Assembly (NCBI GenBank): GCA_016180425.1
Contig: JACPBF010000015.1
Span: forward strand, 1 to 55,278
DNA length: 55,278 nucleotides
Source: Elusimicrobiota bacterium
Lineage (GTDB): Bacteria > Elusimicrobiota > Elusimicrobia > 2-02-FULL-39-32
Direction: 5' to 3'
Of this stretch, positions 1 through 55,278 are shown piece after piece. The notes below the pieces were generated by a model, which did not search any database, had not been told where the DNA came from, and was given only the letters and a program-made list of their open reading frames with translations. The position numbers and the translations under genes were made by a program. The first letter of the stretch is position 1. Every line of letters starts with the position of its first letter.

Positions 1-213
1 CACCCCTTTATCAATGGCGCATTTGATCTTAAGAGTTTAGTAGAGAAACAGGAGAATAAACTGACTGGGGATGGATATGCTTTAAGGGTCATTGCCAATA
101 GGTATTGGCTGATCTTAGAAGAGTTGAAGAAAAGTATCTCTGTCATTGACGGATTTACAGGAAGACTTGAACTTGACCTTAAGGGCAAGCAATCTGTAGA
201 TCAGGCAGCATAA
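1..213 (+). CDS. C-terminal end of an unidentified protein (partial)
   Basis: An open frame enters from the left edge (codon phase starts at base 1) and ends at a TAA at 211-213, giving the last 70 residues of a protein. It is hydrophilic and probably helical, with a segment reading NRYWLILEELKKSISVIDGF and a tail rich in Lys and Gln (KGKQSVDQAA). I recognise no domain. It is convergent with the giant minus-strand gene that ends at 267, with 53 bases between the two stops. It could be the tail of another large protein of the same style, but nothing here proves that. Confidence 0.5.
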   Translation, partial: HPFINGAFDLKSLVEKQENKLTGDGYALRVIANRYWLILEELKKSISVIDGFTGRLELDLKGKQSVDQAA

Positions 214-266
214 AAACATACTTTCTCCAAATATTAATTGTCCTTGCGTGAGAATATATTTGGCGT

Positions 267-3200
267 TCACTGCTGAAGAGCCAGCGCTTCCCTTGACTTA
301 TGGATCAATTCTAAATCTTTAGAGATTTCAATCAGATGAGTTCCAGACAGAATCACATAAATCTGGATTCTTAATCCTTGTATAGTTCCTTTAAAGACGT
401 TCCTCTCTGTAAAAATATCAATCAATGGATTAGAGATTTTGCTTAAAGCCTTGATCTTAGTAACAATCTCAGTTAAATCAGTAGTTCCATAGACTTGCTT
501 CTCTCCAAATTTGATCTGTTTTAATCTGTTAGAGTCAACTCCATCTACATTCAAATCTAATATATCTTTGATGAGACGATCTTTCAGCGCAGGGGTTAAT
601 CCTTCACCTTTAGATGAATAAAGGTAAATCTGCTTGCCAGAGGGGAGTCTTCTGATTCGATCCGCTAAAAGTTTAATTCCATTAGAAGATAGATCATCCA
701 CATTAAAGAGTTCAATTCCAGAGGTTCCTGTTTCTAAAATATCCATAGAGTCTGACTCTGATGTTCTAATCAACCTAGAGCTATAACTACCATCTTCCTT
801 TCTTCTCTTTCCGTTCTCCCACATTTTTTGCGCGGAATCTTTCATAACATCAGAAAAAATTGTTTCAGAATTAAAAAGCCTTGCCATGCCCTGATACGCT
901 TTCCATCTTGATTCAAAGCTAATATCTAAATCATTTGCTCCACCAGACTCAAACAATATTGTTGCTAAATATCCAAAATGCTCTTGGATTATCTCCTGAT
1001 CTTGGGTGCTCTCCTTACTTTCATTGTGGCGCTTAAATAAATCTTCATACGCATTTACGAGTTCAGAGAGTTCAATTTGTGCTAATTCTTTAGAGTTGAG
1101 GAATCTAGAAAGCCGGGCAGTTTGCTGAGGCTCAAGTTTCTTTCCTTTTGCTAAAGCGCCTTTTGTCCCAGAAAAGATTCGGGCCATCTGTATCAGATGA
1201 ATGGTATAAATGATTTGTTCCAGCTGGTTTTGATCTGATATTGTTTGAGATTTTATTTGATTTAGTAACTTTTCTGGTTGAGGCAGAAGTCCTTTAGATA
1301 AATCCTTTTGAAGCGGTTCTCGAACATTTTCTGGGAGATGTACCAAAAGGTTATTTAGCAGAACACTCTCTGGAAAAGAGGGACTCTTCGTAAGAATTTT
1401 GACTAAATTAACAATCCCCAATACTACAAGTGATACACCACCAACAAAAAGCCCAATGGGATTAATTGCGGATAGAATCAATCCATACTCTACTGTACTG
1501 GTTCCTTCTTCGCCTTTGATGACGTTTATCAGTTTCTTCCAAAGATTTAGTGGTAGGACTGTTTTTTCCACAACCATTTCATCCCTTATTACTATGTGGC
1601 TTGGCATTGTCATTCTTGCATCTTCCATTTCCTTCATAGCTCTCGTAGAGAGCCGGTCTTGAGCATCCCTATAGCTCTGCATCAGTTGATCGAAATTTGT
1701 GTGATCAAATCTAACGATAAATATCGGCCCATCTTGTTCTACAATTAATCCGGTAGCTCTTAATTGGTCAACACCTACCGTTGCCATAGATTCTACAATC
1801 TGCTCCATCATCCCCAAAAGCTTATATTGGTTCTGGTATTCTTTAAATTCTTCCCTTGCTTTAAGTGCTTTCATTTCCGCCATTGACACCTCATAAAGCA
1901 CAATCTCAAGCTCCACGTCCGGATAAATCTCTTTTAGTTTGGCTGTTAGGTCTTCTAGCAATTTATTTAGATTAGGAGGACCTCTAACTTTAGTGTCATA
2001 GGCGATTACAAAGTTGTCCGCTCCCTGCCTTGCGATGATGACCCTTGCACCATCAAAAAAGATTTCGGCTTTATTCCCATTAAGCAAAACTGCTATTGTA
2101 ATTATTGTTTTATCCCCGCCTTTATGTTGAACTTTCCCTTGCCACTTGTGGAAAGCTCTTTCTCTTCCCAAGGTCTTAAAAAAACTCAAAATTCTAAAGA
2201 ATCCAAAGTATTTGTACTCTCCTTCTATTGCCAACTCCTTTAATTTGCCAACAGTGTATGCCTCGGTCAAACTATCCTTTCCCTCTTCTTTTGCCGCAGA
2301 TTTCATCTGCTCTAGGGCTACTGCTGGGTTTTCTATCATCTCGCGTGTCACTTCGGGACCCTCAAGTTCCTGTTGTTCTTCCGCAACGCTTTTTGATTCA
2401 TCCATCGCATTAACTTGATCAGTTAATTCTTTTAAATGCTTAGGTACAAATCTTTGATTCCTTCCTACATATTTTGCGACTCCAACTGCAATATCAGATA
2501 ATTGCATGCCGATGAGGTAAAAGAGTTTTAGAAAGTCTTCATCGCCGGACTCAAATTTATTTATCAATTCTTCCCTGATGCTTTCTAATGTTGATTCCCG
2601 CTCTTTTTTGTCATCATCTTTAAAAATCTTTTTAGCCATATACTCGATCACAGTATCAAATGACACTGCTCCACCGGTTAACGTCATAAATCCGATCTCT
2701 TGCCGGGAATTGGTGTGTGTGATGTCTGCGATATCCAAGCCCTTCAAAATCTTTTTTAATTGCTTGACCAGTTTTTTTGTGTTTTTCAGTCCCTCTTGAT
2801 TCACCAAGATATTGACCCCATTCCCATGTTCCGCAACAACAAGAACACGGTCTAGAACTTTTATCTTGCTTTTTTGATCAGAGGTCAACTTGCGAGACTC
2901 AATTCTTAGAACCGCATAACGGTCACTAAACGCAATCGTATATTTTGCAATCACATTGTTTAGTTTTTTGTTGATCGTTGCATAATTCCCTTCGAATTCA
3001 AGGATAATCTCATCCGCGCCTTCTCCCATATAGAGATTGCCGCCTTCTTCAATTACAGCTCTCTTTAAAATTTCTTGACTCTCCCTAAAAAGTGAATGTT
3101 CTGACTCCAATGTCCCAATAATCCCTTTGCCGTATAACAAGTTCAATGTGCCCAACATATCTCCGTCTAACCGTATGAACCAGCGATTCCCAAATTGTTC

Positions 3201-5741
3201 AGCAGTTGTAGTTTTTAATGCAGCTAAGTGTCGGGTCTCACCACCTTTCATAGAATCAATCACGTCATTGCTTCCAACAAGCGCGCCGCTGACTTTATCC
3301 TTTACATTCCTAACCAACGATAATGAACGATTCCTGATTCTTTCCAATACCCAGTTAGAAAGCTTAGGTAATTTATGAGCGAGGACATCTTTTACTTCAA
3401 GTAAAATTGATGGGTGCGGAACATAAATGGTGAGAATATCTTCTCCTACTTTTGACACAGCATGTTGACCGCTTAATAAATCCGCGTCAATGATCCCTCT
3501 GTTGCTTTGAGAATCTTTAGACAACACCTCCACTGCCACCACATTATCCTTCTGCCCATCCTTCCCGTGCAGGATTACACTTACAACAATTTTTTCTAAA
3601 GCTCCTTCTTTATTTCTATATTCCTCAATCCGATCTATTGTGAGTGAATCTAAAGTTTGGAACTGATTCCCTTTTTCTTTGATCCATGTGAATAAGGTTT
3701 TCTCGATCTCTTTTTTTTGCGCTCTAGTGAGGTTCGTTACTTGAGCGAGTATTTTTCTTGTTAATAGAGCTGCGGCGAACAAGGAGAACTTTCTTTCAAC
3801 TACATACGTAACAGGAGAAATTTCTCCATTGGGTGGGGTCATTGCAGTTGGCAGAGGAGATTTAAGCGTGATCCGCTCTCCTGTAAATAGCTTCTCCAGC
3901 GGGGTTTTATCTCTGCGGAAGATTTCTAGGTAGTCGGTTCCGGCGCCTTCTACTTTTCCTAGTTTAGGAGCAAGCACGGCAAACGCAACTTTTTTAGTTT
4001 TAAGGAGTTCCGTAATACCATCTGTATGAAACCCGCCGGCCACAAGCACTGCAATTGGAGCAATATTAGATTGTTTCGCCGCATGATTTCTTGATATAGA
4101 ATTAATTTTCTTTAAAAGGTTGTTGACCAAAGCGGAGTTTCTGGATATAGCGGCGTGATTAAACTGTTCGAAAGGCTCTAAAAACGTTGGAGCATTATCT
4201 TCGTTCAATCTCTTTCCAATTTGCCTGATATTTTTCTTTCTATCTTGATACATTTTCCATTCATCCGGGCTCATTTTAAATTCAATCAACTTATCCATCA
4301 GCGCCAGGTCCTTGGAAATCTCAACAATCGCTTGCTCGTTGCTGTTTAAAATGTAGTAATCGCTCTTTCTCTGCTCCAACTCCCCGATCTCTTGGAAGAG
4401 CTCCTCAGCCCTGATCTGATCCGACATCAAAACATAGCGGACGTACTTATCCATTTCCGGCCACTGGGAGATGCGTATGCCATAAGCTTTGCAAAGTTCC
4501 GTAAGATATTGATAGAAATCCCCGTAGCTGATATTCCCTAGCCTGTGGGAGAGGCTCGCTTTAAGAAGGTTATCCAATTCGGGTTTGGTGAGTTTCTCTG
4601 TGAGAGCTTGGGTGAGTTTCCTTTGCTCGCTCTCTATTTTGTCGTAATCCAGCCTATCTTCGAAATAAAGAGCGTTCACAAAGGTTTTAACCATCCCCAT
4701 ATGGGCTGGGATTCCGTCTTTAACGAGAGCCTTAATGTAATTGCCTAAACCTAGTTTCCCTGAATGGTATTGGGATATCTTTTGATCGAGTTCTTTGAGT
4801 TTTGGGTTAAAATATTTGCTCTTTTGACCATTTAAGAGGGATTGGTAGCGCAGGAGAGCAAGTTTAGCTTCTTTTTCTTTTGGGATAGAGTCTTTCAAAG
4901 CCCGGATGTGTTTGAGGTAGAGAGAATCGTCTTCTGCTCCCCAGAAAAGAGAATGAGATTTTGATGTCATTCCCACATACTCCGCACCCGATATAAGAGA
5001 CTCATTTAAAAGATGTCCCGCCACTTCCTTTGAGATTTTTGGGTCTGGGAATGAGCGGTAAGGTTCAAAGTTCATTGCTCCACTGGAGCCTTCTAGTCCA
5101 ACAACAACTTGCGGCTGATAATTAGATAGATTTGAGGGCTGATTGATTCCCTTAATTGGCGGATTGTTAGAGGCTAGAGCTTCGATAATTCGGGCGATGT
5201 TATTTTGAGCGTCAAAGTTTTCATGAGCGTCCTGGATATGGATGATCATCAAATCATTTGCCTTCCAGTTTTCTGGGACATAGAAATCAATGAGATTCGC
5301 ATAGCTTAATGGGACGGATTTAAACCAGTTGGGAAGTGTGTGAGCAAGTTTAGTTAAAGAGATTTTCTTTTTGATCATACCAGCCGGGACAACAGAGTAA
5401 TCGTGGCCGCTAGGAGAGAATTCCTCTATTTTGGGTATGGAGTTTTTAAGGATGCTAAGATTTAAAGCTGGAAGTTGTGAAATAAGACTGTTTTCTTCTT
5501 TGGGAGGGACTACTTTGGCTGGTAAATTCTCATTCTTCTCTTTTTGATCTTCTGGATTCCTTAACTTCTCTCTAGCAGCTCTCCTCTCTTCCCACAGTTT
5601 TACGTACTTTCTCTCTCTTTGGGACTGCGCTAAAGGCTCGATAACTCCATATCCAATCTGAACATAAAAAAAGACCACTGCCATACTGAGGGAAGTAGTG
5701 CACTGCCAGGACGGATTATTATTAAATTGGTTAGTTTTCAT
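267..5741 (-). CDS. Giant multidomain protein with TIKI/ChaN-like, GGDEF-like and Flp-pilin-like parts
   Basis: 1,824 aa from the ATG at 5741 (MKTNQFNNN). An in-frame ATG 39 nt upstream lies inside the riboswitch and is rejected. Residues about 15-40 are hydrophobic and resemble an export signal. Residues about 160-620 carry IHIQDAHEN, VVVGLEG and, much later, VLVAGGFHTDG, a spacing that recalls the TIKI/EreA/ChaN superfamily (inference). Residues about 850-1060 look like a divergent nucleotide-cyclase palm: DGDMLGTLN then YG, GEGADEIILEF and MTLTGGAV, matching DxDxFKxxN, GGDEF and the SxG strand of GGDEF domains, with GADEI replacing GGDEF. Residues about 1405-1450 hold EEGTSTVEYGLILSAI followed by a membrane segment, close to the Flp pilin signature. 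The rest is unassigned. A c-di-GMP-I riboswitch abuts the start. The product is probably exported or membrane-anchored; its function is unknown. Confidence 0.8.
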   Translation of the reverse strand: MKTNQFNNNPSWQCTTSLSMAVVFFYVQIGYGVIEPLAQSQRERKYVKLWEERRAAREKLRNPEDQKEKNENLPAKVVPPKEENSLISQLPALNLSILKNSIPKIEEFSPSGHDYSVVPAGMIKKKISLTKLAHTLPNWFKSVPLSYANLIDFYVPENWKANDLMIIHIQDAHENFDAQNNIARIIEALASNNPPIKGINQPSNLSNYQPQVVVGLEGSSGAMNFEPYRSFPDPKISKEVAGHLLNESLISGAEYVGMTSKSHSLFWGAEDDSLYLKHIRALKDSIPKEKEAKLALLRYQSLLNGQKSKYFNPKLKELDQKISQYHSGKLGLGNYIKALVKDGIPAHMGMVKTFVNALYFEDRLDYDKIESEQRKLTQALTEKLTKPELDNLLKASLSHRLGNISYGDFYQYLTELCKAYGIRISQWPEMDKYVRYVLMSDQIRAEELFQEIGELEQRKSDYYILNSNEQAIVEISKDLALMDKLIEFKMSPDEWKMYQDRKKNIRQIGKRLNEDNAPTFLEPFEQFNHAAISRNSALVNNLLKKINSISRNHAAKQSNIAPIAVLVAGGFHTDGITELLKTKKVAFAVLAPKLGKVEGAGTDYLEIFRRDKTPLEKLFTGERITLKSPLPTAMTPPNGEISPVTYVVERKFSLFAAALLTRKILAQVTNLTRAQKKEIEKTLFTWIKEKGNQFQTLDSLTIDRIEEYRNKEGALEKIVVSVILHGKDGQKDNVVAVEVLSKDSQSNRGIIDADLLSGQHAVSKVGEDILTIYVPHPSILLEVKDVLAHKLPKLSNWVLERIRNRSLSLVRNVKDKVSGALVGSNDVIDSMKGGETRHLAALKTTTAEQFGNRWFIRLDGDMLGTLNLLYGKGIIGTLESEHSLFRESQEILKRAVIEEGGNLYMGEGADEIILEFEGNYATINKKLNNVIAKYTIAFSDRYAVLRIESRKLTSDQKSKIKVLDRVLVVAEHGNGVNILVNQEGLKNTKKLVKQLKKILKGLDIADITHTNSRQEIGFMTLTGGAVSFDTVIEYMAKKIFKDDDKKERESTLESIREELINKFESGDEDFLKLFYLIGMQLSDIAVGVAKYVGRNQRFVPKHLKELTDQVNAMDESKSVAEEQQELEGPEVTREMIENPAVALEQMKSAAKEEGKDSLTEAYTVGKLKELAIEGEYKYFGFFRILSFFKTLGRERAFHKWQGKVQHKGGDKTIITIAVLLNGNKAEIFFDGARVIIARQGADNFVIAYDTKVRGPPNLNKLLEDLTAKLKEIYPDVELEIVLYEVSMAEMKALKAREEFKEYQNQYKLLGMMEQIVESMATVGVDQLRATGLIVEQDGPIFIVRFDHTNFDQLMQSYRDAQDRLSTRAMKEMEDARMTMPSHIVIRDEMVVEKTVLPLNLWKKLINVIKGEEGTSTVEYGLILSAINPIGLFVGGVSLVVLGIVNLVKILTKSPSFPESVLLNNLLVHLPENVREPLQKDLSKGLLPQPEKLLNQIKSQTISDQNQLEQIIYTIHLIQMARIFSGTKGALAKGKKLEPQQTARLSRFLNSKELAQIELSELVNAYEDLFKRHNESKESTQDQEIIQEHFGYLATILFESGGANDLDISFESRWKAYQGMARLFNSETIFSDVMKDSAQKMWENGKRRKEDGSYSSRLIRTSESDSMDILETGTSGIELFNVDDLSSNGIKLLADRIRRLPSGKQIYLYSSKGEGLTPALKDRLIKDILDLNVDGVDSNRLKQIKFGEKQVYGTTDLTEIVTKIKALSKISNPLIDIFTERNVFKGTIQGLRIQIYVILSGTHLIEISKDLELIHKSREALALQQ

Positions 5742-5850
5742 AACGTTCGGTAGCCCGGCTGGCATCTCCACCAAGAACATCTGGCGAGTTAGTCCCGTGG
5801 CTTTGCGTACTCACTCTAGCTTTCACTAGAGGGTGCCCTTATCGAGTTAT
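5740..5850 (-). promoter_or_regulatory. Cyclic-di-GMP-I (GEMM-I) riboswitch
   Basis: On the minus strand the RNA shows AAGGGCA, a CUCUAG-UGAAAG-CUAGAG hairpin presenting a GAAA tetraloop, then the hallmark ACGCAAAGCCACGGG. A second arm follows, built from CUCGCCA paired with UGGUGGAG (one bulge), and then GCCGGGCUACCG. These match the GEMM-I consensus: GCAAAGCC ligand strand, tetraloop and receptor, GGNUACCG end. The base aligned with G20 of the Vibrio Vc2 aptamer is G, which predicts c-di-GMP rather than cGAMP. P1 is AUAACUCG (5843-5850) with CGA-AC-GUUAU (5740-5749), so its 3' strand includes the A and U of the AUG at 5741. Ligand-stabilised P1 should therefore block initiation. Confidence 0.88.
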
Positions 5851-5942
5851 GTAATCTCTGCCTATCTTTCTCCTAAAACTTTAATAACTAGAAGAAAGCT
5901 TTTAGGTTAGGCGGAGTGGTTTTAACTCTTTGACCTTTAAAA

Positions 5943-5977
5943 GAACATGCGTAGAAACCCTAACTTCTTACGCGTTC
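5943..5977 (-). other. 5'-end stem-loop of the giant-gene leader
   Basis: About 6 nt after the predicted transcription start the RNA folds GAAC-GCGUA-(A)GAA with UUC-UACGC-(AU)-GUUC, about 12 pairs closing a loop of roughly 8 nt. It has no U-run, so it is not a terminator. A 5' stabilising hairpin is the simple reading. The stretch between it and the riboswitch (5851-5942) also contains a CCUAAAA...UUUUAGG pairing but nothing else recognisable. Confidence 0.45.
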
Positions 5978-5989
5978 AATCATACGGTA

Positions 5990-6018
5990 AATTTAACAGA
6001 GGAAATAGGAGAAGTCAA
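5990..6018 (-). promoter_or_regulatory. Sigma-70-type promoter for the riboswitch-giant gene
   Basis: On the minus strand, -35 TTGACT (6013-6018), a 17-nt spacer, and -10 TAAATT (5990-5995). Start would fall near 5983, giving a leader of about 240 nt that contains the 5' stem-loop and then the GEMM-I aptamer. Confidence 0.6.
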
Positions 6019-6090
6019 GGGCGGGAAAAAAGTGTTGCATCTTTGTTACAAAAAGTTCTGAAAAAGTTTTAGGAGATCATTTAGGACATT

Positions 6091-6190
6091 CTCCGACACG
6101 CAAGATTGCAAAATACGGGTTAAATCCTAGAACCAATATTGGTTGTAAAAATCGAAGTGAATTCCTTTAAATCCAATGATGATTTTGGGG
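6091..6190. repeat. Composite of two dispersed repeats 3' of the HEAT-repeat gene
   Basis: Bases 6091-6122 (CTCCGACACGC ... ATACGGGTTA) recur identically over 32 nt at 22506-22537. Bases 6138-6190 (ATTGGTTGT ... GAATTCC ... AAATCCA) are a diverged copy of 6671-6720, which lies inside the neighbouring coding region. The end motif ATACGGGTTA also follows the palindrome at 20589-20662. Nothing here codes. Bases 6019-6090 show no feature I can name. Confidence 0.7.
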
Positions 6191-6204
6191 TTGAATGATT
6201 TGGG

Positions 6205-9200
6205 TTAATTTCCATAGAGAAAAAGTTGTTGAGCTTCTAAAGGAGATCCCTCTTTAGTTTTTAATTTTTTCCCTATCTTTTTTAAATTTTCCCGATCTTT
6301 ACTTAAACTTGCTGGCAGCTGTTCTATAATCGTTAAAGAAAATTTTTGGATTTTTTCATCTTTATCTTTAAGACCTTTCTTTAGAATGGTTAAAAGAGAT
6401 TTGTCCGTGGTTTTAGGCAAAGCTAATATGGATTGAATTCTTTTTTGAGGATCAGAGGAACGATTCATTTCTTCTAATGTTTTTAAAGAATCTTTTCCAA
6501 TTCTTCCCATAGAAATTAAAGCGCCTTCTTTAACTAGGGCAGATGGATGCTCTAAATAAGGGACGATTATCTTTAAATCTTCTTCATGCCCAATTTTTCC
6601 CAAAGCAATTAAAGCAGAATGAATGATCTCTTTTCTTGGCTCCACATCCTTTTTTAACCCCAGAATCATCATTGGTTGTGAGAATCTAGATGAATTCCTT
6701 AAATCCATGTTGGTTCTGGGAATTAAGAGCTCCTTGATCTTTTCTCTAATAGCTTCTTCTTGATTAGTAGAGAATTCTATTTCTCGTTTAACACTTTCAA
6801 GAGATTCTCCCCTAGTTTCTTTTATTTGTTCTAAGATGTTTTTTAAAGTTTTTTCATCCATTGAAGAGGTTTTATCATTGGGAAGAGCTTTAGCGATTAA
6901 TGACCTTTGGTCGTTAGACCAGGTTTTAATCAGAGAAAAAAGAGATAGGGATTCAACCAGTTGTAAAGAATTAAGCTCATCTATAAAAACTTTAGAAATT
7001 TTTTTAGGCGGAGTCTTAGTAGAAAGAAATTTTTCAAGCCGCTTAAGCAAATAGAGTCTTCCAGGAAGAGCTTTGTCTTTATTTAATAGAGATCCTAAAA
7101 CCCTTAAAGCCTGAACTTGGATTCTCCAATCCGAATCATCTAACGCTTTTTTTAAGGTAGGCCATGATTCTTCCATATTAGAGAGACTTAAGAGTGTGAT
7201 TAAAAAAGCTTTTCTTTGGGGGTTTGTTTCATTTTTAATATTTTTTATAACAAATTTAGAAATATTTTTACCCCAAAGAGCAACTAAGGCTCGAACCTGA
7301 AAGAACCCATCCATATCTTCCGGAACAAATGAATCCAGGATATAAGGTAATTCATCTTCTTTTAAGTAAGAAAGCCCTTCAAAAGCTTTTTGTGGATTAA
7401 CTTGATCCACACTAAAACTAGCTGCAATTTGAAGAAGATTTTCGATTTTTTCATCTGGAGGAAGTAGAAGAGATTCTTTAACTTCTTTTCCTAAATCAGT
7501 TTGCGCGTTTTCTGAAGGTTGTAGTTGCGGTAGTTTTTTCCATTCCAGTTTAGGAAAATCTAATTCTTTTTTAAATAGGACTTCATTAAAAGAGATTTCT
7601 CCCCAAGGAGAAGTAAAAACAGTTTCTGAAACTTTTTTTTCTTTTTTTATGGGATTTAGTTTAAAAAGATTATCTTTTCCTTCAATCATGCTGACAGCAT
7701 AATCAGGCAAGTCATGAGAAATTTGAGCGCTGCCAAGAGCTGGCAGGTCAAATTTATTTTGATTGCCGGAAAAAAAAGAAAAGGATTTAGAGCTATTTAT
7801 ATTTGCTGTGCCTGCGCCCCATTCTGTTTGCAGACGATTTCTATCTCCAAATAAGAATGCCCATCCAGTCCCGGAATCCCAGCCATACGCAGGGCCAACG
7901 CCCCAGTTGACTATCGCATTATCATCCCCCTTAATAAAAAACGAGCCTAGCGCGCTATGAATTCCCGAACCTTTAGCATAACGTCTAGATTGAATCATAT
8001 TTGCATTTCCATCTAAATAAAAAGAACCAAGCCCATGCCAGTAACCTGCTCCTTGAGCAAAATAACTGCTTTCAAGGGTTAAAGAATTTCCTTTTAAAGC
8101 GCAGACTCCAATACCTCCTCCTGCGTATCCTCTTGGACCATATCCCACCCCTTGGCAAAGGCTAGTGGCTCCTAATGTTTCCCGTGGATCCGGATCCACT
8201 AAGCCAGCGCGAAAAGTGGAACTGGATCCATGGTGAATAAATAGCCCGAGCCCTTTGGTAAGGCCAGCTCCTTGTCCATAAAGTTCTGTTTCATAGAAAC
8301 TTTCTTCACCTCTTGTATTCTGAAAAATACCTAGTCCAAAAGATCCCACACCTTGCACATATCTTTGACCTTTGAAGAAACCTTTTCCATTGACAAAGAT
8401 TCCACCTATTCCGCAAAGCCCTAAGCCTTGAGAAAATGAATTTGTTCTGATGATCTTCATGCCAGAGGGATTGGGCAGAAAAAGAAAACCAATCCCAAAA
8501 ATTCCAGCTCCTGCAGAAGCGGCAGTTTGGCTGGAAATAATTGTGACATCATCTCCAAAATCAATTACGATTTTAATTTCCCCTGGGCCTGCTGCGCCGG
8601 GGTTAGAGTAATAACTATTTTTTCCTCCGCCATCAATCAGCAATACCACATCTTTTAATTGTCCAGAATCATAAATATTATCTTCTTTGCCTGAAATAAG
8701 AACTTTACCTATTGGGCTTTGCCATTCTAAAGTTTTAAAAGGAGTTCTTTTAGGATCATTTAACTCTTTTGACCATTTTTCAAGACCTTTTATTTCTTGA
8801 TCTATTTGTTTTAAGAGAATCTCGCCTGCTTTAAAGAGTTTGTCTTGCTTAAATTTTTCTAAAGATTTAAAAATTTTTATTTTAGATTTTGGAAGTTTAA
8901 CATTTAGTGCTTTGCTGCTGAATTTAGAGTCATTCTCCTTATTGGAGAGCTTGAGGGACTCAATAGGAAAATTAAAATAGCGAAGTATATCTTTTTTTTC
9001 TTCTTCTGAGAGTTCTTCATAAGATTGTTTTAATATAGGAATTGCTTTTTCTATCGCTTTAACAATTTCACTTACTGGGTTTTGAATTTGAGGATCTAAT
9101 TTTTTTGGCGGTTTAAACTTTGTGAAATTAAAATTTGAGTCTAGCTCATTCTCTAAAGAAAGCGAATCTTGCGCAAATTCGACAAATGAAGCAAAAGATT

Positions 9201-9588
9201 TATTGTTTAAGAGAGAAATATTCCACTGAGAAATTTGGAGCGGCGCTTCTAAAGGGTAAGCTAAGAGTTCTTCTACTTTTGAAATAGTATGAGGTAAAAT
9301 CCAGCGTGGCGGGCTGTAAAAGTCTTCTTCTTTTATGCGAAGGAATGGCAATTCTTTAACAATTTTCTCCTTGCCTTGGCGGACTTTAGAAATAAATTCA
9401 TCTTCTGCCCTTAAATTAGAGGATGGAGTAATCTTAAATAATAAAATTATAAATAAGGAGAGAAAGATATAGTGACGATGGTTAAAACTATTAATAAAAT
9501 CTTTATTTTCCTTTTGTTGAAAATTTTTTTGCGAGCGAGTTCTAGCGAGCGTCCTCAAGATAAAGATTTTATTAATAGTTTTAACCAT
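6205..9588 (-). CDS. Exported Gly-rich repeat protein with C-terminal HEAT repeats
   Basis: 1,127 aa from the ATG at 9588, which overlaps the murA stop (ATGGTTAA); a TTG at 9612 is the only earlier option. A hydrophobic segment (HYIFLSLFIILLFK, near residue 45) ending SSNLRAEDEF looks like a signal peptide. Residues about 345-605 contain roughly seven imperfect repeats with consensus Y-x-Q-G-x-G-x5-G-x-F-x3-G-x2-N, suggesting a beta-solenoid. Residues about 730-1127 are helical HEAT-like repeats (KEGALISMGRIG, EKIQKFSLTIIEQL). The first 35 codons are encoded by a palindromic repeat (9478-9588), which places about 40 residues before the signal segment, unusually long. A second repeat (6671-6720) is read in frame as DLRNSSRFSQP between HEAT units. 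Function unknown; an envelope structural or adhesive role is a guess. Confidence 0.78.
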   Translation of the reverse strand: MVKTINKIFILRTLARTRSQKNFQQKENKDFINSFNHRHYIFLSLFIILLFKITPSSNLRAEDEFISKVRQGKEKIVKELPFLRIKEEDFYSPPRWILPHTISKVEELLAYPLEAPLQISQWNISLLNNKSFASFVEFAQDSLSLENELDSNFNFTKFKPPKKLDPQIQNPVSEIVKAIEKAIPILKQSYEELSEEEKKDILRYFNFPIESLKLSNKENDSKFSSKALNVKLPKSKIKIFKSLEKFKQDKLFKAGEILLKQIDQEIKGLEKWSKELNDPKRTPFKTLEWQSPIGKVLISGKEDNIYDSGQLKDVVLLIDGGGKNSYYSNPGAAGPGEIKIVIDFGDDVTIISSQTAASAGAGIFGIGFLFLPNPSGMKIIRTNSFSQGLGLCGIGGIFVNGKGFFKGQRYVQGVGSFGLGIFQNTRGEESFYETELYGQGAGLTKGLGLFIHHGSSSTFRAGLVDPDPRETLGATSLCQGVGYGPRGYAGGGIGVCALKGNSLTLESSYFAQGAGYWHGLGSFYLDGNANMIQSRRYAKGSGIHSALGSFFIKGDDNAIVNWGVGPAYGWDSGTGWAFLFGDRNRLQTEWGAGTANINSSKSFSFFSGNQNKFDLPALGSAQISHDLPDYAVSMIEGKDNLFKLNPIKKEKKVSETVFTSPWGEISFNEVLFKKELDFPKLEWKKLPQLQPSENAQTDLGKEVKESLLLPPDEKIENLLQIAASFSVDQVNPQKAFEGLSYLKEDELPYILDSFVPEDMDGFFQVRALVALWGKNISKFVIKNIKNETNPQRKAFLITLLSLSNMEESWPTLKKALDDSDWRIQVQALRVLGSLLNKDKALPGRLYLLKRLEKFLSTKTPPKKISKVFIDELNSLQLVESLSLFSLIKTWSNDQRSLIAKALPNDKTSSMDEKTLKNILEQIKETRGESLESVKREIEFSTNQEEAIREKIKELLIPRTNMDLRNSSRFSQPMMILGLKKDVEPRKEIIHSALIALGKIGHEEDLKIIVPYLEHPSALVKEGALISMGRIGKDSLKTLEEMNRSSDPQKRIQSILALPKTTDKSLLTILKKGLKDKDEKIQKFSLTIIEQLPASLSKDRENLKKIGKKLKTKEGSPLEAQQLFLYGN
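6671..6720. repeat. Dispersed repeat inserted in frame within the HEAT-repeat coding region
   Basis: The segment beginning ATTGGTTGTGAGAATC and running through GAATTCC and AAATCCA matches 6138-6190 (about 31 of the first 37 positions, one indel). Its inverted pieces (GGAATTC, ATCTAG, GATTCTCACAACC) appear in the palindrome at 20589-20662. It keeps the reading frame open, like the Rickettsia palindromic elements. Confidence 0.6.
9478..9588. repeat. Palindromic element with perfect 29-nt arms at the murA end
   Basis: Arms 9478-9506 and 9560-9588 are perfect inverted copies of each other (29 of 29), starting ATGGTTAAAACT. The 53-nt loop contains GAGTTCTAGCGAGCGTCC (9537-9554), shared 16 of 18 with the loop of another palindrome at 17009-17071 whose arms are unrelated. 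The outer arm carries the last bases and stop of murA and the ATG of the next gene, so the element sits exactly on a gene junction. The inner arm looks like a locally templated inverted copy of host sequence. Confidence 0.85.
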
Positions 9589-10855
9589 GAACCCTATAGA
9601 TTTTTGCTCCAAGACAACTTAATTTCTGTTCTAATTTTTCATAACCACGGTCTAGATGATAGACTCTTTGAATCACTGATTTTCCTTTTGCCGCTAAAGC
9701 TGCAATAACTAAGGCTGCTCCTGCTCTTAAATCAGAAACCATCACCTCTGTTCCAGATAATCTTTTAGAGCCGCTGACTTTTGCCTGGTTCCCTTTAATT
9801 TTTATTTTTGCTCCCATTCTGGCAAGCTCAGCCGCATGCACAAAACGATTTTCAAAAATCGTCTCTTGAATAAATGAATTTCCATCTGCTAAAGACATGA
9901 GAGCCATCCATTGAGCTTGGACATCTGTTGGAAATTTAGGGTAGGGTCCGGTTTTTATGTGAACTGGTTTAATTGATTTTTGAACTTTGCAAAATATGGT
10001 TGCATTCCCTCTATTTAGTTTGTCCTCTTTGATTTGAATTTTTATTCCAGCTTTAATCAGGTGATTAATAATAGTTCTTAAGTGTTTGGGGTCAGTATGA
10101 GATAGCTCAAGTTCTCCTTTGGTTGCAGCAGAAGCTATAAGGTAAGTAGCGGTTTCTATTCTGTCTGGAATCACTTGGTGGGTTGCTCCGTGAAGAAAAT
10201 CTTTGCCTTGGACAATAATTTTACTTGTTCCAGCTCCTTTAATTTCAGCGCCCATTGCATTTAAAAATTTTGCGCAATCCTCAATTTCTGGCTCTCTAGC
10301 CGCATTTTCCAGGATGGTTTGACCTTTGGCAAGCACGCAAGCCATTAAAGCGTTTTCCGTAGCCCCCACGCTTGGGAAACTTAACACAATTTTTTTCCCT
10401 TTTAGACCATTTGATTTTAAACGCACCATTCCTTGAGAAAATTCTGTTTCTGCGCCAAGGGCTTGAAAGGAACTTAAGTGAATATTGATTGGCCTAACTC
10501 CTATTGCGCATCCTCCGGGCATAGAGCAAGAGGCTTTGCCAAACCGGGCTAACAAGGGTCCTAAAACTAAAACAGAGGCTCTCATTCTTCTTACAAGTTC
10601 ATAAGGAGCTTCAGTTTTTAAAGGTTTTCTAGATGTCACTTGAATGCAGTGATCTTTTCTTTCAACTTTTTTTCCTAAGTGCTCTAACAGCTTACAAGTG
10701 GTATCAATGTCGTTCAGTTCTGGAACATTGTTGAGGGTGCAAGGCTCATCTGTTAAAAGAGTGGCAAAGAGGCAAGGAAGGCTTGCATTTTTTGATCCTG
10801 AAACCTCCACACTCCCTTTAAGACGTCTTCCGCCCTCAATAATAATTTTATCCAT
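9581..10855 (-). CDS. murA: UDP-N-acetylglucosamine 1-carboxyvinyltransferase MurA
   Basis: 424 aa, normal length for MurA. It transfers enolpyruvate from PEP to UDP-GlcNAc, the committed cytoplasmic step of peptidoglycan synthesis. Visible family motifs are SGSKNA near the N-terminus (Lys-Asn of the active site), MPGGCAIGVRPI with the Cys that fosfomycin alkylates, FPTDVQAQWMA, and the closing DRGYEKLEQKL segment. I choose the ATG at 10855 (MDKIIIEGG) because it overlaps the prmC stop (ATGGATAA) and follows a GGGGGAG site; the frame is open 13 codons further upstream, inside prmC. Its own stop lies in the palindrome at 9560-9588. Confidence 0.96.
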   Translation of the reverse strand: MDKIIIEGGRRLKGSVEVSGSKNASLPCLFATLLTDEPCTLNNVPELNDIDTTCKLLEHLGKKVERKDHCIQVTSRKPLKTEAPYELVRRMRASVLVLGPLLARFGKASCSMPGGCAIGVRPINIHLSSFQALGAETEFSQGMVRLKSNGLKGKKIVLSFPSVGATENALMACVLAKGQTILENAAREPEIEDCAKFLNAMGAEIKGAGTSKIIVQGKDFLHGATHQVIPDRIETATYLIASAATKGELELSHTDPKHLRTIINHLIKAGIKIQIKEDKLNRGNATIFCKVQKSIKPVHIKTGPYPKFPTDVQAQWMALMSLADGNSFIQETIFENRFVHAAELARMGAKIKIKGNQAKVSGSKRLSGTEVMVSDLRAGAALVIAALAAKGKSVIQRVYHLDRGYEKLEQKLSCLGAKIYRVHG

Positions 10856-11723
10856 TCCACTCCCCCATTGCGATTCTATCCAGATCAGAATCATCTTTAA
10901 GAATTTTAATTTTTTTAAATCTGAATGACTTTAATAGAATTTTTACTTCTTTAGCCTGATGGGTTCCAATTTCAAATATTAAAGCCCCATTTTTTTTTAA
11001 ATATTTACCTGAATTTTGGATTAATGGCTTGATGATCTTTAATCCATCCTCACCGCCATTTAAGGCGCATTTCGGTTCATATTGGATCTCTTTTTGAAGC
11101 AAGGGTATCTCTTTTGATTTTACATAAGGAGGGTTGGAAACAATAAGATCAAATTCTGACGCTTTTAAATTAGGAATTGAAAAGAGGTCGCTTAAGATAA
11201 AAGTGATTTGGTTTTTTATCTTATTGAAACAAGAGTTTTCTTTAGCGGTCTTAAGCGCTCTTTTTGAAATGTCTGTTGCCAGAATCCTAGATTGAGGCAA
11301 ATGCTTAGCCAAACATATTGCAATAATACCAGAACCCGTGCCAATTTCAAGAATCCTTAAATTCTTTTTTTGCGTGCCCCATTTTATCGCTTCTTTAACA
11401 AGAAGTTCTGTTTCTGGTCTGGGGATAAGAACAGAAGGATCAATCCTGAATTTAAGTCCCATAAATTCTTCTTGTTTTAGGAGATAGGCTAATGGAAAAC
11501 CAAGAGATCTTTTTTGGATCAATTTTCTATATTCTTTTTGTTGCGGACATTGTAAATTTTCTTCTTTATTTAAATAAAGGTTAGAAGGTTTTTGGCAAAG
11601 CACTTCTGACAATAACCAGAGAGGTTCAAGCTTTGAATTAAAGCTAGACTGCGGCGAACATTTTTCTTGTCCCCACTGAAGAGCTTTATGAATGGTCCAA
11701 GGATTCTCTTTCACGTTTTTCAT
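10848..11723 (-). CDS. prmC: Peptide chain release factor N5-glutamine methyltransferase PrmC
   Basis: 291 aa. It methylates the Gln of the GGQ motif in release factors using S-adenosylmethionine. The SAM-binding core reads ILEIGTGSGIIAICLA, the catalytic motif NPPY is present (IVSNPPYVKS), and the N-terminal family signature appears as VLIPRPETELLV. It lies directly after prfA, its substrate gene, with the start overlapping the prfA end by 38 nt; both frames are complete, so this is translational coupling rather than a frameshift. The exact start is uncertain because no Shine-Dalgarno sequence is obvious. The next gene, murA, overlaps its stop by 8 nt. Confidence 0.95.
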   Translation of the reverse strand: MKNVKENPWTIHKALQWGQEKCSPQSSFNSKLEPLWLLSEVLCQKPSNLYLNKEENLQCPQQKEYRKLIQKRSLGFPLAYLLKQEEFMGLKFRIDPSVLIPRPETELLVKEAIKWGTQKKNLRILEIGTGSGIIAICLAKHLPQSRILATDISKRALKTAKENSCFNKIKNQITFILSDLFSIPNLKASEFDLIVSNPPYVKSKEIPLLQKEIQYEPKCALNGGEDGLKIIKPLIQNSGKYLKKNGALIFEIGTHQAKEVKILLKSFRFKKIKILKDDSDLDRIAMGEWNG

Positions 11724-12792
11724 TTTCAGCGAGTTGAAGTAACTTTACCATTGGACCTAGGTTCCCATCTAAAACTTCTTGAATATGATGGATGGATTCT
11801 CCAATCCTGTGGTCTGTAATCCTGTCCTGAGGAAAATTGTAGGTTCTAATTTTTTCTGAACGATCTCCTGTCCCCACCTGTTTTTTTCTATTTTCTCTAA
11901 GTTTTTTTTCTTGAGCCTCTTTTGCCGCTTGATAGAGTTTAGCTCGTAAAAATTTCATCGCTTTTTCTCGATTTCGTTGCTGGCTTCTTTCATCCTGACA
12001 CTGAACCACAATCGAGGTAGGTAAATGGGTGATGCGCACAGCAGAATCAGTTTTTTGTAAATGCTGACCTCCATGTCCTGAGGCGCGGTAGGTATCTATT
12101 CTTAGGTCTTGAGGCGAGATTTCAACATCCACATCTTCTGCCTCAGGCAAAACAGCAACTGTAACAGTGGAGGTGTGTATTCTGCCGCTTGATTCTGTAA
12201 CAGGAACCCTTTGAACCCGATGAACGCCTCGCTCATATTTCAAAAGTCCCCAGGCTCCGCAATTTATTTTTTTGTTTGTTCCCTCTTCTATGGAAAAAAT
12301 GGCTTCTTTAAAGCCACCTCTATCTGAAAGGCTAAGAGAGATTGTTTCACAGATAAATCCGTTTATTTCTGCAAATCTAGCATACATTCGCGCAAGTTCC
12401 TGAGCAAAAAGTGAAGATTCATCCCCGCCTGTGCCTGCTCTTATTTCTAAAATAATATTTTTATCATCCAGAGGGTCTTTTGGAATAAGTGATTTTAATA
12501 GTTCTTGTTTAAGGATATTACATTCTTGTTCAAGTTTTTCTTTTTCAATTTTTGCAAGGTCGGAAAGCTCTTTATCAGGGGATTGGATCATTTCCTCCAA
12601 ATGTTTAATTTCATTCAAACCTTTTTCCCATTGGGTCACCTTTTCAATATTTTGGGAGAGATTTCTATGTTCTTTGGACAAGGAAGCGTAAGAGGGGTTT
12701 TGGTGAAAAAGAGGTTGGCTCATTAAGATTTCAATTTCCTTAAAGCGCTTGAACCAAATATTTTTAAGATTCCTAATTTTTTCTCTTTCCAT
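11686..12792 (-). CDS. prfA: Peptide chain release factor 1
   Basis: 368 aa. RF1 reads UAA and UAG in the ribosomal A site and triggers peptidyl-tRNA hydrolysis. The GGQ loop is present (SGHGGQHLQKTDSAVRITH). The stop-codon recognition tripeptide, PAT in E. coli RF1, reads PVT here (RVPVTESSGRIHTS), which still fits RF1 rather than the SPF of RF2. The acidic stretch GTGGDESSLFAQEL is typical of the family. The ATG at 12792 has no clear ribosome site and follows the rpmE terminator by only 13 nt, so translation probably depends on readthrough or an unrecognised promoter. Confidence 0.96.
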   Translation of the reverse strand: MEREKIRNLKNIWFKRFKEIEILMSQPLFHQNPSYASLSKEHRNLSQNIEKVTQWEKGLNEIKHLEEMIQSPDKELSDLAKIEKEKLEQECNILKQELLKSLIPKDPLDDKNIILEIRAGTGGDESSLFAQELARMYARFAEINGFICETISLSLSDRGGFKEAIFSIEEGTNKKINCGAWGLLKYERGVHRVQRVPVTESSGRIHTSTVTVAVLPEAEDVDVEISPQDLRIDTYRASGHGGQHLQKTDSAVRITHLPTSIVVQCQDERSQQRNREKAMKFLRAKLYQAAKEAQEKKLRENRKKQVGTGDRSEKIRTYNFPQDRITDHRIGESIHHIQEVLDGNLGPMVKLLQLAENEKRERESLDHS

Positions 12793-12805
12793 TTTTCACA
12801 AAATA

Positions 12806-12837
12806 AAAACGACAGAGATTATTTTCCCTGTCGTTTT
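12806..12837 (-). terminator. Rho-independent terminator after rpmE
   Basis: On the minus strand AAAACGACAG pairs perfectly with CTGTCGTTTT around a 12-nt loop, and the stem runs into TTTTTATTTT. It lies between rpmE and prfA and may uncouple them. Confidence 0.8.
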
Positions 12838-12854
12838 ATAAAATTTAAAGAAAA

Positions 12855-13172
12855 CTACTTTGTTTTAGTTGTTTTCTTTTCCACTTTTCTTGCTGTAGTC
12901 GTCATTCCTCTTGGCGTTGTGACCTTTAGTTTTGCTTCTTTTGCCTTAGCTTTGGTGCGAATGGTTTGGCCTTGAGTTTTTTGAAAACGTTTTTGAAAGC
13001 GTTCCACCCTGCCGGCAGAATCCATTAATTTTTGTTTGCCAGTAAAAAATGGATGGCACTCGGAACAAATTTCTAAGTGATATTTTTCTTTTACGCTGCG
13101 CGTTTGAAAGCTGTTCCCACAAGCGCAAGTAACTGTTGAAAGTACGTAATTTGGATGAATTCCTGTTCTCAT
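12855..13172 (-). CDS. rpmE: 50S ribosomal protein L31, zinc-binding form with a basic tail
   Basis: 105 aa, against about 70 for a usual L31. Residues 1-70 are canonical: IHPNY, the Cys pairs CAC and CSEC that bind zinc, HPFFTGKQ, and [10 protein letters not shown]. The zinc ligands are intact, so this is the C+ form. The extra 35 residues are rich in Lys, Thr and Ala ([20 protein letters not shown]), a low-complexity basic extension likely to contact rRNA. A terminator follows immediately, so rpmE may be its own unit within the block of housekeeping genes. Confidence 0.93.
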
Positions 13173-13181
13173 GTAATTTAA

Positions 13182-14108
13182 TTAATATAGATATTTACTT
13201 GGTTTAACTGAGCGGCCATCAGAGTTCCTGCGCACTTCAAAATGCAGATGGGGTCCTGTAGAAAGCCCTGTGGAACCTACCCTGCCAATCAATTGCTTCT
13301 TTTTTACCTGATCTCCTACTTTAACATAAATTTGAGATAAATGTCCATAGCGGGTGGTTATTTTAGAGTGCCGCACATCAATCATGTAGCCATAGCCGCC
13401 CTGCCAGCCCGCAAAAGTGATCTCCCCATTTTGCCCTGCATAAACTGGAGATCCATATTTTGCAACTAGATCAGTTCCTTCATGAAATCTTCTAACCCGC
13501 GTTATGGGATGGCGTCTTACTCCAAAACGGGAAGAGATTCTTAACCAATTGACAGGTCGTGCAAGAAAGGGATAACTCCTATAAGCGGTTGGGATCCAAA
13601 GTTTTGTTCCTTCTCTTAGCAGGAGCTGGCCAGCTTCTAAATAGGTGATTAGAGAAAGGTCATTTAGGGTTAGGATTGTCTCTCTTTTTCCTCCCATCCT
13701 TTCATAGGCTTTTATAATACTTTCTAAAGATTCGCCTTCTTTAGCGATATGTACCATTCCTTTTTTATTTTGAAGCACAATTTTTTGATGCGGCCTTAAC
13801 TGAGGATCTTCTAAATTATTTGTGCTTCTAATGGAAATGGCTGGAATTCCAACATCTTTTGCAATTTTTTCTAACCATTCATAAGGCTTAACATCATGAG
13901 TTTTTACTTCCAGATTTTCAATACGGCCCAAAATCACATTCGCTTCCCTTTCAGGCAGAATTCCATTTGAGGAGGTGAGCAGGAGCTCTTGCTCCAGCGC
14001 TTTAGGAGTTTGTTTAGTAAGGTTTAAACTGAAGACTTTAGTGAAGGCAAGTCCCAGAAAAAATAAAACAGAAAGCGTAAATAGAAGCTTTTTACTAGGC
14101 AGTTTCAT
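13182..14108 (-). CDS. LysM/M23-family peptidoglycan endopeptidase
   Basis: 308 aa from the ATG at 14108 (MKLPSKKLL). The N-terminus is a signal anchor (LLFTLSVLFFLGLAF). The middle has LysM-like repeats, one complete (MVHIAKEGESLESIIKAY with ILTLNDL), which bind glycan. The C-terminal M23 domain is complete: RFGVRRHPITRVRRFHEGTD (first zinc His and Asp), GYGYMIDVRH, TRYGHLSQ and GPHLHFEVR (the HxH motif). With an intact zinc site it should be an active peptidase cleaving peptidoglycan cross-bridges in the periplasm. The frame is open 50 codons upstream into rho, but a perfect promoter immediately before this ATG settles the start. The mRNA would have a 5' leader of about 5 nt. Confidence 0.9.
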   Translation of the reverse strand: MKLPSKKLLFTLSVLFFLGLAFTKVFSLNLTKQTPKALEQELLLTSSNGILPEREANVILGRIENLEVKTHDVKPYEWLEKIAKDVGIPAISIRSTNNLEDPQLRPHQKIVLQNKKGMVHIAKEGESLESIIKAYERMGGKRETILTLNDLSLITYLEAGQLLLREGTKLWIPTAYRSYPFLARPVNWLRISSRFGVRRHPITRVRRFHEGTDLVAKYGSPVYAGQNGEITFAGWQGGYGYMIDVRHSKITTRYGHLSQIYVKVGDQVKKKQLIGRVGSTGLSTGPHLHFEVRRNSDGRSVKPSKYLY

Positions 14109-14118
14109 AAGATGTTTA

Positions 14119-14147
14119 ATTATAACCCTTGAATCTTTTGCTGTCAA
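14119..14147 (-). promoter_or_regulatory. Consensus sigma-70 promoter for the M23 peptidase
   Basis: Minus strand: -35 TTGACA (14142-14147), 17-nt spacer, -10 TATAAT (14119-14124), all twelve positions matching consensus. The ATG at 14108 lies 10 nt after the -10 box, so transcription should start about 4-5 nt before it. Confidence 0.85.
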
Positions 14148-14181
14148 TCCTCTAGGGGATTCCTCTGTCAAGGGAGAGGCT

Positions 14182-15462
14182 TTACATTTTTTCCATGCTA
14201 GAGGTTTCCATGGCGCGTAAAAAATCTTTGTTGGATTTAGTGGCTGATAATTTTTCAATTAAAAGTTCCATTGCTTCTATTGGGTTTAAAGAAGCAAGAA
14301 CTTTTCTTAAGACCCAAATTTTGTTCAGCTCATCTTCATCTAAAAGGAGCTCTTCTTTTCTGGTGCCTGAACGGTTAATATCTATCGCTGGAAAAATCCT
14401 TCTATCCGCGAGTTTTCTATCCAGATAGACTTCCATATTTCCTGTGCCTTTAAATTCTTCAAAAATAACATCATCCATCCTTGAACCTGTTTCAACCAAG
14501 GCTGTTGCTAAAATGGTTAAACTTCCCCCCTCTTCAATATTTCTTGCTGCGCCAAAAAATCTTTTCGGTCTTTGTAAAGCATTGGAATCGAGTCCCCCAG
14601 AAAGGACTCTTCCGCTGGAAGGTGTGGTTGTATTATAAGCTCGCGCAAGACGGGTAATGGAATCTAGTAAGATCACCACATCTTTGCCATGTTCCACACA
14701 GCGTTTAGCTTTTTCTAACACCATTTCAGCTACCTGTATATGACGATCCGCGGGCTCATCAAAAGTAGAGGAGATCACTTCCCCTTTAACAGACCTTTGC
14801 ATGTCCGTGACCTCTTCTGGACGTTCATCAATCAAAAGCACCATTAAAGTAACTTCTGGATGGTTGGTGGTAATCGCATTAGCGATTTTTTGCAAAATAA
14901 TGGTTTTACCTGTTCTAGGCGCTGCCACAATTAAACCTCTTTGTCCTTTTCCAATAGGGGCAACTAAATCCAAGACTCTCATATTAATTTCTGATTTTAT
15001 AGTCTCAAGCGTAAGCCTGTTATTTGGATAAAGAGGAGTCAGGTTGTCAAAAAGATGCCGTTCACGAATATTGTCCGGAGATTCGCCATTAATATTTTTT
15101 ACTTGCAGAAGCGCGAAAAATCTCTCGCCTTCTTTAGGAGGGCGCACATCTCCTGCTACGGTATCTCCTTTGCGCAAAGCGAATTTTTTAATTTGGGAAG
15201 GGGAAATATAAATGTCGTCTGGTCCAGGCAGATAATTATAATTTGGGGAGCGCAAAAAACCAAAACCATCGGGCAGAATTTCTAATACCCCTTCATCATA
15301 AAGATTTCCTTGAGATGTTGCGGCCTGAGCTTCTAAAATTTTCGCGATCAATTCTTGTTTTCTTAAGTTAGAGATCGTGTCTATTTTAAGATCAGTCGCC
15401 ATTTTAAGAAGGTCCGGCAATTTCATTCTAGAGAGTACAGATACATCCGTCGTTTGATTCAT
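14182..15462 (-). CDS. rho: Transcription termination factor Rho
   Basis: 426 aa, full length. Rho is the hexameric RNA-dependent ATPase that ends untranslated transcripts. The N-terminal helical domain ([13 protein letters not shown]) leads into the cold-shock-like RNA-binding domain ([24 protein letters not shown]). The ATPase core has the Walker A variant APRTGKT, Walker [17 protein letters not shown], the Q-loop region [21 protein letters not shown] and [15 protein letters not shown]. The ATG at 15462 is preceded by AGGAGG at 12 nt; another ATG at 15474 directly touches the AGGAGG and cannot be used. The upstream leader contains alternative pairings that may allow autoregulation. Confidence 0.97.
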
Positions 15463-15474
15463 CAAGATTTCCAT

Positions 15475-15671
15475 CCTCCTGCTTTTTTTAACCTTTAATA
15501 CAAAGACATTTTAAGGTTAGTTACTTTTTTTTAACCTAATATTTTTTAACGCGATATCAGGTTTTAATTTGATTTTGTGATTATAAAGAGAATTCGTTCA
15601 CGTGAAGGGCGCCTTGTTTTTGGAGTTGGTTCAATGGGTTGGAATTGTCTTATGGAGGCGCCGAACAAATC
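15475..15671 (-). promoter_or_regulatory. rho leader region
   Basis: 197 nt with no gene. On the minus strand a -10-like TATAAT (15580-15585) has only a weak -35. Downstream, AGGTTA (15532-15537), TAACCTT (15513-15519) and AAGGTTA (15489-15495) allow the middle segment to pair with either neighbour; the last lies just before the AGGAGG site (15475-15480). Two GGCGCC hexamers flank 15607-15662. Rho autoregulates in several bacteria, so a switch here is plausible but unproven. Confidence 0.4.
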
Positions 15672-16138
15672 TTATTCTACTAATTGAGAAATTTTTGTCA
15701 AGCATTTTTTTACCTGTTTTTTTGTGTTAAGGATCGTCCCAGAATTATCAATCAAAAAGTCAGACAGCTCTTTCTTTTTAGAAAGAGGCCATTGGGAGAG
15801 GATGCGAAGATTAGCTTCCATCTGATTGATTCCAGATCTTTGAATAAGACGCTGAACTTGTAGTTTTTTTGGCGCCCAGACCACGATGGTCTTGTCAATT
15901 AAGTTTTGTAGATTCGCTTCAAAAAGGAGAGGGATTTCAATAACCGATTAAGCGATCCGTTTTTTTTAAGGATCTTTTTTCCAAAAATTTTTACAATTTC
16001 TTTTAGTCCGGGTGTTCTGGGTAGAACCGCCTCTCTTGCGATTTTATCGCAATCCAATGTCTTACAGCCCAGTTCTTTAAACATTTTAAGAACTGTTGTT
16101 TTGCCAGAAGCTATTCCGCCGGTTAAACCAAGGTTCAT
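15672..16138 (-). pseudogene. coaE: Dephospho-CoA kinase, internal deletion with frameshift
   Basis: CoaE phosphorylates dephospho-CoA, the last step of coenzyme A synthesis. The 5' part from the ATG at 16138 is normal: MNLGLTGGIASGKTTVLKMF (Walker A), DCDKIAREAV and KNGSLNR. It should then continue with the CoA-binding and lid region, but about 45 codons are missing. Near 15944 the sequence jumps, in a different frame, to VIEIPLLFEANLQNLIDKT, then IVVWAPKKLQVQRL and the C-terminal IDNSGTILNTKKQV. As read, translation ends after SFLKRIYKT. The deletion therefore both removes a domain and shifts the frame. An active CoaE cannot be made from this copy; an assembly error is the main alternative. 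Confidence 0.88.
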
Positions 16139-16145
16139 TAAATTT

Positions 16146-16982
16146 TTATTTCTGACATTGTGGACAATAAACAACTGAACGGCCAGAAAGCTTTATTTTT
16201 TTTAAACAATGGTTACAACTTGGACAGGGTTCATTTTCTTTTCCATAGACAGCAGTAAAAAGTTGGTTTTTTCCCTTTTTTCCCAAAGCATCTACATAGG
16301 TTGACATGGAGTATCCTCTATTTAAGATAGATGAGTTTAAAACTTCTTTAATTGAGGAAATAAGTTTTTCAAGTTTGGGAAAGGAGATTTTACTCGCTTT
16401 TCTATAAGGTGGAATGGATGCCCTAAAAAGAGCTTCTGCGGCATAGATATTTCCTAATCCACAAATTATTTTTTGATTCAAAAGCAGGGAATGAATCGAG
16501 GCTTGGCGACCTTTAAATTTTTCTTTTAAGAATGAGGCTGTTAAATCACCATTTAAAGGTTCTACTCCTAAAGCGGAAATACAGGGCTCTAATTTCCAAT
16601 CTAAAGAAAAGAAGATTTCTCCAAATCGTCTGCGGTCATAAAAACATAGATCCATGTGATCGTCAAATATAAAATGCGCTCTTTCATTTCCTTTTGGTTT
16701 ACCAATCAGCAGTTGACCAGTCATGCGTAAGTGACAGATCAGGCTGGATTGGTCTTGAAATTCCATAATAAGATATTTACCTCTTCTTGAGAAATGCTGA
16801 ACCGTTTTTCCTAGCAAGGATTTGTTAAATTCAGCAATGGAAATTTTTCTTCTGGGAGTTCCTTGAGGGGATATTCCTGTAAGAATAAAAGGATCTCTTA
16901 CTCGGACTTCTTTTATTTTTTCTCCAGTAAGATGTTTCTCAAGTTCCCTTTTTATTGTTTCAACTTCTGGTAATTCAGGCAT
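16146..16982 (-). CDS. mutM: Formamidopyrimidine-DNA glycosylase
   Basis: 278 aa. MutM (Fpg) excises 8-oxoguanine and ring-opened purines and nicks the DNA. It begins with the catalytic PELPEVE (Pro as nucleophile, Glu as acid). RRGKYLIME contains the conserved beta-strand Lys, and GLGNIYAAEALF is the helix-two-turn-helix. The zinc finger is intact (CPSCNHCLKKI and VVYCPQCQK, four Cys). The coaE start follows 7 nt after its stop. Upstream, the palindrome 17009-17071 separates it from the rhomboid gene. Confidence 0.95.
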   Translation of the reverse strand: MPELPEVETIKRELEKHLTGEKIKEVRVRDPFILTGISPQGTPRRKISIAEFNKSLLGKTVQHFSRRGKYLIMEFQDQSSLICHLRMTGQLLIGKPKGNERAHFIFDDHMDLCFYDRRRFGEIFFSLDWKLEPCISALGVEPLNGDLTASFLKEKFKGRQASIHSLLLNQKIICGLGNIYAAEALFRASIPPYRKASKISFPKLEKLISSIKEVLNSSILNRGYSMSTYVDALGKKGKNQLFTAVYGKENEPCPSCNHCLKKIKLSGRSVVYCPQCQK

Positions 16983-17008
16983 AGTTTTTTAATGGAAGAA
17001 GAACATAT

Positions 17009-17071
17009 GGGGGTAAGTTGTTTTTCAAGTGAGTTCTAACCAGCGTCCCTAAGGAAGAACAACTTCCCCCC
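17009..17071. repeat. Palindromic element between the rhomboid gene and mutM
   Basis: Arms GGGGGTAAGTTGTTTTT (17009-17025) and its near-perfect inverted partner at 17055-17071 (15 of 17). The 29-nt loop contains GAGTTCTAACCAGCGTCC (17031-17048), the same core as in the palindrome at 9478-9588, in the same orientation. The arms share nothing with that element, so what is conserved is the loop, not the arms. Confidence 0.75.
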
Positions 17072-17074
17072 AAC

Positions 17075-17866
17075 TTACTTTTTCCTAGAAGAATAGTTGC
17101 GCATGATCTCTCTTTCTTTTTCTGTCAGGCTTCCAGGTCCATGCTGAAGCACTTTATCTAGAATTTTATCCACCTGCTGATTCAAATCCTCCTCTTTTTT
17201 AAAAGGTCCTGCTCTGGAAATAATTTTTTCTTTATAAATAATTAGACTTGAAAGTTTTTTAAAAAAATTGTTAATAAAATTTCTAAAATAGAAATGTTTT
17301 AGATAAAGAAATCCAATGAGCATGCCTCCTAGATGAGCAAAACTTGCTGTGGTTGTTGATTTGTCCAAACAGGTTAAAAATTCTATTGCGCCAATGAGAA
17401 GAAGAAAATGTTTTGAGCGCAATGGAAATATGCCATAAAGATAAATAAGCGCATCAGGGAATGCCAGCCCAAAAGCAAGCAGTATTCCATAAAGCGCTCC
17501 GCTTGCTCCTATGATCGGGATCGGGGAGAAAGGCTCAAAAAGGATGTTAAATAGTCCTCCCCCTATCCCGCAAAGAAAGTAATAACATAAAAAATTTTTT
17601 GTACCCCAGGAGAATTCCAATTCTTTGCCAAAGGCCCAGAGAGTAAAAAGGTTAAAAAATATGTGAAAAAAACTTCCATGCAGAAATAAATAGGTGAAGA
17701 GTCTCCAGAGTTCAAGATGTCTGGTAGTTTGAATGGGAATGAGAGCAAAACTATTTTCCAAAACGCCTTTAAAAAAAGATTGAAGAATGAAAGGCAGAAG
17801 ATTAGCCCAAAGCAACCATTTGATTCCTTTAGGTAATGCCCGATAAGAAAAAGGAAGGTGAACCAT
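17075..17866 (-). CDS. Rhomboid-family intramembrane serine protease
   Basis: 263 aa from the ATG at 17866, two bases after the polA stop. Six or so membrane segments are visible. The catalytic Ser lies in GASGALYG and the partner His in the later segment SFAHLGGMLIGF; the family Trp-Arg (LELWRLFTYLFLHGSFFHIFFN) with the HxxxHxxxN motif is also present. It should cleave membrane-spanning substrates; none can be named. The hydrophilic C-terminus ends in VDKILDKVLQHGPGSLTEKEREIM, a short helical tail found in a subset of bacterial rhomboids. The frame is open 13 codons upstream, inside polA; the nearer ATG fits the operon spacing. Confidence 0.92.
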   Translation of the reverse strand: MVHLPFSYRALPKGIKWLLWANLLPFILQSFFKGVLENSFALIPIQTTRHLELWRLFTYLFLHGSFFHIFFNLFTLWAFGKELEFSWGTKNFLCYYFLCGIGGGLFNILFEPFSPIPIIGASGALYGILLAFGLAFPDALIYLYGIFPLRSKHFLLLIGAIEFLTCLDKSTTTASFAHLGGMLIGFLYLKHFYFRNFINNFFKKLSSLIIYKEKIISRAGPFKKEEDLNQQVDKILDKVLQHGPGSLTEKEREIMRNYSSRKK

Positions 17867-17867
17867 A

Positions 17868-20552
17868 TTATTTTTTAGGTTCCATCTCCGCCCAGTTTTT
17901 CCCAATTTTTAGGTCTGCTATGAGCGGCACAGAAAGTTCTACAGCGCTCTCCATTTCAATTTTAATGATATTCGCGATTTCGTCAAGAGCTTTTTCTGAA
18001 ACCTCAAAGAGAAGGTCATCATGCACCTGTAAAAGTATTTTAACAATATTTTTTGAGATATGACTTTTCAGCTTTTGAGCAATATGGTTCATGGCTATTT
18101 TAATAATATCCGCAGAAGTTCCTTGCACAGGGGTGTTCACGGCGATGCGTTCTGCAAAAGAGCGAATTGAAGAGTTTTTTGCATGCAATTCTGGAATAGA
18201 GCGGATTCTTCCTAAAAGAGTTCTTACAGAGCCGTTTTTCCTTGCGTCCTCAATTGTTTTATCCATCCAATCTCTAACTCCTGAATATTTTAAAAAATAA
18301 AGATCAATCATCTCTTGCGCTTGACTGACAGAGATTTTAAGGCTTTGAGAAAGACCATAAGCCTGCTGGCCATAGACAATGCCAAAATTAATGGCTTTTG
18401 CGTTCTTTCTTTGTTCCTCAGTAACAGCATCTAAAGAAATATGAGCTACTTGGGCTGCAGTGGCTCTATGAATGTCCTCCCCATTTTTAAAGGCTTCTAT
18501 TAGTTTTAAGTCCTGAGATAAATGAGCTAAGACCCTAAGGTCAATTTGAGAATAGTCTGCGGATAAAAATAAGCTGCCTTCTTCTGGGATAAAGGCTCTG
18601 CGAATGCTCTTCCCAAGTTCAGTGCGGATAGGGATATTTTGCAGGTTGGGATCCGAGGAAGAAAGCCTGCCAGTGGCTGTCCCATTTTGGTTAAAGGATG
18701 TATGAATAGTTGAATTTTTTTTATTGACAGCTGATAAAAGGCCTTCAACGTAGGTAGATTTTAGCTTAGAGATTTCTCTAAATTTCAAGAGATGTTTGGG
18801 GAGTTCATGCAAGTCAGCTAAAAAGTTGAGCGTCTCCTCATCTGTGGAAATTTGAGTTTTTTTTCTTTTTAAGGGCGGGAGTTTTAGTTTTTCAAAAAGA
18901 ATAAATGAAAGTTGTTTGCTGGAATTTAAATTAAATTCCTGTTCCGCAAGTTTATAAACTTTTTGCTCTAAAATTTGAAGTTGAGAGGTGAAAGATTGTT
19001 CTAAGGATTGAAGATATTGTATGTCAATTTTTATTCCGTTCGACTCCATTTCTGAAAGAAGATCAATCAAGGGCATTTCAATTTTATAAAAGAGTTCCTC
19101 GCATTTTTTTTCTTTAAGCTCTATGGCAAGCGCCTGTGACAGCTGAAACGCAAAATCCGCTTTTTGGCAAGCCCCATCTTTAAATTTTTCAATTTCTATT
19201 TCTCCTAATGATATTGCTTTCTCAAATGTTTCTATTGAACCTATTTCTAGATTTAGGAATTCAGAGGCCAAATCATTTAATTTAAAACTTTTTCTGGAAG
19301 GGTCTAAACAGTAAGAGGCTATCATGCTGTCAAAGTAAAGATTTTTTATTTGAATGCCGTGAGAATTTAAAAGGGATAAGGAAGATTTAAGGTCGTGCCC
19401 AATGATTTGAACCTCTTTATTTTCTAAAATAGGTTTTAAGATTTCAAACATTTTTTTTAGCTCAATCTGTTTTGGCGCATTTAAATAGAGGTGACTTAAA
19501 GGAACATAAGCCGCGTGACCCACTCCCCAAGAAAAGGCAAATCCAACCCAATGAATTTTTCCTGAAGATTCTTTTTCAGTTTCAAGAGAAATTGCAATTT
19601 TTGAAGAGTTTAAACTATTAATTAATTTTTCCAATGCTTGGCATTCAAAGATGACTTGATAGTTTTGATTTGGTTTAGAAGATTTTTGGGAAGGTTGAAG
19701 CAAACCTTTCACATTTAGTTCGTTTAATAAGCTATGGAATTCCAGTTTTTTAAAAAATGGATAGAGCAAATCACTTCTAAATGGCTTTAATTTACATTCT
19801 TCCAATTTAAATTCTATAGGAGCTTCTTTATTTAGAGTGATCAAAGATTGACTTTTAAGGAGATTGGTTTGGTTCTCTTTAATTTTCTCTTTAATTTTTG
19901 GAGGAACTGTTTCAATCTGGCTCAATAGATTTTTAATTGAACCATATTCTTGAATTAATTTAATTGCGGTTTTTTCACCAATCCCCGGAACCCCAGGCAC
20001 ATTGTCTGAAACATCTCCAATAAGACTTAAAAAATCTACTAATTGTTCAGGTTTAAATCCCCATTTTTCAAGGACTTTATTTGCGTCAAAAAGGCTCTGT
20101 TTAGGCTCATTTAAAACTCTTATTTGACCATTCACAATTTGAAGAAGATCTTTATCCGCGCTGACAATCATGATCTCAATATTAGATTTTTTTGCTTTTT
20201 CCGCAATCGTAGCGATTAGATCATCCGCTTCAAAACCCTGCATTTCATAGGACTTAAGTTCTAGATTCTGAGCTAGTTCTCTGGACAAAGGAAATTGAGT
20301 TTTTAGATTTTCCTCGGTTTCTTTCCTGGTAGCTTTGTATTCAGGATAAATTTTTTCCCTAAAAGTAGGGCCTGGAGAATCAAAACAAAGAGCAAAGTAT
20401 TCTGGTTTATATTCCTCAATAAGCTTAAATAACATTCGCGCAAAACCGTAGATCGCATTGATCGGCATTCCTTTGGAAGTAGTTAAAGGAGGCAGAGCAT
20501 GGTAAGCTCGATGCAGGTACCCGTGAGCATCTACTATAATCAGTTTTTCCAT
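17868..20552 (-). CDS. polA: DNA polymerase I, proofreading site degenerate
   Basis: 894 aa. The N-terminal 5' nuclease (about 1-290) has IVDAHGYLHRAYHALPP, GFEADDLIAT and SADKDLLQ. The 3'-5' exonuclease region (about 310-480) has lost key carboxylates: the ExoI motif DTET of E. coli reads SLET, and ExoII reads HDLKSSLSLL where Asp424 is expected, so proofreading is probably inactive. The polymerase domain has motif A DYSQIDLRVLAHLS (near 664), motif B KAINFGIVYG and motif C QVHDDLLFEV. Glu710 (steric gate) and Glu883 of E. coli are both Asp here. No clear ribosome site is seen before the ATG; a palindromic repeat occupies the upstream region. Confidence 0.95.
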   Translation of the reverse strand: MEKLIIVDAHGYLHRAYHALPPLTTSKGMPINAIYGFARMLFKLIEEYKPEYFALCFDSPGPTFREKIYPEYKATRKETEENLKTQFPLSRELAQNLELKSYEMQGFEADDLIATIAEKAKKSNIEIMIVSADKDLLQIVNGQIRVLNEPKQSLFDANKVLEKWGFKPEQLVDFLSLIGDVSDNVPGVPGIGEKTAIKLIQEYGSIKNLLSQIETVPPKIKEKIKENQTNLLKSQSLITLNKEAPIEFKLEECKLKPFRSDLLYPFFKKLEFHSLLNELNVKGLLQPSQKSSKPNQNYQVIFECQALEKLINSLNSSKIAISLETEKESSGKIHWVGFAFSWGVGHAAYVPLSHLYLNAPKQIELKKMFEILKPILENKEVQIIGHDLKSSLSLLNSHGIQIKNLYFDSMIASYCLDPSRKSFKLNDLASEFLNLEIGSIETFEKAISLGEIEIEKFKDGACQKADFAFQLSQALAIELKEKKCEELFYKIEMPLIDLLSEMESNGIKIDIQYLQSLEQSFTSQLQILEQKVYKLAEQEFNLNSSKQLSFILFEKLKLPPLKRKKTQISTDEETLNFLADLHELPKHLLKFREISKLKSTYVEGLLSAVNKKNSTIHTSFNQNGTATGRLSSSDPNLQNIPIRTELGKSIRRAFIPEEGSLFLSADYSQIDLRVLAHLSQDLKLIEAFKNGEDIHRATAAQVAHISLDAVTEEQRKNAKAINFGIVYGQQAYGLSQSLKISVSQAQEMIDLYFLKYSGVRDWMDKTIEDARKNGSVRTLLGRIRSIPELHAKNSSIRSFAERIAVNTPVQGTSADIIKIAMNHIAQKLKSHISKNIVKILLQVHDDLLFEVSEKALDEIANIIKIEMESAVELSVPLIADLKIGKNWAEMEPKK

Positions 20553-20588
20553 CTAAAATTTATTCTGCTTTAGTTGCTTAACCCAAAT

Positions 20589-20672
20589 AATTCACTTGGA
20601 TTGTGGAATTCGATGAAAAATCTAGCCATTTTTTTATCTTGATTCTCACAACCAAGTGAATTATACGGGTTA
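20589..20672. repeat. Palindromic element upstream of polA
   Basis: Arms AATTCACTTGGATTGTG (20589-20605) and CACAACCAAGTGAATT (20647-20662) pair with one unpaired base. The interior contains GGAATTC, ATCTAG and GATTCTCACAACC, which are the inverted pieces of the repeat at 6671-6720. ATACGGGTTA follows at 20663-20672, as in the copies at 6091 and 22506. The remaining gap to the next gene (20673-20785) shows nothing recognisable. Confidence 0.65.
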
Positions 20673-20785
20673 AAGTTTGTAAAAGAGAGAACCATTGGGT
20701 TAGATCAATCAATTTAAGATATTTGATAAATTAGGTAAGCAGAAAGATGTAAGACAAAAAAAAGCATTGATGATTCATAAATAGG

Positions 20786-21340
20786 TTATTTATTTAAAAG
20801 AATTGGAATTTCTTTTTCCCACTCTTTTTCTAAATCAGGATAAAAGCCGTCATATCTTTTTTTAATCATGCCATTTTTATCAATGAGAAAGAAAGAGGGG
20901 ATAGCTCTTACTTGATAATCTTGCGCTACAGAACTATTTCCAGCATAAAGAATAAGATGTTCCACTTTTTCTTTTTTTAAGAATGGAGGAACAGGTTCTG
21001 GCTCCTCATCCAGACTAATTCCAATAACAGCTAATCCCTGATCTTTAAATTTTTTATTAATCCTCACTAAGGCAGGCGTAGAAAACCTACAGGGAGGGCA
21101 CCATGTAGCCCAAAAATCGAGTAAGACCGCTTTGTCTTTAAAATTGGAAAGGGAAATATTTTTTTGATCTGTGCTCTTTAAGCTAAAGTTGGGAGCAGAA
21201 AATCCTACCCTAGCTCCAGGTAAAGCAGTTGTTTTTCCTTTAGTTTCTTTATCTTTGGCCCCAATTGCAATATCTTCAGAAGGTTTTGAGCTGCAGCTCA
21301 CTAATGTTAAGAAAAAAAGCGTAAGGATTTTTATCTTCAT
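20786..21340 (-). CDS. TlpA/ResA-like thioredoxin-fold lipoprotein
   Basis: 184 aa. The N-terminus is a lipoprotein signal (MKIKILTLFFLTLVSCSS) with Cys16 as the lipid site. A thioredoxin fold follows: FSAPNFSLKSTDQKNISLSNFKDK, then the redox motif WATWCPPCRFSTPAL, and the cis-Pro region AIPSFFLIDKNG. Proteins of this type reduce or oxidise disulfides in the periplasm, often for cytochrome c maturation; the window does carry a two-haem c-type cytochrome gene (49802-50548), though far away. It lies 24 nt after the XRE regulator gene on the same strand and may be co-transcribed. Confidence 0.9.
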   Translation of the reverse strand: MKIKILTLFFLTLVSCSSKPSEDIAIGAKDKETKGKTTALPGARVGFSAPNFSLKSTDQKNISLSNFKDKAVLLDFWATWCPPCRFSTPALVRINKKFKDQGLAVIGISLDEEPEPVPPFLKKEKVEHLILYAGNSSVAQDYQVRAIPSFFLIDKNGMIKKRYDGFYPDLEKEWEKEIPILLNK

Positions 21341-21364
21341 GGATATAAAATGTTGTTGGACTAT

Positions 21365-21640
21365 TTATGCGGCTCGGCTAATTTTATGAGACTCATATTC
21401 AGGAAACATAATAAGCGCTGGATGTACTCTAAAAGCTTTAGCTAATTGTTCAGCTCTTTTTTTACCAATATCAATATGATCATTTTCTAACATACTTAAG
21501 TTCGTGGCAGAGATGTGAGACTGCTTTGCAAGATAGATTTGAGTCCATCCTTTTTTTTGTCTAAGAATCTTAATGACTTCCCCCGTAGTTCTATAGATAT
21601 GTGTTTTAGCAGATACAAAATTTTTATGATCTATCCGCAT
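21365..21640 (-). CDS. XRE-family helix-turn-helix regulator
   Basis: 91 aa. Residues about 19-75 form a Cro/C1-type HTH: GEVIKILRQKKGWTQIYLAK, then QSHISATNLSMLEND, IGKKRAEQLAKAF and VHPALIMFPEYE. GGGAGG lies 8 nt before the ATG. It resembles antitoxins of the HigA/HipB kind, but no partner toxin adjoins it: the neighbours are a complete RHH-MazF pair upstream and the TlpA-like gene downstream. An orphan regulator or stranded antitoxin is possible. Confidence 0.82.
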   Translation of the reverse strand: MRIDHKNFVSAKTHIYRTTGEVIKILRQKKGWTQIYLAKQSHISATNLSMLENDHIDIGKKRAEQLAKAFRVHPALIMFPEYESHKISRAA

Positions 21641-21700
21641 TGATAAACCTCCCTAACTGATTTTCTAGGTTTATTTAAGAGTGTATGAATTTTATCTGTT

Positions 21701-22015
21701 TCAATCAATCCCAAGCGCAAATTTTAAAGCTTTTTCTGCAAGATGCATTTTATGAGGAGAGAGAAGTGCGGCGCGTTGTGTTAAGAGCGCCTTTGGAATG
21801 GTATTGATATTATCCATGTTGATAACGCATGGTTTTGGCAGACCATCTTCTAGACCCAAAGAAACTTCAACTGGAATATTCCGAATGGTTCGTGTAATCA
21901 AAGCAACTGTAACATAAAGGCGTACTTGTATCGCTTTAGTGCGGGAAAGTAGTAGAACCGGTCTTTTACCAACTGGTTTAGGTAGATGTGCCCACCAGAT
22001 TTCTCCTCTTTGCAT
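21701..22015 (-). CDS. MazF/PemK-family toxin (type II TA pair 1)
   Basis: 104 aa from the ATG at 22015, overlapping the antitoxin stop as TAATG; a GTG six bases upstream is also in frame. The family core is clear: MQRGEIWWAHLP, KRPVLLLSR with the active-site Arg, VTVALITRTIR, and CVINMDNINTIPKALLTQRAALLS with the second strand motif. MazF-type toxins are sequence-specific endoribonucleases that halt translation until bound by antitoxin. Organisation antitoxin-then-toxin with translational coupling is standard. Confidence 0.92.
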   Translation of the reverse strand: MQRGEIWWAHLPKPVGKRPVLLLSRTKAIQVRLYVTVALITRTIRNIPVEVSLGLEDGLPKPCVINMDNINTIPKALLTQRAALLSPHKMHLAEKALKFALGID

Positions 22016-22269
22016 TACCACCTCTCCTTGGGGATACTTAAGCGCCCAGCTTTAAAATAGGCATTCATTTCTGTAAAATCCTCAGGTTTTTTTCTGTAAC
22101 CCTCAGCATAACGATTTTCAAGATTTTGTATTTCTATTTTATGAAATAAATCATGAATAGCTTCTTGAAATATTTCGCTGCGTGATTTATCTAATTTTTT
22201 GCGCACGCTCTCTAAGTGCTGATAATCTTCCTTGCGTAAACTGATTGCGGTCCGAACAGAATTTGTCAT
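22015..22269 (-). CDS. Ribbon-helix-helix antitoxin (TA pair 1)
   Basis: 84 aa. The N-terminal ribbon-helix-helix reads SVRTAISLRKEDYQHLESVRKKLDKSRSEIFQEAIHDLF (the strand, helix and SRSEI turn typical of MazE/CopG-like proteins). The C-terminal part is the acidic and aromatic toxin-binding tail (RYAEGYRKKPEDFTEM). AGGAGG lies 6 nt before the ATG. The promoter just upstream has a direct repeat AGTTATA (twice, 11 nt apart) over the -10 region, a possible autorepression operator. Confidence 0.9.
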   Translation of the reverse strand: MTNSVRTAISLRKEDYQHLESVRKKLDKSRSEIFQEAIHDLFHKIEIQNLENRYAEGYRKKPEDFTEMNAYFKAGRLSIPKERW

Positions 22270-22293
22270 CAGAGACCTCCTAATTATAACTAA

Positions 22294-22321
22294 AGTATAA
22301 CTTTTTTCTGAAAATTGTCAA
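22294..22321 (-). promoter_or_regulatory. Promoter of TA pair 1
   Basis: Minus strand: -35 TTGACA (22316-22321), 16-nt spacer, -10 TATACT (22294-22299). A repeated AGTTATA overlaps and follows the -10 box and could bind the RHH antitoxin. Confidence 0.7.
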
Positions 22322-22375
22322 TGGTCCCCAATTGCGTCATGTAAAATGATGATATGAAAGCCGTTGCGCAATTAG

Positions 22376-22537
22376 AACCCGGATTTTGCAATAGGACGTT
22401 GGATTGGACGTTCGATGACGGACTTTTTGTCCTCAAAAAGATCGTCCGTAGCCAACGCTACGCTCTCGCTTTTTTCGTCGAAAAAGTCGCGTCCTCGTTT
22501 GTCTCCTCCGACACGCAAGATTGCAAAATACGGGTTA
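22376..22537. repeat. 162-bp non-coding element with inverted ends and internal hairpins
   Basis: Ends 22376-22392 (AACCCGGATTTTGCAAT) and 22520-22536 (ATTGCAAAATACGGGTT) are inverted copies with one mismatch. Inside are CGTAGC-CAAC-GCTACG, CTTTTTTCG-TCGAAAAAG and an ACGGACTTTTTG/CAAAAA...GTCCGT hairpin. The right 32 nt recur exactly at 6091-6122. The structure is like a miniature palindromic mobile element. It fills most of the 434-nt gap between TA pair 1 and the porin; small open frames across it are not believed to be genes. Confidence 0.7.
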
Positions 22538-22641
22538 GAAATGTCACCGAAATAGGCGGTCACTTTGTTTTCAAAAAATCATTGCTTTAGATGTCTAGAG
22601 GGTGTCTAAAAGTTATTATTGATTTAGAAGGTTGGGTTTTA

Positions 22642-22684
22642 AAAGAAACGCCCCCTATATAGAATGTATAGGAGGCGTCTCTTT
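22642..22684. terminator. Terminator at the end of the amt-glnK-porin operon
   Basis: Inverted arms AAAGAAACGCCCCCTATA and TATAGGAGGCGTCTCTTT form a strong stem closing an 8-nt loop, ending in TCTTTT on the minus strand. It lies 20 nt past the porin stop. The plus-strand side also ends in CTTTAATT, so weak bidirectional activity is possible. Confidence 0.82.
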
Positions 22685-22703
22685 AATTAAGTGAGAATCT
22701 AAT

Positions 22704-23912
22704 TTAGAACTTGTAGATTAACTCTGCAGCCACTGATTTTTCTGTACTTTCTGTTGGAGACAATACCCCATTATATGCCACAAACCCATTTCTGTTTTCA
22801 AAGGCTTGTCCATGGGATGCCCAGTCATAACGATACTCGACCCTTGCCATCAAGTTTTCAGTTAGATTATATCCCGGTGCGATAGTAATATTTTGGAAAA
22901 TACCACCGTCATAGATTGCTGCGCCAATGTAATTGGTTCTTGCACCATTAAGGTCTGAGAACCATTCATAGCGCGCGCCAATAAAGAATTTATCAGTGAC
23001 GTCGTATTTTGGTTGGATTCCAGCGCCATACCAATGTCCTGTTCCGCCGTCAACTAGTCCGTCAAAATTTTTATCGTTGACATTGGTCCCTTCTTCTTGA
23101 CCAGCGTTTGCTTGAAGCGCTAAGGTCAATTTACTAATAGGTTTTATAAACCAAGTGCTATCAATCGAAGTTCTTTGATTGGTATTACTTGGAGCAGCAT
23201 TGGCGTTTGTTTCTTGTCCGCGATAAAAGGCAAATGATCCAAAGAATTTCTCGCCAAAATTAAGTCCTATTTTGGAGACAAAAGTTTTTGAGTAGTTATT
23301 ATCAGTATGGAGATCCCAGCCATTTACTGCGCCTACCCAGACATCTAAGATTGAGGGAAATGCGTATCCCGCAACTGCGCCAACATGCGTATAAGGTTCC
23401 GCAAGGCCAAATAAGGCGCCTCTAGAAATGGTGAAATTGTCCTTTGATTCAATAACCTCAATTCCCTCAAAGGTTACAAATTTACCAGCTTTTAACTGAA
23501 TACCGCTCATTGGACATTTATATGTGAGGTAAGCTTCTTGGACTTCAACATTGTATAACGTCGTGCTTTGAGTTCCTAGGGTGCCGCCAGTTGCGTTATC
23601 ATTACCAGTCCCTGCACCTTTATAGATAGATGGATCTGTTCCAAAAGCAAGTTCTCCATAATATCCTATTCCCTCTTCTGCATTTCCAGAAATATTTAAC
23701 TGAAATGCATTTAATAGAAACGCATCGGTCTTCCGATCAAAAGAACGACCATTTACAATTCTACTTTGCGGTTTATTAAAGGAATAGTTATATGTAGTAT
23801 CAATGAATCCGCTAATGGTTGGTTTAGGCATTTCTGCATAGAGTGTGGCGGCAGTAAGCATTACAGCTAATAAGCTCCACAGTTTTACAGTTTTTACAAT
23901 TATTTTTTTCAT
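22704..23912 (-). CDS. Outer-membrane beta-barrel porin (OmpL/BBP2-like)
   Basis: 402 aa from the ATG at 23912, which has AGGAGG 8 nt upstream; the 29 codons before it in the open frame are rejected. A signal peptide ends TLYA-EMPKP. The mature protein has alternating amphipathic strands, aromatic-rich, such as SGFIDTTYNYSFN, IQLKAGKFVTFEGIEVIES, DKFFIGARYEWFSD and ENLMARVEYRYDWAS, and ends in AELIYKF with a C-terminal Phe, the usual beta-barrel assembly signal. It is last in the nitrogen operon after amt and PII genes, so a role in uptake of ammonium or small nitrogen compounds across the outer membrane is a reasonable inference. Confidence 0.9.
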   Translation of the reverse strand: MKKIIVKTVKLWSLLAVMLTAATLYAEMPKPTISGFIDTTYNYSFNKPQSRIVNGRSFDRKTDAFLLNAFQLNISGNAEEGIGYYGELAFGTDPSIYKGAGTGNDNATGGTLGTQSTTLYNVEVQEAYLTYKCPMSGIQLKAGKFVTFEGIEVIESKDNFTISRGALFGLAEPYTHVGAVAGYAFPSILDVWVGAVNGWDLHTDNNYSKTFVSKIGLNFGEKFFGSFAFYRGQETNANAAPSNTNQRTSIDSTWFIKPISKLTLALQANAGQEEGTNVNDKNFDGLVDGGTGHWYGAGIQPKYDVTDKFFIGARYEWFSDLNGARTNYIGAAIYDGGIFQNITIAPGYNLTENLMARVEYRYDWASHGQAFENRNGFVAYNGVLSPTESTEKSVAAELIYKF

Positions 23913-23946
23913 TTCTTTCCTCCTTGTTTGGTTTAAGTTTATTTTA

Positions 23947-24264
23947 TTAATAGAGCGCTTCTTTATCTCTTTCCTCAGTTCGAATTCGAACCAAATCATC
24001 TACTTCTACAACCGCGATTTTTCCATCCCCGTTTTTACCAGTTCTTCCAGCAAGGATCAGTGTTTTGGCAATGGTGTCCACCTCGTTATCTTCAAGGTAG
24101 ATTTCAATTTTTACTTTTGGTTTTAAAAGAGGTTCTGGCGTAACTCTTTGTCTGCCAAAACCTTGAACTTTAGTTACAGTTACACCCGGCACTCCTGCTA
24201 AAAGCAATGAATCAATCGCGGTTTTTAGTTTTTCCTCGCGTAAGATACATTCAATTTTTTTCAT
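23947..24264 (-). CDS. PII-like nitrogen regulator with a shortened T-loop
   Basis: 105 aa. The PII fold is plain: MKKIECILREEKLKTAIDSLLLAGVPGVTVTKVQGFGRQ at the start, KPKVKIEIYLEDNEVD, and the B-loop TGKNGDGKIAVVEVDDLVRIRT. The T-loop, normally GHTExYRGAEYxxDFL, is reduced to RVTPEPLL, about eleven residues shorter and lacking the uridylylated Tyr51. The C-loop RTGE reads RTEE. It therefore keeps the nucleotide-binding B-loop but should not be modified by GlnD nor insert a normal T-loop into Amt. AGGAAA precedes the ATG. It is not a typical GlnB; PII-like sensors with altered T-loops are the best comparison. Confidence 0.9.
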   Translation of the reverse strand: MKKIECILREEKLKTAIDSLLLAGVPGVTVTKVQGFGRQRVTPEPLLKPKVKIEIYLEDNEVDTIAKTLILAGRTGKNGDGKIAVVEVDDLVRIRTEERDKEALY

Positions 24265-24285
24265 TTTTTTTCCTATAAGGATCGT

Positions 24286-24321
24286 CTATCTTCATGGCTC
24301 TTGAAAAGGCCATGAAGATAG
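24286..24321 (-). other. 13-bp intercistronic stem-loop
   Basis: CTATCTTCATGGC pairs perfectly with GCCATGAAGATAG around a 10-nt loop, between the glnA remnant and the PII-like gene. No U-run follows, so it is more likely an RNA-processing or stabilising hairpin than a terminator. Confidence 0.6.
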
Positions 24322-24333
24322 TTCCTTAAATAG

Positions 24334-24381
24334 TTATTGGGCATCAAGATTCATATAGAATTCCCATGGATGCGGACGCAC
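24334..24381 (-). pseudogene. glnA: C-terminal remnant of glutamine synthetase
   Basis: On the minus strand the last codons read VRPHPWEFYMNLDAQ then stop. RPHPWEF followed by an aromatic, acidic tail is the characteristic C-terminus of glutamine synthetase type I (for example RPHPYEFALYYDV in cyanobacteria). A TAG stands just before the Val codon, and the 40 nt further upstream, up to the glnK stop, encode nothing I can assign to GlnA. The position between two PII genes behind amt is a normal place for glnA, so almost all of the gene has been lost or collapsed in assembly. Confidence 0.75.
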
Positions 24382-24423
24382 CTAGAACATAGGAAATTCG
24401 CGCCCTTGCTTGTATGGATTGAT

Positions 24424-24765
24424 CTAACCAATAGCAGCGCTGCCAGTTTCACCTGTGCGAATGCGAATACATTGTTCCATATTGGTTACCATGATTTTTC
24501 CATCGCCAATATTCCCGGTTCTTGCGCCTTTAATAATGGCGTCAATCGTAGGTTGAACAAAGTTATCATTGACCGCGATCTCAACTCTTACTTTTTTTAA
24601 AAGATTAATCTCTTCAATGGCTCCGCGGTAGCTTTCAGTGAAACCTTTTTGTTGTCCAGCGCCAACCACATTGGTGACTGTCATTTTGTGGACTTGCGCA
24701 TCAAACAATGCTTTTTTAACATCCGGTAATTTTTCCGGTTGAATCATTGCAGTTATAAGTTTCAT
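24424..24765 (-). CDS. glnK: PII nitrogen regulatory protein GlnK
   Basis: 113 aa. A canonical PII trimer subunit: [21 protein letters not shown]-loop [29 protein letters not shown] with Tyr in the uridylylation position (ESYRG), B-loop [11 protein letters not shown] and C-loop [12 protein letters not shown] senses ATP/ADP and 2-oxoglutarate and gates the Amt channel. It lies 44 nt after amt with AGGAGG before the ATG, the classic amt-glnK pairing. It contrasts with the second, T-loop-shortened PII-like gene of the same operon. Confidence 0.95.
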
Positions 24766-24809
24766 AAATCCTCCTTAAATAATAATGGAATTATTAAATT
24801 AATATTAGT

Positions 24810-26243
24810 TTATTTGGCTGTAAAGATCTGGAAGTCTGCATAAGCTTCCATTCCATGTTCGCCAATATCCAAGCCTCTAATTTCTTCTTCGCGGCTAACT
24901 CTAATACCCATTATTGCCTTAATTGCATACCAAACAACCAAACTAATAATAAAGGTAAACGCACCTACTCCAACGACTCCAATGAGTTGGTCGGTAAAAG
25001 ATTTAAATCCACCGCCAAAAAGGAGTCCTAGAGGAGGCTGCGCTGCTCCACCAGCATAAGGAGCGGATGCAAAAAGTCCAACTGCCAGGGTTCCCCAAAT
25101 TCCATTAACTAAATGCACGGAAAGAGCGCCTACTGGATCATCTAGTTTTACTTTGTCAAAGAAAAGCACAGCAAAAACTACTAATACTCCTGCAATTGCT
25201 CCAATGACAACTGAAGATCCCACACCTACCCATGCGCAAGGAGCTGTGATTGCAACCAAGCCTGCTAAGCAGCCGTTCAGGATCATGGAAAGATCTGGTT
25301 TACCAAGAATGATGGAAGCAGTGATATAAGCAGCAACCGTGCCTGCTGCAGCTGCTGAGTTTGTGGTTACGCAAATGCGAGCAATATCTGAAGGCACTGC
25401 AGCCATAGTTGAGCCTGGATTAAAACCAAACCAACCTAACCAAAGAATAAAGCAGCCTAAAGTTGCAAGAGCCATGTTGTGTCCATAAATAGGATTTACA
25501 CTTCCATCTGCGCGATATTTTCCAATTCTGGGTCCTAGAGCTATGATGCCAGCTAAAGCAGCCCATCCACCTACAGAGTGCACAACAGTAGAACCTGCAA
25601 AATCCCAGAATCCTCTGGTTGCTAACCATCCGCCGCCCCAAATCCAATGGCCTGTAAGAGGGTACATGATCGCAACTAGAACAAAGGAGAAAACCACAAA
25701 GGAGTTGAAAATAATTCTGCCGCCAACTGCTCCAGATACAATAGTTGCCGCTGTTCCTGCAAATACTAATTGAAAGAAAAATTTAGCCCAGAGTGGAACT
25801 CCTGTCCAAGCAATAGAAGAATAAGCTCCTTGATAAGCGGCGCCCATTAAAGGACTATTATCTGCTCCTCCTACAAACCATAGACCATCAATTCCCATAA
25901 AACCATTGCCATTGCCAAACATAATGCCCCAGCCAATAATCCAGAAAGCTAAAGAAGCTATGGCAAATACCACAAAGTTTTTAGAGCAAATATTAACGCA
26001 ATTTTTGGCTTGTTGTAAGCCAGCTTCCAACATGCCAAAACCCGCATTCATCCAAAAAACCAACATCGCTGTAACTAATGTCCAGATTGTATCTGCCGCT
26101 ACTTTTCCACCAGAGATAGAGTCTGCTAATTCCTGCGTAAAAGGTACTACTTCTCCTTCTGCAAGAGCTAAGGGAATTAAAGTTACAACTATTCCCAAAG
26201 CGATAAAAAGCTTCTTGCCGAATCTTTTTAACATGCTTTTCAT
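24810..26243 (-). CDS. amt: Ammonium transporter Amt
   Basis: 477 aa with a signal-like N-terminus (LFIALGIVVTLIPLALA) followed by about eleven membrane helices. Family landmarks are DTIWTLVTAMLVFWMNAGFGMLEAGL, NFVVFAIASLAFWIIGWGIMFG, DFAGSTVVHSVGGWAALAG (first pore His), GWFGFNPGST and DDPVGALSVHLVNGIWGTLAVGLF (second pore His). It passes ammonium across the inner membrane. AGGAGG lies 9 nt before the ATG. Expression is likely controlled by transcription attenuation in the 250-nt leader, which carries an ANTAR-type hairpin pair and two terminators. Confidence 0.96.
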   Translation of the reverse strand: MKSMLKRFGKKLFIALGIVVTLIPLALAEGEVVPFTQELADSISGGKVAADTIWTLVTAMLVFWMNAGFGMLEAGLQQAKNCVNICSKNFVVFAIASLAFWIIGWGIMFGNGNGFMGIDGLWFVGGADNSPLMGAAYQGAYSSIAWTGVPLWAKFFFQLVFAGTAATIVSGAVGGRIIFNSFVVFSFVLVAIMYPLTGHWIWGGGWLATRGFWDFAGSTVVHSVGGWAALAGIIALGPRIGKYRADGSVNPIYGHNMALATLGCFILWLGWFGFNPGSTMAAVPSDIARICVTTNSAAAAGTVAAYITASIILGKPDLSMILNGCLAGLVAITAPCAWVGVGSSVVIGAIAGVLVVFAVLFFDKVKLDDPVGALSVHLVNGIWGTLAVGLFASAPYAGGAAQPPLGLLFGGGFKSFTDQLIGVVGVGAFTFIISLVVWYAIKAIMGIRVSREEEIRGLDIGEHGMEAYADFQIFTAK

Positions 26244-26287
26244 TTGTGCTGCCTCCTTATTTATTTAGTGAATAGATAAAATAAAAA

Positions 26288-26339
26288 GTCCTAATTTTTT
26301 AAGTAAAACAATTACCTAAAAATTAGGACCTCTTTGTCC
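26288..26339 (-). promoter_or_regulatory. Second attenuator of the amt leader: A1/G4 hexaloop hairpin plus terminator
   Basis: A short hairpin GGAC-AAAGAG-GUCC (26326-26339) has a six-base loop with A first and G fourth. Its GUCC is also the start of a long stem, GUCCUAAUUUUUAGGUAA with UUACUUAAAAAAUUAGGAC (26288-26329), followed by UUUUUAU: a strong terminator 44 nt before the amt ATG. The two folds are mutually exclusive, the layout of an ANTAR P2/terminator. I find no matching P1 hairpin in the 75 nt upstream, so it is an incomplete or shared site. A separate AGUGGA...UCCACU pairing spans 26364-26406. Confidence 0.65.
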
Positions 26340-26414
26340 AAATTTTTTATTTTGAGAATTTTATTTTAGTGGATTTAGGTTAAAACAGGATTGAACAATG
26401 TTTCCACTACGCAT

Positions 26415-26489
26415 AAAAACCCCTTAGTTCTATTCAGAGAACCTTGAGGACTGCGTTGTCCTTTTTAGAAACAATACTACTTTGTACTG
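26415..26489 (-). promoter_or_regulatory. ANTAR-type two-hairpin antitermination target in the amt leader
   Basis: Two adjacent hairpins with hexanucleotide loops: P1 CAGUAC-AAAGUA-GUAUUG (26472-26489) and P2 AGGAC-AACGCA-GUCCU (26447-26462), 9 nt apart. Both loops have A at position 1 and G at position 4, the invariant bases of RNA sites bound by ANTAR regulators such as EutV and NasR. The 3' side of P2 is also the 5' start of a terminator, CCUCAAGGUUCU with AGAACUAAGGGG then UUUUU (26415-26449), as the ANTAR mechanism requires. Predicted transcription start lies at the first base of P1. The window encodes a GAF-GAF-ANTAR protein at 33188-34396. Confidence 0.82.
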
Positions 26490-26495
26490 GCGCAT

Positions 26496-26524
26496 ATATT
26501 AATAAACTCCTAAATAGTTGTCAA
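26496..26524 (-). promoter_or_regulatory. Promoter of the amt-glnK-porin operon
   Basis: Minus strand: -35 TTGACA (26519-26524), 17-nt spacer, -10 TAATAT (26496-26501). The start would be near 26489, directly at hairpin P1. Bases 26525-26612, up to the permease stop, hold no gene; TACTGGCGCATA near 26484 recurs inverted near 26571 with a 3-base insertion. Confidence 0.6.
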
Positions 26525-26612
26525 GAGATTTTATTTTTTTTTACGATAACTTGTAGAGGTTCCAATTTTATGCGCCGCCAGTAGTAGAAATGACTTTCAG
26601 TGCAGAAACTAT

Positions 26613-28598
26613 TTATACTCGTATAGGCAAAACAACCATGGTAATTCCCTGATGATAAAATTTTCGCTGCATTGCAAAAACTGTATAGTTATGGAGAAGG
26701 CGGGTAAAAAACGAGTCATGCGGAAAAACAAGTTGTCCTCCAAAAAATATTGTCTGAGGGAAACGTTGTAATATTTTTGGCGCAAGTTCAGATACCTCTT
26801 CTACCACATCGTTGCCTACAACATCATAACCCTCAGCATAAAATCCATTTCTTTTCATAAAATTAATATATTGGCCAATGTCTGCTTTTACCTTTGTCTG
26901 CAGACGTTCCACCTCTTTAGCTCCTTTAAAATTTCCAGAATCAATGATTCCAACTTGAACAAATACAAAATTTTTATAGATGCCTCCAAACAAACGGATC
27001 ACATTAAAAAGCGTGTGCAACCCTAAACCATTGAACCCATTGACCAAGATTACAGCGGTTTTAGCTTTTAAGTCAATTTCTGAATTTTCCCCTGGCTTTA
27101 CATTTGGAACAAAGTCAGCGCTAAAAGTAGAGAGCACCAAAGTTTCTAATCTTCTTAAGAGTTGTACAGTATGATAGTAATGCTTCTTAATAAGGAAGGA
27201 GGCTGTAATTAATGTGCCCGTCAATAGCAGTGTCAGCCATGCTCCTTCATGAAATTTTAATACAATCACAGAAACAAGAATAAAACTACAAAGAACCAAT
27301 CCTAAACCATTGATAAAAAATTTTTTGCGCCAACTCGTTCCATTAGCGCGTGATTTCCACCAATACCGGACCATGCCTAATTGAGAGAGCACAAAAGTGA
27401 TAAACACGTTAATACTGTAAAGCACCACCAGATATTTAACTGAGCCGCCAGTAAGAAGCATGAGAATTAACCCTGCTATTCCCATGATTAAAACACCATT
27501 TTGGCTGACAAACCGGTCGCTTAGCATGGTAAATCTGGAAGGGAACCAGCGGTCTAAAGACATATTTGCAAGAACCCGAGGCCCATCAATAAAACCAGCT
27601 TGCGCCGCTATAAAAAGAATTGCAGCCTCAGAAAACAGGGTAATTAAAACAAGGATAGTGCCGCTATTCCCATTCCACTGACTCGCTATTTTTTCAAAAA
27701 GAACAGCATTTAATGTTTTGCCTGCGACAGGTTGGACCCCATAGAGAAGATAAGCAATGATTAAACCCATAACTGTAAAGGAAAGAGACACTGCCATATA
27801 GGTCATTGTTTTTTTTCCTGTAGTTACCCTAGGCTCTCTTAAAATAGGCAAACCATTAGAGACAGCCTCTATTCCTGTAAAAGTGCCTGCGCCAAGACTA
27901 TAAGCTCTTAATATTAAGAAAATCATTCCCCAAGTGCCTAATTCTGAATGAGCGGTTTGAATATCATTTGCTGTGGAAATAACAATATCTGGTAAGTTAT
28001 TAATATGGGCAAATATTCCATAGAGAATGAAAAAAACATGGGTTATAACAAAAGTTAAAAAAATAGGAACAAGTGGAACAACGCTTTCTTTTACCCCTCT
28101 TGAATTTAAAATCATGAGTAAAATAATCCCTAGAAACGCGAATTCAAGTTTTAGATGGTACCATTGCACTGGTAAAAAGCTGAAAAGAGCGTCTGCGCCG
28201 CTCGCTATAGAGATAGTAATAGTGAGAATGTAGTCAATAATCAAAGCGCAGCCTGAAATCATGCCTAAGGTAGGGTTCAGCAGTTTACTTGCAACCAAAT
28301 ATCCCCCCCCGCCGGTAGGAAAAAGTTCTATTAGTTGGGAGTAACTGGCGCTGATCATAAAAATAGTTAAGACTGAGCATAGGCCAACAAAGATAGAAAG
28401 GTAGATATGACCGTTTAAAGCAAGGAATGCCTCTTCTGGTCCATAACAAGAGGAGGAGAGACCGTCCGCGCCTAAGCCTACCCAGGCAAAGAAGGCAACT
28501 AAGGAAAGTCTGTGATAGACATCGCGATCAAATGGGTTAAGGGCTGTGCCAAAAAGAAATGTTTTTATGCGTTCAGCCAAAGATGGCTTTGGTTCCAT
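26613..28598 (-). CDS. APC-superfamily permease, KimA/potassium-importer-like
   Basis: 661 aa. About twelve membrane helices occupy residues 25-470, with family motifs LSLVAFFAWVGLGADGLSSSCYGPEEAFLAL, FPTGGGGYLVASKLLNPTLGMISGCALIIDY and GAGTFTGIEAVSNGLPILREPRVTTGKKTM. The last 170 residues are soluble. This layout, GADGLSSSxYGPE in helix 1 and a long cytosolic C-terminus, recalls the KimA (YdaO) K+ importers of the APC superfamily more than amino-acid permeases, but substrate cannot be fixed by eye. It does not have the classical Kup N-terminus. Transcribed divergently from carA with overlapping -35 boxes. Confidence 0.8.
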   Translation of the reverse strand: MEPKPSLAERIKTFLFGTALNPFDRDVYHRLSLVAFFAWVGLGADGLSSSCYGPEEAFLALNGHIYLSIFVGLCSVLTIFMISASYSQLIELFPTGGGGYLVASKLLNPTLGMISGCALIIDYILTITISIASGADALFSFLPVQWYHLKLEFAFLGIILLMILNSRGVKESVVPLVPIFLTFVITHVFFILYGIFAHINNLPDIVISTANDIQTAHSELGTWGMIFLILRAYSLGAGTFTGIEAVSNGLPILREPRVTTGKKTMTYMAVSLSFTVMGLIIAYLLYGVQPVAGKTLNAVLFEKIASQWNGNSGTILVLITLFSEAAILFIAAQAGFIDGPRVLANMSLDRWFPSRFTMLSDRFVSQNGVLIMGIAGLILMLLTGGSVKYLVVLYSINVFITFVLSQLGMVRYWWKSRANGTSWRKKFFINGLGLVLCSFILVSVIVLKFHEGAWLTLLLTGTLITASFLIKKHYYHTVQLLRRLETLVLSTFSADFVPNVKPGENSEIDLKAKTAVILVNGFNGLGLHTLFNVIRLFGGIYKNFVFVQVGIIDSGNFKGAKEVERLQTKVKADIGQYINFMKRNGFYAEGYDVVGNDVVEEVSELAPKILQRFPQTIFFGGQLVFPHDSFFTRLLHNYTVFAMQRKFYHQGITMVVLPIRV

Positions 28599-28671
28599 AT
28601 TAATAATTTATGATTTTATTGGATTAGAATAGAGGCTGGCGCTGTTTAAATTCACGGGTCATATTCAATGA

Positions 28672-28700
28672 ATTATATTGCAAAATTGAAGAGTTGTCAA
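28672..28700 (-). promoter_or_regulatory. Promoter of the permease gene
   Basis: Minus strand: -35 TTGACA (28695-28700), 17-nt spacer, -10 TATAAT (28672-28677), a full consensus match. Predicted leader is about 67 nt. Its -35 overlaps the divergent carA -35 by five bases. Confidence 0.8.
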
Positions 28701-28722
28701 TATATTAAATCTTTTGTATTAT
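28694..28722 (+). promoter_or_regulatory. Promoter of carAB
   Basis: -35 TTGTCA (28694-28699), 17-nt spacer, -10 TATTAT (28717-28722). The carA ATG follows 12 nt after the -10 box, so the mRNA leader would be about 6 nt. The -35 overlaps that of the divergent permease promoter. Confidence 0.7.
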
Positions 28723-28734
28723 ATCCCGCTAAAT

Positions 28735-29913
28735 ATGGAAAATCTTACCTTGAAATCCAATAAAAAAGCAATTCTGTTATTAGAATCAGGAAAATCTTAT
28801 CTAGGTGAATCCTTTGGAGCGCAAGTAGAGCGTTGTGGAGAGATTGTTTTTAATACTTCAATGACAGGATATCAAGAGATATTGACAGATCCTTCCTATA
28901 AAGGTCAGATCATTGTGATGACAGAACCCCATATTGGCAATGTTGGGGTTAATAAGGAAGATATAGAGTGTGAACAGATTTTTGCTGAAGGATTGATTGT
29001 AAGAGAGATCAGCCCTGTGGTTTCTAATTGGAGAGCAGTATCTAGTTTGCCTGATTTTTTAAAGAAAAGAGACTTGCCTGCTATCTCTGGAATTGATACT
29101 CGCTCTTTAACTAAGCATTTAAGGGAAGCAGGGGTTATGAGAGGAATCATCTCTACCTTGGATTTTAATCCTAAAAGTTTAATGAATAAAGTGCAGAAAT
29201 CTAGCGCAATGGTTGGTCAAGATCTTGTTAAAGAAGTCTCTTCAAAAGAAAGATATGATTGGAATTTGCCTGAATGGAAATGGGAAGGTCAAAAAGGACT
29301 CCCTCAATTAGAGTCGCATGTTATTGTGATGGATTTTGGAGCTAAGCAAAATATTTTGCGTTGTTTAAGAGAAAGAGGCTGTAAAGTAACTGTAGTTCCT
29401 GCTAAAACCTCTAAGGATGAGATTCTTTCTTTAAGACCAGATGGAGTCATGCTTTCTAATGGGCCTGGGGATCCAGCCAGCGTAACTTATGCAATTGAAA
29501 CTATAGGCGGGTTAATAAATTCTTTAGGAAATTCTAAAAAGAATTTATTTCCAATCTTTGGCATCTGTTTGGGACATCAATTATTAGGCTTAGCCTTAGG
29601 AGGCAAGACTTTTAAATTAAAGTTTGGCCATAGGGGAGCTAACCATCCTGTGAAGGATTTAGCAACTGGAAAAATTGAAATTACAACACAAAATCATGGA
29701 TTTTGTGTGGATATTGAATCTTTATCTAATAAAGAGGTTGAACTGACCCATATAAATTTAAATGACCAGACTTTAGAAGGAATGAAACATAAACATTTAC
29801 CCATATTTTCTGTTCAGTACCACCCAGAATCCTCAGCCGGTCCGCACGATTCTCGTTATTTGTTTGATCGTTTTATTGATCTCATCCAACAATCTAAAAA
29901 AGATAGAACCTAA
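28735..29913 (+). CDS. carA: Carbamoyl-phosphate synthase small subunit
   Basis: 392 aa from the ATG at 28735; the frame opens 7 codons earlier at a TTG that overlaps the -10 box. The small subunit hydrolyses glutamine and channels ammonia to CarB, for pyrimidine and arginine synthesis. The N-terminal domain ([30 protein letters not shown]) is followed by a class I glutaminase: GPGDPASV, the nucleophile in [24 protein letters not shown] and the His-Glu pair in [13 protein letters not shown]. Its TAA overlaps the carB ATG by one base, so the two are translationally coupled. No Shine-Dalgarno sequence precedes it. Confidence 0.96.
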
Positions 29914-32900
29914 TGGCTAAAAGAAGCGATATTGAAAAAATATTAATTATTGGCAGCGGTCCTATTATTATAGGACAGGCTTGTGAGTTTGACTATTCTG
30001 GAACACAGGCGGTCAGGGCATTAAAGAAAGAGGGGTATAAAGTTGTTTTAATTAATTCTAATCCTGCAACCATCATGACAGATCCAGAAATAGCAGATGC
30101 TACTTATATAGAGCCTCTAACTCCGGAATATGTGGAAATGGTAATAGAAAAAGAAAGACCCCAGGCTCTTTTACCTACTTTGGGAGGTCAAACCGCTTTA
30201 AATTTGGCAGTGGCTATAGCAGAAAAAGGGATTTTAAAAAAATGGGGAGTAGAACTGATTGGAGCAAAATTAGAGTCAATTCATAAAGCTGAAGATCGCA
30301 AACTATTTAAGGAAACCATGATCAAAGCAGGACTTGATCTGCCCAAATCCGGCATAGCTTATAATTTAGATGAAGCTCAAAACATTGCCAAGATGCTTGG
30401 TTTTCCACTTATTATTCGACCCTCTTTTACCCTTGCTGGCAGCGGTTCTTCCATTGTTTATTCACAGGATGAATTCATTGAAGCAGCTACCAATGCTTTA
30501 GACTCTAGTCCCATCAGCGAAATTTTAATTGAAGAGTCTGTTTTAGGCTGGAAAGAGTTTGAACTGGAAGTGATGAGGGATGTTCGGGATAATTGCGTTG
30601 TGATCTGTTCCATAGAAAATTTTGATTCTATGGGAGTGCATACCGGAGATTCCATTACTGTGGCGCCTATCCAGACATTGACAGATAAGGAATATCAACT
30701 CATGCGAGACATGGCTTTTAAATGTATCAGAGCTATTGGGGTAGAAACAGGCGGTTCAAACATCCAATTTGCTGTTCATCCAAAAACCGGCAGAATGGTG
30801 GTGATTGAAATGAATCCGCGGGTATCCCGCTCCAGCGCCTTAGCTTCTAAAGCCACTGGTTTTCCAATAGCTAAGATTGCGGCCAAACTTGCGGTAGGCT
30901 ACACCTTAGATGAGATTCCAAATGATATTACTAAAAAGACCCCAGCTTCTTTTGAACCCACTATTGATTATTGCGTAGTTAAGGTGCCTCGTTTTGCCTT
31001 TGAGAAATTCTCTAAGACCAATCAAACTTTAAACAGCCAGATGAAGTCCGTAGGAGAAGTTATGGCCATAGGCAGAACTTTTAAGGAATCTTTACAAAAA
31101 GCTCTGCGTGGATTAGAAATTGGCAGAGCAGGCTTAGGAGCAGACGGCAAAGACAACAATCCAACCTTAGAAGATATAAAACAGAAATTAAGAATTCCTA
31201 ACTGTGATCGAATTTTTTATATTCGTTACGCTTTGCAACAGGGTTTATCCATTTCAGAAATTGCAGAATTATCCTCTGTAGATGCTTGGTTTATTCAACA
31301 ACTAGAGGAAATTTATAGGTTTGAGCAAACTTTGCTAAAAGCTCCTTTTCCGCTTTCTAAGGAGAACTTATTAGAAGCAAAAAGAAATGGGTTTTCAGAC
31401 AAACAAATCGCTTTTTTAAAAAATGAAAAAGAATTGGAAATTAGAAAGTTAAGAAAAAGTTTAAATCTGATTCCAACTTATAAGGTTGTGGACACGTGCG
31501 CGGGCGAGTTCCCAGCCATGACCCCCTATTTTTATTCTACCTATGAAGAAGAGGATGAAGGTGAAGTGGAAAAAGGTCAAAAGGTGATTATTCTTGGCGG
31601 CGGACCTAACAGAATTGGCCAAGGGATTGAATTTGACTATTGCTGCGTGCATGCTGTAATGGCTTTGCATGAAGCGGGTTTTAGAACCATTATGGTCAAT
31701 TGTAACCCTGAGACTGTTTCCACGGATTATGATATTTCTGACCGTCTTTATTTTGAGCCTTTGACTCTTGAGGATGTGATGCATATTGTGGAAAAAGAAA
31801 AGCCTCTTGGGTTAATTGTTCAATTTGGCGGACAAACCCCGTTGAATCTTACTCTTCCTTTGGAAAAAGCAGGGGTAAAAATTTTAGGAACTTCCCCAGA
31901 TTCAATTGATATTTCCGAAGATAGAATGAGATTTGGCAAACTATTAGAAGGTTTAGAGATTCTTCATCCTGCTTATGGAATAGCAAAGACTATTCAAGAA
32001 GCAAAAAAGGTCGCTCAAAATATAGGCTACCCTGTCATTGTAAGACCCTCTTATGTTTTGGGAGGAAGAGGCATGAAAGTGGTTTACGATCAGGAAATGC
32101 TCAATCAATATGTCTTAAGTCAAACGGATTATTACACAAAACAGTTAGGAGATCATCCTATTTTAATAGATCGTTTTTTGAATTCTGCCAAAGAAGTGGA
32201 CGTGGATGCTTTATCTGATGGAGAAGATGTCTATATTGGCGGTATTTTGGAACATATTGAAGAGGCTGGAATTCATTCAGGAGATTCTGCTTGTATATTG
32301 CCTCCTAAAAATCTTTCTAAAAATGAAATTCAAACAATTGTTGAGATCACAAAAAAATTGGCAAGAAAACTTGAGGTGCGCGGGCTTTTGAATATTCAAT
32401 TCGCAATTCAGGATAAAAAAGTTTATGTTTTAGAGGTGAACCCAAGAGCTTCCCGCACAGTTCCTTTTATTAGTAAAGCCACTGGCATTCCCATAGCTAA
32501 AATTGCGGCAAGGTTAATGATCGGCCAGACCTTAAAAGATTTAAAAGAAATTTATCATTTTGATCTTTTGAATTATGATTTTCAGAATCTTAAACATGTG
32601 GCAGTAAAGGAAGCAGTGCTCCCTTGGGTAAAATTTCCCGGCACAGATGCCTTACTATCTCCTGAAATGAAATCCACAGGAGAGGTGATGGGATTAGATT
32701 TTAATTTTGCCTCTGCTTTTTTAAAGAGCCAAGTGGCTTCTGGAACCCCAGTTCCATTGGAGGGCACTATTCTTTGTTCTTTACGAGATCAGGACAAAAA
32801 ACAAGCTTTGCCAATTATAAATGAGTTCATTAAAGCTGGATTTAAGGTGGTTGCAACAGAAGGCACCTATCGTTATCTTAAGGATTCTGGACTTACCGTG

Positions 32901-33173
32901 GAATGCGTTAAGAAAATTTCAGAGGGAAGACCCCATGTTGTGGATTTAATTAAAAATAGGCAGGTGCAGATGGTGGTGAATACTCCTTCTCAAAGTGAGA
33001 AAGCTCAAACAGACGGTTCTCAAATTAGGGGCGCAGCTATTCAGTTCCAGGTGCCGATATTTACCACTCTTTCCGCCTTAAAAGCTTTAAATGAAAGCAT
33101 CTTAGAGATAATCCGACAGAAATATCGTCCCGAAGTCCAGTCTTTACAAGATTATTTTCAGGTTAAAAAATAA
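29913..33173 (+). CDS. carB: Carbamoyl-phosphate synthase large subunit
   Basis: 1,086 aa, full length. Two homologous ATP-grasp halves: the first begins [22 protein letters not shown], with [12 protein letters not shown] and [12 protein letters not shown]; the second has [33 protein letters not shown] and [13 protein letters not shown]. The first half phosphorylates bicarbonate and the second phosphorylates carbamate. The C-terminal regulatory, methylglyoxal-synthase-like domain is present ([28 protein letters not shown]). The gene is convergent with the GAF-ANTAR gene, 14 nt between stops, with no obvious terminator between them. Confidence 0.97.
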
Positions 33174-33187
33174 GAGAGAATAAAAAA

Positions 33188-34396
33188 TTAATTTTTAATT
33201 TCAAAAGAAAGAATAATAGCTTCTGAAATTTCTTTCATAGTCTTTCGTTTATCCATGGAAGTTTTCCTCATTTCTCGAAAAGCATCTTCTTCTGTTAATT
33301 TTTTTTCTTTCATTAAAATTCCTTTAGCTTTTTCAATGAGTTTCCTTGCTTCCAGCTCCTCTTTTGTGGATAGGGCTTCTTGTGTCAGGCGGGTGTGTTC
33401 AATAGCGATTGCAGCTTGTTGGGCTACAGAGGTGAGCATTTTGGTTTCCATTTCTGTAAAGTGATGTGGTTTAGGCGTATAACAATTAAGCACTCCAATA
33501 CATTTATCTTTAATCAGCATGGGCACAGAAACCAAAGAACATAAACCTTCAGCTCGAGCTATTTCTGGATACTGGTACTCAGGTTCTTTATGAATGTCAT
33601 AGATCAGTATAGGCTTTCTTTCAAGCACAGCCCTACCAGAAAGGCTCTCTTTAATTTTTAAAGCTGGTTTAGTGCGATAATCTTCAGAGAGAGATTGAGT
33701 GGCCACGATCGCAAGTTCTTCGTTCTTGTCGTCCACTAACATTAAAGAGCATATTTTGAAACCTAAGGATTGCGCAGTAATCGAGACAATCAATCTCAAT
33801 ATCTCCTCTAAATAAGATTTTCCCGCAACTAATCGAGAAACTTGGGCCAGGGTCTCAATCTGTTTAGCCCAGGCTTTGGTTTGAGTATAAAGCCTGGCAT
33901 TTTCTATTGATCCAGCTACCTGTTTAGAGATGGTGGAGAGCAATTCAATTTCTGAGTCCTTATAATGGTGAGATTTTTTATTTTGTAAATTAATAACCCC
34001 AATCAGTTGGGATTTAAGCAATAGTGGAAGTGAGAGAAGCGATTCGAACTTATCTTCACTTAAAGAAGGAAAATGTTTGAATCTAGGATCTTCATAAGCT
34101 TTTTCGCCAATAGAGACAGGTTCTTTGTGTTCAGCTACCCAGCCTGTGATGCCTTCGCCCATTTTCATTTTTATCTTGCCAAGGGTTTCAGCATGAGGGT
34201 TATGGGCGCCAGAAAGCACAAGATATTCTTTTTGGTCATCATAAAGGAAAATTAAGCAGGAATCGCTGCCCAGAACATCTACGATCATTTTTGAGATCTT
34301 ATGCAGAAGCTCCGGCAGTTCAATGGTGCTAGAAAGGATGTTGGTTATTCTATGGAGTAAGTCTAACTCTTTCTTGGCAGAGAGAGATTTTATCAT
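33188..34396 (-). CDS. GAF-GAF-ANTAR RNA-binding antiterminator
   Basis: 402 aa. Two GAF sensor domains occupy about 10-165 (ILSSTIELPELLHKISKMIVDVLG ... VGVINLQNKK-like ending in LLSTISKQVAGSIENARLY) and about 185-335 (MKIKESLSGRAVLERKPILIYD, LCSLVSVPMLIKDKCIGVLNCY, MLTSVAQQAAIAIEH). The C-terminal 55 residues form an ANTAR domain: LEARKLIEKAKGILMKEKKLTEEDAFREMRKTSMDKRKTMKEISEAI, with the helix order and AKGILM signature. ANTAR proteins bind paired hairpins and prevent terminators from forming, commonly in nitrogen metabolism. The amt leader in this window has exactly such a site. The ligand of the GAF domains is unknown. The mRNA is predicted to be nearly leaderless. Confidence 0.93.
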   Translation of the reverse strand: MIKSLSAKKELDLLHRITNILSSTIELPELLHKISKMIVDVLGSDSCLIFLYDDQKEYLVLSGAHNPHAETLGKIKMKMGEGITGWVAEHKEPVSIGEKAYEDPRFKHFPSLSEDKFESLLSLPLLLKSQLIGVINLQNKKSHHYKDSEIELLSTISKQVAGSIENARLYTQTKAWAKQIETLAQVSRLVAGKSYLEEILRLIVSITAQSLGFKICSLMLVDDKNEELAIVATQSLSEDYRTKPALKIKESLSGRAVLERKPILIYDIHKEPEYQYPEIARAEGLCSLVSVPMLIKDKCIGVLNCYTPKPHHFTEMETKMLTSVAQQAAIAIEHTRLTQEALSTKEELEARKLIEKAKGILMKEKKLTEEDAFREMRKTSMDKRKTMKEISEAIILSFEIKN

Positions 34397-34407
34397 TGAG
34401 GATAAGT

Positions 34408-34413
34408 ATTATA
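34408..34413 (-). promoter_or_regulatory. -10 box of the GAF-ANTAR gene
   Basis: Minus-strand TATAAT at 34408-34413 lies 11 nt before the ATG. No -35 match is visible; an inverted repeat TATAG/CTATA around 34423-34438 is placed where an activator could bind. Confidence 0.5.
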
Positions 34414-34479
34414 ACGCTTTTTTATAGAGAATACTATAGTGAGCTCTACATTGAATAAATTTACCTCTGACATAACATC

Positions 34480-34508
34480 TTGACATACACATTATTTATG
34501 TGTATAAT
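34480..34508 (+). promoter_or_regulatory. Consensus promoter and operator of TA pair 2
   Basis: -35 TTGACA (34480-34485), 17-nt spacer, -10 TATAAT (34503-34508). A perfect palindrome ATACACAT-TATTT-ATGTGTAT (34485-34505) fills the spacer and overlaps both boxes, an ideal operator for the RHH antitoxin. The ATG at 34515 falls at about the transcription start itself. Confidence 0.88.
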
Positions 34509-34514
34509 TTAATC

Positions 34515-34763
34515 ATGTTAAATATTAATACTACGAATCACAAGAGAGTAAATGTCACGTTGCCGCCGCAAACTCTAAAACTCATTGACAAGGTCACAGA
34601 AAAAGGCGATAGAAGCCGTCTTATTGATGAAGCAGTACGTTTCTATGTAAAAGAAATAGGCTACTCTAATCTAAGAAAGCGGATTCGAGAAGGAGCATTA
34701 ATGCGATCCTCTCGCGATCTTGAATTAGCGGAAGAATGGTTTGCGTTGGACAATGAGGCATGA
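34515..34763 (+). CDS. Ribbon-helix-helix antitoxin (TA pair 2)
   Basis: 82 aa from the ATG at 34515 (MLNINTTNHK). An in-frame TTG-type or ATG start at 34500 lies within the promoter spacer and is rejected. The RHH part reads KRVNVTLPPQTLKLIDKVTEKGDRSRLIDEAVRFYV, with the strand VNVTLP and the turn GDRSRLIDEA. The C-terminal half is the acidic toxin-binding tail (RDLELAEEWFALDNE). The stop overlaps the toxin ATG by four bases (ATGA). Sequence is unlike antitoxin 1, so this pair is not a recent duplicate. Confidence 0.9.
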   Translation: MLNINTTNHKRVNVTLPPQTLKLIDKVTEKGDRSRLIDEAVRFYVKEIGYSNLRKRIREGALMRSSRDLELAEEWFALDNEA

Positions 34764-35131
34764 CTCACGAATCTCATTCAATTACTCCCAAAAGAGGGGA
34801 AGTCTATTTTGTTAATTTCGATCCCACCATTGGATCAGAAATAAGGAAAACACGGCCTGCCCTCATTCTTCAAAATGATTTAGCTAATCGCTATAGCCCG
34901 ATTACAATCGTTGCTGCAATTACCTCCCGGTTTGATAAAAATCTTTATCCAACTGAAGTTCATATAAGTTCAGCTGAAGGTGGTTTAAATAAAGATTCTG
35001 TAGTTTTATTGAATCAGGTTCGTACCATAGACAAACAGAGACTTGTGCGAAAATTGGGGAACATACATTCTCAAACCCTTAAGCGAGTAGATAAGGCATT
35101 AAAAATAAGTTTCGGACTAGTAAATATTTAA
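34760..35131 (+). CDS. MazF/PemK-family toxin (TA pair 2)
   Basis: 123 aa. It has KRGEVYFVNFDPTIGSEIRKTRPALILQND (the MazF beta-barrel with the conserved Arg-Pro), ITIVAAITSRFDK, GGLNKDSVVLLNQVRTIDKQRLVRKLG and a C-terminal helix. Expected to be an mRNA-cleaving endoribonuclease neutralised by the preceding antitoxin. It ends 5 nt from the nadE stop on the opposite strand, so transcripts of the two will overlap unless terminated. Confidence 0.93.
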   Translation: MTHESHSITPKRGEVYFVNFDPTIGSEIRKTRPALILQNDLANRYSPITIVAAITSRFDKNLYPTEVHISSAEGGLNKDSVVLLNQVRTIDKQRLVRKLGNIHSQTLKRVDKALKISFGLVNI

Positions 35132-35136
35132 AATAG

Positions 35137-36777
35137 TTAAAATTCAGAGAAGCGGTTGGTCATGGGCATTCTGCGGTCTTTGCCAAAAGATTTTGGAGTA
35201 ATTTTAATGCCAGGAGGAGATTGTCTTCTTTTATATTCATTTGAATCAATTAACTTGATAACTCTGGAAACTGTACCACTATCAAATCCTTTTCTTAGAA
35301 GTTCATTATATCCTTGATCTTCTTCTACATAATATTGGATCAGTTGGTCTAATAAATCATAAGGTGGAAGAGAATCCTGATCTTTTTGAATGGGTTTAAG
35401 TTCAGCGGTTGGAGCTCGTTTAATGGTTGTTACAGGGATTATTTCATCACCTGATTTTTCATTGATAAAATGCGCCAGCTTATAGACTAAAGTTTTAGGC
35501 ACATCTTTTAAAACAGCAAACCCTCCTGCGGTATCTCCATAAAGTGTGCAGTAACCTACAGAAATTTCAGATTTATTCCCTGTGGTTAGCACTAAAGAAC
35601 CAAATTTGTTGGACAGAGCCATAAGAATTGTGCCGCGAATCCTGGACTGAAGATTTTCTTCAGTAATGTCAGGCTTTAACTCTTTAAAATGAGGAGCTAA
35701 AGTTTCTAAATAGGTTTTAAAAAGGGTTTCTATTTGTATTTCCATAAATGTTATTTTTAAATTTTCAGCTATTTTTTTAGCGTCGCCCAAAGTTTCATTA
35801 GAGGAATAACGGCTGGGCATGGTCACCCCAATCACTTTCTCCTTGCCTAAAGCTTCTTTTGCAATGACTGCGGTTAGCGCGGAATCTATCCCTCCGGAAA
35901 GCCCAATTAAGACTGATTGAAAATGATTTTTTTCCACATAGTCTTTTGTGCCTAGAACCAGAGCTTTATAAATTTCCTCTATCTTTTGACCCAGGTCTTC
36001 CCTGTTTTTTTCAATTTGTATAAAGGATGGTTCTGATTTTTTGGAGGGTTCAACTTCCACAATTTTTATATCTTCCTCAAATGACTTGGCTAGGGCAATA
36101 AGATTTCCTTTATGGTCAAGTGCCATGCTTCTTCCATCAAAAATAAGTTCATCCTGTCCGCCAACTAAATTTACATAAATCAAAGGGCATTTACTTTCTT
36201 TCACTCTTTTTTTTAAGAGGTCCAAACGAAGTTTAAATTTTTCCGCAAAAAATGGAGAGGAAGATATGTTGATCAATATTTTTGCCCCTAGCTTAGATTG
36301 TTTTAGACAAATGCTAGGCTGCTGAGCGACCCAAATATCCTCGCAGATAGAGATTCCCATGGAAACATTTAAAATTTTAAAGATTTTTGTTTTTTGACCT
36401 GGCTCAAAATACCTTTTTTCATCAAAAACCCCATAGTTGGGAAGAGCCTGTTTAGAATAAAGTTCCAATATTTTTGATGAGCCTAGAAGAGCGGCAGAAT
36501 TATAGAGTTTGCCTTTTTCTTTATTCACAAACCCTACAATGGCGAAAGAATTTCTAATTTGAGAGGCAAGCTCTTTAAGGCAATCTATATTTTTTTGAAT
36601 AAAACTTTTCCTTAATAGTAGATCTTCAGCAGGATATCCAGGAAGAGCGCACTCAGGGAATATGGTGAGATCAGCGCTAAAGTCAGAGATAGCTCTATGG
36701 TGGAATTCCAGAATTTTTTTAGCATTTCCTTCAATGTCCCCAACGGTTGAGTTAATTTGACAGAGCGCTATTTTCAT
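35137..36777 (-). CDS. nadE: Glutamine-dependent NAD+ synthetase
   Basis: 546 aa, the two-domain form. Residues 1-250 are a nitrilase-type glutaminase with the Glu-Lys-Cys triad visible as FPECALPGYP, GFVNKEKGKLYNSA and ISICEDIWVA. Residues about 270-546 are the ammonia-dependent synthetase with the pyrophosphate loop VLIGLSGGIDSALTAVIAKEAL, TTGNKSEISVGYCTLYGDTAGG and the C-terminal RRMPMTNRF. It amidates nicotinate adenine dinucleotide to NAD. Its ATG overlaps the murG stop (ATGA), so it is the last gene of the dcw transcript, an unusual location. Confidence 0.96.
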   Translation of the reverse strand: MKIALCQINSTVGDIEGNAKKILEFHHRAISDFSADLTIFPECALPGYPAEDLLLRKSFIQKNIDCLKELASQIRNSFAIVGFVNKEKGKLYNSAALLGSSKILELYSKQALPNYGVFDEKRYFEPGQKTKIFKILNVSMGISICEDIWVAQQPSICLKQSKLGAKILINISSSPFFAEKFKLRLDLLKKRVKESKCPLIYVNLVGGQDELIFDGRSMALDHKGNLIALAKSFEEDIKIVEVEPSKKSEPSFIQIEKNREDLGQKIEEIYKALVLGTKDYVEKNHFQSVLIGLSGGIDSALTAVIAKEALGKEKVIGVTMPSRYSSNETLGDAKKIAENLKITFMEIQIETLFKTYLETLAPHFKELKPDITEENLQSRIRGTILMALSNKFGSLVLTTGNKSEISVGYCTLYGDTAGGFAVLKDVPKTLVYKLAHFINEKSGDEIIPVTTIKRAPTAELKPIQKDQDSLPPYDLLDQLIQYYVEEDQGYNELLRKGFDSGTVSRVIKLIDSNEYKRRQSPPGIKITPKSFGKDRRMPMTNRFSEF

Positions 36778-37895
36778 ATTGAATTTATTATATCCGTTAT
36801 AGCATCAGCAAATCTAATCGCGGCATTTTGCGGGGAAATAGTAATTTTTTTGTATGCTTCCTTCATTTTCATTCTTTTTTCCTTTGATTCTACCATTTCA
36901 ATGATTGCAGCGTAGAGTTCCTGAGAAAAAGATGGGCTTTCAAGGATAACCTTGGCTGCGCCTAAATTTTGCAGGATTTCCCCATTTTTAGCCTGATGAT
37001 TTTTTGCGGCAAATGGGTATGGAATGAGGATCGCAGGTGTTTGGGTTTGAATGAGTTCTGCAATAGTAGAGGCTCCAGATCGGGCAATGCAAAAATCTGC
37101 GCATTGATAAAGTTGCGCCATTTCAGTAGAAAAGTTTTGAATCAGAGCTGGAATTTGAAAATGACTGTATTTTTCTTTTAATTTGGATGTTTCTTCATCC
37201 CTGCCAGATAGATGAATAAATTGGATTTTTTCTTTTAGGAGTTTAAGTTGAGGCAAGATTTCTATTAGACAAGCATTAATCGTTTTTGCTCCCAGGCTTC
37301 CCCCAAAAACTAGAATGGTGATTTTTTCAGAAGATAAGAGGAGTGATTTTAAAAATAAATTTTTAGTAGATTCAGTAATTTTTTCAAAAAATTCCTGACG
37401 AATGAGATTCCCTGTATAAAATGATTTTCCTGGAAAATATTTTTCTGTTTCAATAAAACTAATCGCTATCTTTTTGGCAAGAGGAGCGCAAAATCTGTTA
37501 GCCAATCCAGGAATTAAGTTCTGTTCATGCAGAAGGATGGGAATTCCTTTTATAAAAGCAGCAGTGACCAAAGGCACACTGGTATAGGCTCCAAAGCCAA
37601 TCGCCCCATTGGCTTTAAATTGAGAACAAATTCCTATTCCTTGAAAAAAAGCAATAAAATTTAAAAATAAATTTTTAAAACTATTATTAAGATTTTGACC
37701 TAAAAAAGGGGAGGCGAGCGTTTCTAAAAAATTAAATCCCTCTTTAAGTAGAATTTGTCTGCTTGGATCATCTTTACGAATTGTAAAAAGTATGTTATAG
37801 CCTCTTTTTTGAAGTTCTTTGGCTAAAACGATCGCAGGAATTAGATGCCCTCCTGTTCCTCCGGAAGCGATGATGATTTTATTCTTTTCTGGCAT
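36774..37895 (-). CDS. murG: N-acetylglucosaminyltransferase MurG
   Basis: 373 aa. MurG adds GlcNAc to lipid I at the inner face of the membrane, making lipid II. The GT-B glycine-rich loops are present: IIIASGGTGGHLIPAIVLAKEL, ITILVFGGSLGAKTINACL, and the UDP-binding CIARSGASTIAELIQTQTPAILIPYP with QNLGAAKVI. A membrane-associating hydrophobic patch occurs near LLHEQNLIPGLANRF. It overlaps ftsW by 17 nt at its start and nadE by 4 nt at its end. Confidence 0.96.
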   Translation of the reverse strand: MPEKNKIIIASGGTGGHLIPAIVLAKELQKRGYNILFTIRKDDPSRQILLKEGFNFLETLASPFLGQNLNNSFKNLFLNFIAFFQGIGICSQFKANGAIGFGAYTSVPLVTAAFIKGIPILLHEQNLIPGLANRFCAPLAKKIAISFIETEKYFPGKSFYTGNLIRQEFFEKITESTKNLFLKSLLLSSEKITILVFGGSLGAKTINACLIEILPQLKLLKEKIQFIHLSGRDEETSKLKEKYSHFQIPALIQNFSTEMAQLYQCADFCIARSGASTIAELIQTQTPAILIPYPFAAKNHQAKNGEILQNLGAAKVILESPSFSQELYAAIIEMVESKEKRMKMKEAYKKITISPQNAAIRFADAITDIINSI

Positions 37896-38973
37896 AGCGG
37901 GAGATATTTGAGAGAATTCCTAAACTGATTAAAGTGATTACTAAGGAAGAACCACCAAAAGAAATAAGGGGAAGAGGCAGTCCCTTGGTAGGAATGCAGC
38001 CAGAAACTGCTCCAATATTGAAGAGCGCTTGTAAAACAATAATTAATGTAATCCCAGAAGCAAGTAAAGAGCTAAACATATTTTTTGTTCTTGTGGCGAT
38101 GCGAAAGCCCATCCAACCCAAAAGCCCATAAAGTACAAGCAGACTCAATGATCCCAGCAGCCCTAATTCTTCAGCTAGAATAGGAAATATAAAATCTGTG
38201 TGGGGCTCTGGAAGATATAGTAATTTTGAATGGGATTGGCCTAAGCCCACCCCTTTAAGTCCACCTGAACCTAAAGCTAAAAGTGATTGCACCAGTTGAT
38301 AGCCGCTTCCTTGAGGGTCTTCCCAAGGGTGTAAAAAAGAAAGGATTCTTTTCCTTCTATAAGGCTCTGCCCAGGCTGCAAGGCTTATGAGCGGCAATAA
38401 AAGCATTCCTAAGGAGAGGATTTGCTTTAATTTTGCGCCCCCAATAAAACTGATCACAATGCAGGTAAAACCAATTAAAACAGGTGTTCCTAAATCTGGC
38501 TGCAAAAATATCATGCCGCAGAAAAAACCAATGACCAGCAAGAGAGGCAGAAGCCCTTTGGAAAAGCTTTCAATTTTGCTTCTTTTTTTATCGCAATAAT
38601 ATGCGACGAAAATAATTAATGAAAGTTTAGTAATTTCTGAAGGCTGAAAACCAAGCCCAAGAAACCTAAGCCATCTTTTGGCCCCACCCACCTCCCTGCC
38701 CCAAATGAGCACTAGAATTAATAGAATGATATTTAGAACTAATAAAGGCCTAACCATGGATTTTAATTTTCGATGATCGTAATTTATAAAAAATAAAGCA
38801 AGCGCAATTCCAATCACAATCCAAAGAAACTGTTTCCAAAGAAAATAGGTTGAGCTGCCATACCGCTCTAAAGCAAAAATAGCGCTGGAGGAATAGTTGG
38901 CAACTAATCCTAAGCCCAAGAGGGCAAGAATGATGCTTAAGAGAATTGGATCCGGCGGATAACGCGTTTTCAT
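37879..38973 (-). CDS. ftsW: Septal peptidoglycan polymerase FtsW
   Basis: 364 aa, about ten membrane helices, a SEDS-family glycosyltransferase that polymerises lipid II with its partner FtsI. Family signatures include LSIILALLGLGLVANYSSSAIFA, KRWLRFLGLGFQPSEITKLSLI (with the PSE motif), FLQPDLGTP (catalytic Asp region), GGLKGVGLGQSHSKLLYLPEPHTDFIFPILAEELG and GCIPTKGLPLPLISFGGSSL. Position between murD and murG supports FtsW rather than RodA. Confidence 0.95.
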   Translation of the reverse strand: MKTRYPPDPILLSIILALLGLGLVANYSSSAIFALERYGSSTYFLWKQFLWIVIGIALALFFINYDHRKLKSMVRPLLVLNIILLILVLIWGREVGGAKRWLRFLGLGFQPSEITKLSLIIFVAYYCDKKRSKIESFSKGLLPLLLVIGFFCGMIFLQPDLGTPVLIGFTCIVISFIGGAKLKQILSLGMLLLPLISLAAWAEPYRRKRILSFLHPWEDPQGSGYQLVQSLLALGSGGLKGVGLGQSHSKLLYLPEPHTDFIFPILAEELGLLGSLSLLVLYGLLGWMGFRIATRTKNMFSSLLASGITLIIVLQALFNIGAVSGCIPTKGLPLPLISFGGSSLVITLISLGILSNISRYARKE

Positions 38974-40373
38974 TTTAAACTTTTAACAATCGCTTTAAAT
39001 TGATCGCCTCTATCTTCAAAATTTTTAAATTGGTCAAAGGAAGCGCAGGCTGGAGAGAGTAAGACTGTTTCTCCTTTTTGAGCCAGCTCAACTGTTTTTT
39101 TTATTGCGTTTTGCAAGGTTTTAGAAAAAAATATTTTGCAGAGCCCTTTTAACTCTGAATTTATTTTGCGGGCAGCTTCTCCAATCAATAAGATTCCCCT
39201 TACCATTTTTTTTTCTTGAATTATTTTTTTTAAAGGCAAATAAGATCCGCCTTTATCTTCTCCTCCTAAAATAAGCCAGAGCGGGGAATCAAGAGCCTCC
39301 AATGCTTTTAAAGTAGAATCTACATTAGTTGCTTTTGAATCATTTAGGAAAGAGATGCCTTTAAAGACCCTTACTTTTTCAAGGCGATGGGCAACGCCTT
39401 GAAAATTTTGCAAAGAGCGCTCAATCGCCTTTGGCTTAATTTTTAAACCAAGGCTCAAGGCAATGGCTGCGCACGCATTTGCACTATTGTGCAGTCCATG
39501 TAGATATTTTGGCCCATTGAATGAAAGAATCTGGCTGCTTTGCTTAAGCTTCGCAATAATTTTTTTTTTCTCCTTGTCCCAATAAACGCCGTGTTTTAAA
39601 ACTGTCTCTGTGGAAAACCAAATTTCTTCCCCTTTTACTTTTCTTGCCATTTTTTTGCACCAAGGGTCATCCCAATTTAGAACAGAAATATCTGATGGAT
39701 CTTGATTTAAAAAAATTCGTTCCTTAACTTTTGCGTAACCCTGCATAGTCTTATGACGATGGAGATGGTCATTGGTTAAATTTAAGACGCAGGCAGCCTG
39801 AAAGTGGAATTTGTTTAGGGCTTCAAGTTGATAGGATGAAACTTCTAAAATCACAGTGTCTATTTTTTTCTGACTTTTAACAAACAGAGTAAGAGGTTGA
39901 CCAATATTGCCGGCTAAGATAACTTTTTTACCCGCATTTTTAAAAATATTTGCCAATAAAGAAACAGTCGTAGTTTTTCCATTGGTTCCTGTGATACTAG
40001 CGATTGTTTTAACTTTAAGGAGGCGCAGCCCTAATTCTAGTTCATTCCAAACAGGAATGCCGCATCTTCTTGCTCTTTGAAGGATCGGAAGATCTAGAGG
40101 GATACCAGGAGAAATAACTATCAGGTCATTTTTAAGAATGTGATCTGAATGAGATCCAAATTCACAATTAATTTTTTTATTTTTAAATCTTTTTTTTAAG
40201 CCAGGATCATCTTTTAATTCGCTTAGGAAAACATTTGCTTTATATTTTATGAGGAGGTTTAGCGCTGCAAATCCGGATTTGCCTAACCCTAAAACAGCAA
40301 CATTTTTAAATTTTAGAGATGCTTTTAGTTTCTCACCTTCTAAATTTTGTAATGATTCATGCTTTTTTTGCAT
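38970..40373 (-). CDS. murD: UDP-N-acetylmuramoylalanine-D-glutamate ligase
   Basis: 467 aa. MurD adds D-Glu to UDP-MurNAc-L-Ala in the cytoplasm. The N-terminal nucleotide-sugar domain starts NVAVLGLGKSGFAALNLL; the ATP site is SITGTNGKTTTVSLL; NLTNDHLHRHKTMQGYAKVK holds a metal-binding Asp-His pair; FLNDSKATNVDSTLKALEAL and LSPACASFDQFKNFEDRGDQF are standard MurD motifs. The first 18 residues (MQKKHESLQN...) are a non-conserved extension; start choice is uncertain. The stop overlaps the ftsW ATG by 4 nt. Confidence 0.95.
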   Translation of the reverse strand: MQKKHESLQNLEGEKLKASLKFKNVAVLGLGKSGFAALNLLIKYKANVFLSELKDDPGLKKRFKNKKINCEFGSHSDHILKNDLIVISPGIPLDLPILQRARRCGIPVWNELELGLRLLKVKTIASITGTNGKTTTVSLLANIFKNAGKKVILAGNIGQPLTLFVKSQKKIDTVILEVSSYQLEALNKFHFQAACVLNLTNDHLHRHKTMQGYAKVKERIFLNQDPSDISVLNWDDPWCKKMARKVKGEEIWFSTETVLKHGVYWDKEKKKIIAKLKQSSQILSFNGPKYLHGLHNSANACAAIALSLGLKIKPKAIERSLQNFQGVAHRLEKVRVFKGISFLNDSKATNVDSTLKALEALDSPLWLILGGEDKGGSYLPLKKIIQEKKMVRGILLIGEAARKINSELKGLCKIFFSKTLQNAIKKTVELAQKGETVLLSPACASFDQFKNFEDRGDQFKAIVKSLK

Positions 40374-40383
40374 GAGATAAAAT

Positions 40384-41472
40384 TTACCGAATCTTTAAAG
40401 AAGCAAGAGCGATCAATGAGAGAACAATCGCAACAATTAAAAATCTAGCTGTTACTTTCGGCTCTTGCCAACCAAGTAATTCAAAATGATGGTGTAGAGG
40501 AGCCATTTTAAATATTCTTTTGCCTCTTGCTCTAAAAGAATAGACTTGCAGCAAGACTGAAAGCGCTTCGCTTACAAAAAGACCGCCTACAACTATTAAA
40601 ATAAGTTCTTGTTTTATGGACACAGCAGTTATCCCCAGCACCCCTCCTAAAAAAAGAGAACCGGTATCTCCCATAAAAATCTCCGCAGGATAACAGTTAT
40701 ACCATAAGAAACCAAGCCCTGCTCCAATGACTGCGGCTAAAAAAACTGTAAGCTCTCCAGCGCCTGGAACAGGGATAATTCCAAGATACTGAGAGAATTT
40801 TGAATGTCCCGCTAGATAAGCAAATAGGGCATAGGTTAAGGAAGAGATGATGAGGGATCCAATTGCAAGGCCGTCTAAACCATCTGTGAGATTGACTGCA
40901 TTGGAAGATCCAACAATGATCATCACTGAAAAAAAGATAATCCAGATTCCTAAATTAATAAAGTAGCTTTTAAAATAGGGCACGTTTATTTTAGTCGCAT
41001 AATCGTGATTAGGAGGAAAGTAAAAAAAATAAGCGGAAATGATTATGGCTAAAAAAAGCTGGGCGCTTATTTTTATGAGCGGGCTCAATCCCTTGGGATA
41101 ATGAAGCGAATCTTTCCATTTTAGAAAATCATCCAAAAATCCCAACAACCCTAAATATCCTGCGCTCATCAAGCTTAAAATAATAAAACGGTTGTCCAGC
41201 TTGGCCCACAAGAGAGTAGAACCGAGGGTTGTGGAAAGTAGAAGAATTCCCCCCATGCTTGGGGTTCCTGATTTTACTTGATGCGTGGGCGGGCCGTCAT
41301 TCCGAATAGGCTGGGACATTTTTGCCTTGCGCAGGCAGGCGATGAATTTTGGGGCTAAGAACCAAGTGAATATCATAGAAGTTAAAATAGCCCCTCCTGC
41401 CCTAAAAGTAATGTAGGTCAGAAGATTAAGAGGCGAGAAAGTATCTTTAAAATGGCTTAAGAAATAAAGCAT
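40384..41472 (-). CDS. mraY: Phospho-N-acetylmuramoyl-pentapeptide transferase
   Basis: 362 aa, ten membrane helices. MraY moves phospho-MurNAc-pentapeptide to undecaprenyl phosphate, forming lipid I. Motifs are MSQPIRNDGPPTHQVKSGTPSMGGILLL, LGFLDDFLKWK (the Asp-Asp pair), VGSSNAVNLTDGLDGLAIG, AEIFMGDTGSLFLGGVLG, and MAPLHHHFELLGWQEPKVTARF with the triple His. The membrane topology and length are those of the family. Confidence 0.97.
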   Translation of the reverse strand: MLYFLSHFKDTFSPLNLLTYITFRAGGAILTSMIFTWFLAPKFIACLRKAKMSQPIRNDGPPTHQVKSGTPSMGGILLLSTTLGSTLLWAKLDNRFIILSLMSAGYLGLLGFLDDFLKWKDSLHYPKGLSPLIKISAQLFLAIIISAYFFYFPPNHDYATKINVPYFKSYFINLGIWIIFFSVMIIVGSSNAVNLTDGLDGLAIGSLIISSLTYALFAYLAGHSKFSQYLGIIPVPGAGELTVFLAAVIGAGLGFLWYNCYPAEIFMGDTGSLFLGGVLGITAVSIKQELILIVVGGLFVSEALSVLLQVYSFRARGKRIFKMAPLHHHFELLGWQEPKVTARFLIVAIVLSLIALASLKIR

Positions 41473-41481
41473 GAACTTTTT

Positions 41482-42948
41482 TTATGCGGTTTTAATAATC
41501 TCTTCTATCACTTCTTCCAGATGAATTGACCTGGAAGCCTTGAATAGAATTGCATGATTTTTACCCAATGTTTTTTTTGTCTCTAAAAATAATGAATTTT
41601 TATTTTCACAATGAAGCATTTTGTTTTGGTTTGGGTTATTTTCTTTATAACCTCTTACAATTTCATAAGATTCTTTTCCAGTAAGCAAAATTTTTTCAAA
41701 GCCGCAACTTTTTAAAAATTGGCCAATCTTAAAATGTTCTTCTTTAGAAATTTTACCTAATTCTAGCATATCTCCCAAAACAGCAACTTTTTTTTTGCCT
41801 GAAAAAGATTCCATAAAACACTCCAGGCTTGACTTTAGTGAACTAGGATTGGAATTATAACTGTCATTAATTAATACGGTACCATCTTTGAGCTGGATTT
41901 TTTGAAATCTCATATCAGGCGGCATAAAATTTTTAAGACTTTTTTGAATAGAGTCTGGCGGCACATTTAAACTTAAACAGGCCGTAATGCTGGCGCAGGC
42001 GTTCAGCACATTTATTTTCCCCATCAAAGGAATTTTAAAATCCAAATTTTTTAGATGTTTAAATTTTTCTTCCATAAAATTTAGCCTAAATTGAGCCCCT
42101 TCTTGAGAAGTTGTATAGTTTTGAATCGAGCAAGTAGAATCTTGGGAGAATCCAAAAGTTTTTATTTCGCATTCTTTTGGAACCTTGGTTTTTAAAAGTT
42201 CAAAATAAGCGTCGTCTCTAGGCAAAACCGCGATTCCTGAAGGCGCTAAATAGGAAAAAACTTCTGATTCTCCCCCGGCGATATTTTCCAAATTCCCAAA
42301 GGTTGCGGTATGTTCCAAGCCAATTTGGGTAAGGATGGAGAGATCAGGACAAACTATTTTGCTTAAAGTTTCTACCTCGCCAACCGCAGAACTCCCAATT
42401 TCAAAGACTCCAAACAGGTGTTTTTGGTTTAATAAAAAAATGGATAGTGGACAACCAATTTCATTATTGAAATTCCCAGGACTCCAAACTGTGGGTGCAA
42501 AATTTTTCAGGATTTGCGCGGTCATTTCCTTGACCGTTGTCTTTCCGCAAGAACCATTAATGCTGATGATTTTTGTTTGTGAGCCAACTTTTTTTCTGTA
42601 ATATTGCGCAAGCCTCTTTAAGGATTTTTTAGTGTCAGGAACTTGTATGATCGCTGGAAAATTTGTGAGATAAAAACTTAAATCTTGAGGGATAGTTTCT
42701 ATCATACAGAGCTTTGCGCCTTTTTTTGCGGCATCTTTAATAAAGGCATGGCCATCATCCCTAGTTCCTTTTAAAGCAAAAAAAATGTCCCCTGGTTTTA
42801 GATGCCTAGTATCAATGGATACTCCTGAAGTTCTTAAGTCATTCATTTTATTCTGAATTTTTGATTCCCCAATCTTGACTTCCGGGTCCCCAAGAATAAG
42901 AGTCCCTTCAGTTGCTTTTACGATTTCAGAAAGAGTTAAGGCTTGCAC
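41482..42948 (-). CDS. murF: UDP-MurNAc-tripeptide D-alanyl-D-alanine ligase
   Basis: 488 aa. MurF adds D-Ala-D-Ala to the muramyl tripeptide. The N-terminal substrate domain has SGVSIDTRHLKPGDIFFALKG and DGHAFI; the ATP loop reads SINGSCGKTTVKEM, where Ser-Cys replaces the usual Thr-Asn/Gly pair; LINDSYNSNPSSLKSSLECF and VLGDMLELG are family motifs. The ATG overlaps the murE end by 13 nt. The start is supported by MQALTLSEIV, the usual beginning of MurF. Confidence 0.95.
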   Translation of the reverse strand: MQALTLSEIVKATEGTLILGDPEVKIGESKIQNKMNDLRTSGVSIDTRHLKPGDIFFALKGTRDDGHAFIKDAAKKGAKLCMIETIPQDLSFYLTNFPAIIQVPDTKKSLKRLAQYYRKKVGSQTKIISINGSCGKTTVKEMTAQILKNFAPTVWSPGNFNNEIGCPLSIFLLNQKHLFGVFEIGSSAVGEVETLSKIVCPDLSILTQIGLEHTATFGNLENIAGGESEVFSYLAPSGIAVLPRDDAYFELLKTKVPKECEIKTFGFSQDSTCSIQNYTTSQEGAQFRLNFMEEKFKHLKNLDFKIPLMGKINVLNACASITACLSLNVPPDSIQKSLKNFMPPDMRFQKIQLKDGTVLINDSYNSNPSSLKSSLECFMESFSGKKKVAVLGDMLELGKISKEEHFKIGQFLKSCGFEKILLTGKESYEIVRGYKENNPNQNKMLHCENKNSLFLETKKTLGKNHAILFKASRSIHLEEVIEEIIKTA

Positions 42949-44435
42949 AAAAATTTCCTTGTTATTTCCCGGTCATCAAAATGGATGGTTTGATTCTCAA
43001 AAATTTGAACAGTTTCATGGCCTTTACCTGCAATAAGAACCAAATCATCTTTTTTCGCGCTTTTCAAAATTTTTTCTATTGCAGTCTCCCTATCTAAAAT
43101 AATTTCATAATTATTTTTTCCAACCCTGCGCACACCCACCTCAATGTCTAAAATAATTTTCTCCGGATCTTCTGACCTGGGGTTGTCTGAGGTAAGGATC
43201 ACCCAGTCGCTAAAAGCAGCTGCGACAGCTCCCATGAGAGGACGTTTGGAACGATCCCTGTCCCCCCCGCAGCCAAAAACCGTAAGAATCCTTTTAGGAG
43301 CAAATTGTTTTAAAGAGGAAAGCACATTTTTTAATGCGTCTTCAGTATGCGCATAATCTATGATCACATTAAAATTTTGACCACAAGAAATATTTTCTAA
43401 GCGGCCTGGAATCATTTTAATTTTTTCTATGCCTTTAATGGCGCTGAAAATAGGAATTTTAAGTTGAGAACTTGCGGCAATTGCAGCTAAAACATTATAG
43501 ACATTATGTTCTCCAAGAAGTTGCGTGTGAATAGGGAATTTTTTATCTTTGTCAACTAAAATAAAGCTTGAGCCTTGAGGATCAAGATGCAGTTCCTCAA
43601 TGGAAAAATCAGTTTTGTTTTTTATTCCATAGCCTGTTACAGGCAAGGAAGAGTTGAGTTGAATCCTTTGGCTATAAGGATCATCCATGTTCAGGATATT
43701 GAATTTATTTGGGGCTTGGGGACTCTCTTTTTTATTTGGATTTAAATTTTTAAATAATTTTAGTTTTGCTTCAAAATAGTTTTCCATATTTTCATGATAG
43801 TCTAAGTGGTCTTGGCTTAAATTCGTGAAAACAGCGCCGTCAAATTCAATGCCTTCTACTCTATTTAAAGATAGAGCATGGGAAGAGACCTCCATGATCA
43901 CCAGATCCGCTTTACGCTCTCTTAGAGTGTGCAGGAGAAATTGTAATTCTAGAGCGTTAGGCGTTGTGTTGGGAGCAGGTAAAATTTCAATCTCTTTTGA
44001 ATCGCTCTTTGGCAGCCGATAATTAATGGTGCCAATCACACCTGTTTTCCATCCAATTTCATTAGCGATCGCCTCTAATAGGTAAGTAAACGTTGTTTTT
44101 CCATTGGTGCCTGTTACCCCAACAATGCGCAAATTTTTGGATGGATGATCGTAGAAACGGTTGGCTAAGGGGGCTTCTATTTCTAGCACTGAGGGAACAG
44201 AAATGACTGGGACTGATGCTTCTAAAATTTTTTCTTCGGTGCAGATCGCGATTGCGCCGTTCTTTAAGGCTTCCTGAATAAAATCCGTTCCTTTATTTTT
44301 AGCTCCTTTTCTAGCAAAAAAAAGGAAATTCTTATTGACTGTTTTTGAATTTTCCGATAAACCTTCAATTTCTAATGGAATTTTTGGAATGGAAGCAACA
44401 GGGACTAATTTTTTTAAGAGCTCTTGGATTTTCAT
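42936..44435 (-). CDS. murE: UDP-MurNAc-tripeptide synthetase, meso-DAP type
   Basis: 499 aa. MurE adds the third residue of the stem peptide. Motifs: SENSKTVNKNFLFFARKG, the ATP loop VTGTNGKTTFTYLL, APNTTPNALELQ, EVSSHALSLNRVEG, LSQDHLDYHENMENYFEAK (with the site of the carbamylated Lys) and FGCGGDRDRSKRPLMG. The C-terminal specificity loop reads TSDNPRSEDP; DNPR indicates meso-diaminopimelate rather than lysine, as expected in a diderm. Overlaps murF by 13 nt and ftsI by 4 nt. Confidence 0.96.
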   Translation of the reverse strand: MKIQELLKKLVPVASIPKIPLEIEGLSENSKTVNKNFLFFARKGAKNKGTDFIQEALKNGAIAICTEEKILEASVPVISVPSVLEIEAPLANRFYDHPSKNLRIVGVTGTNGKTTFTYLLEAIANEIGWKTGVIGTINYRLPKSDSKEIEILPAPNTTPNALELQFLLHTLRERKADLVIMEVSSHALSLNRVEGIEFDGAVFTNLSQDHLDYHENMENYFEAKLKLFKNLNPNKKESPQAPNKFNILNMDDPYSQRIQLNSSLPVTGYGIKNKTDFSIEELHLDPQGSSFILVDKDKKFPIHTQLLGEHNVYNVLAAIAASSQLKIPIFSAIKGIEKIKMIPGRLENISCGQNFNVIIDYAHTEDALKNVLSSLKQFAPKRILTVFGCGGDRDRSKRPLMGAVAAAFSDWVILTSDNPRSEDPEKIILDIEVGVRRVGKNNYEIILDRETAIEKILKSAKKDDLVLIAGKGHETVQIFENQTIHFDDREITRKFLCKP

Positions 44436-46147
44436 TTTTTTAAGGCAAGGGCGAGAGGTTGCTTTTTTTCTTTTGGGATTTCAAGAAGAGCTAAACTTCT
44501 GGACATGACCCGAGAAAAAATAGGGGCAGCGGTAGTACCTCCCCAGTAGGTTTTTTTGGGTTCATCCAGGATCACTAAACAAACTAGCTCTGGCTTTTGA
44601 GCAGGAGCAAATCCGCAAAAAGAAGCGATATATTTAGATTTAGAATATTGTTTGGTGCTTGGGTCTATTTTTTGAGCAGTTCCAGTTTTACCGGCTGCTG
44701 AATAATGTTCCATCTGGGCTTGAGTACCAGTGCCACTTTTAATGACCTGAACCAACATATTTTTTAGCAGATTCGCGGTTTTTTCTGAGACCACTCTTCG
44801 AATGATTTGTGGGGAAAATAAAGTTTTAGTAGTTTTTCCAAATTCAGTTCTGCGCAGTTCCTTGACAATATGGGGCTCCATTAAGAACCCTCCATTGGCA
44901 ATGGAAGAAAATGCGTTGACCAGTTGCAAAGGAGTTACTCCTATTTCCTGGCCAAAAGAAAGGGTTGGCAAAGAGTTTTGTGACCATGTTTGAGGATGAC
45001 GCAATAACCCTTGAGATTCTCCCGGCAATAAAATGCCTGTTTTTGCGCCAAAACCAAATGCCAGAGCATATTTGAAAAATAGATCTTTCCCAAGTCTCAA
45101 TCCAATTTTTGCTGTACCAATATTGGAAGATTTTTCCAGCACTTCTTGAAAACTGATCACCCCGCTGGGTTCGTGATCGTGGATGTTAAGGCTCCCTATT
45201 TTCCAATTCCCATTTTCACAATTAATTAATTCTTCCAAAGCAAATTTTTTTTCTTCCAATGCAGCGGCAAAAGCTACGACTTTAAAAGTAGAGCCAGGTT
45301 CATAGATATGATTCACCATTCCATTTTGCAGGTAGGTTTCTTCAAGATATTTAGTTCTTTCCATGCTATTCGGATCGAATCCAGGATGGGAAGCCATGGC
45401 CAATATCTCTCCAGTATGAGGATTTTGTATTAAAATTATGCCAGAGACCGCGTCATTTTCTTCCACTCCTTTTTCAATTTCTTTTTCAGCAATGTATTGG
45501 AGAGAGCGGTCCACACTTAAGATGACCGTGTTTGATAAATTTTTCTGTGAGATTTGGGAAGCGTCCTCAGTTGTATAATCTAAAAATTTTCTTCCCTTGC
45601 CATCTTTCCACTGATCCAAGGTTTGGGATTTCCCGCTTAAAAAAGTGTCAAAAGTCTGCTCAATGCCAGATAGACCGTGATGGTCCATCCCCACTGAACC
45701 CAGCAAATAACAGGCTAAAACGCCATTTGGATAATAGCGTTTTTGTTCTGAAACTAATCCGATCCCTTTGATTTTACTTTGAGACAATTTCTCTACTTCT
45801 TGGGGCAAGAGTTTTCTTTCTATCCATAAGAAATCTTTTTTTAGCACGTTTTGGGAAACTTTAAAATTAAGCAAATTTTCTAATTTTTGGACAGAAGCTT
45901 TAGAATTTTTAAATTCTTTCGGACGAAAATAGATGGAAAAACTCTCAATACTTTTTGCTAGGATATTGCCATTTCTATCTAAAATTTCCCCTCTCAAACC
46001 TTCAGTTTTTACTTTTTGCCGATATTGTTTTTCCGCGATTTCAGAATAATAGACTCCTTGCAAAATTTGTATGTAAATTAAGCGCAGGCTTAAAATTAGA
46101 ATAAGAGCTAAAACAAAATAGAAACAAATTTTTATGCGTTGGTTCAT
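44432..46147 (-). CDS. ftsI: Septal penicillin-binding protein FtsI (PBP3-like transpeptidase)
   Basis: 571 aa. A short cytoplasmic start and one membrane helix (ICFYFVLALILILSLRLIYI) precede the pedestal domain (GLRGEILDRNGNILAKSIE). The transpeptidase domain has all three motifs: GSTFKVVAF (Ser nucleophile), KSSNIGTAKIG (SxN) and AGKTGTAQK (KTG). It cross-links septal peptidoglycan in the periplasm with FtsW. No PASTA domain is present. It starts 4 nt inside the ftsL gene end, as usual in dcw clusters. Confidence 0.95.
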   Translation of the reverse strand: MNQRIKICFYFVLALILILSLRLIYIQILQGVYYSEIAEKQYRQKVKTEGLRGEILDRNGNILAKSIESFSIYFRPKEFKNSKASVQKLENLLNFKVSQNVLKKDFLWIERKLLPQEVEKLSQSKIKGIGLVSEQKRYYPNGVLACYLLGSVGMDHHGLSGIEQTFDTFLSGKSQTLDQWKDGKGRKFLDYTTEDASQISQKNLSNTVILSVDRSLQYIAEKEIEKGVEENDAVSGIILIQNPHTGEILAMASHPGFDPNSMERTKYLEETYLQNGMVNHIYEPGSTFKVVAFAAALEEKKFALEELINCENGNWKIGSLNIHDHEPSGVISFQEVLEKSSNIGTAKIGLRLGKDLFFKYALAFGFGAKTGILLPGESQGLLRHPQTWSQNSLPTLSFGQEIGVTPLQLVNAFSSIANGGFLMEPHIVKELRRTEFGKTTKTLFSPQIIRRVVSEKTANLLKNMLVQVIKSGTGTQAQMEHYSAAGKTGTAQKIDPSTKQYSKSKYIASFCGFAPAQKPELVCLVILDEPKKTYWGGTTAAPIFSRVMSRSLALLEIPKEKKQPLALALKK

Positions 46148-46413
46148 TTTTTACTTTGTTTTGGTAAATAAATAACATTTTCTTCTTTTGTGAAAATAAA
46201 TCCAAGTTTTTCCTTTGCCACAATTTCTAGCATATCTAAAGAGGTAAGTTTATTTTTTATCATCTCTTGCTCAACGAGTTCTCTTTCCTCTTTTTTAATT
46301 TCATTTTCGATTTTATTTATTGAATAGGAAAGTTGAGTGGATTGAATGGAGAAACCCACCCACAAGAGGAGCAAGCATGTTCCAATAAAAAAACCCAACC
46401 ATAATCGTTTCAT
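46144..46413 (-). CDS. ftsL: FtsL-like small divisome membrane protein
   Basis: 89 aa. A four-residue cytoplasmic start, one membrane helix (LGFFIGTCLLLLWVGFSI) and a heptad-like coiled coil (YSINKIENEIKKEERELVEQEMIKNKL), ending with LEIVAKEKLGFIFTKEENVIYL, which resembles the conserved end of FtsL. FtsL pairs with FtsB and recruits FtsW-FtsI. Sequence alone would be weak evidence, but size, topology and its place between rsmH and ftsI make the call solid. Confidence 0.85.
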   Translation of the reverse strand: MKRLWLGFFIGTCLLLLWVGFSIQSTQLSYSINKIENEIKKEERELVEQEMIKNKLTSLDMLEIVAKEKLGFIFTKEENVIYLPKQSKK

Positions 46414-46438
46414 ACCACTTTTCCTTAATTTTGGCTAC

Positions 46439-46459
46439 CGCATCCATTTTGGATGCGGA
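46439..46459 (-). other. Perfect intercistronic stem-loop between rsmH and ftsL
   Basis: CCGCATCC pairs with GGATGCGG around a 5-nt loop (8 bp, no mismatch). No U-run follows, so it is unlikely to terminate; it may be an mRNA-processing or stability element in the dcw transcript. Confidence 0.55.
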
Positions 46460-46480
46460 GAATCATTTAAAAAGTCCCTT

Positions 46481-47410
46481 TTATATTTTTTCCACAGCGC
46501 GCAATTTTGCGCTCCTTGACCTTGGGTTCTGAAGCACCTCTTTTTCTCCTGCCACAATCGCCTTCCTGGTTAAATTGATAAATTCCTTATGTTTCTGGCA
46601 AACGCATTGAGGGAAATCCTTTGGACAAATGCAGCCTTGAGCCCAATCTCTAATTGCGTTTTTAATGATTCTATCTTCTAAAGAGTGAAAAGATATCCAG
46701 ACGGAATGAGCACCAGACTGAAGCAAGTCCGGAGTCTCTCCTAAAATAAATTTTAAATTTTCCAGTTCATTATTAGTAGCGATGCGCAGTGCCTGGAAAG
46801 TTCTAGTAGCTGGATGAAGGGAGACTCCTTTCGATTTAAAGGGTTGAACAATTTTTAAAATAATTTGGGATAGTTTCAGCGTATCCAGTCTTGTCTTTAA
46901 AGCATGGTTTTTAATTTCGCGAGCGATAATTTTGGCTTTTTTTTCTTCCCCATAATTTTTAATGATTTGTTCAAGCTCTTCTATTGAAAGATTTTGTATG
47001 AGATCTTCAGCAGTTTGATCCAAGCTTGGATCCATGCGCATGTCCAAGGGTCCATTTTTTTGAAAAGAAAAGCCGCGCATTCCATTTTCTAATTGAAGAG
47101 ATGAAATTCCTAAATCAAATAACAACCCATCTGTTTTTGGCAGTTTTAAATTTTCCATTATTTTTTTAATATTTTTGAAATTACCCTGCGCAAAAAAAAC
47201 ACGCGAACCAAATTTTTTAAGTCTTTCTTTGGCAATTTCTATAGATTGAGGGTCCCAGTCAATACCAAGAACTTGAGCTTCCGGATCTTTTTTAAGAAGA
47301 GCTTCTGAATGCCCTCCTAAGCCCAGCGTACCATCAATATAAAAACCTCCTTTTTTGGCATGCCAAATTGTTAAAACTTCCGTTAAAAGTACAGGGATAT
47401 GATGCAACAC
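46481..47410 (-). CDS. rsmH: 16S rRNA m4C1402 methyltransferase RsmH (MraW)
   Basis: 309 aa. It N4-methylates C1402 in the ribosomal P site. Motifs: HIPVLLTEVL, the SAM loop YIDGTLGLGGHSEALL, GIDWDPQSI, FDLGISSLQLENGMRGFSFQKNGPLDMRMD, the LHPATRTFQALRIATNNEL segment and FHSLEDRIIKNAI near the C-terminus. The substrate-binding Cys-rich stretch (CICPKDFPQCVC) is present. It follows mraZ by 9 nt. Confidence 0.96.
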   Translation of the reverse strand: MLHHIPVLLTEVLTIWHAKKGGFYIDGTLGLGGHSEALLKKDPEAQVLGIDWDPQSIEIAKERLKKFGSRVFFAQGNFKNIKKIMENLKLPKTDGLLFDLGISSLQLENGMRGFSFQKNGPLDMRMDPSLDQTAEDLIQNLSIEELEQIIKNYGEEKKAKIIAREIKNHALKTRLDTLKLSQIILKIVQPFKSKGVSLHPATRTFQALRIATNNELENLKFILGETPDLLQSGAHSVWISFHSLEDRIIKNAIRDWAQGCICPKDFPQCVCQKHKEFINLTRKAIVAGEKEVLQNPRSRSAKLRAVEKI

Positions 47411-47419
47411 TTTAAAAAT

Positions 47420-47866
47420 TTAGAGTTCAATTTTTGATGCCTGTTGAATAAATAAATTTTTCTGTTTTTTGTAATAGGGAATCCAAAGATGTTTTGCCCA
47501 GATTTCAATTTTTTCCCCTAAGCCAATGACTGCCGTCTCTTTTTTTAAAACCGCGTAGTCTATTAATAGCTGCGGGATGAGAATACGCCCTTCTTCATCA
47601 AATTCCACTTCGCTGGCATTCGCAAACAATATGCGTTTAAAAGCTCTTTTGTCTTTTTTGTTTTTAATGGAGATGTTTTCAAGTTTCTCGCTTAAGAGCT
47701 TCCATGAGTTTGAGGGATAGAGTTCCAAGCAGCCTTCCAAACCTTGGGACAAAATAAGAGTTTGACCATGCGGGATTAAAAGGCGGAATTTAGCTGGAAT
47801 CGCAAGACGATTTTTCGTGTCCAGCGAATAAAAGGTAGTGCCAATAAAATTGGGATTTTTATTCAC
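47420..47866 (-). CDS. mraZ: Transcriptional regulator MraZ
   Basis: 148 aa from a GTG start at 47866. Two SpoVT-AbrB-type half-barrels each carry the family motif: DTKNRLAIPAKFR and DEEGRILIPQLLIDYA. MraZ forms a ring that binds tandem TGGGN repeats in front of its own gene and represses the division cluster. Such repeats are present between the promoter and this start codon. First gene of the mraZ-murG-nadE transcript. Confidence 0.95.
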   Translation of the reverse strand: MNKNPNFIGTTFYSLDTKNRLAIPAKFRLLIPHGQTLILSQGLEGCLELYPSNSWKLLSEKLENISIKNKKDKRAFKRILFANASEVEFDEEGRILIPQLLIDYAVLKKETAVIGLGEKIEIWAKHLWIPYYKKQKNLFIQQASKIEL

Positions 47867-47870
47867 AATT

Positions 47871-47885
47871 CCCCACTTTTCCCCA
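47871..47885 (-). promoter_or_regulatory. Probable MraZ operator
   Basis: On the minus strand TGGGG-AAAAG-TGGGG: two TGGGN units exactly 5 nt apart, the arrangement known for E. coli MraZ sites. It lies just after the predicted transcription start and 4 nt before the mraZ GTG. Confidence 0.7.
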
Positions 47886-47895
47886 CCATGCGAAA

Positions 47896-47924
47896 AGTGT
47901 AACAGAAGAAACTTTTCTTGTCAA
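47896..47924 (-). promoter_or_regulatory. Promoter of the dcw cluster
   Basis: Minus strand: -35 TTGACA (47919-47924), 17-nt spacer, -10 TACACT (47896-47901). Start is expected near 47889, giving a leader of about 23 nt. Confidence 0.75.
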
Positions 47925-48017
47925 GGCCACGTCTTGCTTCCGCCCGAATGTGGCTGTGATTACAAGGGTTAGAGTTTTTATAAGGTTTTAATTAAAGTTT
48001 ATAGGTCACACTGTTTT

Positions 48018-48064
48018 TTAAAAAGAATCCCGTTCCTTTTTTTGATTTTTTAAAGGAACGGGAT
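48018..48064 (-). terminator. Terminator of rnpB
   Basis: Minus strand: ATCCCGTTCCTTT pairs with AAAGGAACGGGAT (13 bp), followed by TCTTTTT. It begins 3 nt after the mature RNase P RNA. Bases 47925-48017, between here and the dcw promoter, show nothing else. Confidence 0.85.
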
Positions 48065-48066
48065 CG

Positions 48067-48380
48067 TTTTGGCGCCTGTAAGCCGAATTCTGTCAGGGAG
48101 GATCATTCATCTATGCGGTTCACCCTTTTAGAGGTTTGGCCGAGCAAGCCTATCTGCTTAAATTTAAAGCAGGCCTCTTTCTACTTAACCTTGCTGCAAG
48201 TGGGGTTTATCCTTCATTGCTTTAAAGAGCAATGAATGTGAGCTCTTACCTCACAATTTCACCCTTATCCCGAAATAAATCGGGACGGTATAGTTTCTGT
48301 GACACTTTCCCACTCTGCTCTATGCAGTTCGGACTTTCCTCCAAGCCTTTTTAAAGGCCAGCGATCCTCTGGCGCCAAAA
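48067..48380 (-). ncRNA. rnpB: RNase P RNA, bacterial class A
   Basis: About 314 nt on the minus strand. The catalytic RNA that trims tRNA 5' ends. Conserved blocks are all visible: GAGGAAAGTCCGAACT near the 5' end, CACAGAAACTATACCG, GGGTGAAATTGTGAGGTAAGAGC, AACCCCACTTGCAGCAAG and the 3' GACAGAATTCGGCTTACAG. P1 is formed by TTTTGGCGCC (48371-48380) with GGCGCCAAAA (48067-48076), which fixes both ends. A strong terminator follows directly. The GGTAA order of elements fits class A. Confidence 0.96.
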
Positions 48381-48438
48381 GATTAAACCCAAAACTTGGT
48401 TCTATTTAATTTAAGAGCCAAATTTAGGTTGAATTTTT

Positions 48439-48903
48439 TTATTTCAAAGAACGATTTAGGGCAATATTGGCAAGACGGTCTGCCCGTACATTGCCCGGAT
48501 GAGAAGATCGTAAGATATGCTGGACTTTCACAGACTTAAAATTTTTTTCTAACTCTCTAACTTTTTGCATTAAAATTTTTAAATTTTCATCTTTTACGCG
48601 GTAAACCCCTTCAAATTGTCTGGCAACTAATTGAGAATCTGTAAAAATTTCAAGCTCTTCCGCTCCTAATTTAACTGCTTCTTGCAAAGAGCGGATTAGA
48701 GCGCTGTATTCAGCAACAGAATTTGTATTATTTCCGATGGTTTCTCCAATTTCAAGTAGAATTTTTTCATTGGAATCAACCACGCATATTCCATAACTTG
48801 CTGGACCGGGGTTGCCTCGAGAGGCTCCGTCCGCGTAAATTTTTAATTTTTTATTCCCTAGAACTGACAAGGGAGAATTCTTAACTTTCTTATTCTCTTC
48901 CAT
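48439..48903 (-). CDS. rnhA: RNase HI-family ribonuclease
   Basis: 154 aa. It cleaves RNA in RNA-DNA hybrids. The four carboxylates are in place: YADGASRGNPGPASYG (Asp), SVAEYSALIRSLQEA (Glu), EIFTDSQLVARQ (Asp) and NVRADRLANIA (Asp). The short form without a basic hybrid-binding domain resembles RNase HI family proteins often encoded beside a zinc-ribbon coiled-coil gene and rnpB, as here. The 17-residue N-terminal extension is not conserved. Lies 20 nt after the zinc-ribbon gene. Confidence 0.93.
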   Translation of the reverse strand: MEENKKVKNSPLSVLGNKKLKIYADGASRGNPGPASYGICVVDSNEKILLEIGETIGNNTNSVAEYSALIRSLQEAVKLGAEELEIFTDSQLVARQFEGVYRVKDENLKILMQKVRELEKNFKSVKVQHILRSSHPGNVRADRLANIALNRSLK

Positions 48904-48923
48904 AATCCAAGTTCGTTTTAGGG

Positions 48924-49667
48924 TTAGTCTGGAGAGCTGCTTTCAACTGGAAGGATTGTCTCTTTTTCTGGGAAATAAAGGATTCTAGCGCAGGAGTCGC
49001 AGGAGATTATATCTTTTCCTTTTAAAACATCGTTCATAGTTCTTTGAGTTAAGAGAGTGTTGCATCCCCCGCAGGCATCCCCGACAATAGACGCAAGGAC
49101 ATTAGAGGTTTTTTTATTCCTGATGTAGTTATAGTGGGATAGAAGCTCTCCTGAAAGTTGTTTAGAAAATTCTTCCTTTTTATTTATTTCAAGGCTTAAT
49201 TTTTTATTTAATTCTTGTAAATCATTTTCTAATTTTAAAATTTCTTGTTCTAATTCTTGAGTATTTTCTTTGGATTTTATTTCCTGATTTTTTAGTTCTT
49301 TTGAACAAAGATCTATTTCTTCCATGAGATTTAAAATTTCATCTTCAATTTGGCTCATCAATTTTTTTATGCTTTCAATCTCATTCAAGATGGCGCGATA
49401 AGTGTCATTCGATTTAATCGTATTTAGCTCTTTTTCGCTCTTTTTTGTTTTTTCTTCCTGAGAGGCAAGCTCTATTTCTTTATCCTTTTTTTTAAGCTGA
49501 ATGGAAACAAGTTTCTTTTTTTCTTCCTCCAACTTCAGTTTTAATTCCTCTATTAAAAGGCGTTTCTTTTCTATAGTAAGAGGAATATTGTTAATTTCAT
49601 CCTGCACCAGATCTATCTTAGAATCCAAATCCTGCAGCTCAATTAGTTTTTTTATATCTTCTTTCAT
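48924..49667 (-). CDS. Coiled-coil protein with C4 zinc ribbon (DUF164 type)
   Basis: 247 aa. Residues about 5-185 are almost uninterrupted heptads rich in Glu, Lys and Leu (LKLKLEEEKKKLVSIQLKKKDKEIEL, ELEQEILKLENDLQELNKKLS). The C-terminus carries a zinc ribbon: ACGGCNTLLT and ISCDSCARILYFPE, four Cys in two CxxC pairs. The family is widespread and often lies beside rnhA and rnpB; its molecular role is not settled, with links to nucleic acids proposed. The tRNA-Val gene lies upstream. Confidence 0.88.
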   Translation of the reverse strand: MKEDIKKLIELQDLDSKIDLVQDEINNIPLTIEKKRLLIEELKLKLEEEKKKLVSIQLKKKDKEIELASQEEKTKKSEKELNTIKSNDTYRAILNEIESIKKLMSQIEDEILNLMEEIDLCSKELKNQEIKSKENTQELEQEILKLENDLQELNKKLSLEINKKEEFSKQLSGELLSHYNYIRNKKTSNVLASIVGDACGGCNTLLTQRTMNDVLKGKDIISCDSCARILYFPEKETILPVESSSPD

Positions 49668-49698
49668 TTATTTTATCATCCCATGCGCAATCGTAAAA

Positions 49699-49773
49699 TG
49701 GTGGGCGCAAGAGGGTTTGAACCTCTGACCTTCCGCGTGTGAGGCGGACGCTCTGCCGCTGAGCTATGCGCCC
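49699..49773 (-). tRNA. tRNA-Val (CAC anticodon), CCA encoded
   Basis: 75 nt on the minus strand. Acceptor GGGCGCA pairs with TGCGCCC, followed by A and an encoded CCA. The D arm is AGCTCAGCGGCAGAGC, the anticodon arm TCCGC-CTCACAC-GCGGA with anticodon CAC (valine GTG codons), and the T arm GAGGTTCAAACCCTC. All canonical pairs are intact. Confidence 0.96.
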
Positions 49774-49801
49774 AGAATTTGTTCTTAAAGTTTAACATGT
49801 T

Positions 49802-50548
49802 TCATTTTTTTTTGATTGATTTGAAATATTCTAAAAGACTCTCAATCTGTTCCTCTGATAAAGGCCCTCCAGCTTTGTGGCTAAAGCCAGGCATGGTGGT
49901 TTTAGGCATGCCTTTGGAAGTGACTTTTTTTAATTCTCTTTTAGAAAGTTGAGCCAGTGTTTCTTGATCTGGCGCAATTGGTTTTTTGCCTGAGGCTTGA
50001 GGTAAATCATGGCATAGATAACATACAGCATCATAGAGTTCTTTGCCTTTCTTTCCTTTGGCAGGCATGGAATGGCATTCTACGCAAGAGCCTGTAAAAA
50101 GAACATCAGCTGAGTTTACTGTAGGATGATTATCTCCTAACACTAAGCCTTCCATGCGCAGGGAGTGAGGGCTTTTAGGGTCATTTGATTCCACAGTCAC
50201 ATCTTTCTGGGCAAAGCCTGTTTTTGCTCTTGAATCATACTCTACCTTAATCGTGCCTAATTCTCCGGGACGATAGGGGCCCGTGGAGGCAATAGCCCCT
50301 GTGCAGCCGCAGGTAGGTTTTATACTATAAATAATTAAATCAGAGCCGCCAATATTTTTAAATTCAAAGATATGAATAGCTTTTTCTCCTGTTTTAATTC
50401 TTTTGAAATCATGTAAAGTCTCTTTAAATTGAATTTGTGGGTTTAAAATAGGAGTAGAAAGTTCAACTGCTTTTATTTCAGCTAAAGCATGAATGGAACA
50501 AGTAACAGAAACTAGAAAAGAAAAAATAACATTTTTAAAGATTTTCAT
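49802..50548 (-). CDS. Exported DUF1573-cytochrome c fusion protein
   Basis: 248 aa with a signal peptide ending SIHALA. Residues about 35-135 are a DUF1573 domain, an Ig-like fold with its hallmark IKPTCGCTGA and VTVESNDPKSPHSLRMEG. Residues about 145-248 hold two haem-binding motifs, CVECH and CYLCH, and later Met-rich TMPGFSHKAGGPL that may give the axial ligand, followed by LSEEQIESLLEYFKSIKKK, the closing helix of a class I cytochrome c. Periplasmic electron carrier or sensor; partner unknown. The promoter -10 box is 8 nt from the ATG, so the mRNA is leaderless. Divergent from the FecR gene. Confidence 0.85.
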   Translation of the reverse strand: MKIFKNVIFSFLVSVTCSIHALAEIKAVELSTPILNPQIQFKETLHDFKRIKTGEKAIHIFEFKNIGGSDLIIYSIKPTCGCTGAIASTGPYRPGELGTIKVEYDSRAKTGFAQKDVTVESNDPKSPHSLRMEGLVLGDNHPTVNSADVLFTGSCVECHSMPAKGKKGKELYDAVCYLCHDLPQASGKKPIAPDQETLAQLSKRELKKVTSKGMPKTTMPGFSHKAGGPLSEEQIESLLEYFKSIKKK

Positions 50549-50556
50549 TTATTTTT

Positions 50557-50586
50557 ACTATACCTAATAAAAAGCTTTCCTGTCAA
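50557..50586 (-). promoter_or_regulatory. Promoter of the DUF1573-cytochrome gene
   Basis: Minus strand: -35 TTGACA (50581-50586), 18-nt spacer, -10 TATAGT (50557-50562). The ATG at 50548 is 8 nt past the -10 box; no ribosome site exists. Confidence 0.72.
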
Positions 50587-50641
50587 TTTTTAACTCGCAT
50601 AGCGCTTAAATTTTTGACTTTAGATGTGCTAAAACTCACGA

Positions 50642-50670
50642 TTGACAAACATTTTAATCATGGCTATACT
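50642..50670 (+). promoter_or_regulatory. Promoter of the FecR-outer-membrane pair
   Basis: -35 TTGACA (50642-50647), 17-nt spacer, -10 TATACT (50665-50670). The perfect palindrome TACCTTAAGGTA (50671-50682) covers the transcription start and could be an operator; its AAGG also serves as the only ribosome-site-like sequence before the ATG at 50689. Confidence 0.72.
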
Positions 50671-50688
50671 TACCTTAAGGTAAAAAAT

Positions 50689-53154
50689 ATGATAAAAATT
50701 CTTAAATTAAAGAAATTTTCTAAAATTCTTCCTTCCTTAATAGCTTTAAGTTTTTTTCTATCCCCTTTTAGTTCGTATGCTAAAGAATTGATTATTACTT
50801 TGAGCGAAGGCTCAGTTGAAATCCAAAAGCAAGGCGAATCCCAATGGATAAAAGCAGAAATTGGTCAGATATTAAATGTTGGAGATAAGCTCCGTACAGG
50901 GGCTAAAAGCAAGGCTCTGACCCTTTCTAATGAAGGACATAAAATTTTGATTAAACAAAAAACAGTTTTTATCATTAGCCAGTTAGGACCTGTGGATTGG
51001 GAGTTTAGTGAAGAAAAAGGTAAAGTGCGTTTGAGTGTGGAGAAGTTAAATTTAGGGCAATCTTTAAAAGTAAAAACTCCAACTGCAATCTGTTCTGTCC
51101 GGGGAACTGAATTTGAAGTTACTGTTTTAGAGAATCAGGCAACCATGTGTGATGTCTATCATGGCTCTGTAGGGTTGACAGATACATTTCAAGCCTCACC
51201 TGAAGTGACTATTTTAGAAAATCAGAGAAGCGTGATAGAACAGGGAGCTCCTCCAAGAATGCCTGAAATAATCCCAGAAAATGAAAGAACTAAAGATTCA
51301 GAAATTTCTGATCGTTCTCCAAAAGGGCAAGCTCAACATGGCGGGAGCGGCATAGCTGGAGCTGGAATGGGATTAGGGTTGGGGAGAGAAAGGGAAGGAT
51401 CAAAGCAGATGGGGCTTCAAGAAGATAAAGTGGGAAAGGAGTTTCGCGCTTTGGAAGAGAAATATAGGCAGGAGTATAAATCTGGTAAATTTGATCCTAC
51501 TAATAAGGAAGACATGCAGAGGTTTGAAAAGGAACGCCAAGATTTGATGCAAAAATATGGAGTTGAAGAAGGAAAGCAAGTTGGTCCAGGTGAAGGAAAA
51601 TCTTATGGCTATGGCGGAAGCGGAGGTTTTGATAAAGGACAAGAAATGGCCAGAATGGAAAAACATTTTCAAGAAACCATGAGTAAATTTGAGGGCACAC
51701 CGGAAGAAAAAACCAGATATGAAAAAGAGTTTAAAGAAAATATGGAACGATTTGAAAAAGAAGGAATGAAGTTGGGTCACCGCGAAGGTGATTCTAGCCC
51801 TTATCAAGGACATGCTGATCACCCTTGGAGAAGCGGAGAGGATGAATTTAAGAGAGAGATTAGAGAAGAGGTCAATTATGATCTCCAGCAGGAATATTAT
51901 CAAGAGACAGTAAAGGATGAGTTGAGAATAGAATTGGTGCAAACTTCAAGAGAGTTAATAGACCGAAGCGGTAGAAGGGTGCGGTTAGAAGAAAATGTAA
52001 CTCGTCCCACTGCGGATTCATTTAAATTTATTGCTTTAAGTCGGAGAGAAGGACGAGATGATTCTGTAGTTTTTGAAGTCGTAGCAAATAAGACATTGCC
52101 TACTAGATTGGAAGATGCTGGAAACCTTTGGTTCCATTTTGGCACAACTAAACCAGAATGGTACGCGCTCAAACAGAGATTGATCATAACCAATGGCAGA
52201 GATTCTATCACACAGCTTTTCTTAGATGGAGATTCTAAGGAGATGATTTTTTCAGATTTTGGATTTAATGATAGCGGCGGGTTTGTTAGCACTTCTCTAA
52301 GTTTTCAGACCATATTCAATCATCGTTATGAATTCATTAACGGCAATGGAACAGCTTTAGATAAAATTTGGACAGACAGCTCTTTCCGTCCAAGTAATAA
52401 TGGAACTCTCAGTGGTTTTGATGTCACAGGCATGATGTGGCACATGCAGCCTGTTTTAGTTGAAAAATATGAGCCATTAAGTCAAAAAGTAACAGGCTCT
52501 TATTGGAGATACTCATTTGTGACCACTAATGGTTCAGGGAATAGCGCTGTTGGTAAAATGGTGTTTACACAATTTAAACCTGGTTCAAGCTCAAATCTTG
52601 CCCATTTTGTTCAGACCGATTCCTATATTAACTTTGTAGACACGAATGGAAATGGAAGGCTGGATAGCGGTGAAAGTTATGAAGATTTTAACAGGAACGG
52701 ACAGAGAGATTCAGATGAACCTTTTGAAGATATTGTGCAACTAGGTTTTAGCGGCGCAAAAGATACCTCCAGAACTTTTAGCGGCACAGGAGACAGCACA
52801 TTCTTTTCTGACACGAATCGGGACAACATCAATAATGATAGCAATTCAGGTTTGGACGCTTTTAGAGTATCTTTAACCCCATGGGCTAGTTTAAAAGAGG
52901 AGATGTTGATGATTGATGATCAAGGGAAAATCGTTGATTTTACGCAAATAGGATTTGGTTCTTTAAGCGATAATAAAGGGGATCAAGGCAGTATAGCTGA
53001 CCTTTTTGAAAAGTTGAATATGGAAAGAGTTTTTACCAGTTCTGAATTTGGCGGGCGAGACATAGATGTGATTATGACTCCCAGAACATTCATTAAAGCT
53101 AAAATGGTTGAACTTAAGTTAGAGGGAAATGAGCCTGTTGATCAACGCAGATAA
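50689..53154 (+). CDS. Exported FecR-domain protein with EF-hand-like loops
   Basis: 821 aa from the ATG at 50689; an open frame 25 codons longer begins inside the promoter and is rejected. Signal peptide ILPSLIALSFFLSPFSSYA. Residues about 35-155 form a FecR domain (KGKVRLSVEKL, VKTPTAICSVRGTEFEVTV). Then a Gly-rich linker (GGSGIAGAGMGLGLG) and a charged, coiled-coil-like region (about 220-430). The C-terminal half is probably beta-rich, with two calcium-loop motifs, DTNGNGRLDSGES and DFNRNGQRDSDEP, and a later DTNRDNINNDSN. A cell-envelope scaffold is likely; a sensing role as in FecR is not implied because no sigma or anti-sigma gene adjoins. Followed by a beta-barrel gene. Confidence 0.82.
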   Translation: MIKILKLKKFSKILPSLIALSFFLSPFSSYAKELIITLSEGSVEIQKQGESQWIKAEIGQILNVGDKLRTGAKSKALTLSNEGHKILIKQKTVFIISQLGPVDWEFSEEKGKVRLSVEKLNLGQSLKVKTPTAICSVRGTEFEVTVLENQATMCDVYHGSVGLTDTFQASPEVTILENQRSVIEQGAPPRMPEIIPENERTKDSEISDRSPKGQAQHGGSGIAGAGMGLGLGREREGSKQMGLQEDKVGKEFRALEEKYRQEYKSGKFDPTNKEDMQRFEKERQDLMQKYGVEEGKQVGPGEGKSYGYGGSGGFDKGQEMARMEKHFQETMSKFEGTPEEKTRYEKEFKENMERFEKEGMKLGHREGDSSPYQGHADHPWRSGEDEFKREIREEVNYDLQQEYYQETVKDELRIELVQTSRELIDRSGRRVRLEENVTRPTADSFKFIALSRREGRDDSVVFEVVANKTLPTRLEDAGNLWFHFGTTKPEWYALKQRLIITNGRDSITQLFLDGDSKEMIFSDFGFNDSGGFVSTSLSFQTIFNHRYEFINGNGTALDKIWTDSSFRPSNNGTLSGFDVTGMMWHMQPVLVEKYEPLSQKVTGSYWRYSFVTTNGSGNSAVGKMVFTQFKPGSSSNLAHFVQTDSYINFVDTNGNGRLDSGESYEDFNRNGQRDSDEPFEDIVQLGFSGAKDTSRTFSGTGDSTFFSDTNRDNINNDSNSGLDAFRVSLTPWASLKEEMLMIDDQGKIVDFTQIGFGSLSDNKGDQGSIADLFEKLNMERVFTSSEFGGRDIDVIMTPRTFIKAKMVELKLEGNEPVDQRR

Positions 53155-54505
53155 CTTTATCTCCATGAATAGGTTAAAAGAAAAACTTTTTTCACAATTG
53201 AATAACCAAACTTTAAGATTAAAAAACGTATTTGGTCCCTGCTTAGAAGATCATTTTCACTGCTTTAGAAAAGCGTTTTTTAAAATTGAATTATTTAGAG
53301 TAAATGGAGCGCTCTTTCTTTTTTACTTTCTTTTTTTAACGTTTACCTATGCGGATTTTAAATGGACGCCAGTGGCAAAAGTTAGCTTGCTGGGAGGTCA
53401 GATTTTTTTTGAAGGACAAAACACCTCTTTTACTGGAAATGGGGACTGGCTGCTCGCTCCTGGAATGAAATTTTCAGAAAAAATAACCCTGATTCCAACT
53501 GTAAGCGGTAAATATAGAAGAATGAGGGAAGTTCAAGAACTAATTGGCGGAGGTTTTCTTACCCGACAGACTTTTGAAAATACTGTCTCTTTAAAAGGCA
53601 TATATAAGTTTGACGATCAGTGGAAATCAAAACTTAAAGGCTCTTTTAAAAATCAATTTTTAGTGGAGAGCGCGGATGAAGATTTAGGCAAAGGCCTTTA
53701 TGATAATCAAAAAATAGGATTTGGCCTTGAACTGGAAAGAAATGGAACACTTTTTAAATCAGTTCGGCTAAGTTTTGATCCCTATCAACTTCAATTTATA
53801 AGGTATAAGACTTTATCCTCTGGCAGTCTGTTTGGCAGTGAAATTAAAAGCGGAGAAAATACATTGGATTTCAACGCATATGATACAACCCTTGCTGCGG
53901 AGATGCCTATTCTTGGCAAATTTACGTTTACAGGTTCCACACTTTTTTCTTATAGAGTTTATTCAGATCAAAAAACAGTCACTTCTGCTGGGCTTTATAC
54001 AGATAGTTTAAGAAAAGATATTTATAGTTTAAGTTCTGTTGGAACTTCCTATAAACTGCCAAATTTTGAATTTAATGATTTTGAGCTGGAAACTGTGGCT
54101 GGCTTGGATATAAGCTATACTTTGCAAGATTCTAATCAGCACAATTATGATGCTGCGCGCACAAAATTCAATGAAAATTATTATGATTATGGAGAAGTTG
54201 CGCTTACTCCCAAAATAGCGAGCAGACTTTTTGAGAAATTAGATGTGGTTTTGTCTTATGGATATACCAGAAGAAACTATTCGAACCGAGTGATTCAATC
54301 CACAGACGGCACCTACAAGACAAATCTTTTATACACTAACTATCATACCTTCAACTATTCTTTTAAATATCCTATTGCTTATGGCTTAAGCGCAAATGCG
54401 CAAGGGGTTTACAGAAAAGCTACTTCCAACATGGAGTTTGAGAAAACCTACCGTTATACTTTCAATACCCAACATTATTATCTTGGTTTAAGCTGGGAAT
54501 ATTAA
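53129..54505 (+). CDS. Outer-membrane beta-barrel protein paired with the FecR protein
   Basis: 458 aa if read from the ATG at 53129, which follows GAGG at short spacing and overlaps the FecR gene by 26 nt; the ATG at 53165 (446 aa) is an alternative. A hydrophobic stretch (GALFLFYFLFLTFTYA) near residue 65 is the likely export signal, preceded by an unusually long N-terminus. The rest alternates aromatic and polar residues in about 16-20 strands (KWTPVAKVSLLGGQIFF, LDVVLSYGYTRRNYS, FNYSFKYPIAYGLSANAQGVY) and ends LGLSWEY, a beta-barrel C-terminus. No family recognised. Stop overlaps the opposing FKBP stop by 3 nt. Confidence 0.8.
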   Translation: MSLLINADNFISMNRLKEKLFSQLNNQTLRLKNVFGPCLEDHFHCFRKAFFKIELFRVNGALFLFYFLFLTFTYADFKWTPVAKVSLLGGQIFFEGQNTSFTGNGDWLLAPGMKFSEKITLIPTVSGKYRRMREVQELIGGGFLTRQTFENTVSLKGIYKFDDQWKSKLKGSFKNQFLVESADEDLGKGLYDNQKIGFGLELERNGTLFKSVRLSFDPYQLQFIRYKTLSSGSLFGSEIKSGENTLDFNAYDTTLAAEMPILGKFTFTGSTLFSYRVYSDQKTVTSAGLYTDSLRKDIYSLSSVGTSYKLPNFEFNDFELETVAGLDISYTLQDSNQHNYDAARTKFNENYYDYGEVALTPKIASRLFEKLDVVLSYGYTRRNYSNRVIQSTDGTYKTNLLYTNYHTFNYSFKYPIAYGLSANAQGVYRKATSNMEFEKTYRYTFNTQHYYLGLSWEY

Positions 54506-55029
54506 CCTTTTTTGCTTGGTTTAACCTCCAGCACTTCAATTTCATAGATTAGTGTTTTACCAGCTAAAGGGTGGTTATAATCTAATATAACAGATTCATC
54601 ATCTATTGCTTTAATTGTGGCTCTTACTGTTCGACCCTTTCCTTGATGTGTAATCATCCCTCCTATTTTTAAAGATTTAGTATCTTTAAAAGCATTAAGT
54701 GGTACAATCTCAACTGCTTTAGAGTTAATTGGGCCATAGGCATCTTTAGGAAGTAATTTAACTTTCTTTTTATTTCCTACTTTTAATCCATTGAGTTCTT
54801 TTTCTAGGCTAGGAAGAAGTTGTTTTGCTCCATGAACGTAAGTAAATGGAGTTTTCCCCACAGTACTTTCTAAAATTTTATCATTTGCAGTTAAAGTATA
54901 GTTGAGGCTAACCATCATCCCATCCCTAATTTTAACCTTGCCGGCTGCTCTTAAATTGTTGTTGAGTAGCAGGATCGTAATCACAAAAACAAAACAAGAA
55001 TATCCAAATCTTTTCTGGTTCATAAACAT
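54502..55029 (-). CDS. Exported SlyD-like FKBP peptidyl-prolyl isomerase
   Basis: 175 aa. A signal peptide (FGYSCFVFVITILLLNNNLRA) precedes an FKBP domain with SlyD-type features: DGMMVSLNYTLTANDKILEST, PFTYVHGAKQLLPSLEKELNGLKVG, KKKVKLLPKDAYGP, and the insert-in-flap ending VILDYNHPLAGKTLIYEIEVLEV. It catalyses prolyl cis-trans isomerisation in the periplasm. No His-rich metal tail is present. AAGGAGG lies 9 nt before the ATG at 55029; another ATG is two codons in. A -10-like TATAAT (55057-55062) is upstream with no good -35. Confidence 0.93.
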   Translation of the reverse strand: MFMNQKRFGYSCFVFVITILLLNNNLRAAGKVKIRDGMMVSLNYTLTANDKILESTVGKTPFTYVHGAKQLLPSLEKELNGLKVGNKKKVKLLPKDAYGPINSKAVEIVPLNAFKDTKSLKIGGMITHQGKGRTVRATIKAIDDESVILDYNHPLAGKTLIYEIEVLEVKPSKKG

Positions 55030-55164
55030 TAATACATTCCTCCTTTTTATGTTTTGATTATACTATTTCGAAATTTTCAATAAGAGTCAGGGGTCTGATA
55101 GTGCTGACTCCAGAGATTTTATATCCAAGTTCAAAAAATATTTCATAAGAATTTCAATTATTGT

Positions 55165-55278
55165 TTAGGGATTCCCAGGAGGTGGCTTCCAGCTATGATC
55201 TATTTCTGGAGGTTTCCAAGTTTCACCTATTGGGGTATTTGGGTTATAATCAGCTGGAGGGTTGGTCTCTACACTGGG
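55165..55278 (-). CDS. C-terminal end of a proline-rich protein (partial)
   Basis: The minus-strand frame is open from the right edge and ends at a TAA (55165-55167), giving 37 residues with much Pro, Asn and Trp (NPPADYNPNTPIGETWKPPE, DHSWKPPPGNP). The repeated W-K-P-P suggests a low-complexity surface or linker tail. Too little is visible for a family. Between it and the FKBP promoter, 55081-55164 holds nothing recognisable. Confidence 0.5.
   Translation of the reverse strand, partial: PSVETNPPADYNPNTPIGETWKPPEIDHSWKPPPGNP

Follow-up and report, generated by a model that had tools for sequence, protein, structure and literature searches.

A candidate ANTAR-controlled attenuator with a second terminator unit in the amt-glnK leader of an Elusimicrobiota bacterium

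The leader of the amt-glnK operon carried by a 55,278-nucleotide contig of an Elusimicrobiota bacterium (the whole of this stretch is called the window below) is very probably an ANTAR-controlled transcription attenuator, with a GAF-GAF-ANTAR protein encoded in the same window as its candidate partner. The ANTAR interpretation is well supported by the leader sequence and by comparison with related genomes. Beyond the paired hairpins P1 and P2 and the terminator T1, the leader holds a conserved second unit before amt, in which a hairpin without a P1 of its own (P2') overlaps a second predicted terminator (T2), and which appears to be new here.

Architecture of the leader

The elements of the leader (Table 1) follow one another in the order promoter, P1, P2, T1, spacer, P2', T2, ribosome-binding site and amt. 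An earlier note on this DNA, made from the letters alone, had described two hairpins 9 nt apart with the A1/G4 hexaloops AAAGUA and AACGCA, all of which are present on the minus strand, and the interval that it gave corresponds exactly to the stretch from P1 through the U tract. It had also placed the 3' side of P2 at the start of the U5-ending terminator and the transcription start at the first base of P1; both placements hold, three nucleotides (26449-26447) being common to the P2 3' arm and the T1 5' arm, and TTGACA-17-TAATAT putting the predicted +1 at about 26489, with P1 beginning 7 nt past this promoter. The P2 and T1 folds are mutually exclusive. Every sequence-level feature of an ANTAR dual-hexaloop site that could be tested was found, namely two short hairpins, hexaloops with A1 and G4 in both, a constrained linker and the overlap of P2 with the terminator. 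The energy of the T1 stem-loop (-9.6 kcal/mol) is modest and is counted against the ANTAR reading. The extent first assigned to the leader was right for P1, P2 and T1, but the leader is larger and the P2'-T2 unit had been missed: an 80-nt spacer containing a hairpin separates T1 from P2', and the 3' arm of P2' forms the start of the 5' arm of T2, whose stem (26330-26287) has an energy of -18.6 kcal/mol.

Table 1. Features of the amt-glnK leader, its operon and the candidate regulator (window coordinates)
Feature	Position	Strand	Remarks
-35 element, TTGACA	26519..26524	-	recurs in most related leaders
-10 element, TAATAT	26496..26501	-	17 nt after TTGACA (26524-26519)
P1 hairpin	26472..26489	-	6 bp, CAGUAC-AAAGUA-GUAUUG; hexaloop AAAGUA (A1, G4)
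P1-P2 linker	26463..26471	-	9 nt
P2 (antiterminator) hairpin	26447..26462	-	5 bp, AGGAC-AACGCA-GUCCU; hexaloop AACGCA (A1, G4)
Predicted intrinsic terminator T1	26415..26449	-	stem-loop 26449-26420, U5 26419-26415
Spacer hairpin between T1 and P2'	26367..26409	-	spacer nearly unchanged in same-genus G001
P2' hairpin	26326..26339	-	4 bp, GGAC-AAAGAG-GUCC; hexaloop AAAGAG (A1, G4); without upstream P1
Second predicted intrinsic terminator T2	26278..26330	-	stem 26330-26287, then UUUUAUUUU
amt, ammonium transporter	24810..26243	-	477 aa
glnK, P-II protein	24424..24765	-	113 aa
Second P-II-like gene	23947..24264	-	105 aa; probably same operon
BBP2-type outer-membrane porin gene	22704..23912	-	probably last of operon; likely start ATG 23912
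Amino-acid permease gene	26613..28598	-	upstream of leader
GAF-GAF-ANTAR protein, candidate antiterminator	33188..34396	-	402 aa

The following course of events is proposed for this leader. Transcription would start at P1 from a sigma70-type promoter, and without active ANTAR protein RNA polymerase would stop at T1, any polymerase that passes T1 being stopped at T2. Activation of the GAF-GAF-ANTAR protein would most likely follow nitrogen limitation; P1 would then recruit an ANTAR dimer that stabilises P2, so that T1 could not form; the dimer would then stabilise the single hairpin P2', T2 could not form in its turn, and amt-glnK would be transcribed.

Further features were observed among the neighbouring genes. 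A long perfect inverted repeat without a U tract lies between glnK and the second P-II gene (24286-24321, minus strand), and no ANTAR site was found between these two genes. The window also encodes two PemK/MazF-like toxins (21701-22021, minus strand; 34760-35131, plus strand), and a c-di-GMP-I riboswitch (5746-5847, minus strand, 44.3 bits) starts a 1837-aa open reading frame without Pfam match, the true start of which is probably further downstream because its first ATG overlaps the riboswitch aptamer.

Chance occurrence and covariance searches

When both strands of the window (55 kb) were scanned for A1/G4 hexaloop hairpins overlapping a terminator, two sites were obtained, both in the amt leader, and just one of them has a P1, which makes it the sole dual-hairpin-plus-terminator site of the window. 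Dinucleotide shuffles of the window (n=40) gave dual sites in 0/40 cases and a mean of 0.9 single sites, and shuffles of the leader (n=3000) gave neither the dual architecture (0/3000) nor two single sites in one leader (0/3000).

These frequencies bear on another explanation, according to which T1 and T2 simply end, without regulation, the transcript of the upstream amino-acid permease gene, which has the same orientation, and the hexaloop hairpins are coincidental. Two P2-plus-terminator sites in one leader did not arise by shuffling, and a strong promoter with its +1 at P1, recurring in relatives, stands between the permease gene and T1. Moreover, in G001, of the same genus, the leader is about 95% identical while the sequence 5' of the promoter diverges, and across genera the loops and stems are conserved despite differing stem sequences, with matches that track ANTAR genes (see below), all of which makes terminators of the permease transcript an extremely improbable explanation.

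Two covariance models support the ANTAR assignment of the leader: R1 was trained on ten leaders, the amt leader of the window among them, and R2 on six leaders, all from other taxonomic families. A search of this kind had been suggested in the earlier note, and R2, built without this family, ranks the amt leader top in the window (25.4 bits, E=6.5e-4); on 16 other loci the top eight places went to the eight true leaders (E<=0.04), and leaderless amt loci, including those of ANTAR-minus genomes, gave nothing below E=0.2, all these E-values being rough because the calibration was short. A separate R2 match before carA (28548-28589, plus strand, 17.3 bits) was dropped, as the window scan shows no overlapping terminator there.

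Conservation in relatives and co-occurrence with ANTAR genes

The placement of the organism in Elusimicrobiota agrees with a single protein, the DNA polymerase I of the window, which shows 47% identity to that of Elusimicrobia bacterium RIFOXYA2_FULL_50_26 and an equal value to genomes assigned to the same class. In related Elusimicrobiota the layout promoter-P1-P2-terminator is likewise seen before amt, and some of them have it before glnA, glutamine synthetase III or nifA. Conservation upstream of amt, on which the earlier note had let its own claim depend, was found: the hairpins are kept in G001, G003-G006, G008, G013, G020, G022 and others. In most related leaders TTGACA and TANNNT are separated by 16-18 nt and followed by P1 5-8 nt downstream, and the linker, measured between 5-bp stems, has 3-16 nt, with exceptions of 30 and 40; long linkers occur in G003-amt2 and G010. 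Some accepted leaders deviate otherwise, with a 7-nt P1 loop in G008 and in the own-genome leader of an outer-membrane-like protein, and G or C at loop position 1 in several. The loop G4 and the loop-closing C-G pairs are invariant in 18 aligned leaders, and in most of the outer stem pairs both partners vary, although hairpin formation was one ground for choosing the instances, which inflates the covariation counts. The leader is absent from G007, which has amt and ANTAR, and from G002, which has amt and neither leader nor ANTAR; it is present in G005, yet no ANTAR gene was found in that assembly (80% complete, 320 contigs).

Among 196 genomes of the class, R1 matches occur in 11/23 of those with an ANTAR gene and in 2/173 of those without (Fisher p=3e-10). 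With the training genomes removed the comparison gives 3/15 against 1/172 (p=0.0016). The two ANTAR-minus genomes with a match are the incomplete G005 and G206, where the match is weak, and no motif was found at the amt genes of ANTAR-minus genomes in family f8.

A metabolite riboswitch, or an attenuator bound by some other RNA-binding protein, would show the same T1/T2 attenuation, and ANTAR hexaloops alone do not account for the spacer hairpin or for the near-complete conservation of the leader in G001. Against such a leader stands the outcome of the Rfam searches, in which neither gathering nor permissive thresholds returned a credible family, as well as the nature of what is invariant: C-G-closed hexaloops with G4, which are the ANTAR signature, and no conserved aptamer-like core. 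A non-ANTAR attenuator is thus considered very unlikely.

The candidate antiterminator

The GAF-GAF-ANTAR protein is the sole ANTAR (PF03861) protein found in the genome, with a score of 71.4-74.9 bits against a curated cut-off of 27.3, and its gene lies about 7 kb from the leader. When compared with EutV (REC-ANTAR) on eutP RNA (PDB 6WW6), 8 of the 11 RNA-contact residues are identical (R142, K143, K147, K149, E160, R168, M172, R175), whereas three are changed (Y164F, N173D, R177T), with Phe at 164 as in Rv1626; unlike EutV, the protein is without REC domain or cognate kinase. Its ANTAR domain also matches that of the solved NasR structure (4akk), and with NasR of Klebsiella (NIT-ANTAR) it shares the one-component arrangement of sensor plus ANTAR and the link to nitrogen assimilation, but its sensor is GAF-GAF instead of NIT and its putative target is ammonium transport, not nitrate assimilation. 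Domain searches found neither a REC (EutV-type) nor a NIT (NasR-type) domain, which leaves the protein outside both classes; as far as could be found, no regulator of this type has been characterised experimentally, and a literature search of incomplete coverage returned nothing on ANTAR in Elusimicrobia. The GAF domains may respond to a metabolite that reports nitrogen status, because the structures nearest to GAF1 are GAFs of the PtsP (EI-Ntr) type and GAF2 matches the model for NifA. No ANTAR site was found before the ANTAR gene itself. The gene stands near that of a nadE-type NAD synthase, the two together falling within 33188-36777, and an NAD synthase is also located beside ANTAR in G036 and G011.

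Candidate regulon and relation to NtrC

In the own-genome R1 search the two strongest matches are the two amt-glnK leaders, that of the window (43.4 bits) and that of a second operon on contig 5 (33.9 bits), and a weaker match (22.2 bits) marks P2, a terminator and P2' in the leader of the gene for a 259-aa outer-membrane-like protein. The candidate own-genome regulon composed of these two amt-glnK operons and the outer-membrane-like protein is new here; no ANTAR site was found at the own-genome leader of the glutamine synthetase III gene glnA. R1 also matched outside the training set, ahead of glnA-amt in G022, of glutamine synthetase III in G011 and of a nifA-type activator in G036, the nifA-type domains of the last being confirmed. 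R1 matches also occur at C39 and C6; weak ones at C22, G011 C113 and G033 C149 were dropped, there being no plausible terminator or gene leader. In G013 (C28, L180) a match at 1455-1491 belongs to a tandem ANTAR-type leader before an open reading frame of about 1780 aa without Pfam match.

In a single Omnitrophota isolate, two loci on separate contigs each have a GAF-ANTAR gene with a leader of the P1-P2-T1-P2'-T2 type directly behind it; next come a small gene resembling a regulator, a homologue of the outer-membrane-like protein (29% identity to the own-genome protein over its length) and amt. This ANTAR leader design directly 3' of a GAF-ANTAR gene in Omnitrophota is likewise new here. The outer-membrane-like family, which has no Pfam match, accompanies amt and ANTAR leaders in both Elusimicrobiota and Omnitrophota (L171 5683-6462, own genome C18; L018 3295-4095). 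In Omnitrophota Bin_214 (L075, 3815-3866 and 6653-6720), there are two amt-glnK pairs, the second of which is preceded by an ANTAR-type leader, and a further P2-terminator-like site lies downstream.

It had been suggested in the earlier note that ammonium uptake is controlled by ANTAR antitermination rather than NtrC. This is too strong for the genome as a whole, because it encodes sigma54 and three full-length NtrC-like proteins (all below the NtrC cut-off), and because a sigma54-like -24/-12 element, TGGCAACCTTGTTGCT, is found at the second amt-glnK operon, roughly 195 nt upstream of the ATG of amt2 (contig 5, L145) and conserved in G001. Since this element stands upstream of that operon's own P1-P2-terminator, the second operon is apparently under double control by sigma54 and ANTAR; the suggestion is only partly right, and the amt operon of the window alone seems to rely on a promoter of the sigma70 type plus attenuation.

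The second unit

The P2'-T2 unit is part of the leader before amt in G000, G001, G003, G004, G005, G006, G008, G022 and G033, and G013 and G028 also have leaders that carry it, T2 of G022 and G028 having been read by eye from the sequence and not by scan; the own-genome gene of the outer-membrane-like protein has a P2'-like hairpin upstream without a clear T2. In every leader with P2', no A1/G4 hexaloop hairpin of at least 4 bp that could act as P1 partner was found before it.

Whether P2' is used by the regulator can be argued in two ways. It has been reported that EutV binds single hexaloops, but that antitermination in vitro needs closely spaced hairpins and is abolished when the P1-P2 linker is lengthened by 20 nt (Walshe et al. 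2022). P1 and P2 could then form an ANTAR site followed by a plain terminator or a coincidental hairpin that ANTAR does not bind, since P2' lacks a P1, is 57-147 nt away from P2 wherever it occurs, and carries G at loop position 1 in three leaders and U in both Omnitrophota copies. However, single-hexaloop binding by EutV itself speaks against this, P2' loops that have G4 and are closed by a C-G pair recur at the terminator 5' arm across several genera, the chance of an A1/G4 4-bp hairpin at this position being 0.005-0.025 per leader, and an unregulated T2 would mean poor amt expression from the leader promoter. A P2'-T2 unit outside ANTAR control is therefore regarded as possible but somewhat doubtful. 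We consider it an evenly balanced proposition that ANTAR switching takes place in two stages in the amt leaders, in which P2'-T2 would be a natural single-hexaloop site, a possibility raised after the EutV-RNA structure, with the dimer handed over from P2 or captured directly, within a regulon of uncharacterised GAF-GAF-ANTAR sensors that have single-GAF relatives in Omnitrophota.

Discussion

ANTAR sites have been predicted before genes for ammonium transporters, P-II proteins, glutamine and glutamate synthase and nitrogenase, and GAF-ANTAR proteins were mentioned in the same work as uncharacterised (Ramesh et al. 2012, PMC3369931). Since these predictions already cover ammonium transporters and P-II proteins, a leader of this kind is not new in itself; novelty could lie in the second unit and in the GAF-GAF sensor. 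With the sites described there (EutV/eut, NasR/nasF, AmiR/ami) the leader shares two A1/G4 hexaloop hairpins, a short linker, the P2-terminator overlap and targets in nitrogen metabolism. It differs from them in belonging to Elusimicrobiota, in having P1 at the 5' end of the RNA and in carrying an additional P2'-terminator unit without P1, and the regulator differs in having two GAF domains in place of REC or NIT.

The finding extends the known range of nitrogen control by ANTAR to a phylum with few cultured members, the Elusimicrobiota, and supplies a concrete candidate regulon, made up of two amt-glnK operons and an outer-membrane-like protein, with glnA, glutamine synthetase III and nifA in relatives; GAF-GAF-ANTAR proteins are thereby indicated as probable nitrogen-status sensors. 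The P2'-T2 unit, for its part, makes it testable whether one hexaloop may suffice for ANTAR antitermination during transcription.
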